A stretch of 64,000 nucleotides of DNA, taken from positions 62,001-126,000 of the forward strand of contig JAAYTZ010000018.1 in assembly GCA_012517965.1 (NCBI GenBank), read 5' to 3'. The translations under genes were made by a program, and so were the position numbers. Under the pieces are notes generated by a model that was given only the letters and a program-made list of their open reading frames with translations, was not told where the DNA came from and searched no databases. This document shows, in pieces, positions 1-64,000 of this stretch (positions are counted from its first letter, which is position 1; each line of letters opens with the position of its first letter). The stretch is from Propionibacterium sp. GTDB lineage: Bacteria; Actinomycetota; Actinomycetes; Propionibacteriales; Propionibacteriaceae.

Positions 1-722
1 CCGGCGCCGGTGTCGATGTTCTGGCTGGGCAGCTGGGCGCGGATGTCGAAGTCGTCCTTCGCCCGGACGGCCGACAGGTCCTCCTGCTGGAAGACGAGGT
101 TCCAGATCTCCAGGAACCGGTCCTCGTCGACGACCGGGCCGCCGTCGAGGCCGAACGCGGGGCCGCGGTCGATGTAGATCTCCGAGCAGGGGCCGCCCGG
201 GCCGGGGACGCCCATGTTCCAGTAGTTGTCCTTGAGGCTGCGGCCCTGGATGCGCTCGTCCGGGATCCCCATCCGGCGCCACAGCCGGCGGGCCTCGACG
301 TCGCCCTCGGGGTAGTCGGGGTGGAAGCCGGGGCCGAGCACCGTGACCCACACCGTGTCGGGGTCGAAACCGAAGCCGCCCTCGCTCTGCGGGCCCGTGA
401 CGAGGTCCCAGGCGAGGCGGATCGCGCCCTCCTTGAAGTAGTCGCCGAAGGAGAAGTTGCCGAGCATCTGGAAGAACGTGCCGTGCCGGGTGGTCTTCCC
501 GACGTCCTCGATGTCGAGGGTGCGCACGCACTTCTGGCAGGTGGCGATGCGGGGGGCCGGGGCAGCCTCCTCGCCGACGAAGTACTTCTTGAACGGCACC
601 ATGCCCGCGTTGACGAACAGCAGCGTCGGGTCGTTGTAGACCAGCGACGTGGAGGGCAGCACGAGGTGCCCGTTCTTCTCGAAGAAATCGAGGAACCGTC
701 GCCGGATCTCGGCCGTCTTCAT
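1..722 (-). CDS. alaS: alanine--tRNA ligase, N-terminal part (partial)
   Basis: Class II aminoacyl-tRNA synthetase that charges tRNA-Ala. The gene is read on the minus strand from the ATG at 722 and runs off the left edge, so only about 240 N-terminal residues are present. The translation begins [19 protein letters not shown] and contains the AlaRS hallmarks [34 protein letters not shown] and GPGGPCSEI, all within the catalytic core. An AAGAAGG ribosome-binding site lies just upstream. The ORF track misses it because no stop codon falls inside the window. The editing and C-Ala domains lie outside. It follows rarA on the same strand, as in many Actinobacteria. Confidence 0.97.
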
Positions 723-856
723 CCCAGGTGCCTTCTTTCGATCGTCGGGCCGGCGCCGCGCCCCGCTGGACGCCGAGGGTCCAGGTTACCCGCCTCCTCG
801 GCCGCCCCCGGCCGGGGCGAAGCCTAGTGCACGGCCGCGGGGCGGGGACGGCCGAC

Positions 857-2236
857 TCAGGAGGGGCGCCGCCGGCCCAGCAGGTCGTCGATCGCGCGCA
901 GCCGCTCGGCGATCTGGGCCTCGTTGCCGTGGTCGGTGGGCCGGTAGTAGACGGCGTCGGCGAGGTCGTCGGGCAGGTACTGCTGCGCGGCGACCCCGTG
1001 CGGGAAGTCGTGCGCGTAGCGGTAGCCCTCGCCGTGGCCGAGCTTCGCGGCGCCCGGGTAGTGGGCGTCGCGGAGGTGGGCCGGCACGGGGCCGCCCTTG
1101 CCGGCTCGCACGTCGGCCAGGGCCGCCCCGATCGCGACGACGACGGCGTTCGACTTGGGCGCCGTCGCGCAGGCGACGACCGCGTGGGCGAGGTTGATCT
1201 GGGCCTCGGGCAGGCCGATCAGTTGGACGGCCTGGGCGGCGGCGACGCAGGTCTGCAGCACGCTGGGGGCGGCCAGCCCGATGTCCTCGCTGGCGAGGAT
1301 CACCAGGCGTCGCGCGATGAAGCGCGGGTCCTCCCCCGCCTCCAGCATGCGGGCCAGGTAGTGCAGGCCGGCCTGCACGTCGGAGCCTCGGATCGACTTG
1401 ATGAACGCGCTGACGACGTCGTAGTGCTGGTCTCCGTCGCGGTCGTAGCGGAGGGCGGCCTTGTCGACGGCCTGGGCGACGACCTCGGGCGTGATCTCCG
1501 TGCCGCCCTGGGCGGACGCCGACGCTGCGGCCTCCTCCACGTAGGTCAGGGCGCGGCGCGCATCCCCACCGGCGAGGCGGACGAGGGTGGCGCGCGCCTC
1601 GGGGGCGAGGCGATAGGGGTCGCCGTCGGGCGTCCGGAGGCCCCGATCGTCGGTGAGGGCCCGGTCGAGCAGGACGCCGATGTCGGCGTCCGTCAGGGGT
1701 TTGAGGGTGAGCAGCAGGCTTCGGGAGAGCAACGGCGAGATGACCGAGAAGCTCGGGTTCTCGGTGGTGGCGGCGATCAGGGTGACCAGGCGGTTCTCGA
1801 CGGCGGGCAGCAGGACGTCCTGCTGGGCCTTGGAGAACCGGTGGACCTCGTCCACGAACAGCACCGTCGCCCGCCCGCGGGCGAGTTCGCGCTTGGCGGT
1901 CTCGAGTTCGGCCCGCACCTCCCTCACCCCGGCGGTGACGGCCGAGAGCTCGACGAAGCGCCGGTTCGTGGCGCGCGAGACGACGGCGGCGATGGTGGTC
2001 TTGCCCACCCCCGGCGGCCCCCACAGGAACACCGACATCGGCTGGCCGTCGGCGAGGCGGCGCAGGGGGCTGCCCGGAGCCAGCAGGTGCTGCTGCCCCA
2101 CGATCTCGTCCAGGGTCTGCGGGCGCAGGCGCACCGCGAGGGGCAGCCCGGCGTGGTCGGCCCCGGTGAGCGACCCGCCACGGATCGCGGGCGTGGCGGC
2201 GTCCGTCGGGTCGGGGTTGCCGAACAGGTCCGTCAC
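857..2236 (-). CDS. rarA: replication-associated recombination protein A (AAA+ ATPase)
   Basis: Homologue of RarA/MgsA/WRNIP1, a clamp-loader-like AAA+ ATPase acting at stalled replication forks. I place the start at the GTG at 2236 (protein begins [12 protein letters not shown]), giving 459 aa, the usual family length; the longer ORF reaching 2476 runs into the intergenic repeat and is unlikely. Visible motifs are Walker [10 protein letters not shown], Walker [11 protein letters not shown], and the C-terminal RarA helical domain with [16 protein letters not shown] and [18 protein letters not shown]. The C-terminal [19 protein letters not shown] stretch is typical of the family. It sits directly upstream of alaS on the same strand. 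Confidence 0.95.
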
Positions 2237-2284
2237 GCCCCCGACCGTACACGGGGGGTCGGTCACCCGGTTCGTTGGGGCACA

Positions 2285-2460
2285 CCCGCGGAAGGGCCAC
2301 CCCTCGGGCAAGCGTCGGACGCTCGGGCAGCAGCCCGCGGAAACAACGCCACCCCGAGGCGTTTCGCGGGCGGCAGGGCCACCCCTCGGGCGATCGACAA
2401 CCGCTCGGGCAGCAGCCCGAGGAAACGAGGCCACCCCGAGGGGTGAGGACCGAGCCAGGG
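2285..2460. repeat. GC-rich palindromic intergenic repeat, copy 1
   Basis: The space between the divergent rarA and padR-like genes is filled with degenerate repeats built from CCTCGGG/CCCGAGG blocks, with the recurring core GACGCTCGGGCAGCAGCCCG. The core can fold (CTCGGG...CCCGAG). Read on the opposite strand it matches the cores at 21.8 and 23.1 kb (CTGCCCGAGCGTCCG), so three loci share one repeat family. It has no coding signature: ORFs through it are arginine-rich shadows in several frames. Confidence 0.7.
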
Positions 2461-2480
2461 GCGGCGCTCCGATCACGGCC

Positions 2481-2509
2481 TTGCTTACGACTTACTTTCG
2501 ATATATCGT
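2481..2509 (+). promoter_or_regulatory. promoter and probable PadR operator upstream of the padR-like gene
   Basis: A -35-like TTGCTT (2481-2486) is separated by 17 bp from a -10-like TATCGT (2504-2509). The perfect palindrome CGATATATCG (2499-2508) overlaps the -10 box. AT-rich palindromes of this kind are common operators of PadR regulators, so autorepression is the natural reading. That this protein binds here is inference. Confidence 0.6.
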
Positions 2510-2535
2510 TAGAGCAGTCGATGAAAGGACTTCAG

Positions 2536-3369
2536 ATGTATGACGCAGACACGCGGCCGCAGTGGCCGCAGACGAACGACGATTTGGGACGCCCCCGGCG
2601 CGGTCGCCGGGGCGGCTGGAACGCGGCGGGTGGCGGCTTCGGGCCGCGCCTGGGCCGCCGAGGGGAGGACACCGACGGACCTAGTGGTCCCGGTGAGGGG
2701 CGCCGTGGCGGACGCGGTGCGGGCCGCGGCCGCCACGGCTTCGGCCCGATGGGTTCGCCGGAGCCGGGCGGTTTCGGCGCCGGGCACTCGGGCGGACGCG
2801 GCGGCTTCGGGCCCGGCGGTTTCGGGCCCGGCGGTTTCGGGCCCGGCGGTTTCGGGCCGGCCGGGCAGGGCCCCTACGGCTTCGGCCCCGAGTGCGGCCC
2901 CGGCGGCCGGCGCGGACGCGCCCGGCGTGGCGACGTCCGACAGGCGATCCTGGCCCTGCTGACGGAGCAGCCGATGAACGGCTACCAGGTCATTCAGGCC
3001 CTGGCAGAGCGCACCGGCGGGGCCTGGAAGCCCAGCCCCGGCGCCATCTACCCGGCGCTCAACCAGCTTGTGGACGAGGGTTTGATCGAGGCCCACGAGG
3101 ACGAGAACAGCAAGGGCTTCCGCTTGACCGAGTCCGGCCGGGCCGCAGCGAAGGCCGTCGAGGTCAAGCCCTGGGAAGCGTTGAACGAGGCCACCGGCCG
3201 CAACGCCGAGGGCGCCGAGGAGTTGTGGCGGGAGTTCGCCGCCCTGGCCGCCGCGCTGCGGTCGGCCACCGTGGCGGGCACCCCGGCCCAACTCCGGGTC
3301 GCGACGGACCTCCTGACCGAGACGCGGCGCAAGCTCTTCGGCCTCCTCGCCGAGGAACAGTCCAGCTGA
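2536..3369 (+). CDS. PadR-family transcriptional regulator with Gly/Arg-rich N-terminal extension
   Basis: The C-terminal ~150 residues form a PadR winged-helix domain: VRQAILALLTEQPMNGYQVI, then AERTGGAWKPSPGAIYPALN and LVDEGLIEAHEDENSKGF, followed by a helical dimerisation tail. The first ~135 residues are low-complexity Gly/Arg/Phe sequence including tandem GPGGF repeats encoded by a 15-bp repeat. I chose the ATG at 2536 because AAAGGA lies 6 bp upstream; the in-frame ATG at 2521 would add five residues. PadR proteins usually bind effectors or antimicrobials and repress transporters, but no transporter is adjacent. It is probably autoregulated through the palindrome in its -10 box. Confidence 0.88.
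   Translation: MYDADTRPQWPQTNDDLGRPRRGRRGGWNAAGGGFGPRLGRRGEDTDGPSGPGEGRRGGRGAGRGRHGFGPMGSPEPGGFGAGHSGGRGGFGPGGFGPGGFGPGGFGPAGQGPYGFGPECGPGGRRGRARRGDVRQAILALLTEQPMNGYQVIQALAERTGGAWKPSPGAIYPALNQLVDEGLIEAHEDENSKGFRLTESGRAAAKAVEVKPWEALNEATGRNAEGAEELWREFAALAAALRSATVAGTPAQLRVATDLLTETRRKLFGLLAEEQSS
2803..2862 (+). repeat. 15-bp tandem repeat inside the padR-like gene (4 units)
   Basis: Four consecutive 15-bp units of the form GGTTTCGGGCCCGGC encode Gly-Phe-Gly-Pro-Gly repeats. The units stay in frame, so copy-number change by slippage would lengthen or shorten the disordered arm without breaking the gene. Confidence 0.85.
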
Positions 3370-3398
3370 ACAGCGGACTGCGCCTACCTGCGGCGGGC

Positions 3399-3977
3399 TC
3401 AGTCGCGGACCAGCGGCACGAAGACGAAGCCGCCGCTGCGTTCGACGCTGAGCTCGTCGCCCTCGCGCCGGACCCGCACCATCTCCCCGGCCACCGGGAT
3501 CACCATGATCCCGCCGGGCGCGAGTTGCTCCACCAGATCCAGGGGCAGCGTCTCCGCCATCGCCGAGACGAGGATGCGGTCGTACGGGGCGGCGTCCGGC
3601 CAGCCCAGCACCCCCGGCCGGGCCTGCTCGATGCGCGCCCAACCGAACCGGTACGCCGCCAGGTTCGCGCGGCCGAACGCCGTCAGCGCCGGAACGCGCT
3701 CGACCCCGATGACCTCGCCGGACGCCCCCACCAGGTGGGCCAGCAGGGCGGTCGTCCAGCCCGAGCCGGCGCCCACGTCCAGCACCCGCTGCCCGGGTCG
3801 GACGTCGAGGAGCTCGAGCATGTAGGCGACGGTCCACGGCTGCGAGTTGGTCTGCCCGTGCCCGATCGGCAGCGGACCGTCGTGCTCGGCGGCGTCCCGC
3901 AGGTCGGGCGGGAGGAAACCGCGCCGGGCCACGGCGCGGAAGGCGCCCGCGACAGCAGGGCTGGTCACGGGCGCCAT
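3399..3977 (-). CDS. protein-L-isoaspartate O-methyltransferase family protein
   Basis: SAM-dependent methyltransferase of the PCMT family, which repairs isoaspartyl residues in damaged proteins. From the ATG at 3977 the product is 192 aa. The family signature GHGQTNSQPWTVAYMLELL is followed by the SAM-binding motif I VLDVGAGSGWTTALLA and VIGVERVPAL (acidic residue after beta2). It is slightly shorter than the ~210-aa E. coli enzyme and has a short N terminus. It is convergent with the padR-like gene and lies downstream of aspS on the same strand. Whether it acts on isoaspartate or another substrate cannot be told from sequence. Confidence 0.85.
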   Translation of the reverse strand: MAPVTSPAVAGAFRAVARRGFLPPDLRDAAEHDGPLPIGHGQTNSQPWTVAYMLELLDVRPGQRVLDVGAGSGWTTALLAHLVGASGEVIGVERVPALTAFGRANLAAYRFGWARIEQARPGVLGWPDAAPYDRILVSAMAETLPLDLVEQLAPGGIMVIPVAGEMVRVRREGDELSVERSGGFVFVPLVRD

Positions 3978-4026
3978 CGTACCGGGGCCGTCCCCGCCGG
4001 CCCGCGGCCGGCCGGAACGACCGCCG

Positions 4027-5838
4027 TCAGGCGGACGGAGCCGCCTGAGCCGGCGCCTTGGCCCCCTTCTCGACGGGCTTGGCGTCCACGCCGGCCTCCT
4101 TGCGCTGCTGGGCCGAGATCGGGGCGGGCGCCTGGGTGAGCGGATCGTAGCCACCGCCCGACTTCGGGAACGCGATCACGTCCCGGATGGTGTCGAAGCC
4201 GCCCAGCAGCATGACGAGCCGGTCCAGGCCGAACGCGATGCCGCCGTGGGGCGGCGCCCCGTACTGGAACGCGTCGAGCAGGAAGCCGAACTTCTCCTGC
4301 GCCTCCTCCTCGGACAGCCCCATCACCTTGAACACCCGCTGCTGCACGTCGCGGCGGTGGATACGGATCGACCCGCCGCCCACCTCGTTGCCGTTGCAGA
4401 TGAAGTCGTAGCCGTAGGACAGTGCGGAGCCCGGGTCGGTGTCGAAGGTGTCCATCGACTCCGGCTTGGGGGAGGTGAACGCGTGGTGCACGGCGGCCCA
4501 CTTGCCGGCCGCGAGCGACACGTCGCCGGACGCCTCGGCGTCCTCGCGCAGCTTGAACATCGGGGCGTCGACGACCCACAGGAACGACCAGGCGTTCTCG
4601 TCGATCAGGCCGCAGCGGCGCCCAATCTCCAGGCGGGCGGCACCCAGGAGCTCCTGGGTCGCCTCGCGCTTGCCCGCGCCGAAGAAGATGCAGTCCCCCG
4701 GCTGGGCGCCCGTCGCGGCGGCCAGCCCGGCGCGCTCGGCGTCCGTGATGTTCTTGGCGACCGGGCCGCCCAGCTCGCCGTCCTCGCCGATCGTGACGTA
4801 CGCGAGCCCCTTCGCCCCGCGCTGCTTGGCCCACTCCTGCCAGGCGTCGAAGGCACGCCGCGGCTGCGACCCACCGCCGGGCATGACGACGGCGCCCACG
4901 TACGGGGCCTGGAAGACGCGGAACGGGGTGCCGGCGAAGTACTCGGTCAGCTCGACGATCCGGTTCTCGAAGCGCAGGTCGGGCTTGTCGGAGCCGTAGT
5001 GGTCCATGGCGTCGTGCCAGGTCATCCGCGGCAGCGGCAGCGGCATCTCGACCCCGACCAGCTTCCAGCAGGCCGCCATGACCTGCTCGGAGACGCCGAT
5101 CACGTCGTCCTGGTCGACGAAGCTCATCTCGATGTCGAGCTGGGTGAACTCGGGCTGCCGGTCGGCGCGGAAGTCCTCGTCGCGGTAGCAGCGCGCGATC
5201 TGGTAGTAGCGCTCCAAGCCCGCCACCATCAGCAGCTGCTTGAACAACTGCGGGCTCTGCGGCAGCGCGTACCAGCAGCCCGGGTGCAGGCGGGCCGGCA
5301 CCACGAAGTCCCGGGCACCCTCCGGGGTCGACCGGGTGAGGGTCGGCGTCTCGACGTCGACGAAGTCGAGCCCGTCGAGCACCCGGCGCATCGTCGACGT
5401 CACCTTCGACCGCAGCCGGATCGCCGCCGCCTGCCGGGGACGCCGCAGGTCCAGGTAGCGGTACTTCAGCCGGGCGTCCTCGCCGACCGTCGTGCGCTCG
5501 TCGATCTGGAAGGGCAGCGCCGCGGACGGGTTCAGCACCGTGAGCTCGCGGATGGCGACCTCCACCTCGCCGGTGGCCAGGTTCGGGTTCACGTTCTCCG
5601 GGGTGCGGGCGTCCACGACGCCGGTCACCTGGATGCAGAACTCGTTGCGGAGGTCGTGAATCCCGGACGCCGCCAGGTACTCGTCGCGGACGACGACCTG
5701 GCAGATGCCCGAGGCGTCCCGCAGGTCGATGAAGGCGACCCCGCCGTGGTCGCGGCGGGCGGCGATCCAGCCGGCCAGCGTGACGGTGGTGCCCACGTCG
5801 GCCTGACGGAGGGTCCCGGCCCGATGGGTGCGAAGCAT
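4027..5838 (-). CDS. aspS: aspartate--tRNA ligase
   Basis: Bacterial-type class II AspRS of 603 aa from the ATG at 5838 ([16 protein letters not shown]). In order are the N-terminal OB-fold anticodon-binding domain ([18 protein letters not shown]), motif 2 ([19 protein letters not shown]), the bacterial GAD insertion domain, and motif 3 ([15 protein letters not shown]). A short basic Ala-rich tail ends the protein. Many Actinobacteria lack AsnRS or GlnRS and rely on GatCAB, so this enzyme could be non-discriminating; the window does not decide that. No T-box or leader structure was seen upstream. Confidence 0.97.
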
Positions 5839-5966
5839 GTGCTGTTCCTTTCCGGTGCCGCGCATAGACGGTGCGGGCACGAGCGGCCAGTCTAGGACCC
5901 CCCGCGTACCCGCGGCGCCTCCGGCCGGCCATGGCATCGCCCACAGGCGGCACGTACGATCGGGGC

Positions 5967-6524
5967 ATGCCTCGGTTGATCCTGTTGAACGGCGCTCCCG
6001 GCGTCGGCAAGTCCACGATCGCCCGCCTGCTGGCCGAACGGAACCCGTTCACTCTGGCGTTCAGCATCGACGACATCAAGCACTCGCTGGGGCGGTGGGC
6101 CGACGATCCGACCGAGGCCAAGGCACACGCCCGCTCCCTGGGCATCGCCCTGATCCGCGAGCAACTGGGGCGGGGCCGCGACGTCATCCTCGCCCAGTAC
6201 ATCGTGCGAGGGTCGTTCATCGACGAGCTCGAGGCCGACGCCGGGGACGTGGGGGCGACCTTCCACGAGATCGTGCTGACGCTGCCGGTGCAGGCCCTGG
6301 CCACCAGGATCGGCGAGCGGTTGAGGAACCCCACCAAGACGGCGCTCGAGCTCAACAACCGGATGGTCGTCCCCGCGGACGCCCCCGACCTGGTGGCGTC
6401 CATCACCGAAATGCTGCGCGCGCGGCCGCGCGCCGAACGCGTCGACGCCGGCGGCACCGTCGAGGAGACCCTGGCCCGGGTGGCCGAACTGTTCGAGCCC
6501 CCCGGCGACGAGGACGAGGATTAG
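5967..6524 (+). CDS. P-loop NTPase, small kinase-like protein
   Basis: A 185-aa protein starting at the ATG at 5967 ([17 protein letters not shown]). It has a clean Walker [10 protein letters not shown] at residues 9-17, [13 protein letters not shown] at the position used by zeta-toxin, chloramphenicol phosphotransferase and gluconate-kinase-like folds, and a downstream [13 protein letters not shown] segment. It is a single-domain small-molecule kinase of the AAA_33 type; the substrate is unknown. It stands alone on the plus strand, divergent from aspS and convergent with the SGNH hydrolase, and is followed by a strong hairpin. Confidence 0.75.
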
Positions 6525-6538
6525 AACCACGCAACGGA

Positions 6539-6569
6539 CCGGCGCCACGGACGATGTCCGTGGCGCCGG
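6539..6569. terminator. bidirectional hairpin terminator
   Basis: A perfect 14-bp stem (CCGGCGCCACGGAC / GTCCGTGGCGCCGG) with a 3-nt loop lies between the convergent kinase-like and SGNH genes. There is no U-tract, as is common in very high-GC Actinobacteria. Confidence 0.8.
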
Positions 6570-6585
6570 GTCTGGAGGGTGTCGG

Positions 6586-7431
6586 TCAGGCTGCGAACGC
6601 TGCCTTGATCACGCCGTTGAAGGTGTTGGCGTAGGCGCGCTGGCCGTCGGCCGTCGGGTGGAGGTACTGGTTGATGAGGAGGTACTGCTCCGTGATCGGA
6701 TTCGCGGCGCAGTAGCCCTGCCCAGCGAACGCGGGGACGACGTCCACGTAGGTGGCGTCGACGTAGTAAGTACGCGCCGCGCCAACTCCGCCGGCAATCG
6801 CGTCGTTGAGGAGACCGTTGGCGTAGTTCAACGAGGCCACCAGTTGCTCTTGCTGGCCACAGACCGGGTTGGTGCCCGTGCCCAGCACCAGGGGGTATCC
6901 GGAGACGAAGATCTTGGCTTGCGGTGCCAGAGTCCGAATGGACGCGAGAGTCCCAGCCAGGTTGGCCGGCAAGTTGGACAGGGCTGCTTGATCGAACAGC
7001 CCGACGCAGCCCGCCGCAGGAGTCCCGGTGGCGATGGCCTGGGCGAGGCACGAGGTGATCGCCCCGAAGCCGACATCGTTCCCACCGATGGTGAGCTTGA
7101 TGATCTTGGCCTTGGAGAGGTCGACGCCCGCCAACTGCGCGGTCAGGTCTCCGATCCCGTCCCCCGTACAGGCCCGGTTCACGCGGGGACCTTGGGTGAA
7201 CTTGCCGATCAGCTTCGTCGGGTACGCCAGCGAGGAGCGGTCACAGTCGATGTCGATCACGTAGGCGGGATCGAGGGTCGAACCCGCCGCGAACGAGTCG
7301 CCCAGCGAGACGATCTGGTAGGGCTTCGGCCCTTGGGCCTTGCCCGGTGCCGCGGCGGCCGGCGTTCCCGCGGCGAAGGCGGCGAACAGGCTCAGGATGG
7401 CGGTGAGGATGGCGGCTGCGCGTCTCTTCAT
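6586..7431 (-). CDS. secreted SGNH/GDSL-family hydrolase (lipase/esterase)
   Basis: A 281-aa protein with a Sec signal peptide (MKRRAAAILTAILSLFAAFA, cleavage probably after the AAAA stretch). Block I is GDSFAAG (nucleophile Ser), block III is GGNDVGFG (oxyanion Asn), and block V is YLHPTADGQ with the catalytic His. Six cysteines (for example around CDRSS, NRACTG, AGCVG, NPVCG, GYCAAN) suggest the disulfide-stabilised actinobacterial secreted esterase type (SEST-like). It probably hydrolyses lipid or acetyl esters outside the cell. It is monocistronic, bounded by a terminator and by hisS. Confidence 0.88.
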   Translation of the reverse strand: MKRRAAAILTAILSLFAAFAAGTPAAAAPGKAQGPKPYQIVSLGDSFAAGSTLDPAYVIDIDCDRSSLAYPTKLIGKFTQGPRVNRACTGDGIGDLTAQLAGVDLSKAKIIKLTIGGNDVGFGAITSCLAQAIATGTPAAGCVGLFDQAALSNLPANLAGTLASIRTLAPQAKIFVSGYPLVLGTGTNPVCGQQEQLVASLNYANGLLNDAIAGGVGAARTYYVDATYVDVVPAFAGQGYCAANPITEQYLLINQYLHPTADGQRAYANTFNGVIKAAFAA

Positions 7432-7550
7432 GATGGTTCCCCCTTGCGAATGGTGGACGCTGCCACTCAACCTACGCTCCGCCCGGTGGAGAGGCCCGCG
7501 TTTCGCGGCTGAACCCGCTCTGCCGCCAACGCGCGCCGGCCGGGTGGGGA

Positions 7551-8873
7551 TCAGCCGGCGCCGACCGTCGGACGCAGGTCCGCCGGCGGCGGCGTCCAGC
7601 GGTCGGGGTCCGCGGGCAGCTGCTCGCCGCTGCGGATGTCCTTGACCGAGTCGCCGAACCACACGTACGGGATGCCGCGCCGATCGGCGTACCGGATCTG
7701 CTTGCCGAACCGGTCCGCCCTCGGGGCAACCTCGGTCGGGATGCCGCGGGCGCGCAGCCGGGCCGCGATGCCCATGGACGCCGACCGGGAGTCCTCGTCG
7801 TCGACCGCCACCAGCACGCAGGTCGGCACCGAGCGGGACGCCGTCAGCTTCCCCTGCCCGATCAGCACCCCGAGGATCCGGGTCACCCCCACCGAGATCC
7901 CGACGCCGGGGTACGTCGTCCGGCCGTCGGAGGCCAGGGAGTCGTAGCGGCCACCGGAGCAGATCGACCCGAGCTTCTCGTAGCCCGCCAGCTCGGTCTC
8001 GTAGACGGTGCCCGTGTAGTAGTCGAGCCCCCGCGCGATCTTCAGGTCGGCCACCACCCGGCCGGGCGCGACGGCCGCCGCGGCCCGCACGACGGACGCC
8101 AGCGCGGCCAGCCCCTCGTCCAGCAGGTCGTGGGTGACGCCGAGCGCGCGGACGGCGTCCACGAAGGAGTCGTCGGCCGCCGTGATCGTGGCGAGCGCGA
8201 GGCACCGGGCGGCGGCGTCCGCGGTCAGGCCCAACTCCTCGACGAGCAGGGCGTGGACGGCGTCCGGGCCGATCTTGTCCAGCTTGTCGACGCGCTGCAG
8301 GACGGCGAGGTGGTCCTCCACGCCCAGCCCGCGGTAGAAGCCCTCGGCGAGCTTGCGGTTGTTGACGTGGATCGTCACCGGCGGCAGGCCCAGCTCGGTG
8401 TGCAGCCGCTCCAGCGCCTCGAGCATGACCAGCACGACCTCGACGTCGTGATGCTCCGCCAGGACCCCCTCGCCGACGATGTCGATGTCGGCCTGCACGA
8501 ACTCGCGGTAGCGACCCTCCTGGGGACGCTCACCGCGCCACACCTTCTGGATCTGGTAGCGCCGGAAGGGGAAGTGCAGGTGCCCCGAGTTCTCCAGCAC
8601 GTAGCGCGCGAACGGCACCGTCAGGTCGAAGTGCAGTCCGAGGTCGTCGGACGCCTCGCCCTCCGCCGCGTGCAGCCGGCGGACGACGTAGACCTCCTTG
8701 GTGATCTCGCCCTTGCGGGTGAGCGCCTCCATGGGTTCGACGGCCCGGGTCTCGATCGAGGCGAAACCGTGCAGTTCGAACGTGGAGCGCAGCGAGTCGA
8801 GCACGGCCTGCTCGACGATGCGGCCGGCGGGCAGGAACTCCGGGAAGCCGGACAACGGCTTGGGACGCGCCAT
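7551..8873 (-). CDS. hisS: histidine--tRNA ligase
   Basis: Class II HisRS, 440 aa, starting MARPKPLSGFPEFLPAG. Motif 2 is RRYQIQKVWRGERPQEGRY followed by the HisRS-specific REFVQADIDIVGEG. The second histidine signature is ARGLDYYTGTVYE, and the C-terminal anticodon-binding domain begins at VPTCVLVAVDDED. The length is normal. It starts only 3 bp after the MBL hydrolase stop, so the two are co-transcribed, an arrangement found in many Actinobacteria. Confidence 0.96.
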   Translation of the reverse strand: MARPKPLSGFPEFLPAGRIVEQAVLDSLRSTFELHGFASIETRAVEPMEALTRKGEITKEVYVVRRLHAAEGEASDDLGLHFDLTVPFARYVLENSGHLHFPFRRYQIQKVWRGERPQEGRYREFVQADIDIVGEGVLAEHHDVEVVLVMLEALERLHTELGLPPVTIHVNNRKLAEGFYRGLGVEDHLAVLQRVDKLDKIGPDAVHALLVEELGLTADAAARCLALATITAADDSFVDAVRALGVTHDLLDEGLAALASVVRAAAAVAPGRVVADLKIARGLDYYTGTVYETELAGYEKLGSICSGGRYDSLASDGRTTYPGVGISVGVTRILGVLIGQGKLTASRSVPTCVLVAVDDEDSRSASMGIAARLRARGIPTEVAPRADRFGKQIRYADRRGIPYVWFGDSVKDIRSGEQLPADPDRWTPPPADLRPTVGAG

Positions 8874-8876
8874 GGT

Positions 8877-9575
8877 CTACCTCAGGAACGACGGTTGCAG
8901 GTACGGGTTGTCGGCGCGTTCGGCGCCGATGGTCGTCTCGGGGCCGTGCCCGGACAGCACCGCCCAGTCGTCGGGCAGGGCCAACACGACCGTGCGCAGC
9001 GTGGCGCGCATGGCCTCGGGATCGCCGCCGGGCAGGTCGGTGCGCCCGATCGACCCGGCGAACAGCACGTCGCCGCTGAACAGCAGCCGGTCCGGGGCCG
9101 GGGCGCCCCCCGCTTCGCCGTCGCCCGCATAAGCCGTCGAGTACATGACGCAGCCGGGCCGGTGCCCGGGCGCGTGGTGCACGTGGAACGTCAGCCCGCC
9201 GACCTCGAGGTCGTCGCCGTCGGCCACCCAGCGCAGGTCCTGCGGCTCCCGCAGGCGGACGCCCAGGCTGCGGATCAGGTCCAGCGCGCCGGGGAGGATC
9301 GGACCAGCGGCGTCCAGCAGTTCGCGCTCCGCCGGATGCACCCAGACCGGGCAGCCGTACCGTTCGGCGACGTCCGCGGCCGAGGCCACGTGGTCGATGT
9401 GGCCGTGGGTCAGCAGGACGCCGGCGACCCGGACGCCCTCGGCGTCCGCGAACCGTTCGATCTGCTCGAACGCCTGCACGCCGGGGTCGATCACGACCAG
9501 GTCCGCCCCCCGCTCGGACGCCACCAGGTAGCAGTTGGTCTGCCACGGGCCCGCGGGAAAGGAAGCCAGGAACAT
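8877..9575 (-). CDS. MBL-fold metallo-hydrolase (glyoxalase II-like)
   Basis: A 232-aa metallo-beta-lactamase-fold protein from the ATG at 9575. The metal-binding signature THGHIDHVASAA (HxHxDH) is present, with the second-shell HAPGHRPG histidine, LFSGDVLFAGSIGRTDLPGG containing the bridging Asp, and a final SGHGPETTIGAE histidine. The order and spacing match the glyoxalase II/YcbL group. The substrate may be a thioester, but in an organism probably lacking glutathione that is open. Co-transcribed with hisS. Confidence 0.88.
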   Translation of the reverse strand: MFLASFPAGPWQTNCYLVASERGADLVVIDPGVQAFEQIERFADAEGVRVAGVLLTHGHIDHVASAADVAERYGCPVWVHPAERELLDAAGPILPGALDLIRSLGVRLREPQDLRWVADGDDLEVGGLTFHVHHAPGHRPGCVMYSTAYAGDGEAGGAPAPDRLLFSGDVLFAGSIGRTDLPGGDPEAMRATLRTVVLALPDDWAVLSGHGPETTIGAERADNPYLQPSFLR

Positions 9576-9680
9576 GGGGGGCAGCCTAGCGAAGTCGCGC
9601 CGGAGGCCCCGCGGGCCGTCCGAGGCGCCGACCTCGGACGCGCACGCGCACGGGCGCGTTCTTGGGGCAAGATGGGGCGC

Positions 9681-10925
9681 ATGACTCAACCCGCAGGTCC
9701 GACGAGCTACGGCCGCGTCGCGGAGGACGGAACCGTTTTCGTCCGCACCGCCGACGGCGAACGGGCTGTCGGTCAGATCCCCGATGTCCCGCCGGCCGAG
9801 GCGCTCGACTTCTACGTGCGCCGGTTCCAGGCCCTCGAACTCGAGGTGCAGCTGCTGGAACAGCGGGTCAGGAACGGGGCGCTGTCCCCGGAGGAGGCGC
9901 GGCAGTCGATCGGCATGGTGCGCAAGAGCGTCACCGGCGCGAACGCCGTCGGTGACCTGGACGGGCTGCTGGCCCGCCTGGACGCCTTCGCGCCGCTACT
10001 GGCGGAGCAGTCCGAGGCCCGCAAGGCCGAACGCGCCAAGCAGCACGAGGCCACCCGGGCCGCCAAGGAGCAGATGGTCGCCGAGGCCGAGGCGCTCGCA
10101 CAGGGCAACGACTGGCGCGGGGGCGTCAACCGGTTCCGGGCGTTGCTGGATGCCTGGAAGGAGCTGCCCCGGATCGACCGGGCCACCGACGACGCGCTCT
10201 GGCACCGGTTCAGCTCGGCCCGCACGACCTACACCCGCCGCCGCAAGTCCCAGTTCGCCGAGCAGTCGGCGCGCCGGGACGGGGCCCGGGCCGTCAAGGA
10301 GCAGATCATCGCGGAGGCCCGCGAACTGGCCGACTCGACCGACTGGGGCCCCACGTCGGCCGCCTTCCGGGACCTGATGGCCCGCTGGAAGACCGCCGGG
10401 GCCGCCCCCCGCGCCGTCGACGATCAGCTCTGGACGGAGTTCCGCGCCCTGCAGGACCGGTTCTTCAACGCGCGCAGCGCGGCCCTGAACGAGCAGGACG
10501 CCGAGTTCCAGGGCAACCTGAACGCCAAGGAGGCGCTGCTGGCGGAGGCGGAGGCGTCCATCCTGCCGGTGACCGACCTGAACGCCGCACGGGCGGCGTT
10601 CAGGACGTTCCTCGAGCGGTACAACGCGCTCGGCAAGGTGCCCCGGGACGCGATCCGCGGGCTCGACAGCCGCGTCCGTGCGCTCGAGTCGGCCGTCCGC
10701 AAGGCCGAGGAGGACGAGTGGCGGCGCACCGACCCCGAGGCGCGCCAGCGCGCCGAGGAGACGGTGTCGATGCTGTCGTCCGAGATCGCCAAGCTGACCG
10801 AGAAGATCGCGAAGGCGACCGCCCGCGGCGACGCCGCCGCGGCCCGGAAGGCCGAGGACTCCATCCGCACCTACACGGCGTGGCTCGACCAGGCGAAGGC
10901 CACGCTGGCCGACTTCACCCGCTGA
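9681..10925 (+). CDS. DUF349 domain-containing coiled-coil protein
   Basis: A 414-aa protein from the ATG at 9681 (an in-frame ATG at 9672 would add MGR). It contains at least three tandem DUF349 helical repeats, recognisable by AKEQMVAEAEALAQGNDWRGG, VKEQIIAEARELADSTDWGPT and AKEALLAEAEASILPVTDLN, each followed by a conserved W/F-containing helix such as DALWHRF. The C terminus is a highly charged coiled coil (EKIAKATARGDAAAARKAED). DUF349 proteins are widespread in Actinobacteria next to rel. No enzymatic motif is seen; a scaffold or nucleic-acid-associated role is a guess. Confidence 0.88.
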   Translation: MTQPAGPTSYGRVAEDGTVFVRTADGERAVGQIPDVPPAEALDFYVRRFQALELEVQLLEQRVRNGALSPEEARQSIGMVRKSVTGANAVGDLDGLLARLDAFAPLLAEQSEARKAERAKQHEATRAAKEQMVAEAEALAQGNDWRGGVNRFRALLDAWKELPRIDRATDDALWHRFSSARTTYTRRRKSQFAEQSARRDGARAVKEQIIAEARELADSTDWGPTSAAFRDLMARWKTAGAAPRAVDDQLWTEFRALQDRFFNARSAALNEQDAEFQGNLNAKEALLAEAEASILPVTDLNAARAAFRTFLERYNALGKVPRDAIRGLDSRVRALESAVRKAEEDEWRRTDPEARQRAEETVSMLSSEIAKLTEKIAKATARGDAAAARKAEDSIRTYTAWLDQAKATLADFTR

Positions 10926-10928
10926 GCC

Positions 10929-10955
10929 GGCGGGCTGGGCAGCGCCTAGCCCGCC
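10929..10955. terminator. hairpin between convergent DUF349 and rel genes
   Basis: The 8-bp stem GGCGGGCT / AGCCCGCC with an 11-nt loop spans the 3' ends of both convergent genes and overlaps the rel stop codon. It is likely a bidirectional terminator. Confidence 0.5.
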
Positions 10956-13363
10956 TGCACGCGGAACACGTCGAACACCCCGGACACCCGGCGCATCGCC
11001 GCGATCACGTTGTCGAGGTGGCGCGGGTCGGGGGTCTCGAACGTCAACCGGAGCGTGAATTCGCCGTTGCGGCTCGCCCGGCCGTTCGCCGAAATGATGT
11101 TCATGTGCATGTCGGACAGCACCCGCGTCACCTCCGACAGCAGGCCCGCCCGGTCGATGGCGTCCACCTGGACGGCGACCAGGTAGGCGGCGTTGGCGGT
11201 CGGCGTCCAGGTGACCGGCACGATGCGTTCCGGGGTGCGCAGGAGGCTGCGCACGTTGGAGCAGTGGGCGCGGTGGACGCTGATGCCCTCCTCGCGGGTC
11301 ACGAAGCCGACGATGTCGTCCCCGGGCACGGGCATGCAGCACTTGGCCAGCTTCACCCACACGTCGGGATCGCCGTCCACGACGACGCCGGTCGAGTTCA
11401 GCCGCTTCCGGATCGACCGTCCCGTGAGCACGGGCTCACCGACGGCGGACGCCTCGGCCGCGGCGTCCCCGCCGCCCATGGAGTCGATCAGTTGCTCCAC
11501 GACGGCCTGCGCGCTGATGCGGTGCTCCCCCACCGCGGCGAACAGAGCGTTGGCGTCCACCAGGTGGAAGTGCTGGGCGACGGCCGCCAGGTGTTCGGGT
11601 GTCATCGTCCGCGCGATCGACAGGCCCCGGCGGCGCAGTTGCTTGGTCAGCGACTCCTTGCCGTGCTCGATCGACTCGTCGCGCCGCTCCCGGGTGAAGT
11701 ACTGCCGGATCTTCGACCGCGCCCGCTGGGTCTTGACGAAGGACAGCCAGTCCCGGCTCGGGCCGGCGTTCTGGGCCCGGGAGGTGATGATGTCGACGAT
11801 CATCCCCATCTCGAGGGTCGAGTCGAGGGGCACCAGGCGGTTGTTGACGCGGGCGCCGATGCAGCGGTGCCCGACCTCGGTGTGGATCGCATACGCGAAG
11901 TCGACCGGGGTCGACCCTTGTGGCAGCGAGATGACGTCGCCCTTCGGGCTGTAGACGAAGACCTCGTTCCTGGCGATCTCCTCGCGGAAGGTGTCGAGGA
12001 ACTCCCCGGAGTCCTCGGTCTCCTTCTGCCACTCCGAGATCGACTGCACCCAGTTGATCTCGCTGCCCTCGGCCTTGCCCTCCTTGTACTTCCAGTGGGC
12101 GGCGACCCCGCTCTCGGCCTCCTCGTGCATCTTGTGGGTGCGGATCTGCAACTCCACCGGACGCCCCGCCGGCCCCAGCACCGTCGTGTGCAGCGACTGG
12201 TAGAGGTTGAACTTGGGCATGGCGATGTAGTCCTTGAACCGCCCCGGGAGCGGACGCCAGCGCGCGTGCACCACGCCCAGCACGTCGTAGCAGTCGCGCT
12301 TGTCCTCCACCAGCACCCGGAGCCCCACCAGGTCGTAGATCTCGTAGAAGTCGCGGCCGCGGACCATCATCTTCTGGTAGATCGAGTAGTAGTGCTTGGG
12401 TCGGCCGGTGACGGTCGCCTTGATGTGGGCGGCGGCCAGGTCGGCCTTCACCTGGTCGATGACGGTGTGCATGAACTCGTCGCGCATGGGGGCCCGCTCG
12501 GCGACCATGTTGACGATCTCGCGGTAGATCTTCGGCTCGAGCACCTCGAAGCTGAGGTCCTCCAGTTCCCACTTGATGGCGTTCATGCCGAGGCGGTGGG
12601 CCAGTGGGGCGAAGATCTCGAGCGTGTCGCGGGCGATCCGCCTCTGCTTGTCCTGGCTCAGGAAGTGGATCGTCCGCATGTTGTGCAGGCGGTCGGCCAG
12701 CTTGATGATGAGGACGCGGATGTCCCGGCTCATCGCGACGACCATCTTGCGGATCGTCTCGGCCTTGGCGTTCTCGCCGTAGGTCAGCTTGTCGAGCTTC
12801 GTGACGCCGTCTACCATCCTGGCGACCGTGTCACCGAACTCCTCGCGGAGCTGGTCGAGGCTGTAGTTGGTGTCCTCCACGGTGTCGTGCAGCAGCGCGG
12901 CCACCACGGTGGGTTCGGTCATCCCCAGCCCGGCCAGGATCGTCGCCACGGCGAGCGGGTGGGTGATGTACGGGTCGCCGCTCTTGCGGGTCTGCTCGGC
13001 GTGCAGCCGCGCCGCGGTGCGGTAGGCGCGCTCGATCAGGGCCGTGTCGATCTTCGGGTGGTGGGCACGCATGGCGCTGAGCAGCGGATCCAGCTGGGAG
13101 GAGTGGGGGGTGCGCGTGCCACCGAGGCGTGCCAGCACCTGCCGCATGCTCAGGCGCGGCTGTTCGGTCGCGGGGACCTCCGGCTGACGGGTCGGCGGCG
13201 GAGCTGCCGCGACGGCGGCGGTGGCGGCGGCGTCCGCGGTGACCGGGGCGGGCACCGGCACGGCAGCCGGACGCGCCATGCTGGGCAGCCCCATGATGAG
13301 GGCGTCGGCCTCCGAGACCCTCGGCGTGTCCGCAGCGCGCCGTGTCTCCCGCTCGCCAGCCAC
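10946..13363 (-). CDS. rel: bifunctional (p)ppGpp synthetase/hydrolase (Rel)
   Basis: Long RelA/SpoT homologue of 805 aa that makes and degrades the stringent alarmone. After a ~95-residue Ala/Pro-rich disordered N terminus come the HD hydrolase domain (VVAALLHDTVEDT, intact His-Asp), the synthetase domain (KHYYSIYQKM and NLYQSLHTTVLGP), TGS (FVYSPKGDVISLPQGSTPVDF), zinc-finger/CC region (KLAKCCMPVPGDDIVGF, SVHRAHCSN) and a C-terminal ACT domain. Both active sites look intact, as expected for a sole actinobacterial Rel. It lies downstream of yajC-secDF-apt with its own probable promoter. Confidence 0.96.
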   Translation of the reverse strand: MAGERETRRAADTPRVSEADALIMGLPSMARPAAVPVPAPVTADAAATAAVAAAPPPTRQPEVPATEQPRLSMRQVLARLGGTRTPHSSQLDPLLSAMRAHHPKIDTALIERAYRTAARLHAEQTRKSGDPYITHPLAVATILAGLGMTEPTVVAALLHDTVEDTNYSLDQLREEFGDTVARMVDGVTKLDKLTYGENAKAETIRKMVVAMSRDIRVLIIKLADRLHNMRTIHFLSQDKQRRIARDTLEIFAPLAHRLGMNAIKWELEDLSFEVLEPKIYREIVNMVAERAPMRDEFMHTVIDQVKADLAAAHIKATVTGRPKHYYSIYQKMMVRGRDFYEIYDLVGLRVLVEDKRDCYDVLGVVHARWRPLPGRFKDYIAMPKFNLYQSLHTTVLGPAGRPVELQIRTHKMHEEAESGVAAHWKYKEGKAEGSEINWVQSISEWQKETEDSGEFLDTFREEIARNEVFVYSPKGDVISLPQGSTPVDFAYAIHTEVGHRCIGARVNNRLVPLDSTLEMGMIVDIITSRAQNAGPSRDWLSFVKTQRARSKIRQYFTRERRDESIEHGKESLTKQLRRRGLSIARTMTPEHLAAVAQHFHLVDANALFAAVGEHRISAQAVVEQLIDSMGGGDAAAEASAVGEPVLTGRSIRKRLNSTGVVVDGDPDVWVKLAKCCMPVPGDDIVGFVTREEGISVHRAHCSNVRSLLRTPERIVPVTWTPTANAAYLVAVQVDAIDRAGLLSEVTRVLSDMHMNIISANGRASRNGEFTLRLTFETPDPRHLDNVIAAMRRVSGVFDVFRVQAG

Positions 13364-13409
13364 GATCCACCCCCTCCCGGCGCCCGAATCGGCTCCCCCC
13401 GGTGGGGAG

Positions 13410-13415
13410 AGTGTA
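13410..13415 (-). promoter_or_regulatory. possible -10 box of rel
   Basis: On the minus strand TACACT lies about 45 bp upstream of the rel ATG, in the otherwise GC-rich 118-bp gap behind apt. No convincing -35 box was seen, so this is tentative. Confidence 0.35.
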
Positions 13416-13481
13416 GATCGGTCGGCGGGGCGACCGCGCCCGCCACCCGGTGCGGGCGGCGCAGCGGCCTCCGGCGCGGGG

Positions 13482-14036
13482 TCAGACGGTGACGACGGCC
13501 GAGTAGGAGTCGATGCCGGCGGCGTCGAGGACGCCGCGCCCGCCGAGGAAGCCCAACTCCATGAGGACGGCCACGTGGACGAGTTGGGCGCCCAACTTCT
13601 TGAGCAGGGCGGCCGTGGCGGCCACCGTGCCGCCGGTGGCCAGGATGTCGTCGACGACCATGACCCGGGCGCCGGGCCACAGCGAGTCGTGCAGGATCGT
13701 CAGCGTCTCGTGCCCGTACTCCAGCGTGAACTGCTGCTCGAGCACCCGGCCCGGGAGTTTGCCGGGCTTGCGCACGGGCACGAAACCCGCCCCGAGCTCC
13801 AGGGCGACCGGGGCGGCGAAGATGAAGCCGCGGGCCTCCATGCCCACGACGACGTCGATCGGGCCCGGGGCGTGCGCCACGAGTTCGTCGATCGACGCGC
13901 GCAGGCCCTCCGGCCGCTCCAGCAGCGGTGTGATGTCCTTGAACACGACGCCGGGCTTCGGCCAGTCCGGTACGTCGCGGATCAGGTCGAGGATCAACCG
14001 CTGGTTGGCGTTGTGTTCCTGGGGCACGGTCGTCAC
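13482..14036 (-). CDS. apt: adenine phosphoribosyltransferase
   Basis: Purine salvage enzyme (adenine + PRPP to AMP), 184 aa, starting MTTVPQEHNANQR. The PRPP-binding motif VMVVDDILATGGTVAA is canonical, preceded by the APRT-type VVGMEARGFIFAAPVA and VPVRKPGKLPG. Its ATG overlaps the secF stop by 4 bp, so it is translationally coupled to the Sec genes. The yajC-secD-secF-apt-rel order is a recurring actinobacterial cluster. Confidence 0.95.
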   Translation of the reverse strand: MTTVPQEHNANQRLILDLIRDVPDWPKPGVVFKDITPLLERPEGLRASIDELVAHAPGPIDVVVGMEARGFIFAAPVALELGAGFVPVRKPGKLPGRVLEQQFTLEYGHETLTILHDSLWPGARVMVVDDILATGGTVAATAALLKKLGAQLVHVAVLMELGFLGGRGVLDAAGIDSYSAVVTV

Positions 14037-15229
14037 GTCTTCTTCCTCTCGGCGCGGCTGGTCCGGATCGGCTGATGGCGCTCGCCGGCCGGCGCGGAGG
14101 CGGGCGGCTGCGTGAAGGCCGTCTCGCCCGGGAGATGATCGGCGGGGACCGCGGCGAGACGCTCGGGCGCGACGGCGACCGCCCCGGCCGTGGCGATCGG
14201 CACCGCCGGAACCTGGGTCCCCTTGCGGGCGGCGCGCCGGGCCAGCCGGGCCCGGTGCTCCTTCATGGCGGGCTCCGCCTCCCGCATCAGCGCCAGGAGC
14301 GGGGTGGCGATGAACACCGAGCTGTACGCGCCGGCGATCATGCCGACGAAGAGGGCCAGGCCCAGGTCCTTCAAGGGCCCGACACCGAGGATGAAGGTGC
14401 CCGCGAACAGCAGCGCGGCGACCGGCAGCACGCCGATGATCGTGGTGTTGATCGACCGGACCAGCACCTGGTTCACCGCGGCGTTGGCCGCCTCCGAGTA
14501 GGTGCGGTTCTGCCTTTCCAGGCCCCGCACGTTCTCGCGCACCTTGTCGAACACCACGACCGTGTCGTACAGCGAGTAGCCGAGGATGGTCAGCATGCCG
14601 ATGAGGCTGGCGGGGCTGAACGCGAACTGCAGGATCGCGAACACACCGAGCGTGACGATCAGGTCGTGGAGCAGCGCCACGATGGCGGCCACCGACATCT
14701 TCCAGTCCCGGAAGTAGGCCCAGATCATCAGGCTGACCAGCACGAGGAACACCACCAGCGCGATCAGCCCCTGCTGGGTGATCTGCTGGCCCCAGGTGGC
14801 GCCGATCAGGCTGTTGGCGACCTGCTCCGGCGCCAGCCCGGCCTCCTGGGCGAGGGCGGCGCGCATCGTGCCGAGCTCCTCGGCGTCCAACGACCGGGTC
14901 TCGACCCGCACCTGCCGGTCGCCGATCGTGCTGACCTGGATGTCGGCCATGCCCGGCAGCCCGGCCCCCTGCGCGACCCGCCGGTAGTCGTCGATCGAGG
15001 TCGCCGTGACCGTGGTCGGCACCGTGAACGCCGTGCCACCCCGGAAGTCGATCGACAGGTTCAGCCGGAACACGGCCAGGGCCAGCCCCGCGATCAGGAT
15101 CAGGACGCCGGAGAAGACGAACCAGCGCTTCCAGCGGCCCACGAACTCGAAGGCCAACTGCCCCGTGTAGAGGCGGTGGGTCAGCCCCATCGTGCCGGAC
15201 CGGCCGGCGCCCGTCGCGGTGTCGCTCAT
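14033..15229 (-). CDS. secF: protein translocase subunit SecF
   Basis: Inner-membrane component of the SecDF complex that uses the proton gradient to complete export. 398 aa, with TM1 near residues 35-57, the SIDFRGGTAFTVP motif that opens the periplasmic loop, then a five-TM block containing ILGYSLYDTVVVFDKVREN and RSINTTIIGVLPVAALL, typical for SecF. A cytoplasmic basic and Ala/Pro-rich tail of ~90 residues follows the last TM. Start and stop overlap its neighbours by 4 bp (secD upstream, apt downstream). Confidence 0.95.
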   Translation of the reverse strand: MSDTATGAGRSGTMGLTHRLYTGQLAFEFVGRWKRWFVFSGVLILIAGLALAVFRLNLSIDFRGGTAFTVPTTVTATSIDDYRRVAQGAGLPGMADIQVSTIGDRQVRVETRSLDAEELGTMRAALAQEAGLAPEQVANSLIGATWGQQITQQGLIALVVFLVLVSLMIWAYFRDWKMSVAAIVALLHDLIVTLGVFAILQFAFSPASLIGMLTILGYSLYDTVVVFDKVRENVRGLERQNRTYSEAANAAVNQVLVRSINTTIIGVLPVAALLFAGTFILGVGPLKDLGLALFVGMIAGAYSSVFIATPLLALMREAEPAMKEHRARLARRAARKGTQVPAVPIATAGAVAVAPERLAAVPADHLPGETAFTQPPASAPAGERHQPIRTSRAERKKT

Positions 15230-16938
15230 CGGTTCCCCTCCCCCGCGGTCGCCGGCCGCCGGCGCGCCGCCGGCGAGCGTCGGCTCACACCCATGTGCTC
15301 GGCCTCGAACCCCGAGAACCGGCGTCCCTCGCCCCAGAACCGCGTGCGGCCCAGCAGCGTCACCAGCGGCTTGGTGAAGAAGAACACCAGCAGGATGTCG
15401 ATGATCGTCGTCAGGCCCAGCGTGAACGCGAAGCCCTTCACCGCGCCGATCGCCAGGACGAACAGCACCACGGCGGCGAGCAGCGAGACGGCGTCCGCGA
15501 TCAGGATGGTCTTGCGGGAGCCCACCCAGCCGGCCTCGATCGCGCTGCGCAGGCTGCGGCCCTCGCGCACCTCGTCCCGGATGCGCTCGAAGAAGATGAT
15601 GAACGAGTCCGCCGTGACGCCGATGGCGACGATCGCGCCGGCGATGCCCGGCAGGTTGAGCGCGAAGCCCATCCCCTCGCCGAGCAGCACCATCAACGCG
15701 TAGGTCATCGCCGCCGCCAGCGCCAGCGAGGCGATCACCACGATGGCCAGCGCGCGGTAGTAGACGATCGAGTAGGCGACGACCAGGGCCAGGCCGATGA
15801 GGCCCGCGATGATGCCGGCCTGCAGTTGCTCACCGCCGAGGGTCGGGGACACCGTGTTCTGCTCCGACAGGGTGAACGACAGCGGCAGCGCGCCGTACTT
15901 GAGCACGTTCGCCAGGTCCTGGGCGGACGCCAGCGTGAAGTTGCCCGAGATCTCCGCGGAGCCGCCCGGGATGCCGTTCGGCGTCTTGATCGGGTCGATC
16001 TCGGGGTAGGAGATCACCCGGCTGTCCAGCACGATCGCGAAGGCGTTCTGGGGCGACTGCTTCTTGGCCAGCGCCTTCGTGGCCTCCTCGAAGATCGCCG
16101 CACCCTCGCTGTTGAACTGCAGGGTGACCACCGGCGCCAGCTGGCCCTGCGGAACCCCGGCCGCGGCGGAGGTGACCTGGTTCCCCTTGAGGATCACCGG
16201 GCCGAGGAGGAACTTGAGGGTCCCCTCCCGGTCGCAGGTGATGAGGGGCTGGTCGGTGACGTCGGGGAACGGGTCTCCGCACTGATAGGCGGCGAAGTCG
16301 GCCTCGTCGCGCCCCGTCGGGGTCCAGGCGAGCGCCTCCGCGGTCGTCGGCTGCTTCTCCGCCGGGACGGTGGGCCGCGGGGTCGGCGGCAGGGTCGGCA
16401 GCTGGGGCAGCGGGCGGCGGTTGGGCGTGGGCACCACGGTCGGGGCGGCGCTCGGGTCGGCCGCCGCCACCGTCGCGGCCGGGCTGGGCGCGCCGGACGC
16501 CGACGGCTCGGCGCTGGGCTCCGCCGACGGCTGCGGCTGCGGCGCCACCACCTGGTCGATGGCGTAGACCGGACGGAAGTGCAGCTGGGCCGTCTGGCCG
16601 ACCATCTGGTTGAGCTTGTCGGGGGCCACGTTGGGGACGGCGACCACGATCTGGTTGTCACCGGAGGTCGAGACCACCGACTCGCCGACGCCGAGGGAGT
16701 CGACGCGCTGCTGGATGATCGTGCGCGCCTGCTCGAGGCTCTCCCGGTCGACGGCCCCCTGACCCGACACGTTCGCCGCGGTCAGCGTGATCGTGGTGCC
16801 GCCGCGCAGGTCGAGGCCCAGCTTCGGCTGCCAGATGTTGTTGACGGCCATGATGACGTACAGCAGGGCCGTGACCGCCAGCACCGTCAGGAGCGTCCGC
16901 AGGGGGTGCTGGTGCGTGTTGGTGCTCTTCGTCGCCAC
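15226..16938 (-). CDS. secD: protein translocase subunit SecD
   Basis: Partner of SecF, 570 aa. It shows one N-terminal TM, LGLDLRGGTTITL at the start of the large extracytoplasmic domain, and a C-terminal RND-type membrane block with GVTADSFIIFFERIRDEVREG. A ~100-residue Pro/Ser/Ala linker rich in PSAEPSAEPSASGAPS-like sequence interrupts the extracytoplasmic domain; such inserts are known in actinobacterial SecD. It is coupled to secF by ATGA overlap and lies just downstream of yajC. Confidence 0.95.
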   Translation of the reverse strand: MATKSTNTHQHPLRTLLTVLAVTALLYVIMAVNNIWQPKLGLDLRGGTTITLTAANVSGQGAVDRESLEQARTIIQQRVDSLGVGESVVSTSGDNQIVVAVPNVAPDKLNQMVGQTAQLHFRPVYAIDQVVAPQPQPSAEPSAEPSASGAPSPAATVAAADPSAAPTVVPTPNRRPLPQLPTLPPTPRPTVPAEKQPTTAEALAWTPTGRDEADFAAYQCGDPFPDVTDQPLITCDREGTLKFLLGPVILKGNQVTSAAAGVPQGQLAPVVTLQFNSEGAAIFEEATKALAKKQSPQNAFAIVLDSRVISYPEIDPIKTPNGIPGGSAEISGNFTLASAQDLANVLKYGALPLSFTLSEQNTVSPTLGGEQLQAGIIAGLIGLALVVAYSIVYYRALAIVVIASLALAAAMTYALMVLLGEGMGFALNLPGIAGAIVAIGVTADSFIIFFERIRDEVREGRSLRSAIEAGWVGSRKTILIADAVSLLAAVVLFVLAIGAVKGFAFTLGLTTIIDILLVFFFTKPLVTLLGRTRFWGEGRRFSGFEAEHMGVSRRSPAARRRPATAGEGNR

Positions 16939-16956
16939 GAAAGTCCCCGGCCCGGG

Positions 16957-17367
16957 TTACTTGTCGTCGCCGGGGCGCGGGTACGCCCGGAAGTCCTCAG
17001 GTCCCTCGGCGGACACGGGGCCTTCGCCGGTCTCGAACGGCGCTCCCGCGGGACGGTCGGGACCGGACGCCGCATCGTCGGCGTCCTCGTACTCGAACTC
17101 CTCGTCCTCGGCGCGCACGAGCTGGCTGATCGCCGCCTTCGCGATGGTCATCTCGACCCCCGGGGCGATCTCGACGACGGCCTGCGTCCGGCCCAGGTGC
17201 CGCACGGTGCCGTAGATGCCCGAGGTGGTCATCACCCGGGTGCCCACCTCGAGGCTGTTGATGCGCTCGGTCTGCTCCCGCAGGCGGCGCTGCTGCGGCC
17301 GGATCAGCAGGAACCAGAAGACCGCGAAGATCGCGACCAGGGGCAGCAGGGAGGAGATGAGGTCCAT
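16957..17367 (-). CDS. yajC: preprotein translocase subunit YajC
   Basis: A 136-aa single-TM protein: the N-terminal hydrophobic helix (LLPLVAIFAVFWFLLIRP) is followed by the conserved QQRRLREQ and LEVGTRVMTTSGIYGTVRHL of the YajC domain. The C-terminal third is acidic and probably disordered. It is the first gene of the yajC-secD-secF-apt operon, 65 bp downstream of ruvB on the same strand. Confidence 0.93.
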   Translation of the reverse strand: MDLISSLLPLVAIFAVFWFLLIRPQQRRLREQTERINSLEVGTRVMTTSGIYGTVRHLGRTQAVVEIAPGVEMTIAKAAISQLVRAEDEEFEYEDADDAASGPDRPAGAPFETGEGPVSAEGPEDFRAYPRPGDDK

Positions 17368-17432
17368 GACGGATCAGGTTCCTTGACGTTCGGAGCGATG
17401 GCACGACCGTCGGCGGACGCGCCCGGGAAAGA

Positions 17433-18497
17433 CTACCCGGTTTCGCCGGGGCCGCCGAAAAGGTCCGGTGCGCCGGCGGCGTCCGGCCCGGGCCGCGGGG
17501 GCGCGAGCCCGAGGTGCCGCCAGGCGCGCGGGGTCGCGACGCGGCCCCGCGGCGTCCGCATCAGGAAGCCCTGCCGGATCAGGAACGGTTCGGCGACCTC
17601 CTCGACGGTCTCGGTCTCCTCCCCCACGCTCATCGCGAGGGTGCCGACACCGACGGGACCGCCGCCGAACCGAACGCACACGGCCTCCAGGACGGCCCGG
17701 TCGAGCCGGTCGAGGCCGAGGGCGTCCACCTCGTAGAGCGCCAGGGCGTCGGCGGCGATCTCAGGGGTGATGACTCCGTCGGCCCTGACCAGCGCGAAGT
17801 CGCGCACGCGGCGCAGCAGCCGGTTCGCGATGCGGGGGGTGCCGCGCGAGCGGGACGCGATGACCGTCGCCGACTCGCGGTCGATGCCGATGCCCAGCAG
17901 GGCCGCCGACCGCTCGACGATGCCGATCAACGGGTCCGTCTCGTAGTAGTCGAGCTGCCCGGTGAAACCGAACCGGTCCCGGAGCGGCCCCGGCAGCAGA
18001 CCCGCCCGCGTGGTGGCGCCGACGAGGGTGAACGGCGGGATCTCCAGGGGGATCTCGGTGGCGCCGGGGCCCTTGCCGACGATGACGTCGACCCGGAAGT
18101 CCTCCATCGCGAGGTAGAGCATCTCCTCGGCGGGCCGGCTCATCCGGTGGATCTCGTCGAGGAAGAACACCTCACCCTCGGCCAGCCCGGACAGGATCGC
18201 CGCCAGGTCGCCGGCGTGCTGGATCGCGGGGCCCGAGCTGATCCGCAGGCCCACGCCCAACTCGTTGGCGATGATCATGGCGAGGGTGGTCTTGCCGAGC
18301 CCGGGGGGCCCCGACAGCAGGACGTGATCGGGCACCCGCCCCCGGCGGCGGGCCGCGGTGAGCACCAGGTCGAGCTGCTCGGCGACCCGCGGCTGCCCCC
18401 GGAACTCGGCCAGGGTGGGCGGACGCAGCGCCGACTCGGCGGCCTTGTCGTCGGGGTGCCGGTGGGGGTCGAGGGGGTCTTCGGCGAGCTTGGCCAT
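17433..18497 (-). CDS. ruvB: Holliday junction branch migration helicase RuvB
   Basis: AAA+ motor of the RuvAB resolvasome, 354 aa. Walker A is [12 protein letters not shown], Walker B is [10 protein letters not shown], sensor 1/Arg-finger region is [19 protein letters not shown], and the C-terminal winged helix carries [19 protein letters not shown]. Last gene of ruvC-ruvA-ruvB; 9 bp downstream of ruvA. The operon has a LexA box upstream, so DNA-damage induction is expected. Confidence 0.97.
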
Positions 18498-18506
18498 GCG
18501 CGGCTC

Positions 18507-19121
18507 CTATCGGGTCTTCGCCAGCGTGCGCAGCGCGGCCTTCATGAGGTCGCTCACGCCGAGGCCCGGGTCGTCCTCGGCGAGCGGCGCGACCCGCTCG
18601 ACGGCCGCGGCGGCGTCCCGGGCGGACCAGCCCAGCGACTCCAGGCCGGCGGCGACCTGCTCGCCCCAGCCGGACGCCGCGGAGGCGGGCGGCGGCGAGG
18701 CGGTGCCGGAGGACGAGCCCAGCGCGTTGATCTTGTCGCGCAGCTCGATGACGAGCCGCTCCGCACCCTTGCGGCCGATGCCGGGCACCTTCATCAGGGC
18801 GGTCAGGTTCTCCGAGGACACCGCGGCCCGCAGCTGGTCGGGCGGCAGCACCGACACGCAGGACAGGGCGATCTTCGGTCCGATGCCGGACGCCGACTGC
18901 ACCAGTTCGAAGGCGTCGCGCTCGGCGGCGTCCGCGAACGCGTAGAGGGTCAGGGAGTCCTCCCGCACGATCAGCGTGGTGTGCAGCGTGACGCGCTCGC
19001 CCACGCGCGCGGACGCCGACGTGGCCGGCGTGCAGAGAGCCCGCAGGCCGAAGCCGCCGAGGTCGACGACGAGCCAGGTGACGCCGGCCGCGACCACGGT
19101 GCCGGTCAGGCGGTCGATCAC
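18507..19121 (-). CDS. ruvA: Holliday junction branch migration protein RuvA
   Basis: DNA-junction-binding subunit, 204 aa from the GTG at 19121 (VIDRLTGTVVAAG), which overlaps the ruvC stop as GTGA. It has an N-terminal OB fold, then two helix-hairpin-helix segments: LVQSASGIGPKIALSCVS and ALMKVPGIGRKGAERLVIEL. A flexible Ser/Pro linker precedes domain III (AAAAVERVAPLAEDD...), which contacts RuvB. The longer 380-aa ORF is a frame artefact. Confidence 0.95.
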   Translation of the reverse strand: MIDRLTGTVVAAGVTWLVVDLGGFGLRALCTPATSASARVGERVTLHTTLIVREDSLTLYAFADAAERDAFELVQSASGIGPKIALSCVSVLPPDQLRAAVSSENLTALMKVPGIGRKGAERLVIELRDKINALGSSSGTASPPPASAASGWGEQVAAGLESLGWSARDAAAAVERVAPLAEDDPGLGVSDLMKAALRTLAKTR

Positions 19122-19684
19122 GACAGTCTCCTCTCCCGCGCCCTGGCGCGGCTCGCGGCCCTCCCCGCGGCCAACTCGGCGCGGAGGCGGGCCTCCTCGA
19201 CGCGCCGCAACGCCGGTGCCCGCCACAGGTGGCAGATCGCCAGCGCGACGGCGTCCGCGGCGTCCGGCGGGCGGGGCGGGGCGTCCAGTTTCAGGACGCG
19301 CATCACCATGTGACCGACCTGCTCCTTGTCCGCGCGGCCGGAGCCGGTGATGGCCGCCTTCACCTCGGTGGGGGTGTGCTGGACGACCTGCAGGCCGGCC
19401 CGGGTGCCCACCAGCAGTGCGACCCCGGCCGCCTGCACCGTGCCCATGATGGTGCTCACGTCCCGGCGGGCGAACGGGCGTTCGACGGCCATGGCGTCCG
19501 GCCGGTACTCGGCGATGAACTGCACCAGCGACCGCTCGAGCGCCGCCAGGCGCTGACCCGGCTCCAGGTCGGCGGAGGTGCGCACCACGTCGGCCGCCAG
19601 CAGGACCGGGGAGCGGCCGGGACCGCCCTCGACGACCCCGACACCGCACCGGGTCAGGCCGGGGTCGACGCCCAGCACGCGCAT
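19118..19684 (-). CDS. ruvC: crossover junction endodeoxyribonuclease RuvC
   Basis: Holliday-junction resolvase, 188 aa from the ATG at 19684 (MRVLGVDPGLTRCG), preferred over the GTG at 19690 because the GGGAGG Shine-Dalgarno sits about 7 bp upstream of the ATG. The four acidic catalytic residues of the RNase-H-like fold are visible: D in GVDPGL, E in MAVERPFA, and the C-terminal DAADAVALAICH pair. First gene of ruvCAB. Confidence 0.95.
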   Translation of the reverse strand: MRVLGVDPGLTRCGVGVVEGGPGRSPVLLAADVVRTSADLEPGQRLAALERSLVQFIAEYRPDAMAVERPFARRDVSTIMGTVQAAGVALLVGTRAGLQVVQHTPTEVKAAITGSGRADKEQVGHMVMRVLKLDAPPRPPDAADAVALAICHLWRAPALRRVEEARLRAELAAGRAASRARARERRLS

Positions 19685-19713
19685 GCCCACCCCTCCCGAC
19701 GGGACCCCGCGCC

Positions 19714-19729
19714 CCGAACGTTTGTTCGG
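19714..19729. promoter_or_regulatory. LexA (SOS) box upstream of ruvCAB
   Basis: CCGAACGTTTGTTCGG matches the actinobacterial/Gram-positive SOS box CGAAC-N4-GTTCG exactly and lies 30-45 bp upstream of the ruvC ATG. ruvCAB is SOS-induced in several Actinobacteria, so LexA control is very likely. Confidence 0.85.
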
Positions 19730-19817
19730 ATGCTAGCGGACGCCGGCGCCCCGGCGCGGATCTCGGTCGGCGGGTCGCCGGCGAGCCGCGCGGGGGGCGT
19801 GGCGGTCGCGAGCCGGG

Positions 19818-20609
19818 TCAGTCCTCGTCGAGTTGCGCGAGGATCGCGTCGGGCACGTCCTCGTTCGACCAGACGTCCTGGACGTCGTCGACGTCCTCGA
19901 TCGCGTCGAGCAGCTTGAACAGCTTCGCGGCCTGGTCCTTGTCGGTGACGGCCTGGACGAACTGGGCGCGGAACTCGGTGTCGGCCGACTCGTAGTCCAG
20001 CCCGGCGGCCTGGACCGCCTTGCGGACGTCGACCAGGTTGTTCGGGTCGCAGACGATCTTGAAGGTGTCGCCCTCGTCGGTGATGTCCTCGGGGCCGGCG
20101 TCGAGGGTCGCCTCCAGCAGGTCGTCCTCGGTCACCAGCTTGTCCGGGACGCCGCGCTCGCCGGACGGCTGCTTCTTGGCGACCTCGACGACGCCCTTCC
20201 GGTCGAACACCCGGGCGACCGAGCCCATGTCGGCCATGGTGCCGCCGTTCCGGGTCACCGCGACCTTGACGTCGGCGGCCGAGCGGTTGCGGTTGTCGGT
20301 CAGCACCTCGATCAGGATCGCCACGCCGGCCGGGCCGTACGCCTCGTACATGATGTTGGTGTACTCGACCGACTCGCCCCCCACCCCGGAGCCGCGCTTG
20401 ACCGCACGGTCGATGTTGTCGTTCGGGACCGAGTTCTTCTTGGCCTTCTGGATCGCGTCGTAGAGCGTCGGGTTCCCGCCGGGGTCACCGCCGCCAAGCC
20501 GGGCCGCGACCTCGATCTTCTTGATCAGATTGGCGAAGAGCTTGCCGCGCTTCGCGTCGATCGCCGCCTTCTTGTGCTTCGTGGTGGCCCACTTGGAGTG
20601 ACCGCTCAT
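19818..20609 (-). CDS. YebC/PmpR family DNA-binding regulatory protein
   Basis: 263 aa, starting [24 protein letters not shown], the invariant YebC opening. Conserved landmarks include [43 protein letters not shown] and FDRKGVVEV. Members are described as transcriptional regulators or as translation factors for polyproline stalls; both are family knowledge. It precedes ruvC on the same strand, a widely conserved neighbourhood. Confidence 0.95.
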
Positions 20610-20681
20610 CGGTGTCCGTTCCTGTCGCGAGTTTTTTGCCGCGGCGAGTCTAGTGCACGCGCGCGGACGCCCCCGCTGTGC

Positions 20682-21029
20682 CTACTCGCCGTGCCCCTCC
20701 GCCGGGCGGCGCCAGACCGTCGACTGGGGCCCTCGGTCCCGGGCGGTGGCGTGGATCAGGGTGTTGGCGGCGACCCGCACGCGCCGGTCCTGCGACTGGG
20801 ACGCCCACAGCAGCGCCGCCTCGGTCTCGACCGGATCGAGGACGCCGATGGCCTGCACGGCGGCGTACCGCACGGCGGCGTCCGGGTCGTCGAGGGCGAC
20901 CACGAGCGCATCGAGGGCGGGCAGGGCGGCGTCGCGCAGGTCCGTGAGGCGCAGGACGGCGGCCAGCCGCTGGGCGGGATCCCCGGCGGCGAGCGTGGCG
21001 AGGAGGGTCGCGAGGTGTTCGGCGGTCAT
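20682..21029 (-). CDS. small HEAT-repeat protein
   Basis: 115 aa from the ATG at 21029, which overlaps the hisA stop by 4 bp (ATGA). The sequence has two to three short helical repeats of HEAT/PBS-lyase type, for example [20 protein letters not shown] and [18 protein letters not shown]. No catalytic motif is present. Tight coupling to hisA suggests co-expression, but a role in histidine synthesis is not implied by the sequence. The long 365-aa ORF in this frame contains it only as its C terminus. Confidence 0.75.
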
Positions 21030-21754
21030 CGGCCGGCGACGTCGAGGGCCTCGGCCAGGGTGAAGTTCCCCACGTAGAGGGCGGTGCCGATGATGGCCCC
21101 GGTGACGCCGAGCGGCACGAGGGTGCGCAGCGCGCGCAGGTCGTCGAGGGAGGCGATGCCGCCCGAGGCGATGACCTCGGCGTCGGTGAGGGCGCACACC
21201 CGGCGCAGCAGGTCGAGGTTGGGGCCGGTCAGCATGCCGTCGGACTGCACGTCGGTGACCACGAAGGTGCGGCACCCGGCGTCGGACAGACGCCGGACCG
21301 CCTCGGCCCAGTCGCCGCCCTCGCGCACCCAGCCGCGGGCCGCCAGCCGGCTGCCCCGGACGTCGATCGCGATGCCGATGCGGTCGCCGTGCTCGGCGAT
21401 GATGCGCTCGCACCAGGCGGGGTTCTCGAGCGCCGCCGTGCCGATGTTGACGCGACGGCAGCCGGTCGCCAACGCCCGTTCGAGGGACGCGTCGTCCCGG
21501 ATGCCCCCCGAGAGTTCGACGTTGAGACTCAGGCGGGCGGTGATCTCGGCGATCCGCTCGGCGTTGGAGCCCCGGCCGAACGCGGCGTCGAGATCGACGA
21601 GGTGGAGCCACTGGGCGCCGGCGTCCTGCCAGCGCAGGGCGGCGGCGAGGGGGTCGCCGAAGACCTTCTCGGAGCCCGCGATGCCCTGGGTCAACTGGAC
21701 GGCCTGGCCCCCCTGGATGTCCACGGCCGGGAGGAGGTACAGCGAATCGGTCAC
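21026..21754 (-). CDS. hisA: phosphoribosylformimino-5-aminoimidazole carboxamide ribotide isomerase
   Basis: TIM-barrel isomerase of histidine biosynthesis, 242 aa from the GTG at 21754 ([19 protein letters not shown]). The catalytic Asp lies in LPAVDIQGG and the second in [15 protein letters not shown]; phosphate-binding loops ELSGGIRDD and [12 protein letters not shown] are clear. Some Actinobacteria use this protein as PriA for both HisA and TrpF; which applies here cannot be told by eye. TACCCT lies about 6 bp before the GTG with no Shine-Dalgarno, so the mRNA may be leaderless. An AbiEi-like gene separates it from hisH. Confidence 0.93.
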
Positions 21755-21784
21755 CGGGGAAGGGTAGCGTCCGGCCCAACCACG

Positions 21785-21935
21785 GGGCGCCCCGACCTCA
21801 CCCCCGGACGCCTCGGGCGAGCCACGCTTCCTCGGGTGGGCGACGGGACGCCTCGGGCCGGCCACGTTCCCTCGGGTTCCTGCCCGAGCGTCCGTCGCGA
21901 ACCCGAGGCGGCCGGGGGTCGAGGGGCCCGAAGGG
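21785..21935. repeat. GC-rich palindromic intergenic repeat, copy 2
   Basis: Lies between hisA and the AbiEi-like gene. It contains several CCTCGGG blocks and a core GGTTCCTGCCCGAGCGTCCG followed by TCGCGAACCCGAGG. About 40 bp of the core is nearly identical to copy 3 on the far side of the AbiEi-like gene, differing at one position. Nested CTCGGG/CCCGAG pairs give hairpins, like REP/BIME elements. Confidence 0.75.
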
Positions 21936-22002
21936 GGAGACCTGGGAGCCCTCCCCTGTGGATAACCGGGCAGCCGCGGCGCAGACGTGGTGGGGTGTGC
22001 TC

Positions 22003-22974
22003 ATGACCCCCCAGGAATGGCGTGACCAGCACCGCGAACAGGCGCCCGATCGGCGCGAACGACGGACAGCGAACCTGCGGGCCGACGACGGGCTGAGCGA
22101 GCGGGACGTGAAGCAGCGCGTGCGGGACGGGCGCCTGGTCCGGTTGCGGCGTGGCGTGCTGACGGACCGCACGGCCGAAACGCCCGTCCAGCGGCACCTG
22201 CAACTGGCCAGGGCCGTTGCCCTGCAGCGGTCCGAGCCGGTCTTCAGCCACGTCACGGCCGCGGTCGCCTGGGGGTTGCCCGTGAACAGCCGCAACCTCG
22301 ACCGGGTCTGGCTGACGCGGCGTCGGGGCCACGGCCATGGCCGGACCGTGCCCGACGCGGTCGAGAGTCAGTCCTCGTTGCGCGCCGAGGAGATCGCCGT
22401 GGCGTCGGGGCTCGTCGTGACGAGCGTGGCCCGCACGGTGGTCGACCTGGGCCGGACCTCCGCGCTCGAGTGGGGCGTGGCCGCCGCGGACGCCGCCCTG
22501 CACCGCGGCCTGTGCACCCGGGACGATCTTGAGGCAGCGGTCGCCGCCGGCAGGGGACGTCGCGGGATCGCCCGCGCGGCGCGGGCGGTCGCCTTCGCCG
22601 ATCCACGGGCGGAGTCGCCGCTCGAGTCCGTCAGCCGGCTCACGATTTCCAGGACCGACCTGCCCCAGCCGGTCCTGCAGCACCCGATCGTGCTGGCGGG
22701 CCGGAAGGTGGCGACGAGCGACTTCGCCTGGCTCGACGAAAAGGTGGTCGGCGAGTGCGACGGGGCGGTGAAGTACGGCGCGCTGCTGGCCGATGGGCAG
22801 AGCGCGCAGGACGCGGTTCTGGCGGAGAAGCGCCGCGAGGAACTGATCCGCGAGGCGGGCTGGTGGGTCGTCCGGTGGGATTGGAAGACCGCGTGGGACC
22901 GGCAGCGACTCGCTCAGCGCCTCCGCTCGGCACTGGGTTTTCAGAGCCTCGGGCCGGCGGCACGGTCGGCCTGA
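22003..22974 (+). CDS. AbiEi-antitoxin-like winged helix fused to a DUF559/Vsr-like nuclease domain
   Basis: 323 aa from the ATG at 22003 (MTPQEWRDQHREQAPD), preceded by GGTGGGG. The N-terminal part has the AbiEi-type winged helix seen in many actinobacterial solitary proteins (LSERDVKQRVRDGRLVRLRR, then VFSHVTAAVAWGLPV). The C-terminal ~90 residues resemble DUF559/very-short-patch-repair endonucleases: ESPLESVSRL, then DFAWLDEKVVGECDGAVKY (an E/D-D-ExD-K-like site) and ending RREELIREAGWWVVRWDW. No AbiEii toxin gene is adjacent. It is the only plus-strand gene within the his locus and is flanked by repeat copies 2 and 3. Function unknown. Confidence 0.8.
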   Translation: MTPQEWRDQHREQAPDRRERRTANLRADDGLSERDVKQRVRDGRLVRLRRGVLTDRTAETPVQRHLQLARAVALQRSEPVFSHVTAAVAWGLPVNSRNLDRVWLTRRRGHGHGRTVPDAVESQSSLRAEEIAVASGLVVTSVARTVVDLGRTSALEWGVAAADAALHRGLCTRDDLEAAVAAGRGRRGIARAARAVAFADPRAESPLESVSRLTISRTDLPQPVLQHPIVLAGRKVATSDFAWLDEKVVGECDGAVKYGALLADGQSAQDAVLAEKRREELIREAGWWVVRWDWKTAWDRQRLAQRLRSALGFQSLGPAARSA

Positions 22975-23014
22975 TCGGCAGACCAACTCAGTACGGGACC
23001 GCCCCTGGCCCACA

Positions 23015-23205
23015 GGACGCCCCTGGCCCACCGGACGCCTCGGGTCGGCTCCGTTTCCTCGGGTTCCTGCCCGAGCGTCCGTCGCGAGCCCGAGGCGTCC
23101 GGGCCGGAACCCGAGCGTCCGTCGCGAACCCGAGGCGTCCGGGCCGGAGCCCGAGGCGTCCGGGCCGGAACCCGAGGCGTCCGGGTCGGCGGCCGGGTGG
23201 ACGGC
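23015..23205. repeat. GC-rich palindromic intergenic repeat, copy 3, with tandem subunits
   Basis: Lies between the AbiEi-like gene and hisH. It contains the same core as copy 2 (GGTTCCTGCCCGAGCGTCCG), then roughly 20-bp tandem subunits of the form CCCGAGGCGTCCGGGCCGG repeated four times with small changes. The terminal GCCTCGGG and CCCGAGGC can pair around the core. The 177-aa ORF here is an Arg/Pro-rich artefact of the repeat. Confidence 0.8.
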
Positions 23206-23208
23206 CCG

Positions 23209-23829
23209 TCAGAGGGTGGCGACCCAGTTGCGCAGCAGGCGTCCGCCGGCCGCCCCGGACTTCTCCGGGTGGAACTGAGTGGAGCTGAGCGCCCCGTACT
23301 CGACCGCGGCGACGAACCGGTCACCGCCGTGCTCGCACCACGTCACCTGGACGCCGTCCGGCCACGCGGCGTCGTGGACGGCGTAGCTGTGCACGAAGTA
23401 GAACCGTTCCTCGGCGAGCCCGGCGAACAGCGTCGAGGAGCCCTCGGCGGCCACGGTGTTCCAGCCCATGTGCGGCAGCCGGCGCGACGTCAGCCGCTCC
23501 ACGACCCCGGGCAGGACGCCGACGCCGGCGGCCCGCACCCCGTGCTCGACGCCCGCGGCGAACATCACCTGGTGGCCCACGCAGATGCCGAGCACCGGAC
23601 GCCCCGCGGCCAGCCGCTCCCGGATCAGCGCCGGACCGCCGACCGACTCGAGCCCGGCCATGCAGGCGGCGAAGGCGCCGACGCCCGGCACGACGAGCCC
23701 GGCGGCGGAGCGCACGATCTCCGGGTCGGCGGTGAGCACGGCCTCACAGCCGGCGGCGGCGACGGCCCGGGTCGCGGAGTGCAGGTTGCCGGAGCCGTAG
23801 TCGAGCAGCGCCACCAGCGGACGGGTCAC
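23209..23829 (-). CDS. hisH: imidazole glycerol phosphate synthase, glutaminase subunit
   Basis: Class I glutamine amidotransferase that supplies ammonia to HisF; 206 aa from the GTG at 23829 ([19 protein letters not shown]). The catalytic Cys is in [12 protein letters not shown] and the His-Glu pair is in [22 protein letters not shown] and the oxyanion strand are present. It follows hisB by 43 bp. Its partner hisF is not in this window. Confidence 0.94.
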
Positions 23830-23872
23830 GGCCGATCCCCGGCTCGGCCGCGCCAACCGGCGGGGCCGCCGG

Positions 23873-24487
23873 TCACAGGGCACCCTTCGTCGACGGCACG
23901 CTCCCGGCGGTGCGGGCGTCCGGCTCGACCGCGGCCCGCAGCGCGCGGGCCAGCGCCTTGAACTGGGCCTCGACGATGTGGTGCGGGTCCCGGCCCGCCA
24001 GCAGCGTCAGGTGCACGCACAGCCCCGCGTTGAGCGCCAGCGACTCGACGACGTGCCGCGTCATCGATCCGGCGTACGGGACCCCCGAACCGCCGATGCG
24101 CGCGTACACCTGCCCGTCGGGTTCGCCCGAGCAGACGACGTAGGGGCGTCCGGCGACGTCGACGGTGCACTCGGCGAGCGCCTCGTCCAGCGGGACCCGG
24201 GCGTAGCCGAACCGGCCGATGCCGCGCTTGTCGCCCAGCGCCGCGGCCAGCGCCTGACCGAGCACGATCGCGGTGTCCTCGACGACGTGGTGGGCGTCCA
24301 CCTCGACGTCGCCGGACGCCTCGACGATCAGGTCGATCAACGCATGCTTGGCCAGCGAGGTCAGCATGTGGTCGTAGAACCCGACGCCGGTCGCCACCGT
24401 CGCCCGTCCGGTGCCGTCCAGGTTCACCTCGACCCGGACGCGCGACTCGCTCGTGACCCGCTCGGCGGTCGCCCTGCGCTCGCTCAT
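23873..24487 (-). CDS. hisB: imidazoleglycerol-phosphate dehydratase
   Basis: Dehydratase step of histidine synthesis, monofunctional form, 204 aa from the ATG at 24487 ([12 protein letters not shown]). The paired Mn-binding motifs are [14 protein letters not shown] and [26 protein letters not shown] is also conserved. Its start overlaps the hisC stop by 4 bp. Confidence 0.96.
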
Positions 24488-25572
24488 GCCTCCCCGATCT
24501 GTGCCGCGGCCGCGTAGAAGGCGGCCATCTCCTCCGGCGTCCCCGCCGAGACCCGCAGGAACCCGGCCGGTCCGGTCTCCCGCACCAGCACCCCCCGATC
24601 CAGGAGCCGCTGCCAGGCCAGGTGCCGGTCGGCGAAGCGCCCGAACAGCACGAAGTTGGCGTCCGACGGGACCACCTCGAACCCGAGTTCGGGCAGCCGG
24701 ATCAGCATCGCGTCCCGGACGCCGCGGAGCAGGTCCACCTTCGCCAGCATCTCGTCGGCGTGGGCCAGCGCCACCTCGGCGATCGCCTGGGTCTGCGCCG
24801 ACAGGTGGTAGGGCAGCCGGACGATGCGGCAGGCGTCCACGATGGCCGGCGCCGCCGCCAGGTACCCGACGCGGCCGCCGGCGAGCGCGAACGCCTTGCT
24901 CATCGTCCGCGACACCACCAGGTTGCCGAACTTGGGCAGCAGCCCCAGGGCGGACGCCTCGGGCGTCCGGCTGAACTCCTGGTAGGCCTCGTCGACCACC
25001 ACGATGGCGTCGGTGCCCTCCAGGACGGCCTCGATCACGTCCAGCGGCGTCGAGGTGCCCGTGGGGTTGTTGGGCGTCGTGATCAGCACCACGTCCGGGT
25101 CGTGCTCGTCGAGTGCCCCCAGCACCAGGTCGGCGTCCAGGGTGTAGTCGGGCCGCCGCGGCACGGTCACGTACTCGGTGTGGGTGTTGCGGGCGTACTC
25201 GGGGTACATCGAGTAGGTGGGGGTGAAGGTCAGGCAGCGGCGTCCGGGGCCGCCGAAGGCGCCGAGCAGGTGCGTCATCACCTCGTTCGACCCGTTCGCG
25301 GCCCACACGTGGGCGGCGGTCAGCCCGTAGCCGAGATAGGCGGCCAGTCGGCGGCGCAGTTCGGACGCCTCCCGGTCGGGGTAGCGGTCGATGCGGGCGG
25401 TGGCCGCCCAGATCGCGTCCGCCATCTCGCGCCGGATCGCCTCGCTCGGCGGGTACGGGTTCTCGTTGACGTTCAGGCAGACCGGCACGTCGAGTTGGGG
25501 GGCGCCGTAGGGCTGTTCCCCGACCAGTTCGGGCCGCAGCGGCAGGTCGGCCAGGGTGGGGTCGGGCCTCAC
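24484..25572 (-). CDS. hisC: histidinol-phosphate aminotransferase
   Basis: PLP-dependent class I/II aminotransferase, 362 aa from the GTG at 25572 ([16 protein letters not shown]), overlapping the hisD stop as GTGA. Conserved features are [11 protein letters not shown] near the N terminus, ITTPNNPTG, the PLP-lysine motif [17 protein letters not shown], and the C-terminal [17 protein letters not shown] containing the phosphate-binding Arg. It carries ten GGACGCC/GGCGTCC heptamers by hand count over its ~1.1 kb. Confidence 0.94.
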
Positions 25573-26888
25573 CGGACGCCCCCGCCGCCGGGCTGCGTCC
25601 GGACCCGGATCGCCGCCCGGTGCCCGGGCAGGTGCTCGGCGGTCGCGAAGGTCTCCACCAGCGGCCCGATCGCCGCGAGCGCGTCGGCGCTGTAGTCGAT
25701 GACGTGCACGGTCTTCAGGAAGTCCCGCGCGGTCAGCCCCGAGCTGTGCGCGGCCGTCCCGCCCGTCGGCAGCACGTGGGTCGAGCCCGCCGAGTAGTCG
25801 CCGAGCGGCACCGGCGCGTACGGGCCGACGAAGATCGCTCCGGCGTTGCTCACCCGGTCGGCGACCGCACGGGCGTCGCGGGTCTGCACCTCGAGGTGCT
25901 CGGCGCCGTAGGCGTCCGCGACCTCGATCCCCTGGTCGAGGTCGTCGACCAGCACGGTGGCCGACTGCGACCCGGTCAGCGCCGTCCGGATCCGCTCGAT
26001 GTTGTCGAGCGCGGCGATCTGCCCGTCGAGGGCGGCGTCGACCGCGTCGGCCAGCGCGACGGAGGGGGTGACCAGCACCGAGCCGGCCATCGGGTCGTGC
26101 TCGGCCTGGCTGATCAGGTCGGCGGCGACGTGCGCGGGGTCGGCGGTGTCGTCGGCCAGCACCATGATCTCGGTCGGGCCGGCCTCCGAGTCGATGCCGA
26201 TCAGGCCCCGCAGGTGCCGCTTGGCGGCCACCACGTAGATGTTCCCGGGCCCGGTGACGAGGTCGACGGGCTCGCACAGGCCGGCCACGCCGTGGGCGAA
26301 CATCGCGATCGCCTGGGCCCCGCCGACGGCGTACACCTCGTCGACGCCCAGCAGGTGGCACAGCCCGAGCACCGTCGGGTCCGGCAGCCCGCCGTGCGCC
26401 CGGCTCGGCGGGGTCGCCACCGCCAGCGACCGGACGCCCGCCGCCCGGGCCGGCACCACGTTCATCAGCACCGAGGACGCCAGCGGCGCCAGCCCGCCCG
26501 GCACGTACAGCCCGACCCGGCGGATCGGGACGCTCCGGATGCCGATCGTCGCCCCGGGGGCGACCTCGACCTCGACCAGCGGCGGCAGCAACTCGGCGCG
26601 GCAGACCAGCTCGCGGCGCCGGATCGACTCCAGCAGCGCGGCCCGCACGTCGGCGTCCAACTCGGCGGCGCAGCGCGCCAGCACGTCGGCGGGCACCCGG
26701 AGCGAGTCGGGCACGACGCCGTCGAAACGCTCGGAGAACTCGCGCAACGCGGCCTCGCCGCGGTCGCGGACGGCGTCGCAGATGGGGCGGACGGCGGCCA
26801 GGGCGTGCTCGACATCGAACGCGCCGCGAGGGATCACGGCGCGGTAGTCGGGTTTCTGTCCTCGGACGTCGATCCTTCTCAGCTGCAC
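25569..26888 (-). CDS. hisD: histidinol dehydrogenase
   Basis: NAD- and Zn-dependent final step of histidine synthesis, 439 aa from the GTG at 26888 ([14 protein letters not shown]). Signature stretches are [44 protein letters not shown] (Zn-site region), [15 protein letters not shown] (catalytic His/Gln), and AYGAEHLEV. It is the first gene of hisDCBH. A -10 box lies 6 bp before the start with no Shine-Dalgarno, so the transcript is probably leaderless. Confidence 0.95.
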
Positions 26889-26894
26889 CCGATG

Positions 26895-26900
26895 ATTGTA
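26895..26900 (-). promoter_or_regulatory. -10 box for leaderless hisD transcript
   Basis: On the minus strand TACAAT sits 6 nt before the hisD GTG, which puts the expected transcription start at or next to the start codon. Leaderless mRNAs are frequent in Actinobacteria. The divergent DUF554 gene starts only 20 bp away, so the two promoters must overlap. Confidence 0.6.
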
Positions 26901-26907
26901 TGAGGGC

Positions 26908-27642
26908 ATGTTCATCGGGATCGGAACGGTCGCCAATGTGGTCACCGTGGCCGTCGGCGCCCTTGTCGGGCTGGCGTTCGGCAGCCGCATCCCCGAACGC
27001 ACCAAGGATCTGATCACCGCCACCCTCGGCCTCGTCACGCTGGTGCTGGGGCTGTCGTCGGCGGCGGCCATGAACTCGGACGCCCTCGCCGCGGTCGTCG
27101 GCCGTGGCGGGTTGCTGATCGTGATCGGCTCGTTGCTCGTCGGGGGCATCGTGGGGTCCGCGCTGCGGATCGAGCAGCGGCTGGAGGGCGCCGTGGGCTG
27201 GCTCCGCGACCGGTTCGCCCGCGGCGAGACCTCCGGCCGGTTCGTGGACGCCGTCGTCACGCCGACCCTGCTGTTCTGCGTCGGGCCGCTCACGATCCTG
27301 GGGTCGCTGTCGGACGGGCTGGGCCGCGGCGCCGACCAGCTGCTGGTCAAGGCCGTGCTCGACGGGTTCGCGGCGATCGCGTTCGCCGCCTCGCTGGGGG
27401 CCGGCGTGGTGCTGTCGGCGGTGGCGGTCGGCGTCCTGCAGGGCCTGCTCACGTTGCTGGGCTACCTGGTCGGCGACTTCCTGCCGCTGGCGCACATCGA
27501 CGCCCTGACCGCCACCGGCGGGGTGATCCTGATGGCGCTGTCGCTGCGCCTGCTGAACCTCAAGCAGATCCCGGTCGGCGACATGCTGCCGGCCCTGGTG
27601 ATCGCGCCGGTGCTCGTCGCCCTCGTCGACGTGGTCCTCTGA
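26908..27642 (+). CDS. DUF554 family membrane protein
   Basis: 244 aa from the ATG at 26908 ([18 protein letters not shown]). About six to seven TM helices are apparent, with the DUF554 hallmarks [35 protein letters not shown] and [17 protein letters not shown]. It is a conserved integral membrane protein (YdfK/YqgA type) of unknown function, possibly a transporter. Divergent from hisD and 7 bp upstream of ybaK. Confidence 0.9.
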
Positions 27643-27649
27643 GGCGGCG

Positions 27650-28150
27650 ATGGCCAAGAAGCGGACCCCCGGCGGCACCCCGGCGACCGACGCCCTGACG
27701 GCGGCCGGAGTCGCCTTCACGGTCACCTCCTACGACCACGACCCCGCCGAGCGGCATTTCGGCGCCGAGACCGTCGCGGTGCTGGGCCTCGACCCGGCCC
27801 GGGTGTTCAAGACGCTGCTCGTCGACCTCAACCCCGGCGGACGCCCCCGGCTGGCGGTCGGCGTCGTGCCGGTCGCGGGCATGCTGGATCTCAAGGCCAT
27901 CGCGGCCGCGCTGGGGGCCAAGAAGGCCGACCTCGCCGACCCCCGGGTCGCCGAACGGTCGTCCGGCTACGTCGTGGGCGGCATCTCCCCCGTCGGCCAG
28001 AAGACCCCGCTGCCGACCGTCATCGACTCCTCCGCGCTCGGGTTCGCCACGATCTTCTGCTCGGCCGGGAGGCGGGGGATGCAGGTCGAACTCGCCCCCA
28101 CCGACCTGGCGCGGGTGACCGGGGCGTCCTTCGCCGCCATCGCCCGCTGA
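27650..28150 (+). CDS. ybaK: Cys-tRNA(Pro)/Cys-tRNA(Cys) deacylase, YbaK type
   Basis: 166 aa, starting [20 protein letters not shown]. The family hydrolyses misacylated Cys-tRNA(Pro). The conserved lysine is in [10 protein letters not shown], followed by [21 protein letters not shown] and the glycine-rich [17 protein letters not shown]. It lies 7 bp after the DUF554 gene in the same direction. Length and motif order match YbaK/EbsC rather than the ProX or PrdX branches. Confidence 0.9.
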
Positions 28151-28177
28151 GCTCCGGCCGCCGACGGGCGGGCCGGC

Positions 28178-29653
28178 TCAGGACAGCCAGGCCCGGTCGG
28201 CGGCCAGCGCGACGTCGAGGGCGGCCCGCCCGGCCCGCAGCGCGGCCGCGCGCCGGTCGAGTTGCCGTTGCTGCAGCACCCGGTAGGTGAGGGTCGGCTC
28301 GCCGCGCGCGACCGCGGCGGCCTCCAGGTGACCCAGGGTGTCGTGGGCGACCACGGTGTCCTGGACTTCGCCCAGCGCCTCGGTCACCGCCTCGAACAGG
28401 GCGGCGTGGTCGCGGGCCGCGTCGCCGTAGACGTCGGCGAGCACCTCCGCGGAGTAGCGGGCCGCCTTGGCCGCCTTGCGCACCTGGTGCCAGCGCTCCA
28501 GCTCCGCCGGTTTCCGCAGCGCCCGGGCGTGCCGCTCCCCCACCCGTTCGACGGCACGCGCGAACAGGCCGGGAAACGCCAGCCGGGCCGGCCGGAGGCC
28601 GGCGGCGCCCAGCGGCGGGTCGGTGAGCAGTGCGGCCAGCGAACGGTGGAGCGCCCGGTAGCGTTCGCCGGCCATGACCGCCACGAGCCGGTCGTGGGCG
28701 TCGGCGTGCAGCCGGTCCAGGTCGGCGACGAGCCGCTCGGCCACGGGGCCGTGCACCGTGCCGGGGTCGAGGGCGGCCAGCGCCTCGAGCAGGTGTTCCT
28801 TGAGCACCTCGGCGTCCCGGGGCCCGCCGGCGATCTCCCCGAACCACTGCAGCTCCTCCGCCAGCGGGTCGGTGCGCTGCGGCTCGAACAGCGGCCCGAA
28901 GGTGCGCAGCAGCCCGCGCAGCCGGCGGCACGCCACCCGGGTCTTGTGCACGGCGTCCGGAGCGTCGGAGCGGACGCCCGCGGCGAGCGACTGCAGCGCC
29001 CCCACTTGCTTGGCGGCGTACCCCAGGAGCACCTCCCCCGCCGGGGTGTCGCGTCCCGGGGCGGGCCGGGGCCGGGCGACCGCGTCCGCCAGGGCTCGCG
29101 CGACCTTGGAACCGTGCGGCGCGCGGGTGGCGCCGCCGGCCAGCAGCGCGGCCTCGAGGGCGTCCAGGGTGTCCGGCGGTTCACCCGGGGCCAGTTCGGT
29201 CTCCACCTCGTGCCAGGACGCCACCTCTCCCCCGACGACGGCGGTCACCGCGTCCTCGGCGAGATGGGCCCGAACCCGGGCGTCCGACACCAGGTCGCGT
29301 TCGACGCGGGCCGTCACCAGCACGGCGACGGGCACCAGCGGGCGGGGCCCGGCGAGTTCGTCGACGGCGGCCCGGAAGTCGGCCGGGAGTTCGGGGGCCT
29401 CCGGGCGCCACTCCTCGCGCCGCACGTCGGCGGCCACCGGACGCTTCAGGTGCCAGCCTGCGTCGTCGCCGCCGGTGCGCCGGCGCAGTGACCAGCCCGC
29501 GCGGGCGAGATCGTAGCCGGGGGTGTCGAGGTACTCGGCGCGCAGATCGTGCCGTCGCGGCTCGGTCCAGGCGCCGAGGCCGGGAACGGCCGGCGCCGTC
29601 CACCCCGGGGGCACCAGGAACTTGCGTTCGATCTCGTGCTCGGCGGGGGTCAT
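28178..29653 (-). CDS. CYTH and CHAD domain-containing protein
   Basis: 491 aa from the ATG at 29653. The N-terminal CYTH (triphosphate tunnel metalloenzyme) domain is marked by HEIERKFLVP and AEYLDTPGYDLARAGWSLRRR; the C-terminal CHAD domain by DAVHKTRVACRRLRGLLRTF and further helical Arg/His-rich segments (ELERWHQVRKAAKAARYSAE). CYTH hydrolyses inorganic or organic triphosphates and CHAD binds polyphosphate granules, so a polyphosphate-linked role is likely. Convergent with ybaK; 4 bp downstream of the membrane protein gene. Confidence 0.92.
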   Translation of the reverse strand: MTPAEHEIERKFLVPPGWTAPAVPGLGAWTEPRRHDLRAEYLDTPGYDLARAGWSLRRRTGGDDAGWHLKRPVAADVRREEWRPEAPELPADFRAAVDELAGPRPLVPVAVLVTARVERDLVSDARVRAHLAEDAVTAVVGGEVASWHEVETELAPGEPPDTLDALEAALLAGGATRAPHGSKVARALADAVARPRPAPGRDTPAGEVLLGYAAKQVGALQSLAAGVRSDAPDAVHKTRVACRRLRGLLRTFGPLFEPQRTDPLAEELQWFGEIAGGPRDAEVLKEHLLEALAALDPGTVHGPVAERLVADLDRLHADAHDRLVAVMAGERYRALHRSLAALLTDPPLGAAGLRPARLAFPGLFARAVERVGERHARALRKPAELERWHQVRKAAKAARYSAEVLADVYGDAARDHAALFEAVTEALGEVQDTVVAHDTLGHLEAAAVARGEPTLTYRVLQQRQLDRRAAALRAGRAALDVALAADRAWLS

Positions 29654-29657
29654 GGTC

Positions 29658-30236
29658 TCACTCCACCCCGACCTGGGCGCGCGGGTCGTCCGGCGCCGCC
29701 ACGGCCAGCGTCGTGCGACCGCGAGGATCCGGATGGGCCCGCAGCTCCGGTTGTTCGGGCCCCAGCGCCGCGAGGAGCATGCTGGGGGTGACCGCGGCGA
29801 GCCCCCAGGCGGCCAGGGCGGCCGGAGCATGCAGGGCGAACGCGATCACCACCGAGTCGCCGGGTTGGGCCTGGGCGAGCCGAACGTCGAACGGCCCCGG
29901 CCCCAGCAACTGGCCCACCCCCCAGCAGACGAGGCCCGCGAGCAGGCCGGCCCCCGTCGAGATGAGCGCGACCGGCCAGCCGAGGTTCCTGAACCACGAC
30001 CAGGCCACCCCGCCCAGCACCAACCCGGCGGCGAGCCCGATCACCACGAACCAGGCGTCCGAGGCGATGACTTCGGTGTGCCCCCGCTCGCTGATGGTGG
30101 CGAAGTAGTTGGCGTCCACGACGTAGGCCGGGAGGCGCACGAGCCGCGCCCAGAGCAGGGACGCCAGCGCGCCCACGACGACGGCCAGGCCGGCGAGGAT
30201 GCCGACCCAGGAGACGACCCGGTGGCTGGTGACCAT
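29658..30236 (-). CDS. four-TM membrane protein, DUF2567-like
   Basis: 192 aa from the ATG at 30236 (a GTG at 30245 would add three residues). Four TM helices are evident: VGILAGLAVVVGALASLLWA, WFVVIGLAAGLVLGGVAW, VALISTGAGLLAGLVCWGVG and a C-terminal Ala-rich helix. The spacing and the extracytoplasmic segment after TM1 resemble actinobacterial DUF2567 proteins; the assignment is from memory. It begins 10 bp after the dnaE stop and is probably co-transcribed with dnaE and the CYTH-CHAD gene. Confidence 0.7.
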   Translation of the reverse strand: MVTSHRVVSWVGILAGLAVVVGALASLLWARLVRLPAYVVDANYFATISERGHTEVIASDAWFVVIGLAAGLVLGGVAWSWFRNLGWPVALISTGAGLLAGLVCWGVGQLLGPGPFDVRLAQAQPGDSVVIAFALHAPAALAAWGLAAVTPSMLLAALGPEQPELRAHPDPRGRTTLAVAAPDDPRAQVGVE

Positions 30237-30246
30237 GGGGCCCACT

Positions 30247-33200
30247 CTAGGCGCCCACGCAGGACGGCCCGAGCAACGCCTTGAGGTCGGCCATCAGCGA
30301 CGGCGAGGTGGCCACGCGCAGCCGGTCGTCGAGCCGCCAGACCCGGCTGCCGGCGGGCGCCAGGAGCCTCATCCGCACCTCTTGGGTGCCGGGGTGGTTG
30401 CTCAGGACGAACTTGAGTTGCTCGACCACCGCCGGGGTGCAGCGGGCCGTGGGCAGGTTGATCGTGAGCGGTCCGCTGGGCCCGCCGCTGACATCGGGGA
30501 ACGTCACCTCCTGGGCGCTGAGCTCGACCGAGTCGTCCTTGTCCCGCACGCGTCCCTTGATGCGCACGACGGTGTCGGGGGCGATCGACAGGGCGACGGG
30601 GGCGTAGGCGTTGCTGAACACCAGCACCTCCAGCGACGCCTCCAGGTCCTCGACCGTGACGATCGCCCAGATGCGCCCGTCCTTGCTCTGCTTGCGCTGC
30701 ACGTGGGTGATCAGGCCGCAGATCGTCACCACGCCGTCGCGCGGGCCGTCGTCGGCGACGAGCGCCGCGATCGACAGGTCCCGGTTGGCGGCGATGATGT
30801 GCTCCAACCCGTTGAGCGGGTGGTCGGACACGTAGAGGCCGAGCATCTCCCGCTCGAAGCTCAACCGGGTGGCCTTGTCCCACTCGTCGAGGGTCGGCAC
30901 CGGGCCGGCGACGGAGACCGCACCCGCGGCGTCCGCCCCCCCGAGGAGGTCCGCGAACAGGTCGTCCTGGCCGTTGGCCTGGTTGCGCTTGAGGTCGATG
31001 ATCTGGTCGACCTTCTGCTCGAAGCAGTCCATCAGCGCGCGCCGGGTGTGGCCGAGCGAGTCGAAGGCGCCGGCCTTGATCAGCGACTCGATCACGCGCT
31101 TGTTGCAGACCACGAGCGGCACGTGGTCGAGGAACTCGTTGAAGTCGGACGCCTTCCCGTGCGTCCGGCGCGCCTCGACGATGCCGGCGACGACGTTCGC
31201 GCCCACGTTGCGGATGGCGCCCAGGCCGAACCGGATGTCCGTCCCGACCGGGGTGAACGCCCCCGCCGACTCGTTGACGTCGGGCGGCAGCACCCGGATG
31301 CCCATCCGGCGGCACTCGCCGAGGTAGACGGCGGTCTTGTCCTTGTCGTCCTTCACCGACTCCAGCAGCGCGGCCATGTACTCGGCCGGGTAGTTGGCCT
31401 TGAGGTAGGCGGTCCAGTAGCTGACCAGGCCGTACGCGGCGGCGTGGGACTTGTTGAAGCCGTACGCCGAGAACGGCACCATCGTCTCCCACAACGCCGA
31501 GATGGCGGCGTCCGAGTAGCCGTTGGCCTTCATGCCGCGCTCGAAGTTGACGAACTCGGCGTCCAGCACTTCCTTCTTCTTCTTGCCCATGGCGCGCCGG
31601 AGCAGGTCGGCGGCGCCGAGGGTGTAGCCCGCGAGTTCCCGGGCGATCTGCATGACCTGCTCCTGGTAGACGAGCAGGCCGTAGGTCTCGCCGAGGATAC
31701 GTTCGAGCGGCTCGGCCAGCTCCGGGTGGATGTGGGTGACCGGCTCCAGCCCGTTCTTGCGGTTGGCGTACTTGGTGTGGGTGTTGGTGCCCATCGGGCC
31801 GGGGCGATAGAGGGCGCCGAGCGCGGTGATGTCGGCGAACTTGTCGGGCCGCATCAGCTTGCACAGCGACCGGTACCCGGAGCCGTCGAACTGGAACACC
31901 CCGAGCGTGTCCCCGCGCGAGAGCAGGTCGTAGGTCGCCGGATCGGTGGTGTCGCGGGCGAGGGCGTCCAGGTCGAGGTCGATGCCCCGGTTGGCTTTCA
32001 CGTTCAGCACGGCGTCGTCGAGGATCGTGAGATTCCGCAGCCCGAGGAAGTCCATCTTGACCAGGCCGAGCGCCTCGCAGCTCGGGTAGTCGAACTGGGT
32101 GATGATCTGGCCGTCGGCTTCCCGCTTCATGACCGGGATCACGTCCTGCAGCGGGACGCTCGACATGATGACGCCGGCGGCGTGGACGCCCCACTGCCGT
32201 TTGAGCCCCTCGATGCCCCGCGCGGTGTCGACGACCTCCCGCACCTCGGGGTCGGCCTCGTACAGCTCGCGGAACTCGGTGCCCTCGCCGTAGCGGGGGT
32301 GGTTCTCGTCGAACACGTCGGCGATCGCGACGTCCTTGCCCTGGGTGGGCGGGGTGTAGACCTTGGTGATCTTCTCGCCCAGCGAGAACGGCTTGCCGAG
32401 CACCCGGCCGGCGTCCTTGATCGCCTGCTTCGCCTTGATCGTGCCGTAGGTGACGATCTGGCAGACCCGGTCGTCGCCGTACTTCTCGGTCACGTAGCGG
32501 ATGACCTCGCCGCGGCGGCGCTCGTCGAAGTCCACGTCGAAGTCGGGCATCGAGGGGCGCTCGGGGTTGAGGAAGCGCTCGAAGAACAGGCCGTGGGGCA
32601 CGGGGTCCAGGTCGGTGATCCGCATCGCGAAGGCGCACATCGACCCGGCGCCGGAGCCGCGGCCCGGGCCGACCCGGATGCCGTTGCGTTTGGCCCAGTT
32701 GATGAAGTCGGCCACGACGAGGAAGTAGCCCGCGTAGCCCTTGTCGATGATGATGCGTTCCTCGTAGGCGGCCAGCTCCACGGCGTAGTCGGGGACGCCG
32801 TCGGGGAACCGCTCCCGCAGGCCGCGGTCGACCTCCCGAACGAACCAGGACTCCTCGGTCTCGCCGTCCGGGACCGGGAAGCGCGGCATGTAGGTGCCGG
32901 TGCCCTCCTCGAAGCTCACGGTGCACCGCTCGGCGATCGCGAGGGTGTTGTCGCAGGCCTCGGGCAGGTTCGAGAACAGCAGGCGCATCTGCTCGGGCGT
33001 CTTCAGGTAGTAGCCGTTGCCTTCGAAGCGGAACCGGCCGGGCGTGTCCCGGTTCGACCCCGCCGAGACGCACAGGAGCGTGTCGTGCGCGTCGGCGTCC
33101 TCGGCGTGGACGTAGTGCAGGTCGTTGCTGGCGACGAGCGGCAGGTTGAGTTCGCGGGCGAGCTTCAGCAGGTCGGCGCGGACCCGGTTCTCGATGTCGA

Positions 33201-33774
33201 GGCCATGGTCCATCAACTCGCAGTAGAAGTTGCCGGCCCCGAAGATGTCGCGGAACTCGGCGGCGCTGTTCACGGCGTCCCGGTACTGGCCGAGTCGCAG
33301 GTACGTCTGCACCTCACCGGACGGGCAGCCGGTGGTGGCGATGAGCCCCTTGCCGTAGCGCTGGAGCAGTTCCCGGTCGGCGCGCGGCTTGTAGAAGAAC
33401 CCCTCCAGGCTCGACATCGAGCTCAGCCGGAACAGGTTGTGCATGCCCTCGTTGTCGGACGCCCACATCGTCATGTGCGTGTAGGCGCCCTTGGCGGACA
33501 CGTCGTCGCCCGTGCCGTCGCCGAACTGGACGCGTTTGCGTTCGGAGCGGTGCGTCTTGGGGGTCAGGTAGGCCTCCAGGCCGATGATCGGCTTCACCGG
33601 GGAGCCGTTGGCCGTCCGGTACCACTCGTACGCGCCGAAGAGGTTGCCGTGGTCGGTCACGGCCAGCGCCGGCATGCCCAGCTTCTCGGCCGAGCGCTGC
33701 AGGTCCTTCAACCGGGCCGCGCCGTCGAGCATCGAGAACTCCGAATGGCAGTGCAGGTGAACGAAACCGTCCAT
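30247..33774 (-). CDS. dnaE: DNA polymerase III subunit alpha
   Basis: Replicative polymerase catalytic subunit, 1175 aa, starting MDGFVHLHCHSEFSMLDGAA. The N-terminal PHP domain includes HLHCHSEFSMLDG and AVTDHGNLFGAYEWY. Palm acidic residues lie in MPDFDVDFDERRRGEV and VKMDFLGLRNLTILDD. A beta-clamp-binding motif GQDDLFADL is visible near residue 945, and the C-terminal OB fold reads VVTICGLITHVQRKQSKDG. This is the DnaE1 type; the mutagenic DnaE2 lineage would be shorter. No SOS box was seen upstream. Confidence 0.97.
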   Translation of the reverse strand: MDGFVHLHCHSEFSMLDGAARLKDLQRSAEKLGMPALAVTDHGNLFGAYEWYRTANGSPVKPIIGLEAYLTPKTHRSERKRVQFGDGTGDDVSAKGAYTHMTMWASDNEGMHNLFRLSSMSSLEGFFYKPRADRELLQRYGKGLIATTGCPSGEVQTYLRLGQYRDAVNSAAEFRDIFGAGNFYCELMDHGLDIENRVRADLLKLARELNLPLVASNDLHYVHAEDADAHDTLLCVSAGSNRDTPGRFRFEGNGYYLKTPEQMRLLFSNLPEACDNTLAIAERCTVSFEEGTGTYMPRFPVPDGETEESWFVREVDRGLRERFPDGVPDYAVELAAYEERIIIDKGYAGYFLVVADFINWAKRNGIRVGPGRGSGAGSMCAFAMRITDLDPVPHGLFFERFLNPERPSMPDFDVDFDERRRGEVIRYVTEKYGDDRVCQIVTYGTIKAKQAIKDAGRVLGKPFSLGEKITKVYTPPTQGKDVAIADVFDENHPRYGEGTEFRELYEADPEVREVVDTARGIEGLKRQWGVHAAGVIMSSVPLQDVIPVMKREADGQIITQFDYPSCEALGLVKMDFLGLRNLTILDDAVLNVKANRGIDLDLDALARDTTDPATYDLLSRGDTLGVFQFDGSGYRSLCKLMRPDKFADITALGALYRPGPMGTNTHTKYANRKNGLEPVTHIHPELAEPLERILGETYGLLVYQEQVMQIARELAGYTLGAADLLRRAMGKKKKEVLDAEFVNFERGMKANGYSDAAISALWETMVPFSAYGFNKSHAAAYGLVSYWTAYLKANYPAEYMAALLESVKDDKDKTAVYLGECRRMGIRVLPPDVNESAGAFTPVGTDIRFGLGAIRNVGANVVAGIVEARRTHGKASDFNEFLDHVPLVVCNKRVIESLIKAGAFDSLGHTRRALMDCFEQKVDQIIDLKRNQANGQDDLFADLLGGADAAGAVSVAGPVPTLDEWDKATRLSFEREMLGLYVSDHPLNGLEHIIAANRDLSIAALVADDGPRDGVVTICGLITHVQRKQSKDGRIWAIVTVEDLEASLEVLVFSNAYAPVALSIAPDTVVRIKGRVRDKDDSVELSAQEVTFPDVSGGPSGPLTINLPTARCTPAVVEQLKFVLSNHPGTQEVRMRLLAPAGSRVWRLDDRLRVATSPSLMADLKALLGPSCVGA

Positions 33775-33874
33775 GAACGCAGTCGACCTCCCTCGTGCCG
33801 GGTCAGCCTAACCGCTCCCGGCGACAGGTCTGCGGAGCGCCCAGCCGGGTGGCGCACCGCTGGTGGCAGCCCGG

Positions 33875-33903
33875 TTGACCACTCCGTCTCTCCGGCCAAG
33901 AAT
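33875..33903 (+). promoter_or_regulatory. putative promoter of the hsp20 gene
   Basis: TTGACC (33875-33880) and AAGAAT (33898-33903) are spaced by 17 bp, about 80 bp upstream of the Hsp20 start. No HspR/HAIR or CIRCE element was seen. Confidence 0.5.
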
Positions 33904-33982
33904 GGGAGGACAACCACCTTTCGTTGAGGAGAGATGGTGACCGGGTGACACGCCGGTCACCCGGGGAAGAGAGGAGTTCGCG

Positions 33983-34393
33983 ATGGCACTGGTGCGCCGC
34001 GAGTGGCCCGATCTTCAGGATCTGGTGCAGCGGTGGTTCGAGGGCGACGCAGAGAAGTCCTGGTTGCGGGTCGAGGAGTTCGTGGACGACAAGACGCTCG
34101 TCGTCCGCGCCGAATTGCCCGACATCGACCCGGAGAAGGATGTCGACATCTCCGTCGTGAACGGAGAGTTGCGCATCAAGGCCGAGCGGCAGGCCAAGTC
34201 CGAGCACAAGGAGAAGGACTCGTACCGCTCGGAGTTCCAGTACGGCTCGTACCTGCGCACGATCACGCTCCCGCCGGGAGCGACGGAGGCCGACGTGACG
34301 GCGAGCTACAAGGACGGCGTCCTGGAGATCCGGGTGCCGTTCGCGGAGCCGGTGGCCCCGGCCCCGACCAAGATCCCGATCACGCGGAAGTGA
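33983..34393 (+). CDS. Hsp20/alpha-crystallin family small heat-shock protein
   Basis: 136 aa with AGAGGAG before the ATG at 33983. The alpha-crystallin domain spans roughly residues 28-125: LVVRAELPDIDPEKDVDIS, ELRIKAERQAKSEHKE, SYRSEFQYGSYLRTITLPPGA and the final ASYKDGVLEIRVPF. The C-terminal IXI-type tail reads KIPITRK. It is an ATP-independent holdase. Flanked downstream by strong hairpins. Confidence 0.94.
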   Translation: MALVRREWPDLQDLVQRWFEGDAEKSWLRVEEFVDDKTLVVRAELPDIDPEKDVDISVVNGELRIKAERQAKSEHKEKDSYRSEFQYGSYLRTITLPPGATEADVTASYKDGVLEIRVPFAEPVAPAPTKIPITRK

Positions 34394-34425
34394 ACTCCCG
34401 AGGGGCCGCGGCGGCCCCCCGGTCG

Positions 34426-34452
34426 GCGGGGCACCCCCGAGGGGTGCCCCGC
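34426..34452 (+). terminator. hairpin terminator after hsp20
   Basis: A perfect 12-bp stem (GCGGGGCACCCC / GGGGTGCCCCGC) with a 3-nt loop, 33 bp after the hsp20 stop. No U-tract. Confidence 0.7.
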
Positions 34453-34454
34453 AC

Positions 34455-34483
34455 GCCTGCCCGGGACGTTGCGCCGGGCAGGC
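34455..34483 (+). terminator. second hairpin between hsp20 and arginase
   Basis: A 10-bp stem GCCTGCCCGG / CCGGGCAGGC with a 9-nt loop follows the first hairpin almost immediately and ends 42 bp before the arginase ATG. It may reinforce termination or act in the arginase 5' region. Confidence 0.5.
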
Positions 34484-34524
34484 GGCCCGTGTGAGCATCC
34501 ACGCAGCACACGGAAGGGTTCACC

Positions 34525-35457
34525 ATGGACCGCGTCACCCTCATCGGCGCCCCGACCGACGTCGGGGCCAGCAGGCTCGGCTGCCGGCTCGGCCCCCAGG
34601 CCCTCCGCATCGCCGGCCTGGGTCCCGCCCTGGAGGCGTTCGGCGCCGAAGTGGTCGACGCGGGCGACCTCGCCGGCCCGCCCAACCCCCAGTCGCCGCC
34701 CGTCGCCGGGTATCGGCACCTGCCCGAGGTCGTCGCCTGGAACGTGGCCGTCCACGACGCCGTCCGCCGCGAGCTCGCCGCGGACCGCCTGCCGATCGTG
34801 CTGGGTGGCGACCACTGTGTGGCCATCGGGTCGATCAGCGCGGTGGCCGAGCACTGCCGCGCCACCGGCAAGAGGCTGCGCGTCATCTGGGTGGACGCCC
34901 ACGCGGACTTCAACACCGCGGAACTGACGCCCTCGGGCAACATCCACGGGATGCCCGTGGCCTGCCTGTGTGGGCTGGGGCCGGACGAGCTCACCGGCCT
35001 GGCCGAGCGGGTGCCGGCCGTGGACATCGCCGACATCCGCTCGATCGGGCTGCGCTGCGTGGACGCCGGCGAGAAGAAGCTGGTGCGAGCCGCGGGCCTC
35101 GATGTCTACGACATGCGCTGGATCGACGAGCACGGCATGCGGGCTGCCATGCACACCGCGCTGGCCGGGGTGGACGCCGACACCCACCTCCACCTGTCGC
35201 TCGACCTCGACTTCGTCGACCCCGACCACGCCCCCGGGGTTGGGACGCCGGTGATCGGCGGCCCCACTTACCGCGAGGTGCAGCTGGTGATGGAGATGAT
35301 CGCCGACACCGGCCGGCTCGGCTCCCTCGACATCGTCGAGGTCAACCCCGCCCTCGACGTGCGCAACAAGACCGCCGAGCTGGCCGTCGAGCTCGTCGAG
35401 TCGCTGTTCGGCAAGAGCACCCTGGAGCGGGTGACCCCCGCCGATCACCCGGCCTGA
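34525..35457 (+). CDS. rocF: arginase
   Basis: Mn-dependent ureohydrolase (arginine to ornithine + urea), 310 aa, with GAAGGG 6 bp before the ATG. The dinuclear Mn ligands are visible: GGDHCVAIG, WVDAHADFNTAELTPSGNIHGMP and the SLDLDFVDPDHAPGVGTP pair. The NTAELTPSGNIHGMP stretch with GNIHGMP favours arginase over agmatinase. Standing next to gltBD it fits nitrogen metabolism, though it is convergent with gltD. Confidence 0.92.
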   Translation: MDRVTLIGAPTDVGASRLGCRLGPQALRIAGLGPALEAFGAEVVDAGDLAGPPNPQSPPVAGYRHLPEVVAWNVAVHDAVRRELAADRLPIVLGGDHCVAIGSISAVAEHCRATGKRLRVIWVDAHADFNTAELTPSGNIHGMPVACLCGLGPDELTGLAERVPAVDIADIRSIGLRCVDAGEKKLVRAAGLDVYDMRWIDEHGMRAAMHTALAGVDADTHLHLSLDLDFVDPDHAPGVGTPVIGGPTYREVQLVMEMIADTGRLGSLDIVEVNPALDVRNKTAELAVELVESLFGKSTLERVTPADHPA

Positions 35458-35519
35458 GCGAGCCTCCGCTTGAGCGCCCTCCGCCCGCTTCCCGCCCCCG
35501 GGGCAGCGGGCCGGCCCGC

Positions 35520-36978
35520 TCAGACGACCAGCGGGCGCTCGGACGGCGCGATGGCTCGGGGCAGCTGCGAGCGCTCCCCCTGCAGGTAGGCGTCCACGCC
35601 GTTGGCGCACGAGCGGCCCTCGGCGATCGCCCAGACGATCAGCGACTGGCCGCGGCCAGCGTCACCGCAGACGAACACGCCGGGCACCGAGGTCTGGTAG
35701 TCGTCGCCGCGGGCGATGTTGCCCCGGGCGTCCAGCGCGACGCCGAGTTGCTCGACGACGCCGGTCCGCTGGGGGTGCAGGAAGCCCATCGCCAGCAGGA
35801 CGAGGTCGGCGGGCAACACCCGCTCGGTGCCCTCGACGGGCACGATCCGGCCGCCCTCGAAGCGCACCTCCTCCAGCCGCAGGCCGGTGACGTGGCCGTT
35901 CTCGCCGAGGAACTCGCGGGTGTTCACCGAGTAGAGCCGTTCGCCGCCCTCCTCGTGGGCCGACGACACCCGATAGACGAGCGGGTACGTCGGCCAGGGC
36001 TGGCCGGCGGGACGCCCGACCGGCGGCTCGGGCAGGATCTCCAGCTGGGTGATGGACGCCGCCCCCTGCCGGATCGACGTGCCGAGGCAGTCGGCGCCGG
36101 TGTCGCCGCCGCCGATGATCACCACGTGCTTCCCGGTCGCCACGATCTGGTCCGGGACCTCCTGGCCGAGCGCCGCCCGGTTCGCCTGGGGCAGGAACTC
36201 CATGGCCTGGTGGATGCCGGCCAGCTCGCGGCCCGGCACGTCGAGGTCGCGCGGGACCGTCGACCCGATCGCCAGGATCACGGCGTCGAAGCGGTCGGTG
36301 AGCTGCTCGCCGGTGATGTCGGTGCCGATGTCCACCCCGGTCTTGAACACGGTGCCCTCGCGGACCATCTGCTTGAGGCGGCGGTCCAGGACGGCCTTCT
36401 CCAGCTTGAACTCCGGGATGCCGTAGCGGAGCAGCCCGCCGATGGCGTCCGCCCGCTCGTAGACGACGACCGTGTGGCCCATCCGGGTGAGCTGCTGGGC
36501 GGCGGCCAGGCCGGCCGGCCCGGAGCCGACGATCGCCACCGTCTTGAGGGTGTGCCACTCGGACATGACCGGCTCGACGCGGCGGTCGTCCCAGGCCTTG
36601 TCGGCGATGGCAACCTCGACGTTCTTGATCGTCACCGGGTCGCGGTTGATCCCCTCGACGCAGGCCGTCTCGCAGGGCGCCGGGCACAGCCGGCCGGTGA
36701 ACTCCGGGAAGTTGTTGGTCGCGTGCAGGCGTTCGGTGGCCTCCACCCAGGCGTCCCGGTAGATGAGGTCGTTCCACTCGGGGATGAGGTTCCCGAGCGG
36801 GCAGCCCTGGTGGCAGAACGGGATGCCGCAGTCCATGCACCGGGCGGCCTGGGTGGTGATGATCGGCAGCACCGCCCGGCCGGGGGTGCCGGGGTACACC
36901 TCCTTCCAGTCGAGGACGCGCTCCGCCACCGGACGCCGCTCGGCGACCTGGCGCGGGTACTTCATGAAGCCCTTCGGA

Positions 36979-36986
<8 letters not shown>
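35520..36986 (-). CDS. gltD: glutamate synthase (NADPH) small subunit
   Basis: Beta subunit, 488 aa. It supplies electrons from NADPH to GltB. N-terminal Fe-S cysteine clusters are [19 protein letters not shown] and [12 protein letters not shown]. The FAD-binding motif is [17 protein letters not shown] and the NADPH-binding motif [16 protein letters not shown]-terminal [18 protein letters not shown] is typical. Its start overlaps the gltB stop by 8 bp. Confidence 0.96.
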
Positions 36987-41505
<4,519 letters not shown>

Positions 41506-41693
41506 GTGATTCTCCGATCCGCTCGGGGCTGTGCCGGCGGCATCGGGGCGTCCCGGCGCTCGCCGGAGGCGTCCCACGCCGCGCCGCATGGCCGAGGCGG
41601 TGACCGGCCCGAATCGACCGGACGCCGCGGCCGCAGCATATGCCCGATCCGGGCCCAAACCGAATATTGGTCAGGATGACGGACGGTGTGCCG

Positions 41694-42272
41694 TCACCAG
41701 GGCAGCAGACCCACGTGCTCGAGCAGGATCTTGGTGCCGATGCCGATGAGGATCAGCCCGCCCAGCGCCTCGGCCGGCCGTTCGGACCGGGCGCCGAACC
41801 GGTGGCCGACGAGCACGCCGACGAAGGAGAGCGTGCCGGTGATGAGCGCGATCGCCGTGACGACCTGGACGATGTCGAGGTCGAGGAAGGCGAAGCCCAC
41901 CCCGGCGGCCAGCGCGTCGATGGAGGTTGCCACAGCCAGGACGAGCAGTTCCCGCACCCCGAGGGGCGCGTCCTGGGGGGTGTCGGGGCCGTCGGGATCC
42001 CCCCACAGGGCCTCGTACAGCATCCTGCCGCCGATGACGCTCAGCAACCCGAAGGCGATCCAGTGGTCGACGCTGGTGATCAGGTCGGCGAAGCGGGTGC
42101 CGACGGCCCAGCCGAGGAGCGGCATGCCGCCCTGGAAGGCGCCGAACGCGACGGCGATGGCCGCGGCCTGCCGCAGGTAGAGCCGCCGCATGGCCAGGCC
42201 CTTGCCGACTGAGACCGCGAAGGCGTCCATCGCGAGCCCCACCGCGATGAGGACGACCTCAACGAACGACAC
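41694..42272 (-). CDS. mntP: manganese efflux pump MntP
   Basis: 192-aa DUF204 membrane protein from the GTG at 42272 (VSFVEVVLIAVGLAMDAFAV). Six TM helices and the paired acidic motifs GLAMDAFAVSVGKG and VATSIDALAAGVGFAF define the MntP family of Mn(II) exporters. Mn riboswitches often precede mntP, but the upstream space here is the tRNA terminator, and no such structure is apparent. Confidence 0.93.
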   Translation of the reverse strand: MSFVEVVLIAVGLAMDAFAVSVGKGLAMRRLYLRQAAAIAVAFGAFQGGMPLLGWAVGTRFADLITSVDHWIAFGLLSVIGGRMLYEALWGDPDGPDTPQDAPLGVRELLVLAVATSIDALAAGVGFAFLDLDIVQVVTAIALITGTLSFVGVLVGHRFGARSERPAEALGGLILIGIGTKILLEHVGLLPW

Positions 42273-42303
42273 GGACGCCTCCTCTTCCCGGCCGCAAACG
42301 AAA

Positions 42304-42327
42304 CGGCCCGGTCGCGAGACCGGGCCG
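42304..42327 (-). terminator. intrinsic terminator of the tRNA Gly-Cys-Val operon
   Basis: A perfect 10-bp stem CGGCCCGGTC / GACCGGGCCG with a GCGA loop, followed on the minus strand by TTTCGTTT. It is one of the few hairpins here with a T-rich tail. Confidence 0.88.
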
Positions 42328-42331
42328 AGCG

Positions 42332-42407
42332 TGGTGGGCGGTACCAGACTTGAACTGATGACCTCTTCCGTGTCAGGGAAGCGCGCTACCAACTGCGCCA
42401 ACCGCCC
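42332..42407 (-). tRNA. tRNA-Val (anticodon GAC)
   Basis: Minus-strand cloverleaf with acceptor GGGCGGT / ACCGCCC, anticodon loop CTGACAC in a CTTCC/GGAAG stem, T-loop TTCAAGT and A73. The next three bases are CCA, so the CCA end is encoded. Last tRNA of the three-gene operon. Confidence 0.96.
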
Positions 42408-42408
42408 G

Positions 42409-42479
42409 AGGTGGGTACCGGATTTGAACCGGTGTACACGGATTTGCAGTCCGTTGCCTCGCCTCTCGGCCAACCCACC
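42409..42479 (-). tRNA. tRNA-Cys (anticodon GCA)
   Basis: 71-nt minus-strand tRNA with acceptor GGTGGGT / ACCCACC, anticodon loop CTGCAAA in an ACGGA/TCCGT stem, T-loop TTCAAAT, and U73, the cysteine identity base. CCA is not encoded. It abuts the tRNA-Val with a 1-bp gap. Confidence 0.96.
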
Positions 42480-42522
42480 AATGCGGGTAGGCCCATGAAC
42501 CGAGCCGATGGACCCAACTCCG

Positions 42523-42595
42523 AGCGGACGACGGGATTCGAACCCGCGACCCTCACCTTGGCAAGGTGATGCTCTACCAACTGAGCCACGTCCGC
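42523..42595 (-). tRNA. tRNA-Gly (anticodon GCC)
   Basis: 73-nt minus-strand tRNA with acceptor GCGGACG / CGTCCGC, anticodon loop TTGCCAA in a TCACC/GGTGA stem, T-loop TTCGAAT and U73. CCA is not encoded. First gene of the operon. Confidence 0.96.
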
Positions 42596-42633
42596 GTTAC
42601 GCCTGGGAACCTTCCGGCCCCGGGGCGTCGATA

Positions 42634-42662
42634 ACGTTAGCGGGCCCACGGCGAAAGTACAA
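42634..42662 (-). promoter_or_regulatory. promoter of the tRNA Gly-Cys-Val operon
   Basis: On the minus strand TTGTAC and TAACGT are separated by 17 bp, ending about 38 bp before tRNA-Gly. Spacing and position suit a primary-sigma promoter. Confidence 0.6.
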
Positions 42663-42725
42663 AACCGGCGGACTGCGCCAGCCGAGGTGCGGTGCGCGCG
42701 CGGGTGCGCTATCGTGTGTCCCCGC

Positions 42726-42797
42726 GGGCGATTGGCGCAGTGGTAGCGCGCTTCGTTCACACCGAAGAGGTCACTGGTTCGAACCCAGTATCGCCCA
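42726..42797 (+). tRNA. tRNA-Val (anticodon CAC)
   Basis: 72-nt plus-strand tRNA: acceptor GGGCGAT / ATCGCCC, anticodon loop TTCACAC in a CTTCG/CGAAG stem, T-loop TTCGAAC and A73. CCA is not encoded. TATCGT about 10 bp upstream is a probable -10 box. Confidence 0.96.
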
Positions 42798-42804
42798 CCG
42801 CGAG

Positions 42805-42849
42805 AAAGCCGCTCTGGCAAGGGGAAATAACCCGAGTTGGAGCGGCTTT
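42805..42849 (+). terminator. hairpin after tRNA-Val(CAC)
   Basis: The 10-bp stem AAAGCCGCTC / GAGCGGCTTT encloses a 25-nt loop that itself has a weak GGG/CCC pairing. It starts 8 bp after the tRNA and ends in a short T run. Confidence 0.7.
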
Positions 42850-43053
42850 CGCAGTCTCGTTCCCTGAGCGTTCCCTTAGGTTCCGGACGCAGGTGCGGTC
42901 GATGGCGCGGACCTCGCCCCCGCGGAAACTGGACGGATAGCGGTCAGAGTCGAAGCGTGGGTGGCTCGCTGGCTGCCGACCGGGAACGATGGGCCCCGAC
43001 CACGCATCCGGCCCAGCGTCGGGTGCGGCCATCCAGCAGAGAGGGAGCAGACC

Positions 43054-43200
43054 ATGTTCTTCAAGGTCACGGCGAAGAAGTCGCCCGAGGGCAACTACAA
43101 CATCGCGACGACCTGCCCGAAGGGGCACACGTCGTTCAAGAAGCAGGGCGACACCAGCAACGAGTACGCGTGCCCCTACTGCGGTAACCGCGTGCCCTGA
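43054..43200 (+). CDS. 48-aa zinc-ribbon-like small protein
   Basis: Starts at the ATG at 43054 with GAGGGAG upstream (MFFKVTAKKSPEGNYNIATT). Two Cys pairs, CPKG and CPYCG, could bind zinc in a ribbon fold. The longer 79-aa ORF in the track uses an implausible upstream start. It is followed at once by a strong terminator, so it is monocistronic. I do not recognise a named family; conservation next to tRNA genes would be worth testing. Confidence 0.75.
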   Translation: MFFKVTAKKSPEGNYNIATTCPKGHTSFKKQGDTSNEYACPYCGNRVP

Positions 43201-43213
43201 CCCACCCCCTCGA

Positions 43214-43249
43214 CGGACGCCCCGGCCGGGCCTTCGGCCGGGGCGTCCG
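43214..43249 (+). terminator. hairpin terminator built from an inverted GGACGCC pair
   Basis: A perfect 15-bp stem, CGGACGCCCCGGCCG / CGGCCGGGGCGTCCG, with a 6-nt loop, 13 bp after the zinc-ribbon stop codon. Each arm contains the over-represented heptamer GGACGCC/GGCGTCC. Confidence 0.8.
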
Positions 43250-43371
43250 CCTGTCCGGACGCCGCGGGACCGGACAGTTACCGGACGATCCGGACCACCA
43301 CCCGCACGGGAGACCCACGCCATGGAAACCTCCCTGACCGAAGCCAATGACTTGTCCGACAAGGAGCCATC

Positions 43372-43767
43372 GTGGAGTTCTTTACCTTTCTCATCGTCGC
43401 GCTGATCGCGCTCGCCGCCCTGGCCATCGCGGCGACCGTGGCAGCCAAACAGCAGGACAACATCCAGACCGACCTCCCCCGCTCCGAGGCGATGCGGGCC
43501 GTCGAAGGCATGTTCAACCGCCTGCTCTGGAAGGACGTCCAGGGCCGGGGGCTCCTCAACAAGCAGCGCCGGATGGCCCGCTACGACGGGCCGGTCGTCT
43601 CGGTGGACTTCGAGCAGATGCCGTCGGGCGGCACCGAGATCCAGGTCTGGATGTCCGAGGCGACCACGAAGTTCGGAATCGTCTTCGGCGCGGAGTTCGC
43701 CTGGCTGCAGAAGCGGAAGATCCTCAAGCGTCTCGGCGCGGAACCCGTCCCCAGCATCGAGTCCTGA
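43372..43767 (+). CDS. small membrane-anchored protein of unknown function
   Basis: 131 aa from the GTG at 43372, with a perfect AAGGAG 5 bp upstream. Residues 3-26 form one TM helix (FFTFLIVALIALAALAIAAT), followed by a ~100-residue soluble domain with no motif I recognise (NRLLWKDVQGRGLLNKQRR, VDFEQMPSGGTEIQVWMSE). The N-out or N-in topology is undecided. It lies just left of the accessory island. Confidence 0.75.
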   Translation: MEFFTFLIVALIALAALAIAATVAAKQQDNIQTDLPRSEAMRAVEGMFNRLLWKDVQGRGLLNKQRRMARYDGPVVSVDFEQMPSGGTEIQVWMSEATTKFGIVFGAEFAWLQKRKILKRLGAEPVPSIES

Positions 43768-43800
43768 TTCCCTCCCCCGCCTGGCCCGCCCAGGGGGGTT

Positions 43801-43826
43801 CCTGACGAAACCTCATCTCGACCGTC
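43801..43826 (+). promoter_or_regulatory. ECF-like promoter motif, copy A
   Basis: CCTGAC-N16-CGTC. The same two boxes with identical spacing occur upstream of the RNase H-domain gene and the lipoprotein gene. CGTC is the classic -10 core of ECF sigma factors. Downstream lies a possible 19-aa ORF. Confidence 0.5.
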
Positions 43827-43898
43827 GTCCCCAGTGGAAGCACCCAGCCTCCGCGGCGCCCGCCGCGGAGCACCGGCCGGGTGTCGTCCAGAAAGGGG

Positions 43899-43958
43899 AT
43901 GGTGAGGTTGTTCGCGAGCTTCATTCAGCTCATCGCGCTGATCTGGTACCACGGCTGA
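43899..43958 (+). CDS. possible 19-residue hydrophobic peptide
   Basis: The ORF MVRLFASFIQLIALIWYHG is too short for the track. It begins about 70 bp downstream of ECF-like motif A and is followed by a strong hairpin. The composition suits a membrane-inserted microprotein of the type-I-toxin kind. AAAGGGG directly abuts the ATG, which is too close for a normal ribosome-binding site, so translation may start at the following GTG or TTG, or not at all. Confidence 0.3.
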   Translation: MVRLFASFIQLIALIWYHG

Positions 43959-43967
43959 CCGACACGT

Positions 43968-43998
43968 CCGGGGCTCCGGTTTCCGACCGGGGCCCCGG
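43968..43998. terminator. bidirectional hairpin
   Basis: 13-bp stem CCGGGGCTCCGGT / ACCGGGGCCCCGG (one G-U pair) with a 5-nt loop, between the 19-aa ORF and the convergent helical-domain gene. Confidence 0.65.
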
Positions 43999-44973
43999 TC
44001 ACCCGTGGCTGTACAGCCCGGACGCCTTCGGCGCCACTCCCTGTTCCGGCAGCTCGGGGTCGGCCCACCGCCACTTGATGCCGTACACCAGCCCGGGCGT
44101 GAGGTCACGGAAGTCCGCCCGGGGTGCGGGGTTCACCGTCAGGTCCACCGGCGGCACGTTCGGGTCCTCCGACAGCGCGGTGGGGGCGGTCACCCCGTCC
44201 AGGATCCACGCCCTGTCGGCCAGCTCGCCGAGGTGCACGGTGGCCTGGAAGTGCCAGCAGTCGCGCCGCGGGGCCATCACCAGCAGCGGATCGCCCTCCC
44301 GGCGTGACGGCAACCGCAGCGCCGTCTCGTACTCCACCGTGTCGCCGCAGGCGTAGGTGCGGTCCAGCCGCAGGACGAACTCCCACGTCTGCGGGCCGAC
44401 CAGGCGGGCGTCCTCCAGCGTGGCCGCCCCCTGCACCCGGAAGTCCGGGCCGGCCTCGCCGTAGCCGGGCAGGCTGATCATCTCGGTGACGCGCTCGAGG
44501 GTCGGCGCGGTGACGACCAGGGTGCGGCGCGCGCGATGGATGGGGCGCTCGTCGCGGAAGTCGACGTAGGCGATCAGTTCGCCGAGGAACCAGCCCCGAT
44601 CGTCCGCGGCGGCCGCCACCAGCTGCTCGGCGACCGCCAGGTTCGCGGCCGTCAGGCGCCGCCGCGCCACCTTGACGCTGCGGTCGATCTGCTCGGCGGC
44701 CTCGGCAAGCCGGTCCTGCAGGTTCGGGGCGTCCCCGGGACGGGCGGCGCAGGCCCGTAGGAAGATCATCCGCTGCTCCGGCGGCAGCGCCTGGGTGCCC
44801 CGCACCAACTGCCGCACCAACGACTGGCGGCCCTCGGCGCCGCGCGCCGGGCTGAACCCGGTCACCCGGGCCAACCCCGGCCCGATCCGCGATGCCAGAT
44901 CGCCCGCCTGCAGGCCGCGGTTGCGCTGGAGCTGCGCCAACTCGGCGGCGACCGTCTGCACGCTGACGTCCAT
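43999..44973 (-). CDS. protein with N-terminal helical domain, unknown function
   Basis: 324 aa from the ATG at 44973 (MDVSVQTVAAELAQLQRNRG). The N-terminal ~140 residues are helical and resemble an actinobacterial domain beginning LRRxRGLQ...L..RIGP and ending LQDRLAEAAEQIDRSVKVARRRL. The C-terminal ~170 residues look beta-rich (FRVQGAATLEDARLVGPQTWEFVLRLDRTYACGDTVEYET). I know this two-part arrangement only as hypothetical proteins. It is divergent from the RNase H-domain gene. The longer ORF upstream of 44973 runs through the shared promoter region and is unlikely. Confidence 0.65.
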   Translation of the reverse strand: MDVSVQTVAAELAQLQRNRGLQAGDLASRIGPGLARVTGFSPARGAEGRQSLVRQLVRGTQALPPEQRMIFLRACAARPGDAPNLQDRLAEAAEQIDRSVKVARRRLTAANLAVAEQLVAAAADDRGWFLGELIAYVDFRDERPIHRARRTLVVTAPTLERVTEMISLPGYGEAGPDFRVQGAATLEDARLVGPQTWEFVLRLDRTYACGDTVEYETALRLPSRREGDPLLVMAPRRDCWHFQATVHLGELADRAWILDGVTAPTALSEDPNVPPVDLTVNPAPRADFRDLTPGLVYGIKWRWADPELPEQGVAPKASGLYSHG

Positions 44974-45080
44974 CGTCCCCCTCTCTACGAACGGCTCAAC
45001 CCTAGGGACCCCACCGGCCGCGGGCACCGTCTCGCCACGATCCGGCGGGCGAGTCGCCGGGCCGCGGCGCCGGCCCCCCC

Positions 45081-45106
45081 CCTGACAAACTGCGCGCTCC
45101 TCCGTC
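45081..45106 (+). promoter_or_regulatory. ECF-like promoter motif, copy B
   Basis: CCTGAC-N16-CGTC, ending 9 bp before the RNase H-domain ATG; a CCCTGAC...GTCAGGG inverted repeat brackets the region. If CGTC is the -10 core, the message would have almost no leader. Confidence 0.5.
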
Positions 45107-45115
45107 GTCAGGGAC

Positions 45116-46111
45116 ATGAACTTCTTCAGCACGCTGCTGCGCACGCTGCGCACGATCCTGGCTGGCCGGCCGAGCCCGGCTGCGGCGTCCGGCCCCGCCC
45201 CCACCCCGAGCCTCGACCCGCCGGTCCGGACAGACGAGCCCCGCACCGAGTGGGCGCAGCGCCGGGCCGCCCTCACCTCGGACCGCGCCGGCGGCTCGAC
45301 GGTCTGCGCCGTCTGGCAGGACGCCTCCGGTCTCGCCCAGCGACGGTTCGGTACCCCCGGCGGCGACGTCCGAGTCGCCTACCTGGACGCCGTCGCACAT
45401 GTCGTCGCGCTGGCCGGCACCGACGACGCCGACGCCGGTCCGACCAGGGTGTTCGTGGCCGATCGGATCGTGCGGGAGGGGCTGCTGGGCTACGCCGCCT
45501 CCTTCCCCGCGCTCAGGTTCGTCACCGACCCGGACGCCGAGGACTGCGCCCTGCTCGCGCAAGCCCGTCGCCTGGCGGCCCGCCGGGACGCGCCGACGAC
45601 GCCCCGGAGCCCCGGCACCCCCGCCACACGGGCGGACGCGGCCGCTGCGGTGCCGGCACCGTTGACGGTCGCGACGGACGCCTCGCGCGGCCGGGTCCCC
45701 GGCCTCGGCCTGGCCTGCATCGCCGAGGACGGCCGTCACGCGGTGGCGTACCGGGCGGCGTCCGAGTCCATTCACGCCGGCGAGCTGCGGGCGCTGCGAC
45801 TGGCCCTGGACACCTTCCCGGGCGTGCGACTCCGGCTCCTCACCGACAGCCGGCTGGCGGTCGCGTGGATCGCGGACCCGGCGGCCGCCCCCACCCGCGC
45901 CCTGCGGGCACTGGCCACCCCGATCGCCGCCGAGGTGCGCCGGCGCCGCTGCGAGGTGACCTGGGTGCGGGGTCACGCGGGCCACCCGCTCAACGAGGCC
46001 GCCGACCGGCTCGCGGTGGCCGCGCGCCGCGGCGTCCAACTCGGTCAGCCCGCCGACGTCTGCGCCGACATCGCCCGGCGCATCGCGTCGGAGCTGTCGA
46101 CGGCCGCCTGA
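45116..46111 (+). CDS. RNase HI-domain protein with unknown N-terminal region
   Basis: 331 aa starting MNFFSTLLRTLRTILAGRPS. The C-terminal ~145 residues form an RNase HI fold with the acidic set intact: D in LTVATDASRG, E in HAGELRALRLAL, D in LLTDSRLAVAWI, H in TWVRGHAGHPLNEAADRLA and the final D in the same stretch. The N-terminal ~170 residues (VCAVWQDASGLAQRRFG, VYLD/VFVADRIVREGLL-like) are unlike a hybrid-binding domain and may be a diverged second RNase H fold. It is probably a nuclease on RNA/DNA hybrids or structured RNA. It is divergent from the helical-domain gene and carries ECF-like motif B. Confidence 0.8.
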   Translation: MNFFSTLLRTLRTILAGRPSPAAASGPAPTPSLDPPVRTDEPRTEWAQRRAALTSDRAGGSTVCAVWQDASGLAQRRFGTPGGDVRVAYLDAVAHVVALAGTDDADAGPTRVFVADRIVREGLLGYAASFPALRFVTDPDAEDCALLAQARRLAARRDAPTTPRSPGTPATRADAAAAVPAPLTVATDASRGRVPGLGLACIAEDGRHAVAYRAASESIHAGELRALRLALDTFPGVRLRLLTDSRLAVAWIADPAAAPTRALRALATPIAAEVRRRRCEVTWVRGHAGHPLNEAADRLAVAARRGVQLGQPADVCADIARRIASELSTAA

Positions 46112-46129
46112 GGGCCCCGCCGCAGCCTC

Positions 46130-46155
46130 CCTGACAAACACCGCCCCCCACCGTC
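46130..46155 (+). promoter_or_regulatory. ECF-like promoter motif, copy C
   Basis: CCTGAC-N16-CGTC about 30 bp upstream of the lipoprotein ATG. It shares TGACAAAC with copy B and the same spacing to CGTC as both other copies. Confidence 0.5.
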
Positions 46156-46185
46156 CACCTACCTGAACCCAGGGAAAGGAATCCC

Positions 46186-46374
46186 ATGAACCACCCGCTC
46201 CGCCCGGTGGCGGCCGTCTTGGCCGTCGTGCTGGGTGTCGCCCCGCTGACCGGCTGCTCGTCCGACAGCACCGCGAAGGGCTGCCGCGCGTACGCCAGCC
46301 AGCCGCTCAGCCTGGCCATCGTCACCGGCAACCACGAGCCGCCGAGCGGCACGACAGCCCCGAACACCGCCTGA
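46186..46374 (+). CDS. short lipoprotein, possibly truncated
   Basis: 62 aa with AAAGGAAT before the ATG. It has a lipoprotein signal peptide with lipobox LTGC (lipidated Cys near residue 23), then KGCRAYASQPLSLAIVTGNH. The last part resembles the start of longer actinobacterial lipoproteins (C...LA.VVGNHAN type), yet the frame stops after only 39 mature residues. Coding-like sequence continues in another frame past the stop. Truncation by frameshift or deletion is suspected but unproven. Confidence 0.6.
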   Translation: MNHPLRPVAAVLAVVLGVAPLTGCSSDSTAKGCRAYASQPLSLAIVTGNHEPPSGTTAPNTA

Positions 46375-46433
46375 CGCGCCGCCGCCGCGAGCAGGCGGCC
46401 CGCCGCGCCCCGCTGGCGGGCCGGCGCGACCAG

Positions 46434-46712
46434 TTGCTGGCCGCCATCGAGGCCGCCGGCGCCGACCAGGAGTGGATCGGCGTCGCCCGGCAGTCGCAGT
46501 GGAACCTGATGCTGGCCCGCTGCCACCACCTGCTGGAGCTCGGCAACCGCCGGGCCGCCCGGTACACCCGCGCCCTGACCCGCCGCCTCGGCGGCGTCGT
46601 CTCGACGCCGCGGCTCCAGGCGCCCGTCTGGCTCGCCCAGCTCGACGTGCCCGACCGCGTCGTGGCCCCGTGCGAGCCCGCCCCCGAGAACGCCGCCCCG
46701 GCCGTCGGCTGA
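46434..46712 (+). CDS. small ORF of unknown function, start uncertain
   Basis: 92 aa if read from the TTG at 46434. The same frame stays open upstream with plausible coding sequence (LTRRRREQAARRAPLAGRRD), back to the lipoprotein stop, but offers no ATG/GTG and no Shine-Dalgarno. It may be the displaced 3' part of a gene whose 5' part is the lipoprotein, or a separate gene with a poor start. The content (WIGVARQSQWNLMLARCHHLLEL) suggests a helical protein. Confidence 0.4.
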   Translation: MLAAIEAAGADQEWIGVARQSQWNLMLARCHHLLELGNRRAARYTRALTRRLGGVVSTPRLQAPVWLAQLDVPDRVVAPCEPAPENAAPAVG

Positions 46713-46732
46713 CCCCACGAGAGGAATCGACC

Positions 46733-47242
46733 ATGCCCAAGAAGCCCAGCACCCCGAGCCCGAAGCCGCCCGCCGGCTGGTGGGAGCGGCTGACCAACCG
46801 CCGGCCCACCACCTTCATCCCCGGCTACGACGCCATCGCCCCGTTCGACTACCCGCGGCCCGACCGGGAGGCCGTGTGGGCCGACCTCCAGGCCGAGATC
46901 GACGACCTCGCCGCCCGGAAGGCTTTCGACGAGGCACACCCCTTCCTGGTCGACGACCTGATCGCGGCCCGGATCGACCACTGGCGCCGGATCGTCGCCG
47001 CCCACCGCGCCGAGCGGCTGTCGATCCTGGAGGCCCTCGAGGCGCAGGGCACCTGGCACCAGACGAGGCTGCGGCGCCGGTTGGCGACCGTCCGGCGCGC
47101 CCACTGGCAGGCCGTCTCGACCCAGGGCACCACCTGGACGTCGCTGACGGGCCTGCCCAGCGAAGCGCCGGCGGCGTCCACCGGCGCCCAGGCCGGGCCG
47201 TGGGCGTCCGACGGGGTCACCCCGCTGCACCGGGCGAGCTGA
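46733..47242 (+). CDS. hypothetical helical protein
   Basis: 169 aa from the ATG at 46733 with GAGAGGAA upstream (MPKKPSTPSPKPPAGWWERL). The central region is amphipathic-helical (EAVWADLQAEIDDLAARKAFDE, IDHWRRIVAAHRAERLSILEALEAQG). No TM or known motif. It lies in a row with the lipoprotein, vWA and TM genes and is likely co-transcribed. Unknown function. Confidence 0.65.
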   Translation: MPKKPSTPSPKPPAGWWERLTNRRPTTFIPGYDAIAPFDYPRPDREAVWADLQAEIDDLAARKAFDEAHPFLVDDLIAARIDHWRRIVAAHRAERLSILEALEAQGTWHQTRLRRRLATVRRAHWQAVSTQGTTWTSLTGLPSEAPAASTGAQAGPWASDGVTPLHRAS

Positions 47243-47249
47243 GCCGGCC

Positions 47250-48036
47250 GTGACCGCCCCCACTCCGCAGACGCGGACGATCTACCGCGCCGGGCTGCCC
47301 TTCGACCCGTTCCCGGGTCCGGGCGCCCGGCGCGGGCCGGCGCTGCCCCCGTGGCTCCGGCGACTGCTGCTGGTGCCGCTGCTGCTGGCGCTGCTCGCGC
47401 TCCCCGCCTGGCTGCTGCTGCGACCGCCCGCCGCCCTCGACGAGGCGTGGCTGGCGGGTGCCCGCGGGCCCGGCTGCCTGCGGCTGGTGATCGCGTCGGA
47501 CCTGTCCGGCTCGATGGCCGAGCTGCAGGAGCCCCGCGACCGCGCCGTCGCGCAGCTGCTCGGCTGGGCGCCGGCCAACCTGCGCGCGAACGACGAACTC
47601 GCGCTCGTCTCGTTCGCCGGCGACGCCCGGACGAACCTCGCCCCCACGCCCGTGGACCGGCTCACCACCCCGAGCCCGGACGCCCCGGGCGCGAACAGCA
47701 CCCGGCTCACCCCCCCTGCTGGGCGCCGTGCGGGCCTTCCCCGACACGCGGTGCCGCACGGCCCTGCTGATCCTCGGCGACGGTGTCTTCGAGGACCTGC
47801 CGGGCAGCGAGGCGGACGCCACGGCGTCCCTGTTCGCCGCGGGCGTCGACGAGATCGCGCTGCTGGTCCCGGGCCAGACCGAGGTCGGCCCGGCCTGGCG
47901 TGCGCGCTACCCCTCGGCCCCGCCGCGGGTCTTCGACGGCCGCGACCCGGACGCCACCGGCCTCGCGATCGCCGAGCAGCTGGCCCGGTTCACCGGCCAG
48001 CAGCTGACCCGCCGCGACCCCACCACCACCGCCTGA
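47250..48036 (+). pseudogene. membrane-anchored vWA-domain protein, frameshifted
   Basis: Starts at the GTG at 47250, 8 bp after the previous gene. One TM helix (LLLVPLLLALLALPAWLLL) precedes a von Willebrand A domain with the MIDAS motif ASDLSGSM near residue 85. At 47710-47716 a run of seven C's shifts the frame: up to NSTRLTP the first frame is coding, and coding resumes one frame over with LLGAVRAFPDTRCRTALLILGDG. Removing one C restores a 261-aa protein. This may be an assembly error, a true mutation or a slippage-controlled switch. The vWA domain would bind a partner through a metal-dependent site. Confidence 0.75.
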
Positions 48037-48058
48037 CCCCCCACTGAACGGAGCAACC

Positions 48059-48823
48059 ATGTCCCTCGTCACCACCACCGTCGCCCCCGCGCCCGCCGCC
48101 CCCGCCCCGCAGCGGGGCGAGGCCGGGCCCTACTTCCCGCTCGTCGCGTTCGCGGCGCTGCTCGTCGGCGTCGTCGTCATGTCGGCGGACGTGCTGCTCG
48201 GCAAGTCCCTGCTCGACAAGCTCGTCAACGGCGAGGAATGGCAGTCGTACCTGATCGCCGGCGCGTTCGCCCTGGCCAGCGCCCTGGGCGCCATCGGGGC
48301 GGGCTCGGCGCTGCGCCACCGGCGCCGGGTCTGGGCCGGGCTCTTCCTCGCCTTCTGGGCCATCGTCGGGGTCGCCCTGGCCGTCCTGCGCCGGTTCACT
48401 TACGAGATCATGGACGACCCCGACAGCGCCAACCGCGACCTCGTCGTGGCGCTGGTCATGCTCGGCGTCTACCTGCTGGCCGGGCTCGACGTGATCTACC
48501 AGTCGACGAAGCTGTCCGACCAGCGCTACTTCGCCCTGTGGCGCAGCGGCCGCCAGTGGCGCGCCGCCGAGCGGCGGCTCGCCAAGCTGGAGCCCGAACT
48601 GGAGCGCACCGACGAGACCCTGGCCCGGCTGGCCCGCGACAAGGACCGCCTCGAGGCCGAGGTCGCCGAGGAGAACGGCCGGCTCGACGCCCTGGCGCGC
48701 GAACTGCGGGCCAAGGCCCGCCTGCGCATCGCCTACCACCTCGGCGACCCGGCGGCCACGTCCCTGGTGGGCTCCGAAGGGCGGGGCCCCGATCCGGACG
48801 CCGCCCGGCCGGCCGCCAACTGA
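48059..48823 (+). CDS. membrane protein with C-terminal coiled coil
   Basis: 254 aa. Four TM helices (VAFAALLVGVVVMSADVLL, IAGAFALASALGAIGAGSAL, VWAGLFLAFWAIVGVALAVL, VVALVMLGVYLLAGLDVIY) are followed by a long charged coiled coil (RAAERRLAKLEPELERTDETL...ARELRAKARLR) and a disordered tail. The cytoplasmic coiled coil suggests a membrane tether for partner proteins. Last gene of the lipoprotein-vWA row; followed by a strong terminator. Confidence 0.75.
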   Translation: MSLVTTTVAPAPAAPAPQRGEAGPYFPLVAFAALLVGVVVMSADVLLGKSLLDKLVNGEEWQSYLIAGAFALASALGAIGAGSALRHRRRVWAGLFLAFWAIVGVALAVLRRFTYEIMDDPDSANRDLVVALVMLGVYLLAGLDVIYQSTKLSDQRYFALWRSGRQWRAAERRLAKLEPELERTDETLARLARDKDRLEAEVAEENGRLDALARELRAKARLRIAYHLGDPAATSLVGSEGRGPDPDAARPAAN

Positions 48824-48833
48824 TCGCAGTTCT

Positions 48834-48872
48834 CTGGACGCCCCCGGCGCGAGCCGCGCCCGGGGCGTCCAG
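48834..48872 (+). terminator. long hairpin terminator built from an inverted GGACGCC pair
   Basis: 11-bp outer stem CTGGACGCCCC / GGGGCGTCCAG, then an inner GGCGC/GCGCC stem, 11 bp after the membrane-protein stop. Both outer arms contain the heptamer GGACGCC/GGCGTCC, as at 43214-43249. It separates the vWA row from the sigma-caspase row. Confidence 0.8.
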
Positions 48873-48944
48873 GGGCTGGATCGCCGGACTCCCCCGCGCG
48901 GCTACGGCATGATGCGTCGCAGGGTTTCTGGGGGGAGCAGCAAC

Positions 48945-49934
48945 GTGGACGCAGCGGTGAGGGCCAAGGCCTTCGAGGATGTCCAGGAGTTCTTCCGGGA
49001 GCACAAGGCGGAGTTGATCGCGGCCTGCCGCCGGCGGACCAATTTCGACCCCGAGGATCTGCTCATGAAGGTGGCGTCCAAGATCCTGGCGATGCTGGGG
49101 CGCTGCCGGACCGAGGACGAACTCGAAGTGGTCCGTCTGAAGGCCCTCGACATCAGGAATTGGCACGTAGGACTTCGCAACGCCGCCATCGACGAGTCGC
49201 GCAAGCCGATTGTCGACGCCAGGTCGCTGCACTCCGCTGAGCCCGCCGACCCGGTGCCCCGTGAAGCGATCGCGAACATCGAGGCCGCGTTGCGCACGCA
49301 CGCCATCGCCAACGCCGTGCGCGTTCTCGTCGGTCGTCACCGGCGTTACCCCGGGCCGGTGAACCAGCGCGAACACCCTCAGCTCACCGCCCGCCAGTGG
49401 GAGGTGCTTCAGGCCATGAACGCCCTGCCCGCCGAGAGGCGCGAGCGCGGGTTCCAGACGGCCATCGCGAAGGAGCTCGGCGTCAGCCGGGCAACGGTCA
49501 GCGAGCACCTGCTCACGATCCGGTCGATGCTCCTGTTGACGCGGTACCTCGCCGGCGTACTGGCCGCCCCGAAGACCCTGCTGCACGCGGCGGCCATCGA
49601 CGCCGTCCTGGACGCGTACGAGGAGTGGCTGGAACCACGCCCTTCACCTGACACCGGCCTGACGGTCACGCTGCTGGCGCACTCGGTCGAACACTCCGAG
49701 ATCGACGGGACCCGGGCCCGGCTCGACTTACGGTCCGAGAATCTGCCCGGCCTCACAGCCGCATCGCTGGCCCGGCTTCTTCCGAGGCTGCTTCCCGCCG
49801 ACGCGAAGGAGCGGCTCCACGCCGTCCACGCTCTCGAAGGCGACTTGGCCGCCGCTGCCGGCAATCCCCAGCCCAACTGCGTGGCCTGCTGCCCGCAGCA
49901 CAACCCCACACCCGACCGTACGACGGAGTTCTGA
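48945..49934 (+). CDS. sigma-70-family (ECF-like) regulator
   Basis: 329 aa from the GTG at 48945, chosen because GGGGAG sits 7 bp upstream; two in-frame ATGs at 48909/48912 lack one. A region-2-like segment reads NFDPEDLLMKVASKIL...RNWHVGLRNAAIDESRKP. A region-4-like helix-turn-helix follows: LTARQWEVLQAMNALPAE, then TAIAKELGVSRATVSEHLLTI. The spacing between them is longer than in classical ECF factors, and a ~130-residue C-terminal extension ending CVACCPQHNP may be a sensing domain. It is first in the caspase operon and a natural candidate to read the three CCTGAC-N16-CGTC motifs nearby (inference). Confidence 0.72.
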   Translation: MDAAVRAKAFEDVQEFFREHKAELIAACRRRTNFDPEDLLMKVASKILAMLGRCRTEDELEVVRLKALDIRNWHVGLRNAAIDESRKPIVDARSLHSAEPADPVPREAIANIEAALRTHAIANAVRVLVGRHRRYPGPVNQREHPQLTARQWEVLQAMNALPAERRERGFQTAIAKELGVSRATVSEHLLTIRSMLLLTRYLAGVLAAPKTLLHAAAIDAVLDAYEEWLEPRPSPDTGLTVTLLAHSVEHSEIDGTRARLDLRSENLPGLTAASLARLLPRLLPADAKERLHAVHALEGDLAAAAGNPQPNCVACCPQHNPTPDRTTEF

Positions 49935-49935
49935 C

Positions 49936-50640
49936 ATGAACGACGACTTCACTCTCGAGCCCGAACTCCAGGACGACCCCGACGACTTCGCCGACCTCGG
50001 ACCCGACCTCCCCCTGCTCTTCGAGGCGGCCGCGGTCGCAGGCCGCTACGAGCGCGGCGTCCTGCCCGGCAACGACCCCATCGAGATCCTCACCGGCCTC
50101 TACCTCGGTCTCACCGAGGCCCAGCTGGACGCCGTCGAGGCCGACCAGCGACTGCGCGACCTGATCCGGCGCCACTGGGACGCCGAAGGCGTCGACGAGA
50201 CCCTGTGGCAGCTCGCCGACCGGGACGACCGACTCGGACGCCGCCACGCCGCCCTGCTGGCCGGCTGCGGGTACCACCGCTTGACGGCCGACCTGGACGC
50301 CGAGGTGGAGGAGCTGCTCTGGCTGGTCCTGGCCGGCGCGCCGCAGGCCGTGGCGACCAAGGGCGACGAGGTCGCCGACACCACCCGCTGGACGTTCCGC
50401 AGCGAGCCCCTCCGGTGCCTCGTCGCGGTGACGCAGCACGAGGGCGACTACGTGGTGTCGTTCACCCCCGAGCAGGGCGTGCCGGGAACCGGCCGCGTCC
50501 TGGCCCGCTGGAGCGACGGCACCGTCGACGCCGTGGACGCCACCTTCGCCGAGAAGCAACTGGTCAGGGTGCACTTCGCGGCGTCCGGACGCACCCTGAA
50601 CGCCATCGCGATCGCCCTGCCGGGGGACGACGGCGCATGA
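49936..50640 (+). CDS. hypothetical acidic protein in the caspase operon
   Basis: 234 aa, its ATG 1 bp after the sigma-like gene stop. The N-terminal 30 residues are strongly acidic (DFTLEPELQDDPDDFADLG). The middle is helical and the C-terminal third is beta-rich (RCLVAVTQHEGDYVVSFTPE, VRVHFAASGRTLNAIAIAL). No known motif. Its stop overlaps the caspase ATG (ATGA), so the two are translationally coupled and probably interact; an inhibitor or adaptor of the protease is one possibility. Confidence 0.65.
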   Translation: MNDDFTLEPELQDDPDDFADLGPDLPLLFEAAAVAGRYERGVLPGNDPIEILTGLYLGLTEAQLDAVEADQRLRDLIRRHWDAEGVDETLWQLADRDDRLGRRHAALLAGCGYHRLTADLDAEVEELLWLVLAGAPQAVATKGDEVADTTRWTFRSEPLRCLVAVTQHEGDYVVSFTPEQGVPGTGRVLARWSDGTVDAVDATFAEKQLVRVHFAASGRTLNAIAIALPGDDGA

Positions 50641-51599
50641 GCCGGCGAGCGCTCGTGGTGGGCATCGACGGGTACCCGCGGCGTCCGCTGACGACGTGCG
50701 GCAACGACGCCCGCGCGATGGCGGAGCTGCTCTCCCGGAACCACGACGGCAGCCGGAACTGGACCATCGTGGAGTTGGTCGCCCGGCACGCCGAATCGCC
50801 GGTGGTGACCCGCGAGGACCTGCTGCGCGAGCTGGGCGACCTGCTCTCGGCCCCCGACGACGACGTCCTGTTCTACTTCTCGGGGCACGCGATCCGGACG
50901 CCGTGGGGCCCCGAACTCGCCACCCAGGACGGCCTGCTGCCGGGCGACGGGGTCTCGTTCAGCAACCTGTTGACGCTGATCAACACCTCGCCGGCGACCT
51001 CGATCACCGTGATTCTCGACTCCTGCAACTCCGGCGACCTGGGCACCGAGACCCCGGGCGACGGGTTCCGCCTCGGCCACCAGGACCGGGCGATCCTCCG
51101 GGAGAACGTCGCCATCCTGGCGTCCACCAGGGCGGACGCCGACAGCTCGGCCGCCGGCGAGCTGAGCGACTTCACCGGGCTGCTGGTCGACGGGCTCCGC
51201 GGTGGGGCCGCCAACCGGCGCGGACTGGTCACCGCGCTCAGCCTCTACAGCCACGCCTGGACGGCGATGGCCAACGGCCGCACCAAGCCGCAGTTCAAGG
51301 CCAACTGCGCCGTCCTGCCGGTGCTGCGGGAATGCCGGCCCTGGGCCAGCCCGGAGGCGTTCCGGGCGCTGGGGTCGCTGTTCCCGGAACCCGGGACCGA
51401 GCTCGTCGTCGAGCCGTGCTGGCTCGACGAGACCGACGCGCGCCACGACGACTATCTGCTGCTGACCGAGCTGTTCGCCGCGCGGCTCGTCGAGGTCGAC
51501 GATCGGTGGCTCGAGCCGGCGATCGAGCACGGACACCCCGTGCGCCTGTCGCTGGTCGGGCGCTATTACTGGTGGCTGTTCGGGCGCGAAGGTGGGTAG
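50637..51599 (+). CDS. caspase-like protease (peptidase C14/CHF clan)
   Basis: 320 aa from the ATG at 50637 (MSRRALVVGIDGYPRRPLTT). The opening ALVVGIDGY, the catalytic histidine in VLFYFSGHA near residue 82, and the catalytic cysteine in TVILDSCNSGDLG near residue 130 form the complete caspase-hemoglobinase dyad. The C-terminal ~90 residues (EPCWLDETDARHDDYLLLTEL) are an accessory domain without a known motif. Bacterial caspase-like proteases of this type serve as effectors or activators in cell-death and anti-phage systems. It is coupled to the acidic protein and lies 5 bp before the RyR gene. Confidence 0.85.
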   Translation: MSRRALVVGIDGYPRRPLTTCGNDARAMAELLSRNHDGSRNWTIVELVARHAESPVVTREDLLRELGDLLSAPDDDVLFYFSGHAIRTPWGPELATQDGLLPGDGVSFSNLLTLINTSPATSITVILDSCNSGDLGTETPGDGFRLGHQDRAILRENVAILASTRADADSSAAGELSDFTGLLVDGLRGGAANRRGLVTALSLYSHAWTAMANGRTKPQFKANCAVLPVLRECRPWASPEAFRALGSLFPEPGTELVVEPCWLDETDARHDDYLLLTELFAARLVEVDDRWLEPAIEHGHPVRLSLVGRYYWWLFGREGG

Positions 51600-51604
51600 C
51601 GTCC

Positions 51605-54246
51605 GTGGCCGCCGCTGACCCCCGGCACCGGCCCTGGGCGTCGGTGCTGGCCCTGAGCGTCGGCGCGCTCGTCACCGCCACGACCGGGTGGCTCCTGTGG
51701 GACCACCTGGGCACGCCGCCGCTCGCGATCCCCTGGCCGGACGCCTCGCTCGCCGTCGTGCTGGTGGTCGCCACCGGCGTCCTGCTGTGGTCCCACTGGA
51801 TGCGCCACCGCGGCGAGACGCTCCGCCCGCAGTTCGGCATCGGCGTCGCGGCCGGGCTCGCCGTCGTCCTGGGGCTCGCCTCCTACGCCCCGTGCGCCAC
51901 CCCCGACCAGTGGCCGGTGGTGCTGATCGGCCTGCTCAACCTGTTCACCGGCCAGGTCGAGTCCTCCCTCATCGGGGAGGCCCCCGCGCTCTGCCGGACG
52001 CACCCGCTGGTCTTCCAGCTGGCCCGGCTGTTCGGCCTGGCGACGTTGCTGTTCTCGGCGCTCGCCGTCCTGGCCACGCTGGTGCGTCCCGTGCTCGACC
52101 GCCTGCGGGCCCGGTTCGCCCGCGTCGTCGACGTCGTGGTCGGGCTGGACGCCACGACGCTTCCGCTGGTCAGGGCGCTGTGCGCCGAGCGGGACGCGCA
52201 CGTCGGGCGTCCCGACTGGTACACCCCCCGGCTGCGCTGGGGCGACCGGCCCTGGGCGAACCCCCGCCCGGTGGTCGTCGTCGTGCACCACGACGACGCC
52301 GACCCCCTGGCGGCCGAGGCGCGGGTCTTCGGCGCGCTGGTGTACGTCGCCGCCCCCACCGACACCGACGCCCTCCGCCCCGTCGTCTTCTTTCGCCCCG
52401 TCCTCTTCTGGCCCTGGCGGGTGGCCGCCCATCGCCTCTACGCCGTGACCGCGTCGCAACGCGACAACATCGCGATCGTCGAGCACGTCCAGCAGATGAT
52501 CGCCGCCCGCCACCCGAGCACCGACACCGGCTGGCTGGCACGCCGGGCCGTGCCGCGGCTCGTCGCCCGGTTCAGCGACACCCGCGACGCCCGGGACTGG
52601 CGGTTGGCGAACGTGTCGTCGGTCGGCTGCCTCGTGGACGCCATCACCCCCGACGGGCTGCTCGCGCGCGCCCTGGTCGATCGGGTCGCCGCGTACGAGG
52701 CGACCGACCTGCTCATCACCGGCGACACCCCGCTGACCGTCGCGATCCTCGACCAGGTCGCCCAGCAACGAGCCTTCCGCCACGAACTCCAGACCAAGCG
52801 TCGGCTCGAGCCCGGCCGGCGCTCGACGCCGGAGGAGGACGCGCTCAACGAGGTCTACCAACTGGGCTTCGACAAGGTCACGATCCTCGCCGACACCGCC
52901 GCCGACCTGTGCGACGAGTGGCGGGCCGACCGCGCCCCCGGCGCTGCGGTCCCCACCCTGCTGGAGCCGACGCCGAGCACCGCCGGCTGGAAGGAAGCGG
53001 TGGGCCGGGCGGCGGCGCGCGGCGGTCGCCCCGTCCTGATCGTCACCGACATGGTGTGCCCCAGGTCAGCGCCCGCGCCATGCGGCTCAGCGACCAGCAC
53101 CCCGACCTGCTCGTGCTGCGGCCCTCCCACAACGTGCAGGGCGTCGAACCGCTCCCGGGTTCGGACGCCGACGACCGCCCCGGCGGCGTCGTCCGGTTCG
53201 GGCCGGCCCTCGTCCTGGACGACCGGGCTCCCGACGACACCTGGACCGTCCTGGCCCGCCAACAACACGAGTGCTACTGCGGCCGCCGAAGGGTGCCCGA
53301 GGAGGACCTGCCGCCCTCCGGCCGGGAGTGGAAACGCGGCCCGGGCGGTCTGCCCGACTTCTTCCGGGAGGACACCCTGCGGCAGCACCGGCATCTGCTG
53401 ATGCTCGTCGAGCGGCACGGCTACCACTGGCGCGTCGCCCGCCTGACCGACCCCGCGCCGACCCTGCCGGAGCCGGTCATCACCGCGGTCGCCAAGGCCG
53501 AACACGAACGCTGGGCGGACTTCCGCCGCAACACCGGTTGGCGCGGGCTGGCCAGAAGCCAGCGGGACAGGGGCGAGGACTGGATCAAGGCGCACAAGAG
53601 GGAGTTGGACCGGCAGCGACGCAACGCGAACCTTGTCCCCTGGGATGATCCGGCTGTGCCAGCGAGCGTCCAAGCCCCCGACGAGGTCACCCAGCAGAGC
53701 CCCGATGCCCCTGCGCAGGAGAGCGAGAAGACCCCCCGCCAGAAGTTGCGTGAGTTCAACGTGCAGATAGACACCGCGATCATCGAGCGTCTGCGCTTGT
53801 GGGGGGTGGAACCCGTGGCCGACCGCTACCGACGCGTCGGGATCGTGACGGCGTCCGAGTTGACCGAGCAGGTCACCTGGACGACCGACCAAGGCGACGA
53901 ACTCACCTCCCAACCCGGCGACTTCTGGGTCGTGGACGCCGCGGGCGCCGGCCGGGGCGTGGCCCGCGCCCGGTTCGCCGACCTCTACGAACCCACCGAC
54001 GTCCCGGGCCGCTACCGGCGCCGGGGCACGGTGACCGCGCGGCGCGTCCGGGCCCGCGAGATCGTGCCCACGCTGGAGGGGCCCGCCGTCGCCGAGCCGG
54101 GCATGTGGGTGCTGACCGACGACCACGGCGACTCCTGGCCGGTCACCGACGACTACCTCAGCCAGCACTACCGCCGGGAGAAGCCCGCACCGGACAGATC
54201 GCGGCCACAGCGGTCCGGCGAGTCCAGTCGGGCGCCGGGCGCCTGA
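51605..54246 (+). pseudogene. TM-Rossmann-RyR domain protein, frameshifted
   Basis: From the GTG at 51605, four hydrophobic helices (SVLALSVGALVTATTGWLLW and others) precede a long cytoplasmic region with a TrkA-N/Rossmann-like part (DLLITGDTPLTVAILDQVA, KVTILADTAADLCDEW). At the C run 53059-53062 the frame breaks after VLIVTDMVC and resumes as VSARAMRLSDQHPDLLVL; adding one C gives one 880-aa protein. Downstream are a RyR-like domain (AKAEHERWADFRRNTGW...ANLVPWDD) and two ~60-residue repeats of PGDFWVVD / PGMWVLTD type. RyR domains recur in bacterial conflict systems and in nucleotide sensing. If the break is real, the two halves could be separate chains. Confidence 0.7.
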
Positions 54247-54279
54247 TTCAATGACGCCAGCACGTTGGGGGGGGAACCG

Positions 54280-55391
54280 ATGAGCGGACCGAAGGGCGCC
54301 AGCTACCGGGTCGTGTCCGAGGCCGAACTGCGCCGCCGGGCGGCGGAGGCGGCGCGCGCCAGGGTGCGGGCCTGCGCCCAGCAGGTCGAGGAACTGCTGC
54401 TCGTCGCCGGGCACGACGCGGTCAAAGCCGGACGCCGCCCCGCCCTGGCCGCCCGGTCCGACGCCCTCGACGCCCTGGCCGCCGAGGAACGCGCCGGCCA
54501 GGAGTACCTCGAGCGCCTGCGCCAGGTCGTGGCCGAGCGTCGCCGCAGCGCCGCGGCCGCCCACCTCACGGCCGCCCTGGGCACACTCGCCATCGACATC
54601 GACTTCACCGCGACCCACAGCCGCCGGACGCCGACGCCGACGCCGAAACCCGACCAGCGGGCCCGCCTGGACGCCCTCGCGTCCCGCCTGGTCGACGTCG
54701 ACGACGGCGACCTGCCGGCGCTGACGGAGGCGATCCGCGCGGCCGCCGCGGCCCTCGACACCGCGGACGCCGGCCGCGCCGCCCAGATCGTCGCCGCCGT
54801 CCAGCTGCGGGTGTCGGACGCCCTGCACCGGGCCCAGGACCGGGCGGCCCTCGCCGTGCGCCGCGCGGCCCTGGCGCGCGAGTTCGCCGACGTCCCCCCG
54901 GACGACCCGGCGGCCGTGGCGGCGGCCGCGGCGTCCGACGAGCACGGCCTCGCCCGGGCCCGCACCCTGCTGCAGGCGGCCCGCGACCGGCGGCGGCGGG
55001 CGGCCGACCAGGAGTTCGTCGTCGACCGGGCCGTCGACGCCCTGCGGGCGCTCGGCTACCGCGTCGAGGCGCAGCACGGCGGCGGTCTCGACACCCTCGT
55101 CGCCCGCAAGGACGCCTGGCCCCACCACGGGCTGCGGCTGTTCTTCCCCGAGTCCGAGCCCGCTTTCACCACGGTGCCCGAGGCGTACGGCGCGACGGAC
55201 GCCCGCGACGACGCGGCGTTCGAGCGGGCGACCTGCGGCGACGTGGACGCCCTCGTGGCGCGGCTCACGGCCGGCGGCGTCCCGACCGAACTGCGGCTGC
55301 GGCGGGCGCCGGGCACCGTGGCGCTGCGGCGCCTCGGCGACACCCAACAGCAGCCGGCCGCGGCCGTCCCGGCCGAGCGGGAGCGCGCGCT

Positions 55392-55395
<4 letters not shown>
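54280..55395 (+). CDS. coiled-coil protein with MSGPKG N terminus
   Basis: 371 aa from the ATG at 54280 with a G-rich run upstream. It opens MSGPKGASYRVVSEAELRRR, a short conserved start I recall from other bacterial proteins of unknown function, then runs into long Ala/Arg/Glu-rich helices (EAARARVRACAQQVEELLL). The C-terminal ~110 residues may be globular (DALRALGYRVEAQHGGGLDTLVARKDAWPHHGLRLFFPE). No enzymatic motif. Its stop overlaps the AAA+ gene start by 4 bp, so it is probably a structural or adaptor partner of that ATPase. Confidence 0.65.
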
Positions 55396-57169
<1,774 letters not shown>

Positions 57170-57194
<25 letters not shown>

Positions 57195-57823
57195 CCCTCC
57201 GGGTGGCGCGCGTGCTCGCGCCGGTCACCGTGCTGGGCCCAGGCCGCCGCGTCGCGGTCTGGGTGCAGGGCTGCGCGCTGGCCTGCCCCGGATGCGCGTC
57301 CCGCGACACCTGGGACGCCGCGGCCGGCACGCTCGTGCCGGTCACCGCCCTGGCCGACCGTCTCGCGGACGCCGTCGCCGCCGACGGCCTGGACGGGCTG
57401 ACCCTCACCGGCGGCGAACCCACCGACCAGGCGGCCGCGCTGACCGCGCTCGTCGTGGCCCTGCGCGAGCGGCGCCCCGGCCTCGACGTGCTGCTGTTCA
57501 CCGGCCGCGAGCTGTCCGCCGCCCGGGCGCTGGCTCCCGGCCTGGTGGCCGCGTCGACCTGCGTGGTCGCCGGCCCGTACCGGCGCGACCGCGCCACCCC
57601 GGGGCACCGGCTGCTGGCCACCGCCAACCAGGAACTGCGGATCGCACCGGAGGCGTCCGGCCGGTACGAGGACTGGCTGGCCGAACCGGAGCCGCCGCGG
57701 CTGCAGGTGTTCGCCGAGGGGGACGGGCTCTACCTGGTCGGGCTACCGGCGCCCGGCGACCTGGACCGGTTCCGCCGGGAACTGGGCGAGCGAGGCGTCG
57801 AACTGGAGGGAGTGTCGTGGTGA
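57170..57823 (+). CDS. radical-SAM protein of the anaerobic activating-enzyme (NrdG) type
   Basis: 217 aa from the GTG at 57170, supported by GAGGAGGG 6 bp upstream even though it overlaps the AAA+ gene by 25 bp. The 4Fe-4S motif is QGCALACPGCASRDTWD (CX3CX2C at C35, C39, C42), followed by LTLTGGEPTDQ (SAM-binding GGEP) and VAGPYRRDRATPGHRLLATANQEL. Class III RNR activases share this size and motif order, but no nrdD is adjacent. Its partner here must be something else, perhaps a protein of the same operon. Confidence 0.82.
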
Positions 57824-58436
57824 GGTGCGACTGCGGGCGGGAGGTGGCGCCCGACGAGGTGCTGTGCGGCGGTTGTGGCCGGTTCGTCGACCACAGCCGG
57901 GTCTCGCCCGACGCGGCGGTGCCGCCGCCCACGCCCCCACCTCCCCCCGTCCCGGCGTCGGACGCCGTGCCGCCCGGCCCGGTGGGTCCGGCCGCGCTGG
58001 CCGAACCCGGCGTGCGGCGCTGCGCGGTGGACTGGTGCCCGGGCGTCGTGCCGCCCGGGGCGTCCGCCTGTGACGCCTACGCCCATCCGGCGACCCCGGC
58101 CGCGCCGGCGGCGTCCACGTCGCCGGGCGGGGGCTGCGAACTGGTGCTGCCCGACGGGACGGCGATCGGCCTGGTCGACGGCGTCCCGCTGGAGATCGGC
58201 CGGCACTCGCCCGACCCGAGGGTGGCGGCGGCGCTGGCCCGGTACGACCAGGTCGGACGCCGGCAGGCGACCGTCGTGCTGCGGGGCGGGCTGGTCGAGG
58301 TCACGCACGTCGGCCGCACCAACCCCACCTACGCCAACGACCAACCGGCCGCCCCGGCGGTCACCGTGACGCCGCCCGTGGACGTGCGGATCGGACGCGA
58401 ACTGCACCTGACGGTGCGCCCGACGAGGGAGAACCG

Positions 58437-58440
<4 letters not shown>
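57817..58440 (+). CDS. zinc-ribbon and FHA-like domain protein
   Basis: 207 aa from the GTG at 57817 with GGAGGG 6 bp upstream. The N terminus is a CxC...CxxC zinc ribbon (VRCDCGREVAPDEVLCGGCG); a Pro-rich linker and a second Cys set (RRCAVDWCPG) follow. The C-terminal ~90 residues look like a forkhead-associated domain: PLEIGRHSPDPRVAAAL, DQVGRRQATVVLRGG, VTHVGRTNPTYANDQ. FHA domains bind phospho-threonine peptides. It overlaps the rSAM gene by 7 bp and the kinase gene by 4 bp, making it the likely phospho-reader of the neighbouring kinase. Confidence 0.75.
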
Positions 58441-61102
<2,662 letters not shown>

Positions 61103-61106
<4 letters not shown>

Positions 61107-61819
61107 TCCGGCTGCGGGTCGGCTGGGTGTCGGCCGTCGGCCAGCGGCAACAGAACCAGGACTGCGTGCTGGTCGGCGGCATGCTCAGCGTCGGGGACGT
61201 GATGATGGACACCACGCTCGAGGTGGACGCCGGCCGCCCGGTGCTCCTGGCGGTGCTGGACGGACTCGGCGGCCACGCCGCCGGCGGCGTGGCGTCCCGG
61301 GTGGCCGCCGGCATCCTCGCCGGCCCACCGGTCCCCGGGGACGTGGAGTCGTTGGACGCCCGCGTCCGGCAGGCGCACCGCACGGTCGCCGGCCTGGGCC
61401 GCACGCTCGACGGCCTGGCGGGCATGGCGACGACGGTGGCGGGGTTCGTGGTAAGCCCGGAGGCCTACCGCGTCTTCCGTCTCGGCGACTCGGCCGTCTT
61501 CCGCTGGTCGGAGGGCTCCGTGGGCCGCCTCACCGTGGCCCACCGCGTGCCCGACGGGGGCCCTGGCGGTGGGGCCCTGACCCGTTGCATCGGCGTGGGC
61601 ACCGAGGAGGCGCCGACCGTCGACGTCTTCCCGCTGCGGCGCGCGGTGCGGTTGCTGGCGTGCAGCGACGGCGTCTGCGACGCGGTCTCGCTGGAGGACC
61701 TGCGCGGGGTGGTCGGCGAGGGCACCCCCGCGGACGCCGCCCGCGGGCTCGTGCAGTTGGCCTGGGTGTCCGGGAGCACCGACAACATGACCGCCCTGGT
61801 GGCCGACCTGATCCCCTGA
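61103..61819 (+). CDS. PP2C-family serine/threonine phosphatase
   Basis: 238 aa from the GTG at 61103, which overlaps the kinase stop as GTGA; in-frame ATG at 61079 is possible but would overlap more. PP2C motifs are all visible: GQRQQNQDCVLVGG, VLLAVLDGLGGHAAG, VFRLGDSAVFRW, LLACSDGVCDAV and the final STDNMTALVADL. The metal-binding Asp residues (in NQD, DGLGG, SDG, DN) are intact. It should dephosphorylate the kinase and its FHA-bound targets. Last gene of the operon. Confidence 0.9.
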
Positions 61820-61839
61820 TCGATCGTCGCGGGGCCCGG

Positions 61840-62262
61840 TCAGCGCCTTCCCGGCCCTCCGGTCAGGCGCTGCTCCACGGCGTGCGCGATGGCCGAGGCC
61901 CGTTCCCGGAGCGACTCCGGCACGTCGCCGACGGCCTGCCCGAACGAATCGGGGAGGCGTTGCCGCAGGTCGTGGACGCGGGCGACGGCCGCGTCGGCGT
62001 CCAAACCCAGGCGGCGGCCGACCTTGGCCCAATCGAAGTCGTTGATCTCCCGCAGGGACCAGTGGTCCCCGACCTTCATCGCTGCTGTCGCCGGGGTGTC
62101 GAAATCGTAGGCGGCCGCGGTGGCCACGTCGTACAGGGGCGCCACCTGGGCGCGGCTCCCCGCCAGCAGCACCGAGTAGTTCTTGGCGTGGGCGTCCGTG
62201 CCGCCGATCAGCACGTGATCGGCCAAGCCCCGGACCGCCGGCTGGCCGGCGCTGGGACAGTG
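61840..62262 (-). pseudogene. HipA-type kinase, C-terminal remnant (5' part missing)
   Basis: The minus-strand frame is HipA-like from about 62262 down to the stop at 61840 (~140 residues): LADHVLIGGTDAHAKNYSVLL contains the catalytic Asp/Asn, and QVAPLYDVATAAAYDFD the metal-binding Asp. Upstream the frame turns into Arg-rich shadow of the STAND gene, so about two thirds of a normal ~420-aa HipA is missing, including its ATP P-loop. No HipB is seen. The gene was most likely truncated when the neighbouring gene arrived. Confidence 0.72.
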
Positions 62263-62267
62263 GCCCC

Positions 62268-64000
62268 TCAGTGGATGGCGGCTGCTTCCTCGGTGAGGAT
62301 CTGCCCGAGCGCGGAGCGCATCACGAGCCCGCGGATGATGCCGTACCACCGGGCCCGCACGGTGTCGACGGGCTCCAGCCACTGGGTGGGCACCTCGGGC
62401 AGGGGGCGGTCGATCAGTTCCAGGGCGAACTCGGTGAAGATCCAGGCCGACGGCCTCGCGAACTGCTTGCCCTGGGCGGCCCGCCAGGCGCGGTCGGCGT
62501 CCGCGGTGGCCCCGGTGATGAGCGCGCGCAACGCCAGCAGTCGGGCGATGCTGGCCCGCGGGAACTCCGACTGGACGCGCCCGATGCGTTCGAGTTCCGC
62601 GAGGCAGCGCCCGAAGGCGTCCTCGTCGTGCAGCACGGCGTAGGCGCGGATGATCCAGGCGTCCGCTTCCCGCGGCGGCGCCCCGAGGACGACGGCCCGT
62701 TCGGCCATCTCGTCGACGACGCTGCGCGGGACGGGGCGGAAGCGGGCCTCGACGGTCCACGCGGTGGTCTCCACCTCGAAACCGAAGCGGCGCGACTTCT
62801 CGTCAGCTGCCCGTTGAAGCTCTGACGTGAGGCGATCGATGTCCAGCCCGTGCAGCGACAGCACCTGCGGACGCAGCGCGGGCGCGATCCCGTGCTCCTC
62901 CCGATAGGCCACGGCGTCGGCGAAGCGGCGCAACTGCGAGAGAGTCAGCGAGTACTGGTGCCGGTAAAGGCGCGTCCGCTCCGGATCGCGCCGCAGCAGT
63001 TCCTCGAACACCGCCAGCGACTCCTCACGCCGGTGGTGCGCGCGCAGCCGGTAGGCGAGCCAGCGGCCACCGGACGCCGCAACGCCGGTGGGTCCGTCGA
63101 AGATCGCCCGGAGAGTGGCTTCAGCCCGGGGATCCTTGGGGGCGTCCAACGCCCGAATCAACTGGACGAGCGCGACGGCGTCCGTGGCCGCCGGCCCGTC
63201 GGGCACCTGCGGCAGTGCGCCGGCGAGGCCCCGCATGGTCGGGGCGTACTTGACGGCGTCGGGGAGCCAGTCGGCGTGCACGCCATGCGCCACCGCGATC
63301 GCGATGCCCAGCACGATGGCCTCGCCGATGGCGACGTCGTCGTCGGCCGCCCACGCCTCCTCGTGGCGGCGCTTGGCCTCGACGAGCCCGCGTTCGGCGG
63401 CGGCCCGCCAGTCGGCGTCGCTCCAGCCGGCCAGGACGAGGGAACCCGCCCGGCGCACCAGGCACCTGATCTCGTCGTGCACCTTGTACGGGTAGCGCCG
63501 CGAGTGGTGGGGCTCGACGAGCGTGCGGCGCACGCATTGCTCGACCGCACCCTCGCTGATGCCGCCGACGGCCGCCACCAGCGCGGTGTCGAAGTACGGA
63601 AGCAGACAGGCGGCCTGGAAGGCGCGGGCCTGCTCGTCGGTCAGCCCGGCCAGCAGCCGGCGCACCAGGTCGGGGAGGTTGGAGCCGATGTCGTCGGCGG
63701 TGATCGCGGCGGCCCCGTTCTCGGTGAGGTTGTCGGCGACGCGACAAACGGCGTCCACGTGCAGCGGAAAGCCGTCGGTGCGGTCGGCGGCGACGGCGAG
63801 CTCGGCGTCCGTGATCGGCCAGCCGCCGGAGCGGCGCCGCCGCCCGATGAGGGCGTCCCGGTCGACCTCGGACAGCCGGCCGAGCAGATGCTGGCGCGGC
63901 TCCTCGGTGCGGCCGTCCACGAGGCTGGGCCACCACCGCGGGCCCCGTTTGGGGCTGTCGCTGACCTGGTGCCACGTGAGCTTCTCGCGTCCGGTGACAA
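62268..64000 (-). CDS. STAND-type NTPase/helical-repeat protein (partial, N terminus outside window)
   Basis: The frame is open from the right edge to the stop at 62268, at least 577 residues. The ORF track's start at 63920 is only an internal GTG: the frame continues upstream with sensible sequence (VTGREKLTWHQVSDS). The visible part has EVDRDALIG, then TDGFPLHVDAV, matching the GxP motif of STAND ATPases, a winged-helix-like LTDEQARAFQAACLLPYFD, and a C-terminal array of TPR-like helices (AVFEELLRRDPERTRLYRHQYSL). STAND proteins are sensors in bacterial immunity and cell death. The nucleotide-binding P-loop should lie beyond 64000. Its 3' end abuts the HipA remnant. Confidence 0.65.
   Translation of the reverse strand, partial: VTGREKLTWHQVSDSPKRGPRWWPSLVDGRTEEPRQHLLGRLSEVDRDALIGRRRRSGGWPITDAELAVAADRTDGFPLHVDAVCRVADNLTENGAAAITADDIGSNLPDLVRRLLAGLTDEQARAFQAACLLPYFDTALVAAVGGISEGAVEQCVRRTLVEPHHSRRYPYKVHDEIRCLVRRAGSLVLAGWSDADWRAAAERGLVEAKRRHEEAWAADDDVAIGEAIVLGIAIAVAHGVHADWLPDAVKYAPTMRGLAGALPQVPDGPAATDAVALVQLIRALDAPKDPRAEATLRAIFDGPTGVAASGGRWLAYRLRAHHRREESLAVFEELLRRDPERTRLYRHQYSLTLSQLRRFADAVAYREEHGIAPALRPQVLSLHGLDIDRLTSELQRAADEKSRRFGFEVETTAWTVEARFRPVPRSVVDEMAERAVVLGAPPREADAWIIRAYAVLHDEDAFGRCLAELERIGRVQSEFPRASIARLLALRALITGATADADRAWRAAQGKQFARPSAWIFTEFALELIDRPLPEVPTQWLEPVDTVRARWYGIIRGLVMRSALGQILTEEAAAIH

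Follow-up and report, generated by a model that had tools for sequence, protein, structure and literature searches.

The hisA-hisH spacer of this propionibacterium holds a single gene on the strand opposite to the histidine genes, with similar palindromic repeats on both of its sides, and this raises the question of whether the gene and the repeats arrived as one unit or merely came to lie together at a place open to insertion. The window, by which we mean the whole analyzed stretch of 64,000 nucleotides, lies in a fragmented genome of 3.27 Mb (G000). The first-pass annotation placed a plus-strand gene for 323 amino acids (aa) between minus-strand hisA and hisH-B-C-D, with repeats on the two sides of the gene that share a core of about 40 bp with one difference, and direct reading of the open reading frame and repeats bears out both statements. 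The junction is composed as follows.

21026-21754, minus strand: hisA (Pfam His_biosynth, E = 1.6e-64), the left neighbor
21801-21916: left repeat array, with CCTCGGG half-sites in forward orientation at 21811, 21830, 21851, and 21870 and in reverse orientation at 21883 and 21902 (spacings, 19, 21, 19, 13, and 19)
22003-22974, plus strand: ATG-initiated gene for the 323-aa protein, with an AbiEi-type N-terminal part and a Vsr/EDxHD-like nuclease C-terminal part
23024-23197: right repeat array, with half-sites in forward orientation at 23038 and 23057 and in reverse orientation at 23070, 23089, 23110, 23129, 23150, and 23171 (spacings, 19, 13, 19, 21, 19, 21, and 21)
23209-23883, minus strand: hisH (Pfam GATase, E = 1.7e-21; the start codon may be internal), the right neighbor, from which hisH-B-C-D run on the minus strand

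The best 80-nucleotide (nt) palindromic copies on the two sides (21837-21916 and 23024-23103) are 89% identical in direct orientation, and the 41-nt core (CCTCGGG...CCCGAGGCG) of the two best window copies differs at a single base. The canonical unit of the window has four half-sites, CCTCGGG/CCCGAGG, with a spacing of 19-13-19 bp that is identical in all four complete units. An Rfam scan of positions 20000 to 25000 recovered no family. The gene sits in a spacer, apparently not in an intron or intein, and its neighbors are hisA and hisH, with no AbiEii nucleotidyltransferase toxin beside it. Searches of plasmids and phages with the family yielded three weak plasmid matches and no phage match, so that it is not a plasmid or phage gene. 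The 323-aa protein was also used as a query against the genome contigs, and relatives were not found by that search.

The his genes had been taken to be normally contiguous at this point. This is the case in most other Propionibacteriaceae, where hisH and hisA are <100 bp apart, but it fails in the Propioniciclava/Micropruina clade, most genomes of which have a junction insert of more than 1.1 kb (1.1 to 5 kb) with differing genes (loci L115 to L131, L153, L156, and L164). The cargo, labeled by sequence reading and not by family scans, includes a membrane protein, a lipoprotein, amidohydrolases, an S41-like peptidase, a catalase, serine hydrolases, and others. The junction is therefore a general insertion hot spot, and a disruption there is not special on its own. 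The search for empty sites in relatives, which the first-pass annotation had proposed, was successful in that four loci of this clade (L125, L126, L129, and L130) have an empty hisH-hisA junction of 54 to 222 bp. Once its arrays are set aside, 57 bp of the window spacer remain (46 bp next to hisA and 11 bp next to hisH), and the empty spacers of L125 and L130 measure 57 and 77 bp, respectively; as the window and empty spacer sequences do not align, the 57-bp match is an argument from length only. Neither a nucleotide-precise empty site nor a target duplication was found among the relatives compared, since these are too diverged. One genome (G012) was rejected as an empty-site comparison because its 99.7% match to another (G001) breaks off abruptly within a contig of 6 kb and has the look of contamination. 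That contig is in itself an odd case: it is 99.7 to 99.8% identical to G001 over the his region (L111 versus L112), while the genomes otherwise seem distinct, pointing to either contamination or a very recent transfer.

The relationship between gene and repeats was evaluated with a set of 92 homologs from 58 genomes of Propionibacteriales, 91 of which were scored for their flanks; flanks were called matched when the best left-right alignment score was ≥18, with ≥30 as a stricter cutoff. The window unit scores 57.5, where the 99th percentile of unrelated pairs lies at 17.5. Across the order, 71 of the 91 family copies (78%) have matched flanks versus 0.9% of 2,275 unrelated flank pairs, and at the stricter cutoff the figures are 58/91 and 0.18%; in part, the rare null matches come from pairs of homologous units or of related loci. 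Control genes reached 18 in 12 of 742 cases (1.6%), and the sole control with a score of ≥30 turned out to be a member of the family, situated at a different his junction. Outside the order, matched flanks were found for 12 of 26 copies, with a null of 0/650. Of the 71 units, 39 have their flanking repeats in inverted and 32 in direct orientation. The remaining 22% of the copies, including one in the window's own genome (C16), lack a match between left and right within 500 bp. Of 120 Actinomycetota genomes sampled, 48 (40%) contain members of the family, with up to 14 copies per genome. The proposal that gene and repeats form one unit is hence strongly supported with respect to their coupling, which extends far beyond the window locus and is absent from the unrelated cargo genes; transposition or homing of the unit is something that we only infer.

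The his junction itself illustrates the contrast. The unrelated cargo genes tested there show flank matching not above background (one is borderline at 18), whereas both family copies at the junction do have matched flanks, namely, the window gene and a distantly related AbiEi/DUF559-like gene of MAG21 (G018; L153:4754-5569; score, 36), which has its own matched repeats and lies in the same junction and orientation. The latter was considered as an ortholog of the window gene and rejected on the basis of the tree, in which, with a caveat for long branches, the two are separated and thus probably represent independent arrivals. The sister of the window gene in this tree, and its nearest homolog, is a gene of P. 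tarda (L071) at another locus.

The repeats are not confined to the flanks of the genes. The window repeat recurs without the gene at five places in its own genome, on contigs C48, C31, C56, and C49 and at one further position in the window.

2288-2451, minus strand: dispersed repeat copy without gene, with two tandem units (at 2302 and 2384) and half-site spacings of 19, 13, and 19 in each

The first-pass annotation had proposed that related genomes having the repeats without the gene at many unrelated loci, and the gene without repeats, would uncouple the two. Repeats without the gene do occur at these five places of the window's own genome, but they are better read as dispersed cognate copies. 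Its suggestion to look for further copies of the gene flanked by the same repeats did not bear fruit, as the two paralogs in this genome carry other repeats: the one on C2 is surrounded by a different repeat that is found at many places, and that on C16 (L039) has other palindromic repeats in its right flank only (4580-4880), fails the left-right test, and has its repeat present at two other places in the genome.

A comparable picture emerged from other genomes, with all dispersed copy numbers being lower bounds. When the concatenated repeats of six genes were searched against six genomes, the own genome was matched, and one weak cross-match (E = 7e-4) was seen among the matches listed. Each family copy has its own repeat sequence, which is essentially absent from the other tested genomes. 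Genomes with such cognate dispersal include G041, G001, G030, and G015, and the same own-genome pattern was seen in P. tarda, P. soli, P. sinopodophylli, G006, and Enemella evansiae, as well as in six genomes outside the order. The 88-nt repeat of G041 occurs at at least 20 further loci, all of them spacers (as delimited with a simple gene finder), and forms two hairpins with an invariant core, TTCACCGGTCGACCGGTGAA, and modest covariation of the outer stem. In E. evansiae (G026; L374 to L379), an identical 62-nt core is present in six dispersed copies whose flanks have diverged, which suggests recent spread or strong homogenization. A second repeated sequence, GGTTGAGCGAGGAGCGCAGCGACGAGTCGAAAC, is seen beside several of these copies (L375 to L379), downstream of the 62-nt core.

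Although the repeat sequences are unrelated, their half-site spacing stays at 19 to 20 bp. Among the 142 flanking copies of the 71 units, direct self-matches (11/12) occur at a shift of 19 in 33 copies, 20 in 22, and 22 in 8; other short shifts give hardly any self-match, and shuffled sequences give about zero. The inverted matches have an even spacing almost throughout, i.e., they are dyads without a central base, and the left copies are significantly self-complementary in 53 of 71 cases. Outside the order, the 19- to 20-bp period is weak. In the arrays of one clade (L263, L267, L271, and L094), the period is 22 bp and most half-sites are direct.

Turnover of the repeats is fast relative to that of the protein. 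The in-place orthologs L267 and L271 share repeats, but L289 and L291, which are likewise in place and 63% identical, have wholly different ones (within-unit scores of 57 and 42.5 versus about 10 across units), as do two paralogs in one E. evansiae genome (L256 and L259) that are 74% identical. Over all pairs, there is no global correlation between protein identity and repeat similarity (Spearman coefficient of about 0), and only close orthologs share repeats. Since such orthologs and paralogs differ in repeats that still match between left and right, the repeats must change more quickly than the protein does, and in concert on the left and the right; this calls for active copying or conversion. 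The presence of orthologs at one locus across species suggests long vertical residence.

The protein is composed of two parts.

22048-22599, plus strand: AbiEi-like part (residues 16 to 199), a winged helix and a second domain, from PADLOC, the AlphaFold2 model, and Foldseek
22600-22932, plus strand: nuclease domain (residues 200 to 310), from invariant residues and fold matches to the I-Bth0305I catalytic domain and Vsr

Residues 6 to 187 match the PADLOC AbiEi model (E = 5.5e-16), and AbiEi models are matched by 78 of 82 homologs; MTES_1575 or DUF559 is matched by sequence in just five of the 82. Foldseek searches with an AlphaFold2 model of the 323-aa protein (pLDDT, 92) recovered AbiEi (PDB code 6y8q; E = 8e-4; probability, 1.0), the catalytic domain of the homing endonuclease I-Bth0305I (3r3p; probability, 1.0; E = 0.02; TM score, 0.68 of the target), and, with weaker scores, Vsr (1cw0/1vsr). 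E208, Q226, D240, E251, D253, G254, and R278 are invariant in the 82 homologs, and K257 is conserved in ≥90%; judged from the alignment, this is the predicted active-site pattern of a nuclease. The family motif is E251-x-D253-G-x-x-K257, and the G018 copy at the his junction has the DUF559-like form E-x-D-G-x-x-H. Conservation is lowest in the winged helix, with a mean pairwise identity of 27% versus 39% for the nuclease. Family scans detected no transposase domain, and together with the fold search they gave AbiEi and Vsr/homing nuclease folds only, with no HUH/Y1 tyrosine transposase of the IS200/IS605-like type. AbiEi and Rv2827c each bind tandem 23-bp inverted repeats, their own but not those of the other (PMC7319586), and such cognate binding would fit recognition of the half-site arrays by the AbiEi part.

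Taken together, we consider it fairly probable that the locus represents a system like that of RAYTs and REPs with an unrelated enzyme, i.e., a repeat-bracketed unit in which the gene for a predicted sequence-specific nuclease lies between its cognate extragenic palindromes. The four half-sites, which in the window family follow the pattern X-19-X-13-X'-19-X', would be bound by the AbiEi part in the way that AbiEi antitoxins bind their inverted repeats, and from the array upstream of the gene the protein would repress its own expression. An array would be nicked or cut by the nuclease part, and repair would place copies of arrays, and occasionally of the complete array-gene-array unit, in other spacers and keep the repeat copies alike. 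One such unit would have been inserted in the hisH-hisA spacer, at the site that took unrelated genes in sister genomes. Binding, cutting, and mobility of the unit are thus steps that we infer. Points that weigh against this reading are the failure to find a precise empty site or target duplication, the 22% of copies without matched flanks, the long residence of orthologs at one locus, the weak 19- to 20-bp period outside the order, and the modest stem covariation in G041.

Four known systems invite comparison. The RAYT/TnpA-REP "REPtrons" (PMC3733652; also PMC2817692 and PMC3116915) likewise have a mostly single-copy chromosomal gene bracketed by palindromes that are also dispersed in spacers, and their repeats too prefer gene 3' ends, form composite hairpins, and belong to families private to a genome. 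However, the RAYT enzyme is an IS200/IS605 Y1 transposase, while here an AbiEi-type part is joined to a Vsr/EDxHD-like nuclease, and the repeats here are longer (about 50 to 90 nt), with four half-sites and 19- to 20-bp spacing; the units in the window, read directly, have no GTAG tag. AbiE type IV toxin-antitoxin systems (the agalactiae AbiEi, 6y8q, and M. tuberculosis Rv2827c) share the N-terminal fold and binding via inverted-repeat arrays (PMC7319586), the latter presumed here, but the present proteins have no adjoining AbiEii toxin and an additional C-terminal nuclease, and their arrays are also found downstream and genome wide. EDxHD/Vsr homing endonucleases (I-Bth0305I, 3r3p) and DUF559/MTES_1575 nucleases have the same C-terminal catalytic fold; they differ in that the gene here stands alone in a spacer, is joined to an AbiEi part, and has the motif E-x-D-G-x-x-K, apparently in place of EDxHD. 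Finally, CGTC-tagged REPs (PMC3733652) are also dispersed extragenic palindromes without a RAYT but have no known dedicated protein, and Actinobacteria are not reported in the text of that paper.

A different reading is that the product is an autoregulated DNA-binding protein whose arrays are genome-wide operator or nucleoid sites spread by ordinary recombination, with the nuclease acting elsewhere (e.g., in defense) and nothing being mobilized. AbiEi-type proteins do repress their own promoters via inverted-repeat arrays (PMC7319586), the upstream copy ends a median of 92 nt ahead of the start, and orthologs remain in place over long periods. Nevertheless, we regard this account as rather unlikely: the downstream copy begins a median of 12 nt past the stop codon; the dispersed copies of G041, unlike operators, tend to lie between convergent genes (11 of the 20 loci) and seldom between divergent ones (1 of the 20); the nuclease residues are invariant; and both arrays are replaceable together. 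Alternatively, in a homing-type unit, the nuclease would cut preexisting empty arrays and repair would copy the gene in, so that the repeats would be targets and not offspring. The nuclease domain is closest to a homing endonuclease, I-Bth0305I; gene-less arrays are common and often tandem, so that a gene landing in one would be bracketed; and the two arrays of the window resemble a split array. We give this little credence, as paralogs in one genome usually differ in their repeats, indicating that one gene is not spreading among the arrays of one family, and as one-gene families with dozens of empty arrays (e.g., G041) show little homing of the gene. That an orphan AbiEi antitoxin-like gene landed by chance in the his-operon hot spot, in or beside ordinary intergenic repeats, is scarcely credible and as a general account of the family is refuted by the family-wide flank matching (78% versus about 1%) and the repeats private to each gene: the hot spot indeed holds many unrelated cargo genes and the repeats occur without the gene, but that cargo is without matched flanks at the same junction, and no AbiEii partner adjoins the gene.

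Beyond the array-gene-array unit with a predicted nuclease that we favor at this locus, the evidence for and against a broader claim appears to us evenly balanced, namely, that there is a phylum-wide undescribed class in which an AbiEi part with a Vsr-type nuclease recognizes, cuts, and spreads or homogenizes a private four-half-site palindrome, with recognition and repeats coevolving so fast that orthologs and recent paralogs differ in their repeats. The family of actinobacterial AbiEi-nuclease proteins is apparently large and undescribed, its genes being usually labeled orphan AbiEi antitoxins or DUF559 proteins, and no earlier report of the gene-palindrome association was found in the open-access literature in PMC. 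Some palindrome families have no known mobilizing enzyme (PMC3733652), and the present family bears on that open question about REPs; if the broader claim is correct, REP-like repeats would have here, for the first time, a dedicated protein other than a RAYT transposase. If each gene brings its own dispersed palindromes, a large share of the short-repeat content of actinobacteria would acquire a named cause, counts of orphan "antitoxins" in defense surveys would need correcting, and changes in DNA recognition could be tested on dozens of protein-repeat pairs that evolved naturally.

Two tandem repeats of other kinds were also observed in the window. Positions 2793 to 2852 hold tandem 15-nt repeats (GGCGGTTTCGGGCCC), in a region that extends from near 2536 and apparently lies inside a plus-strand coding region, and positions 58495 to 58602 hold a 36-nt tandem repeat of three units.
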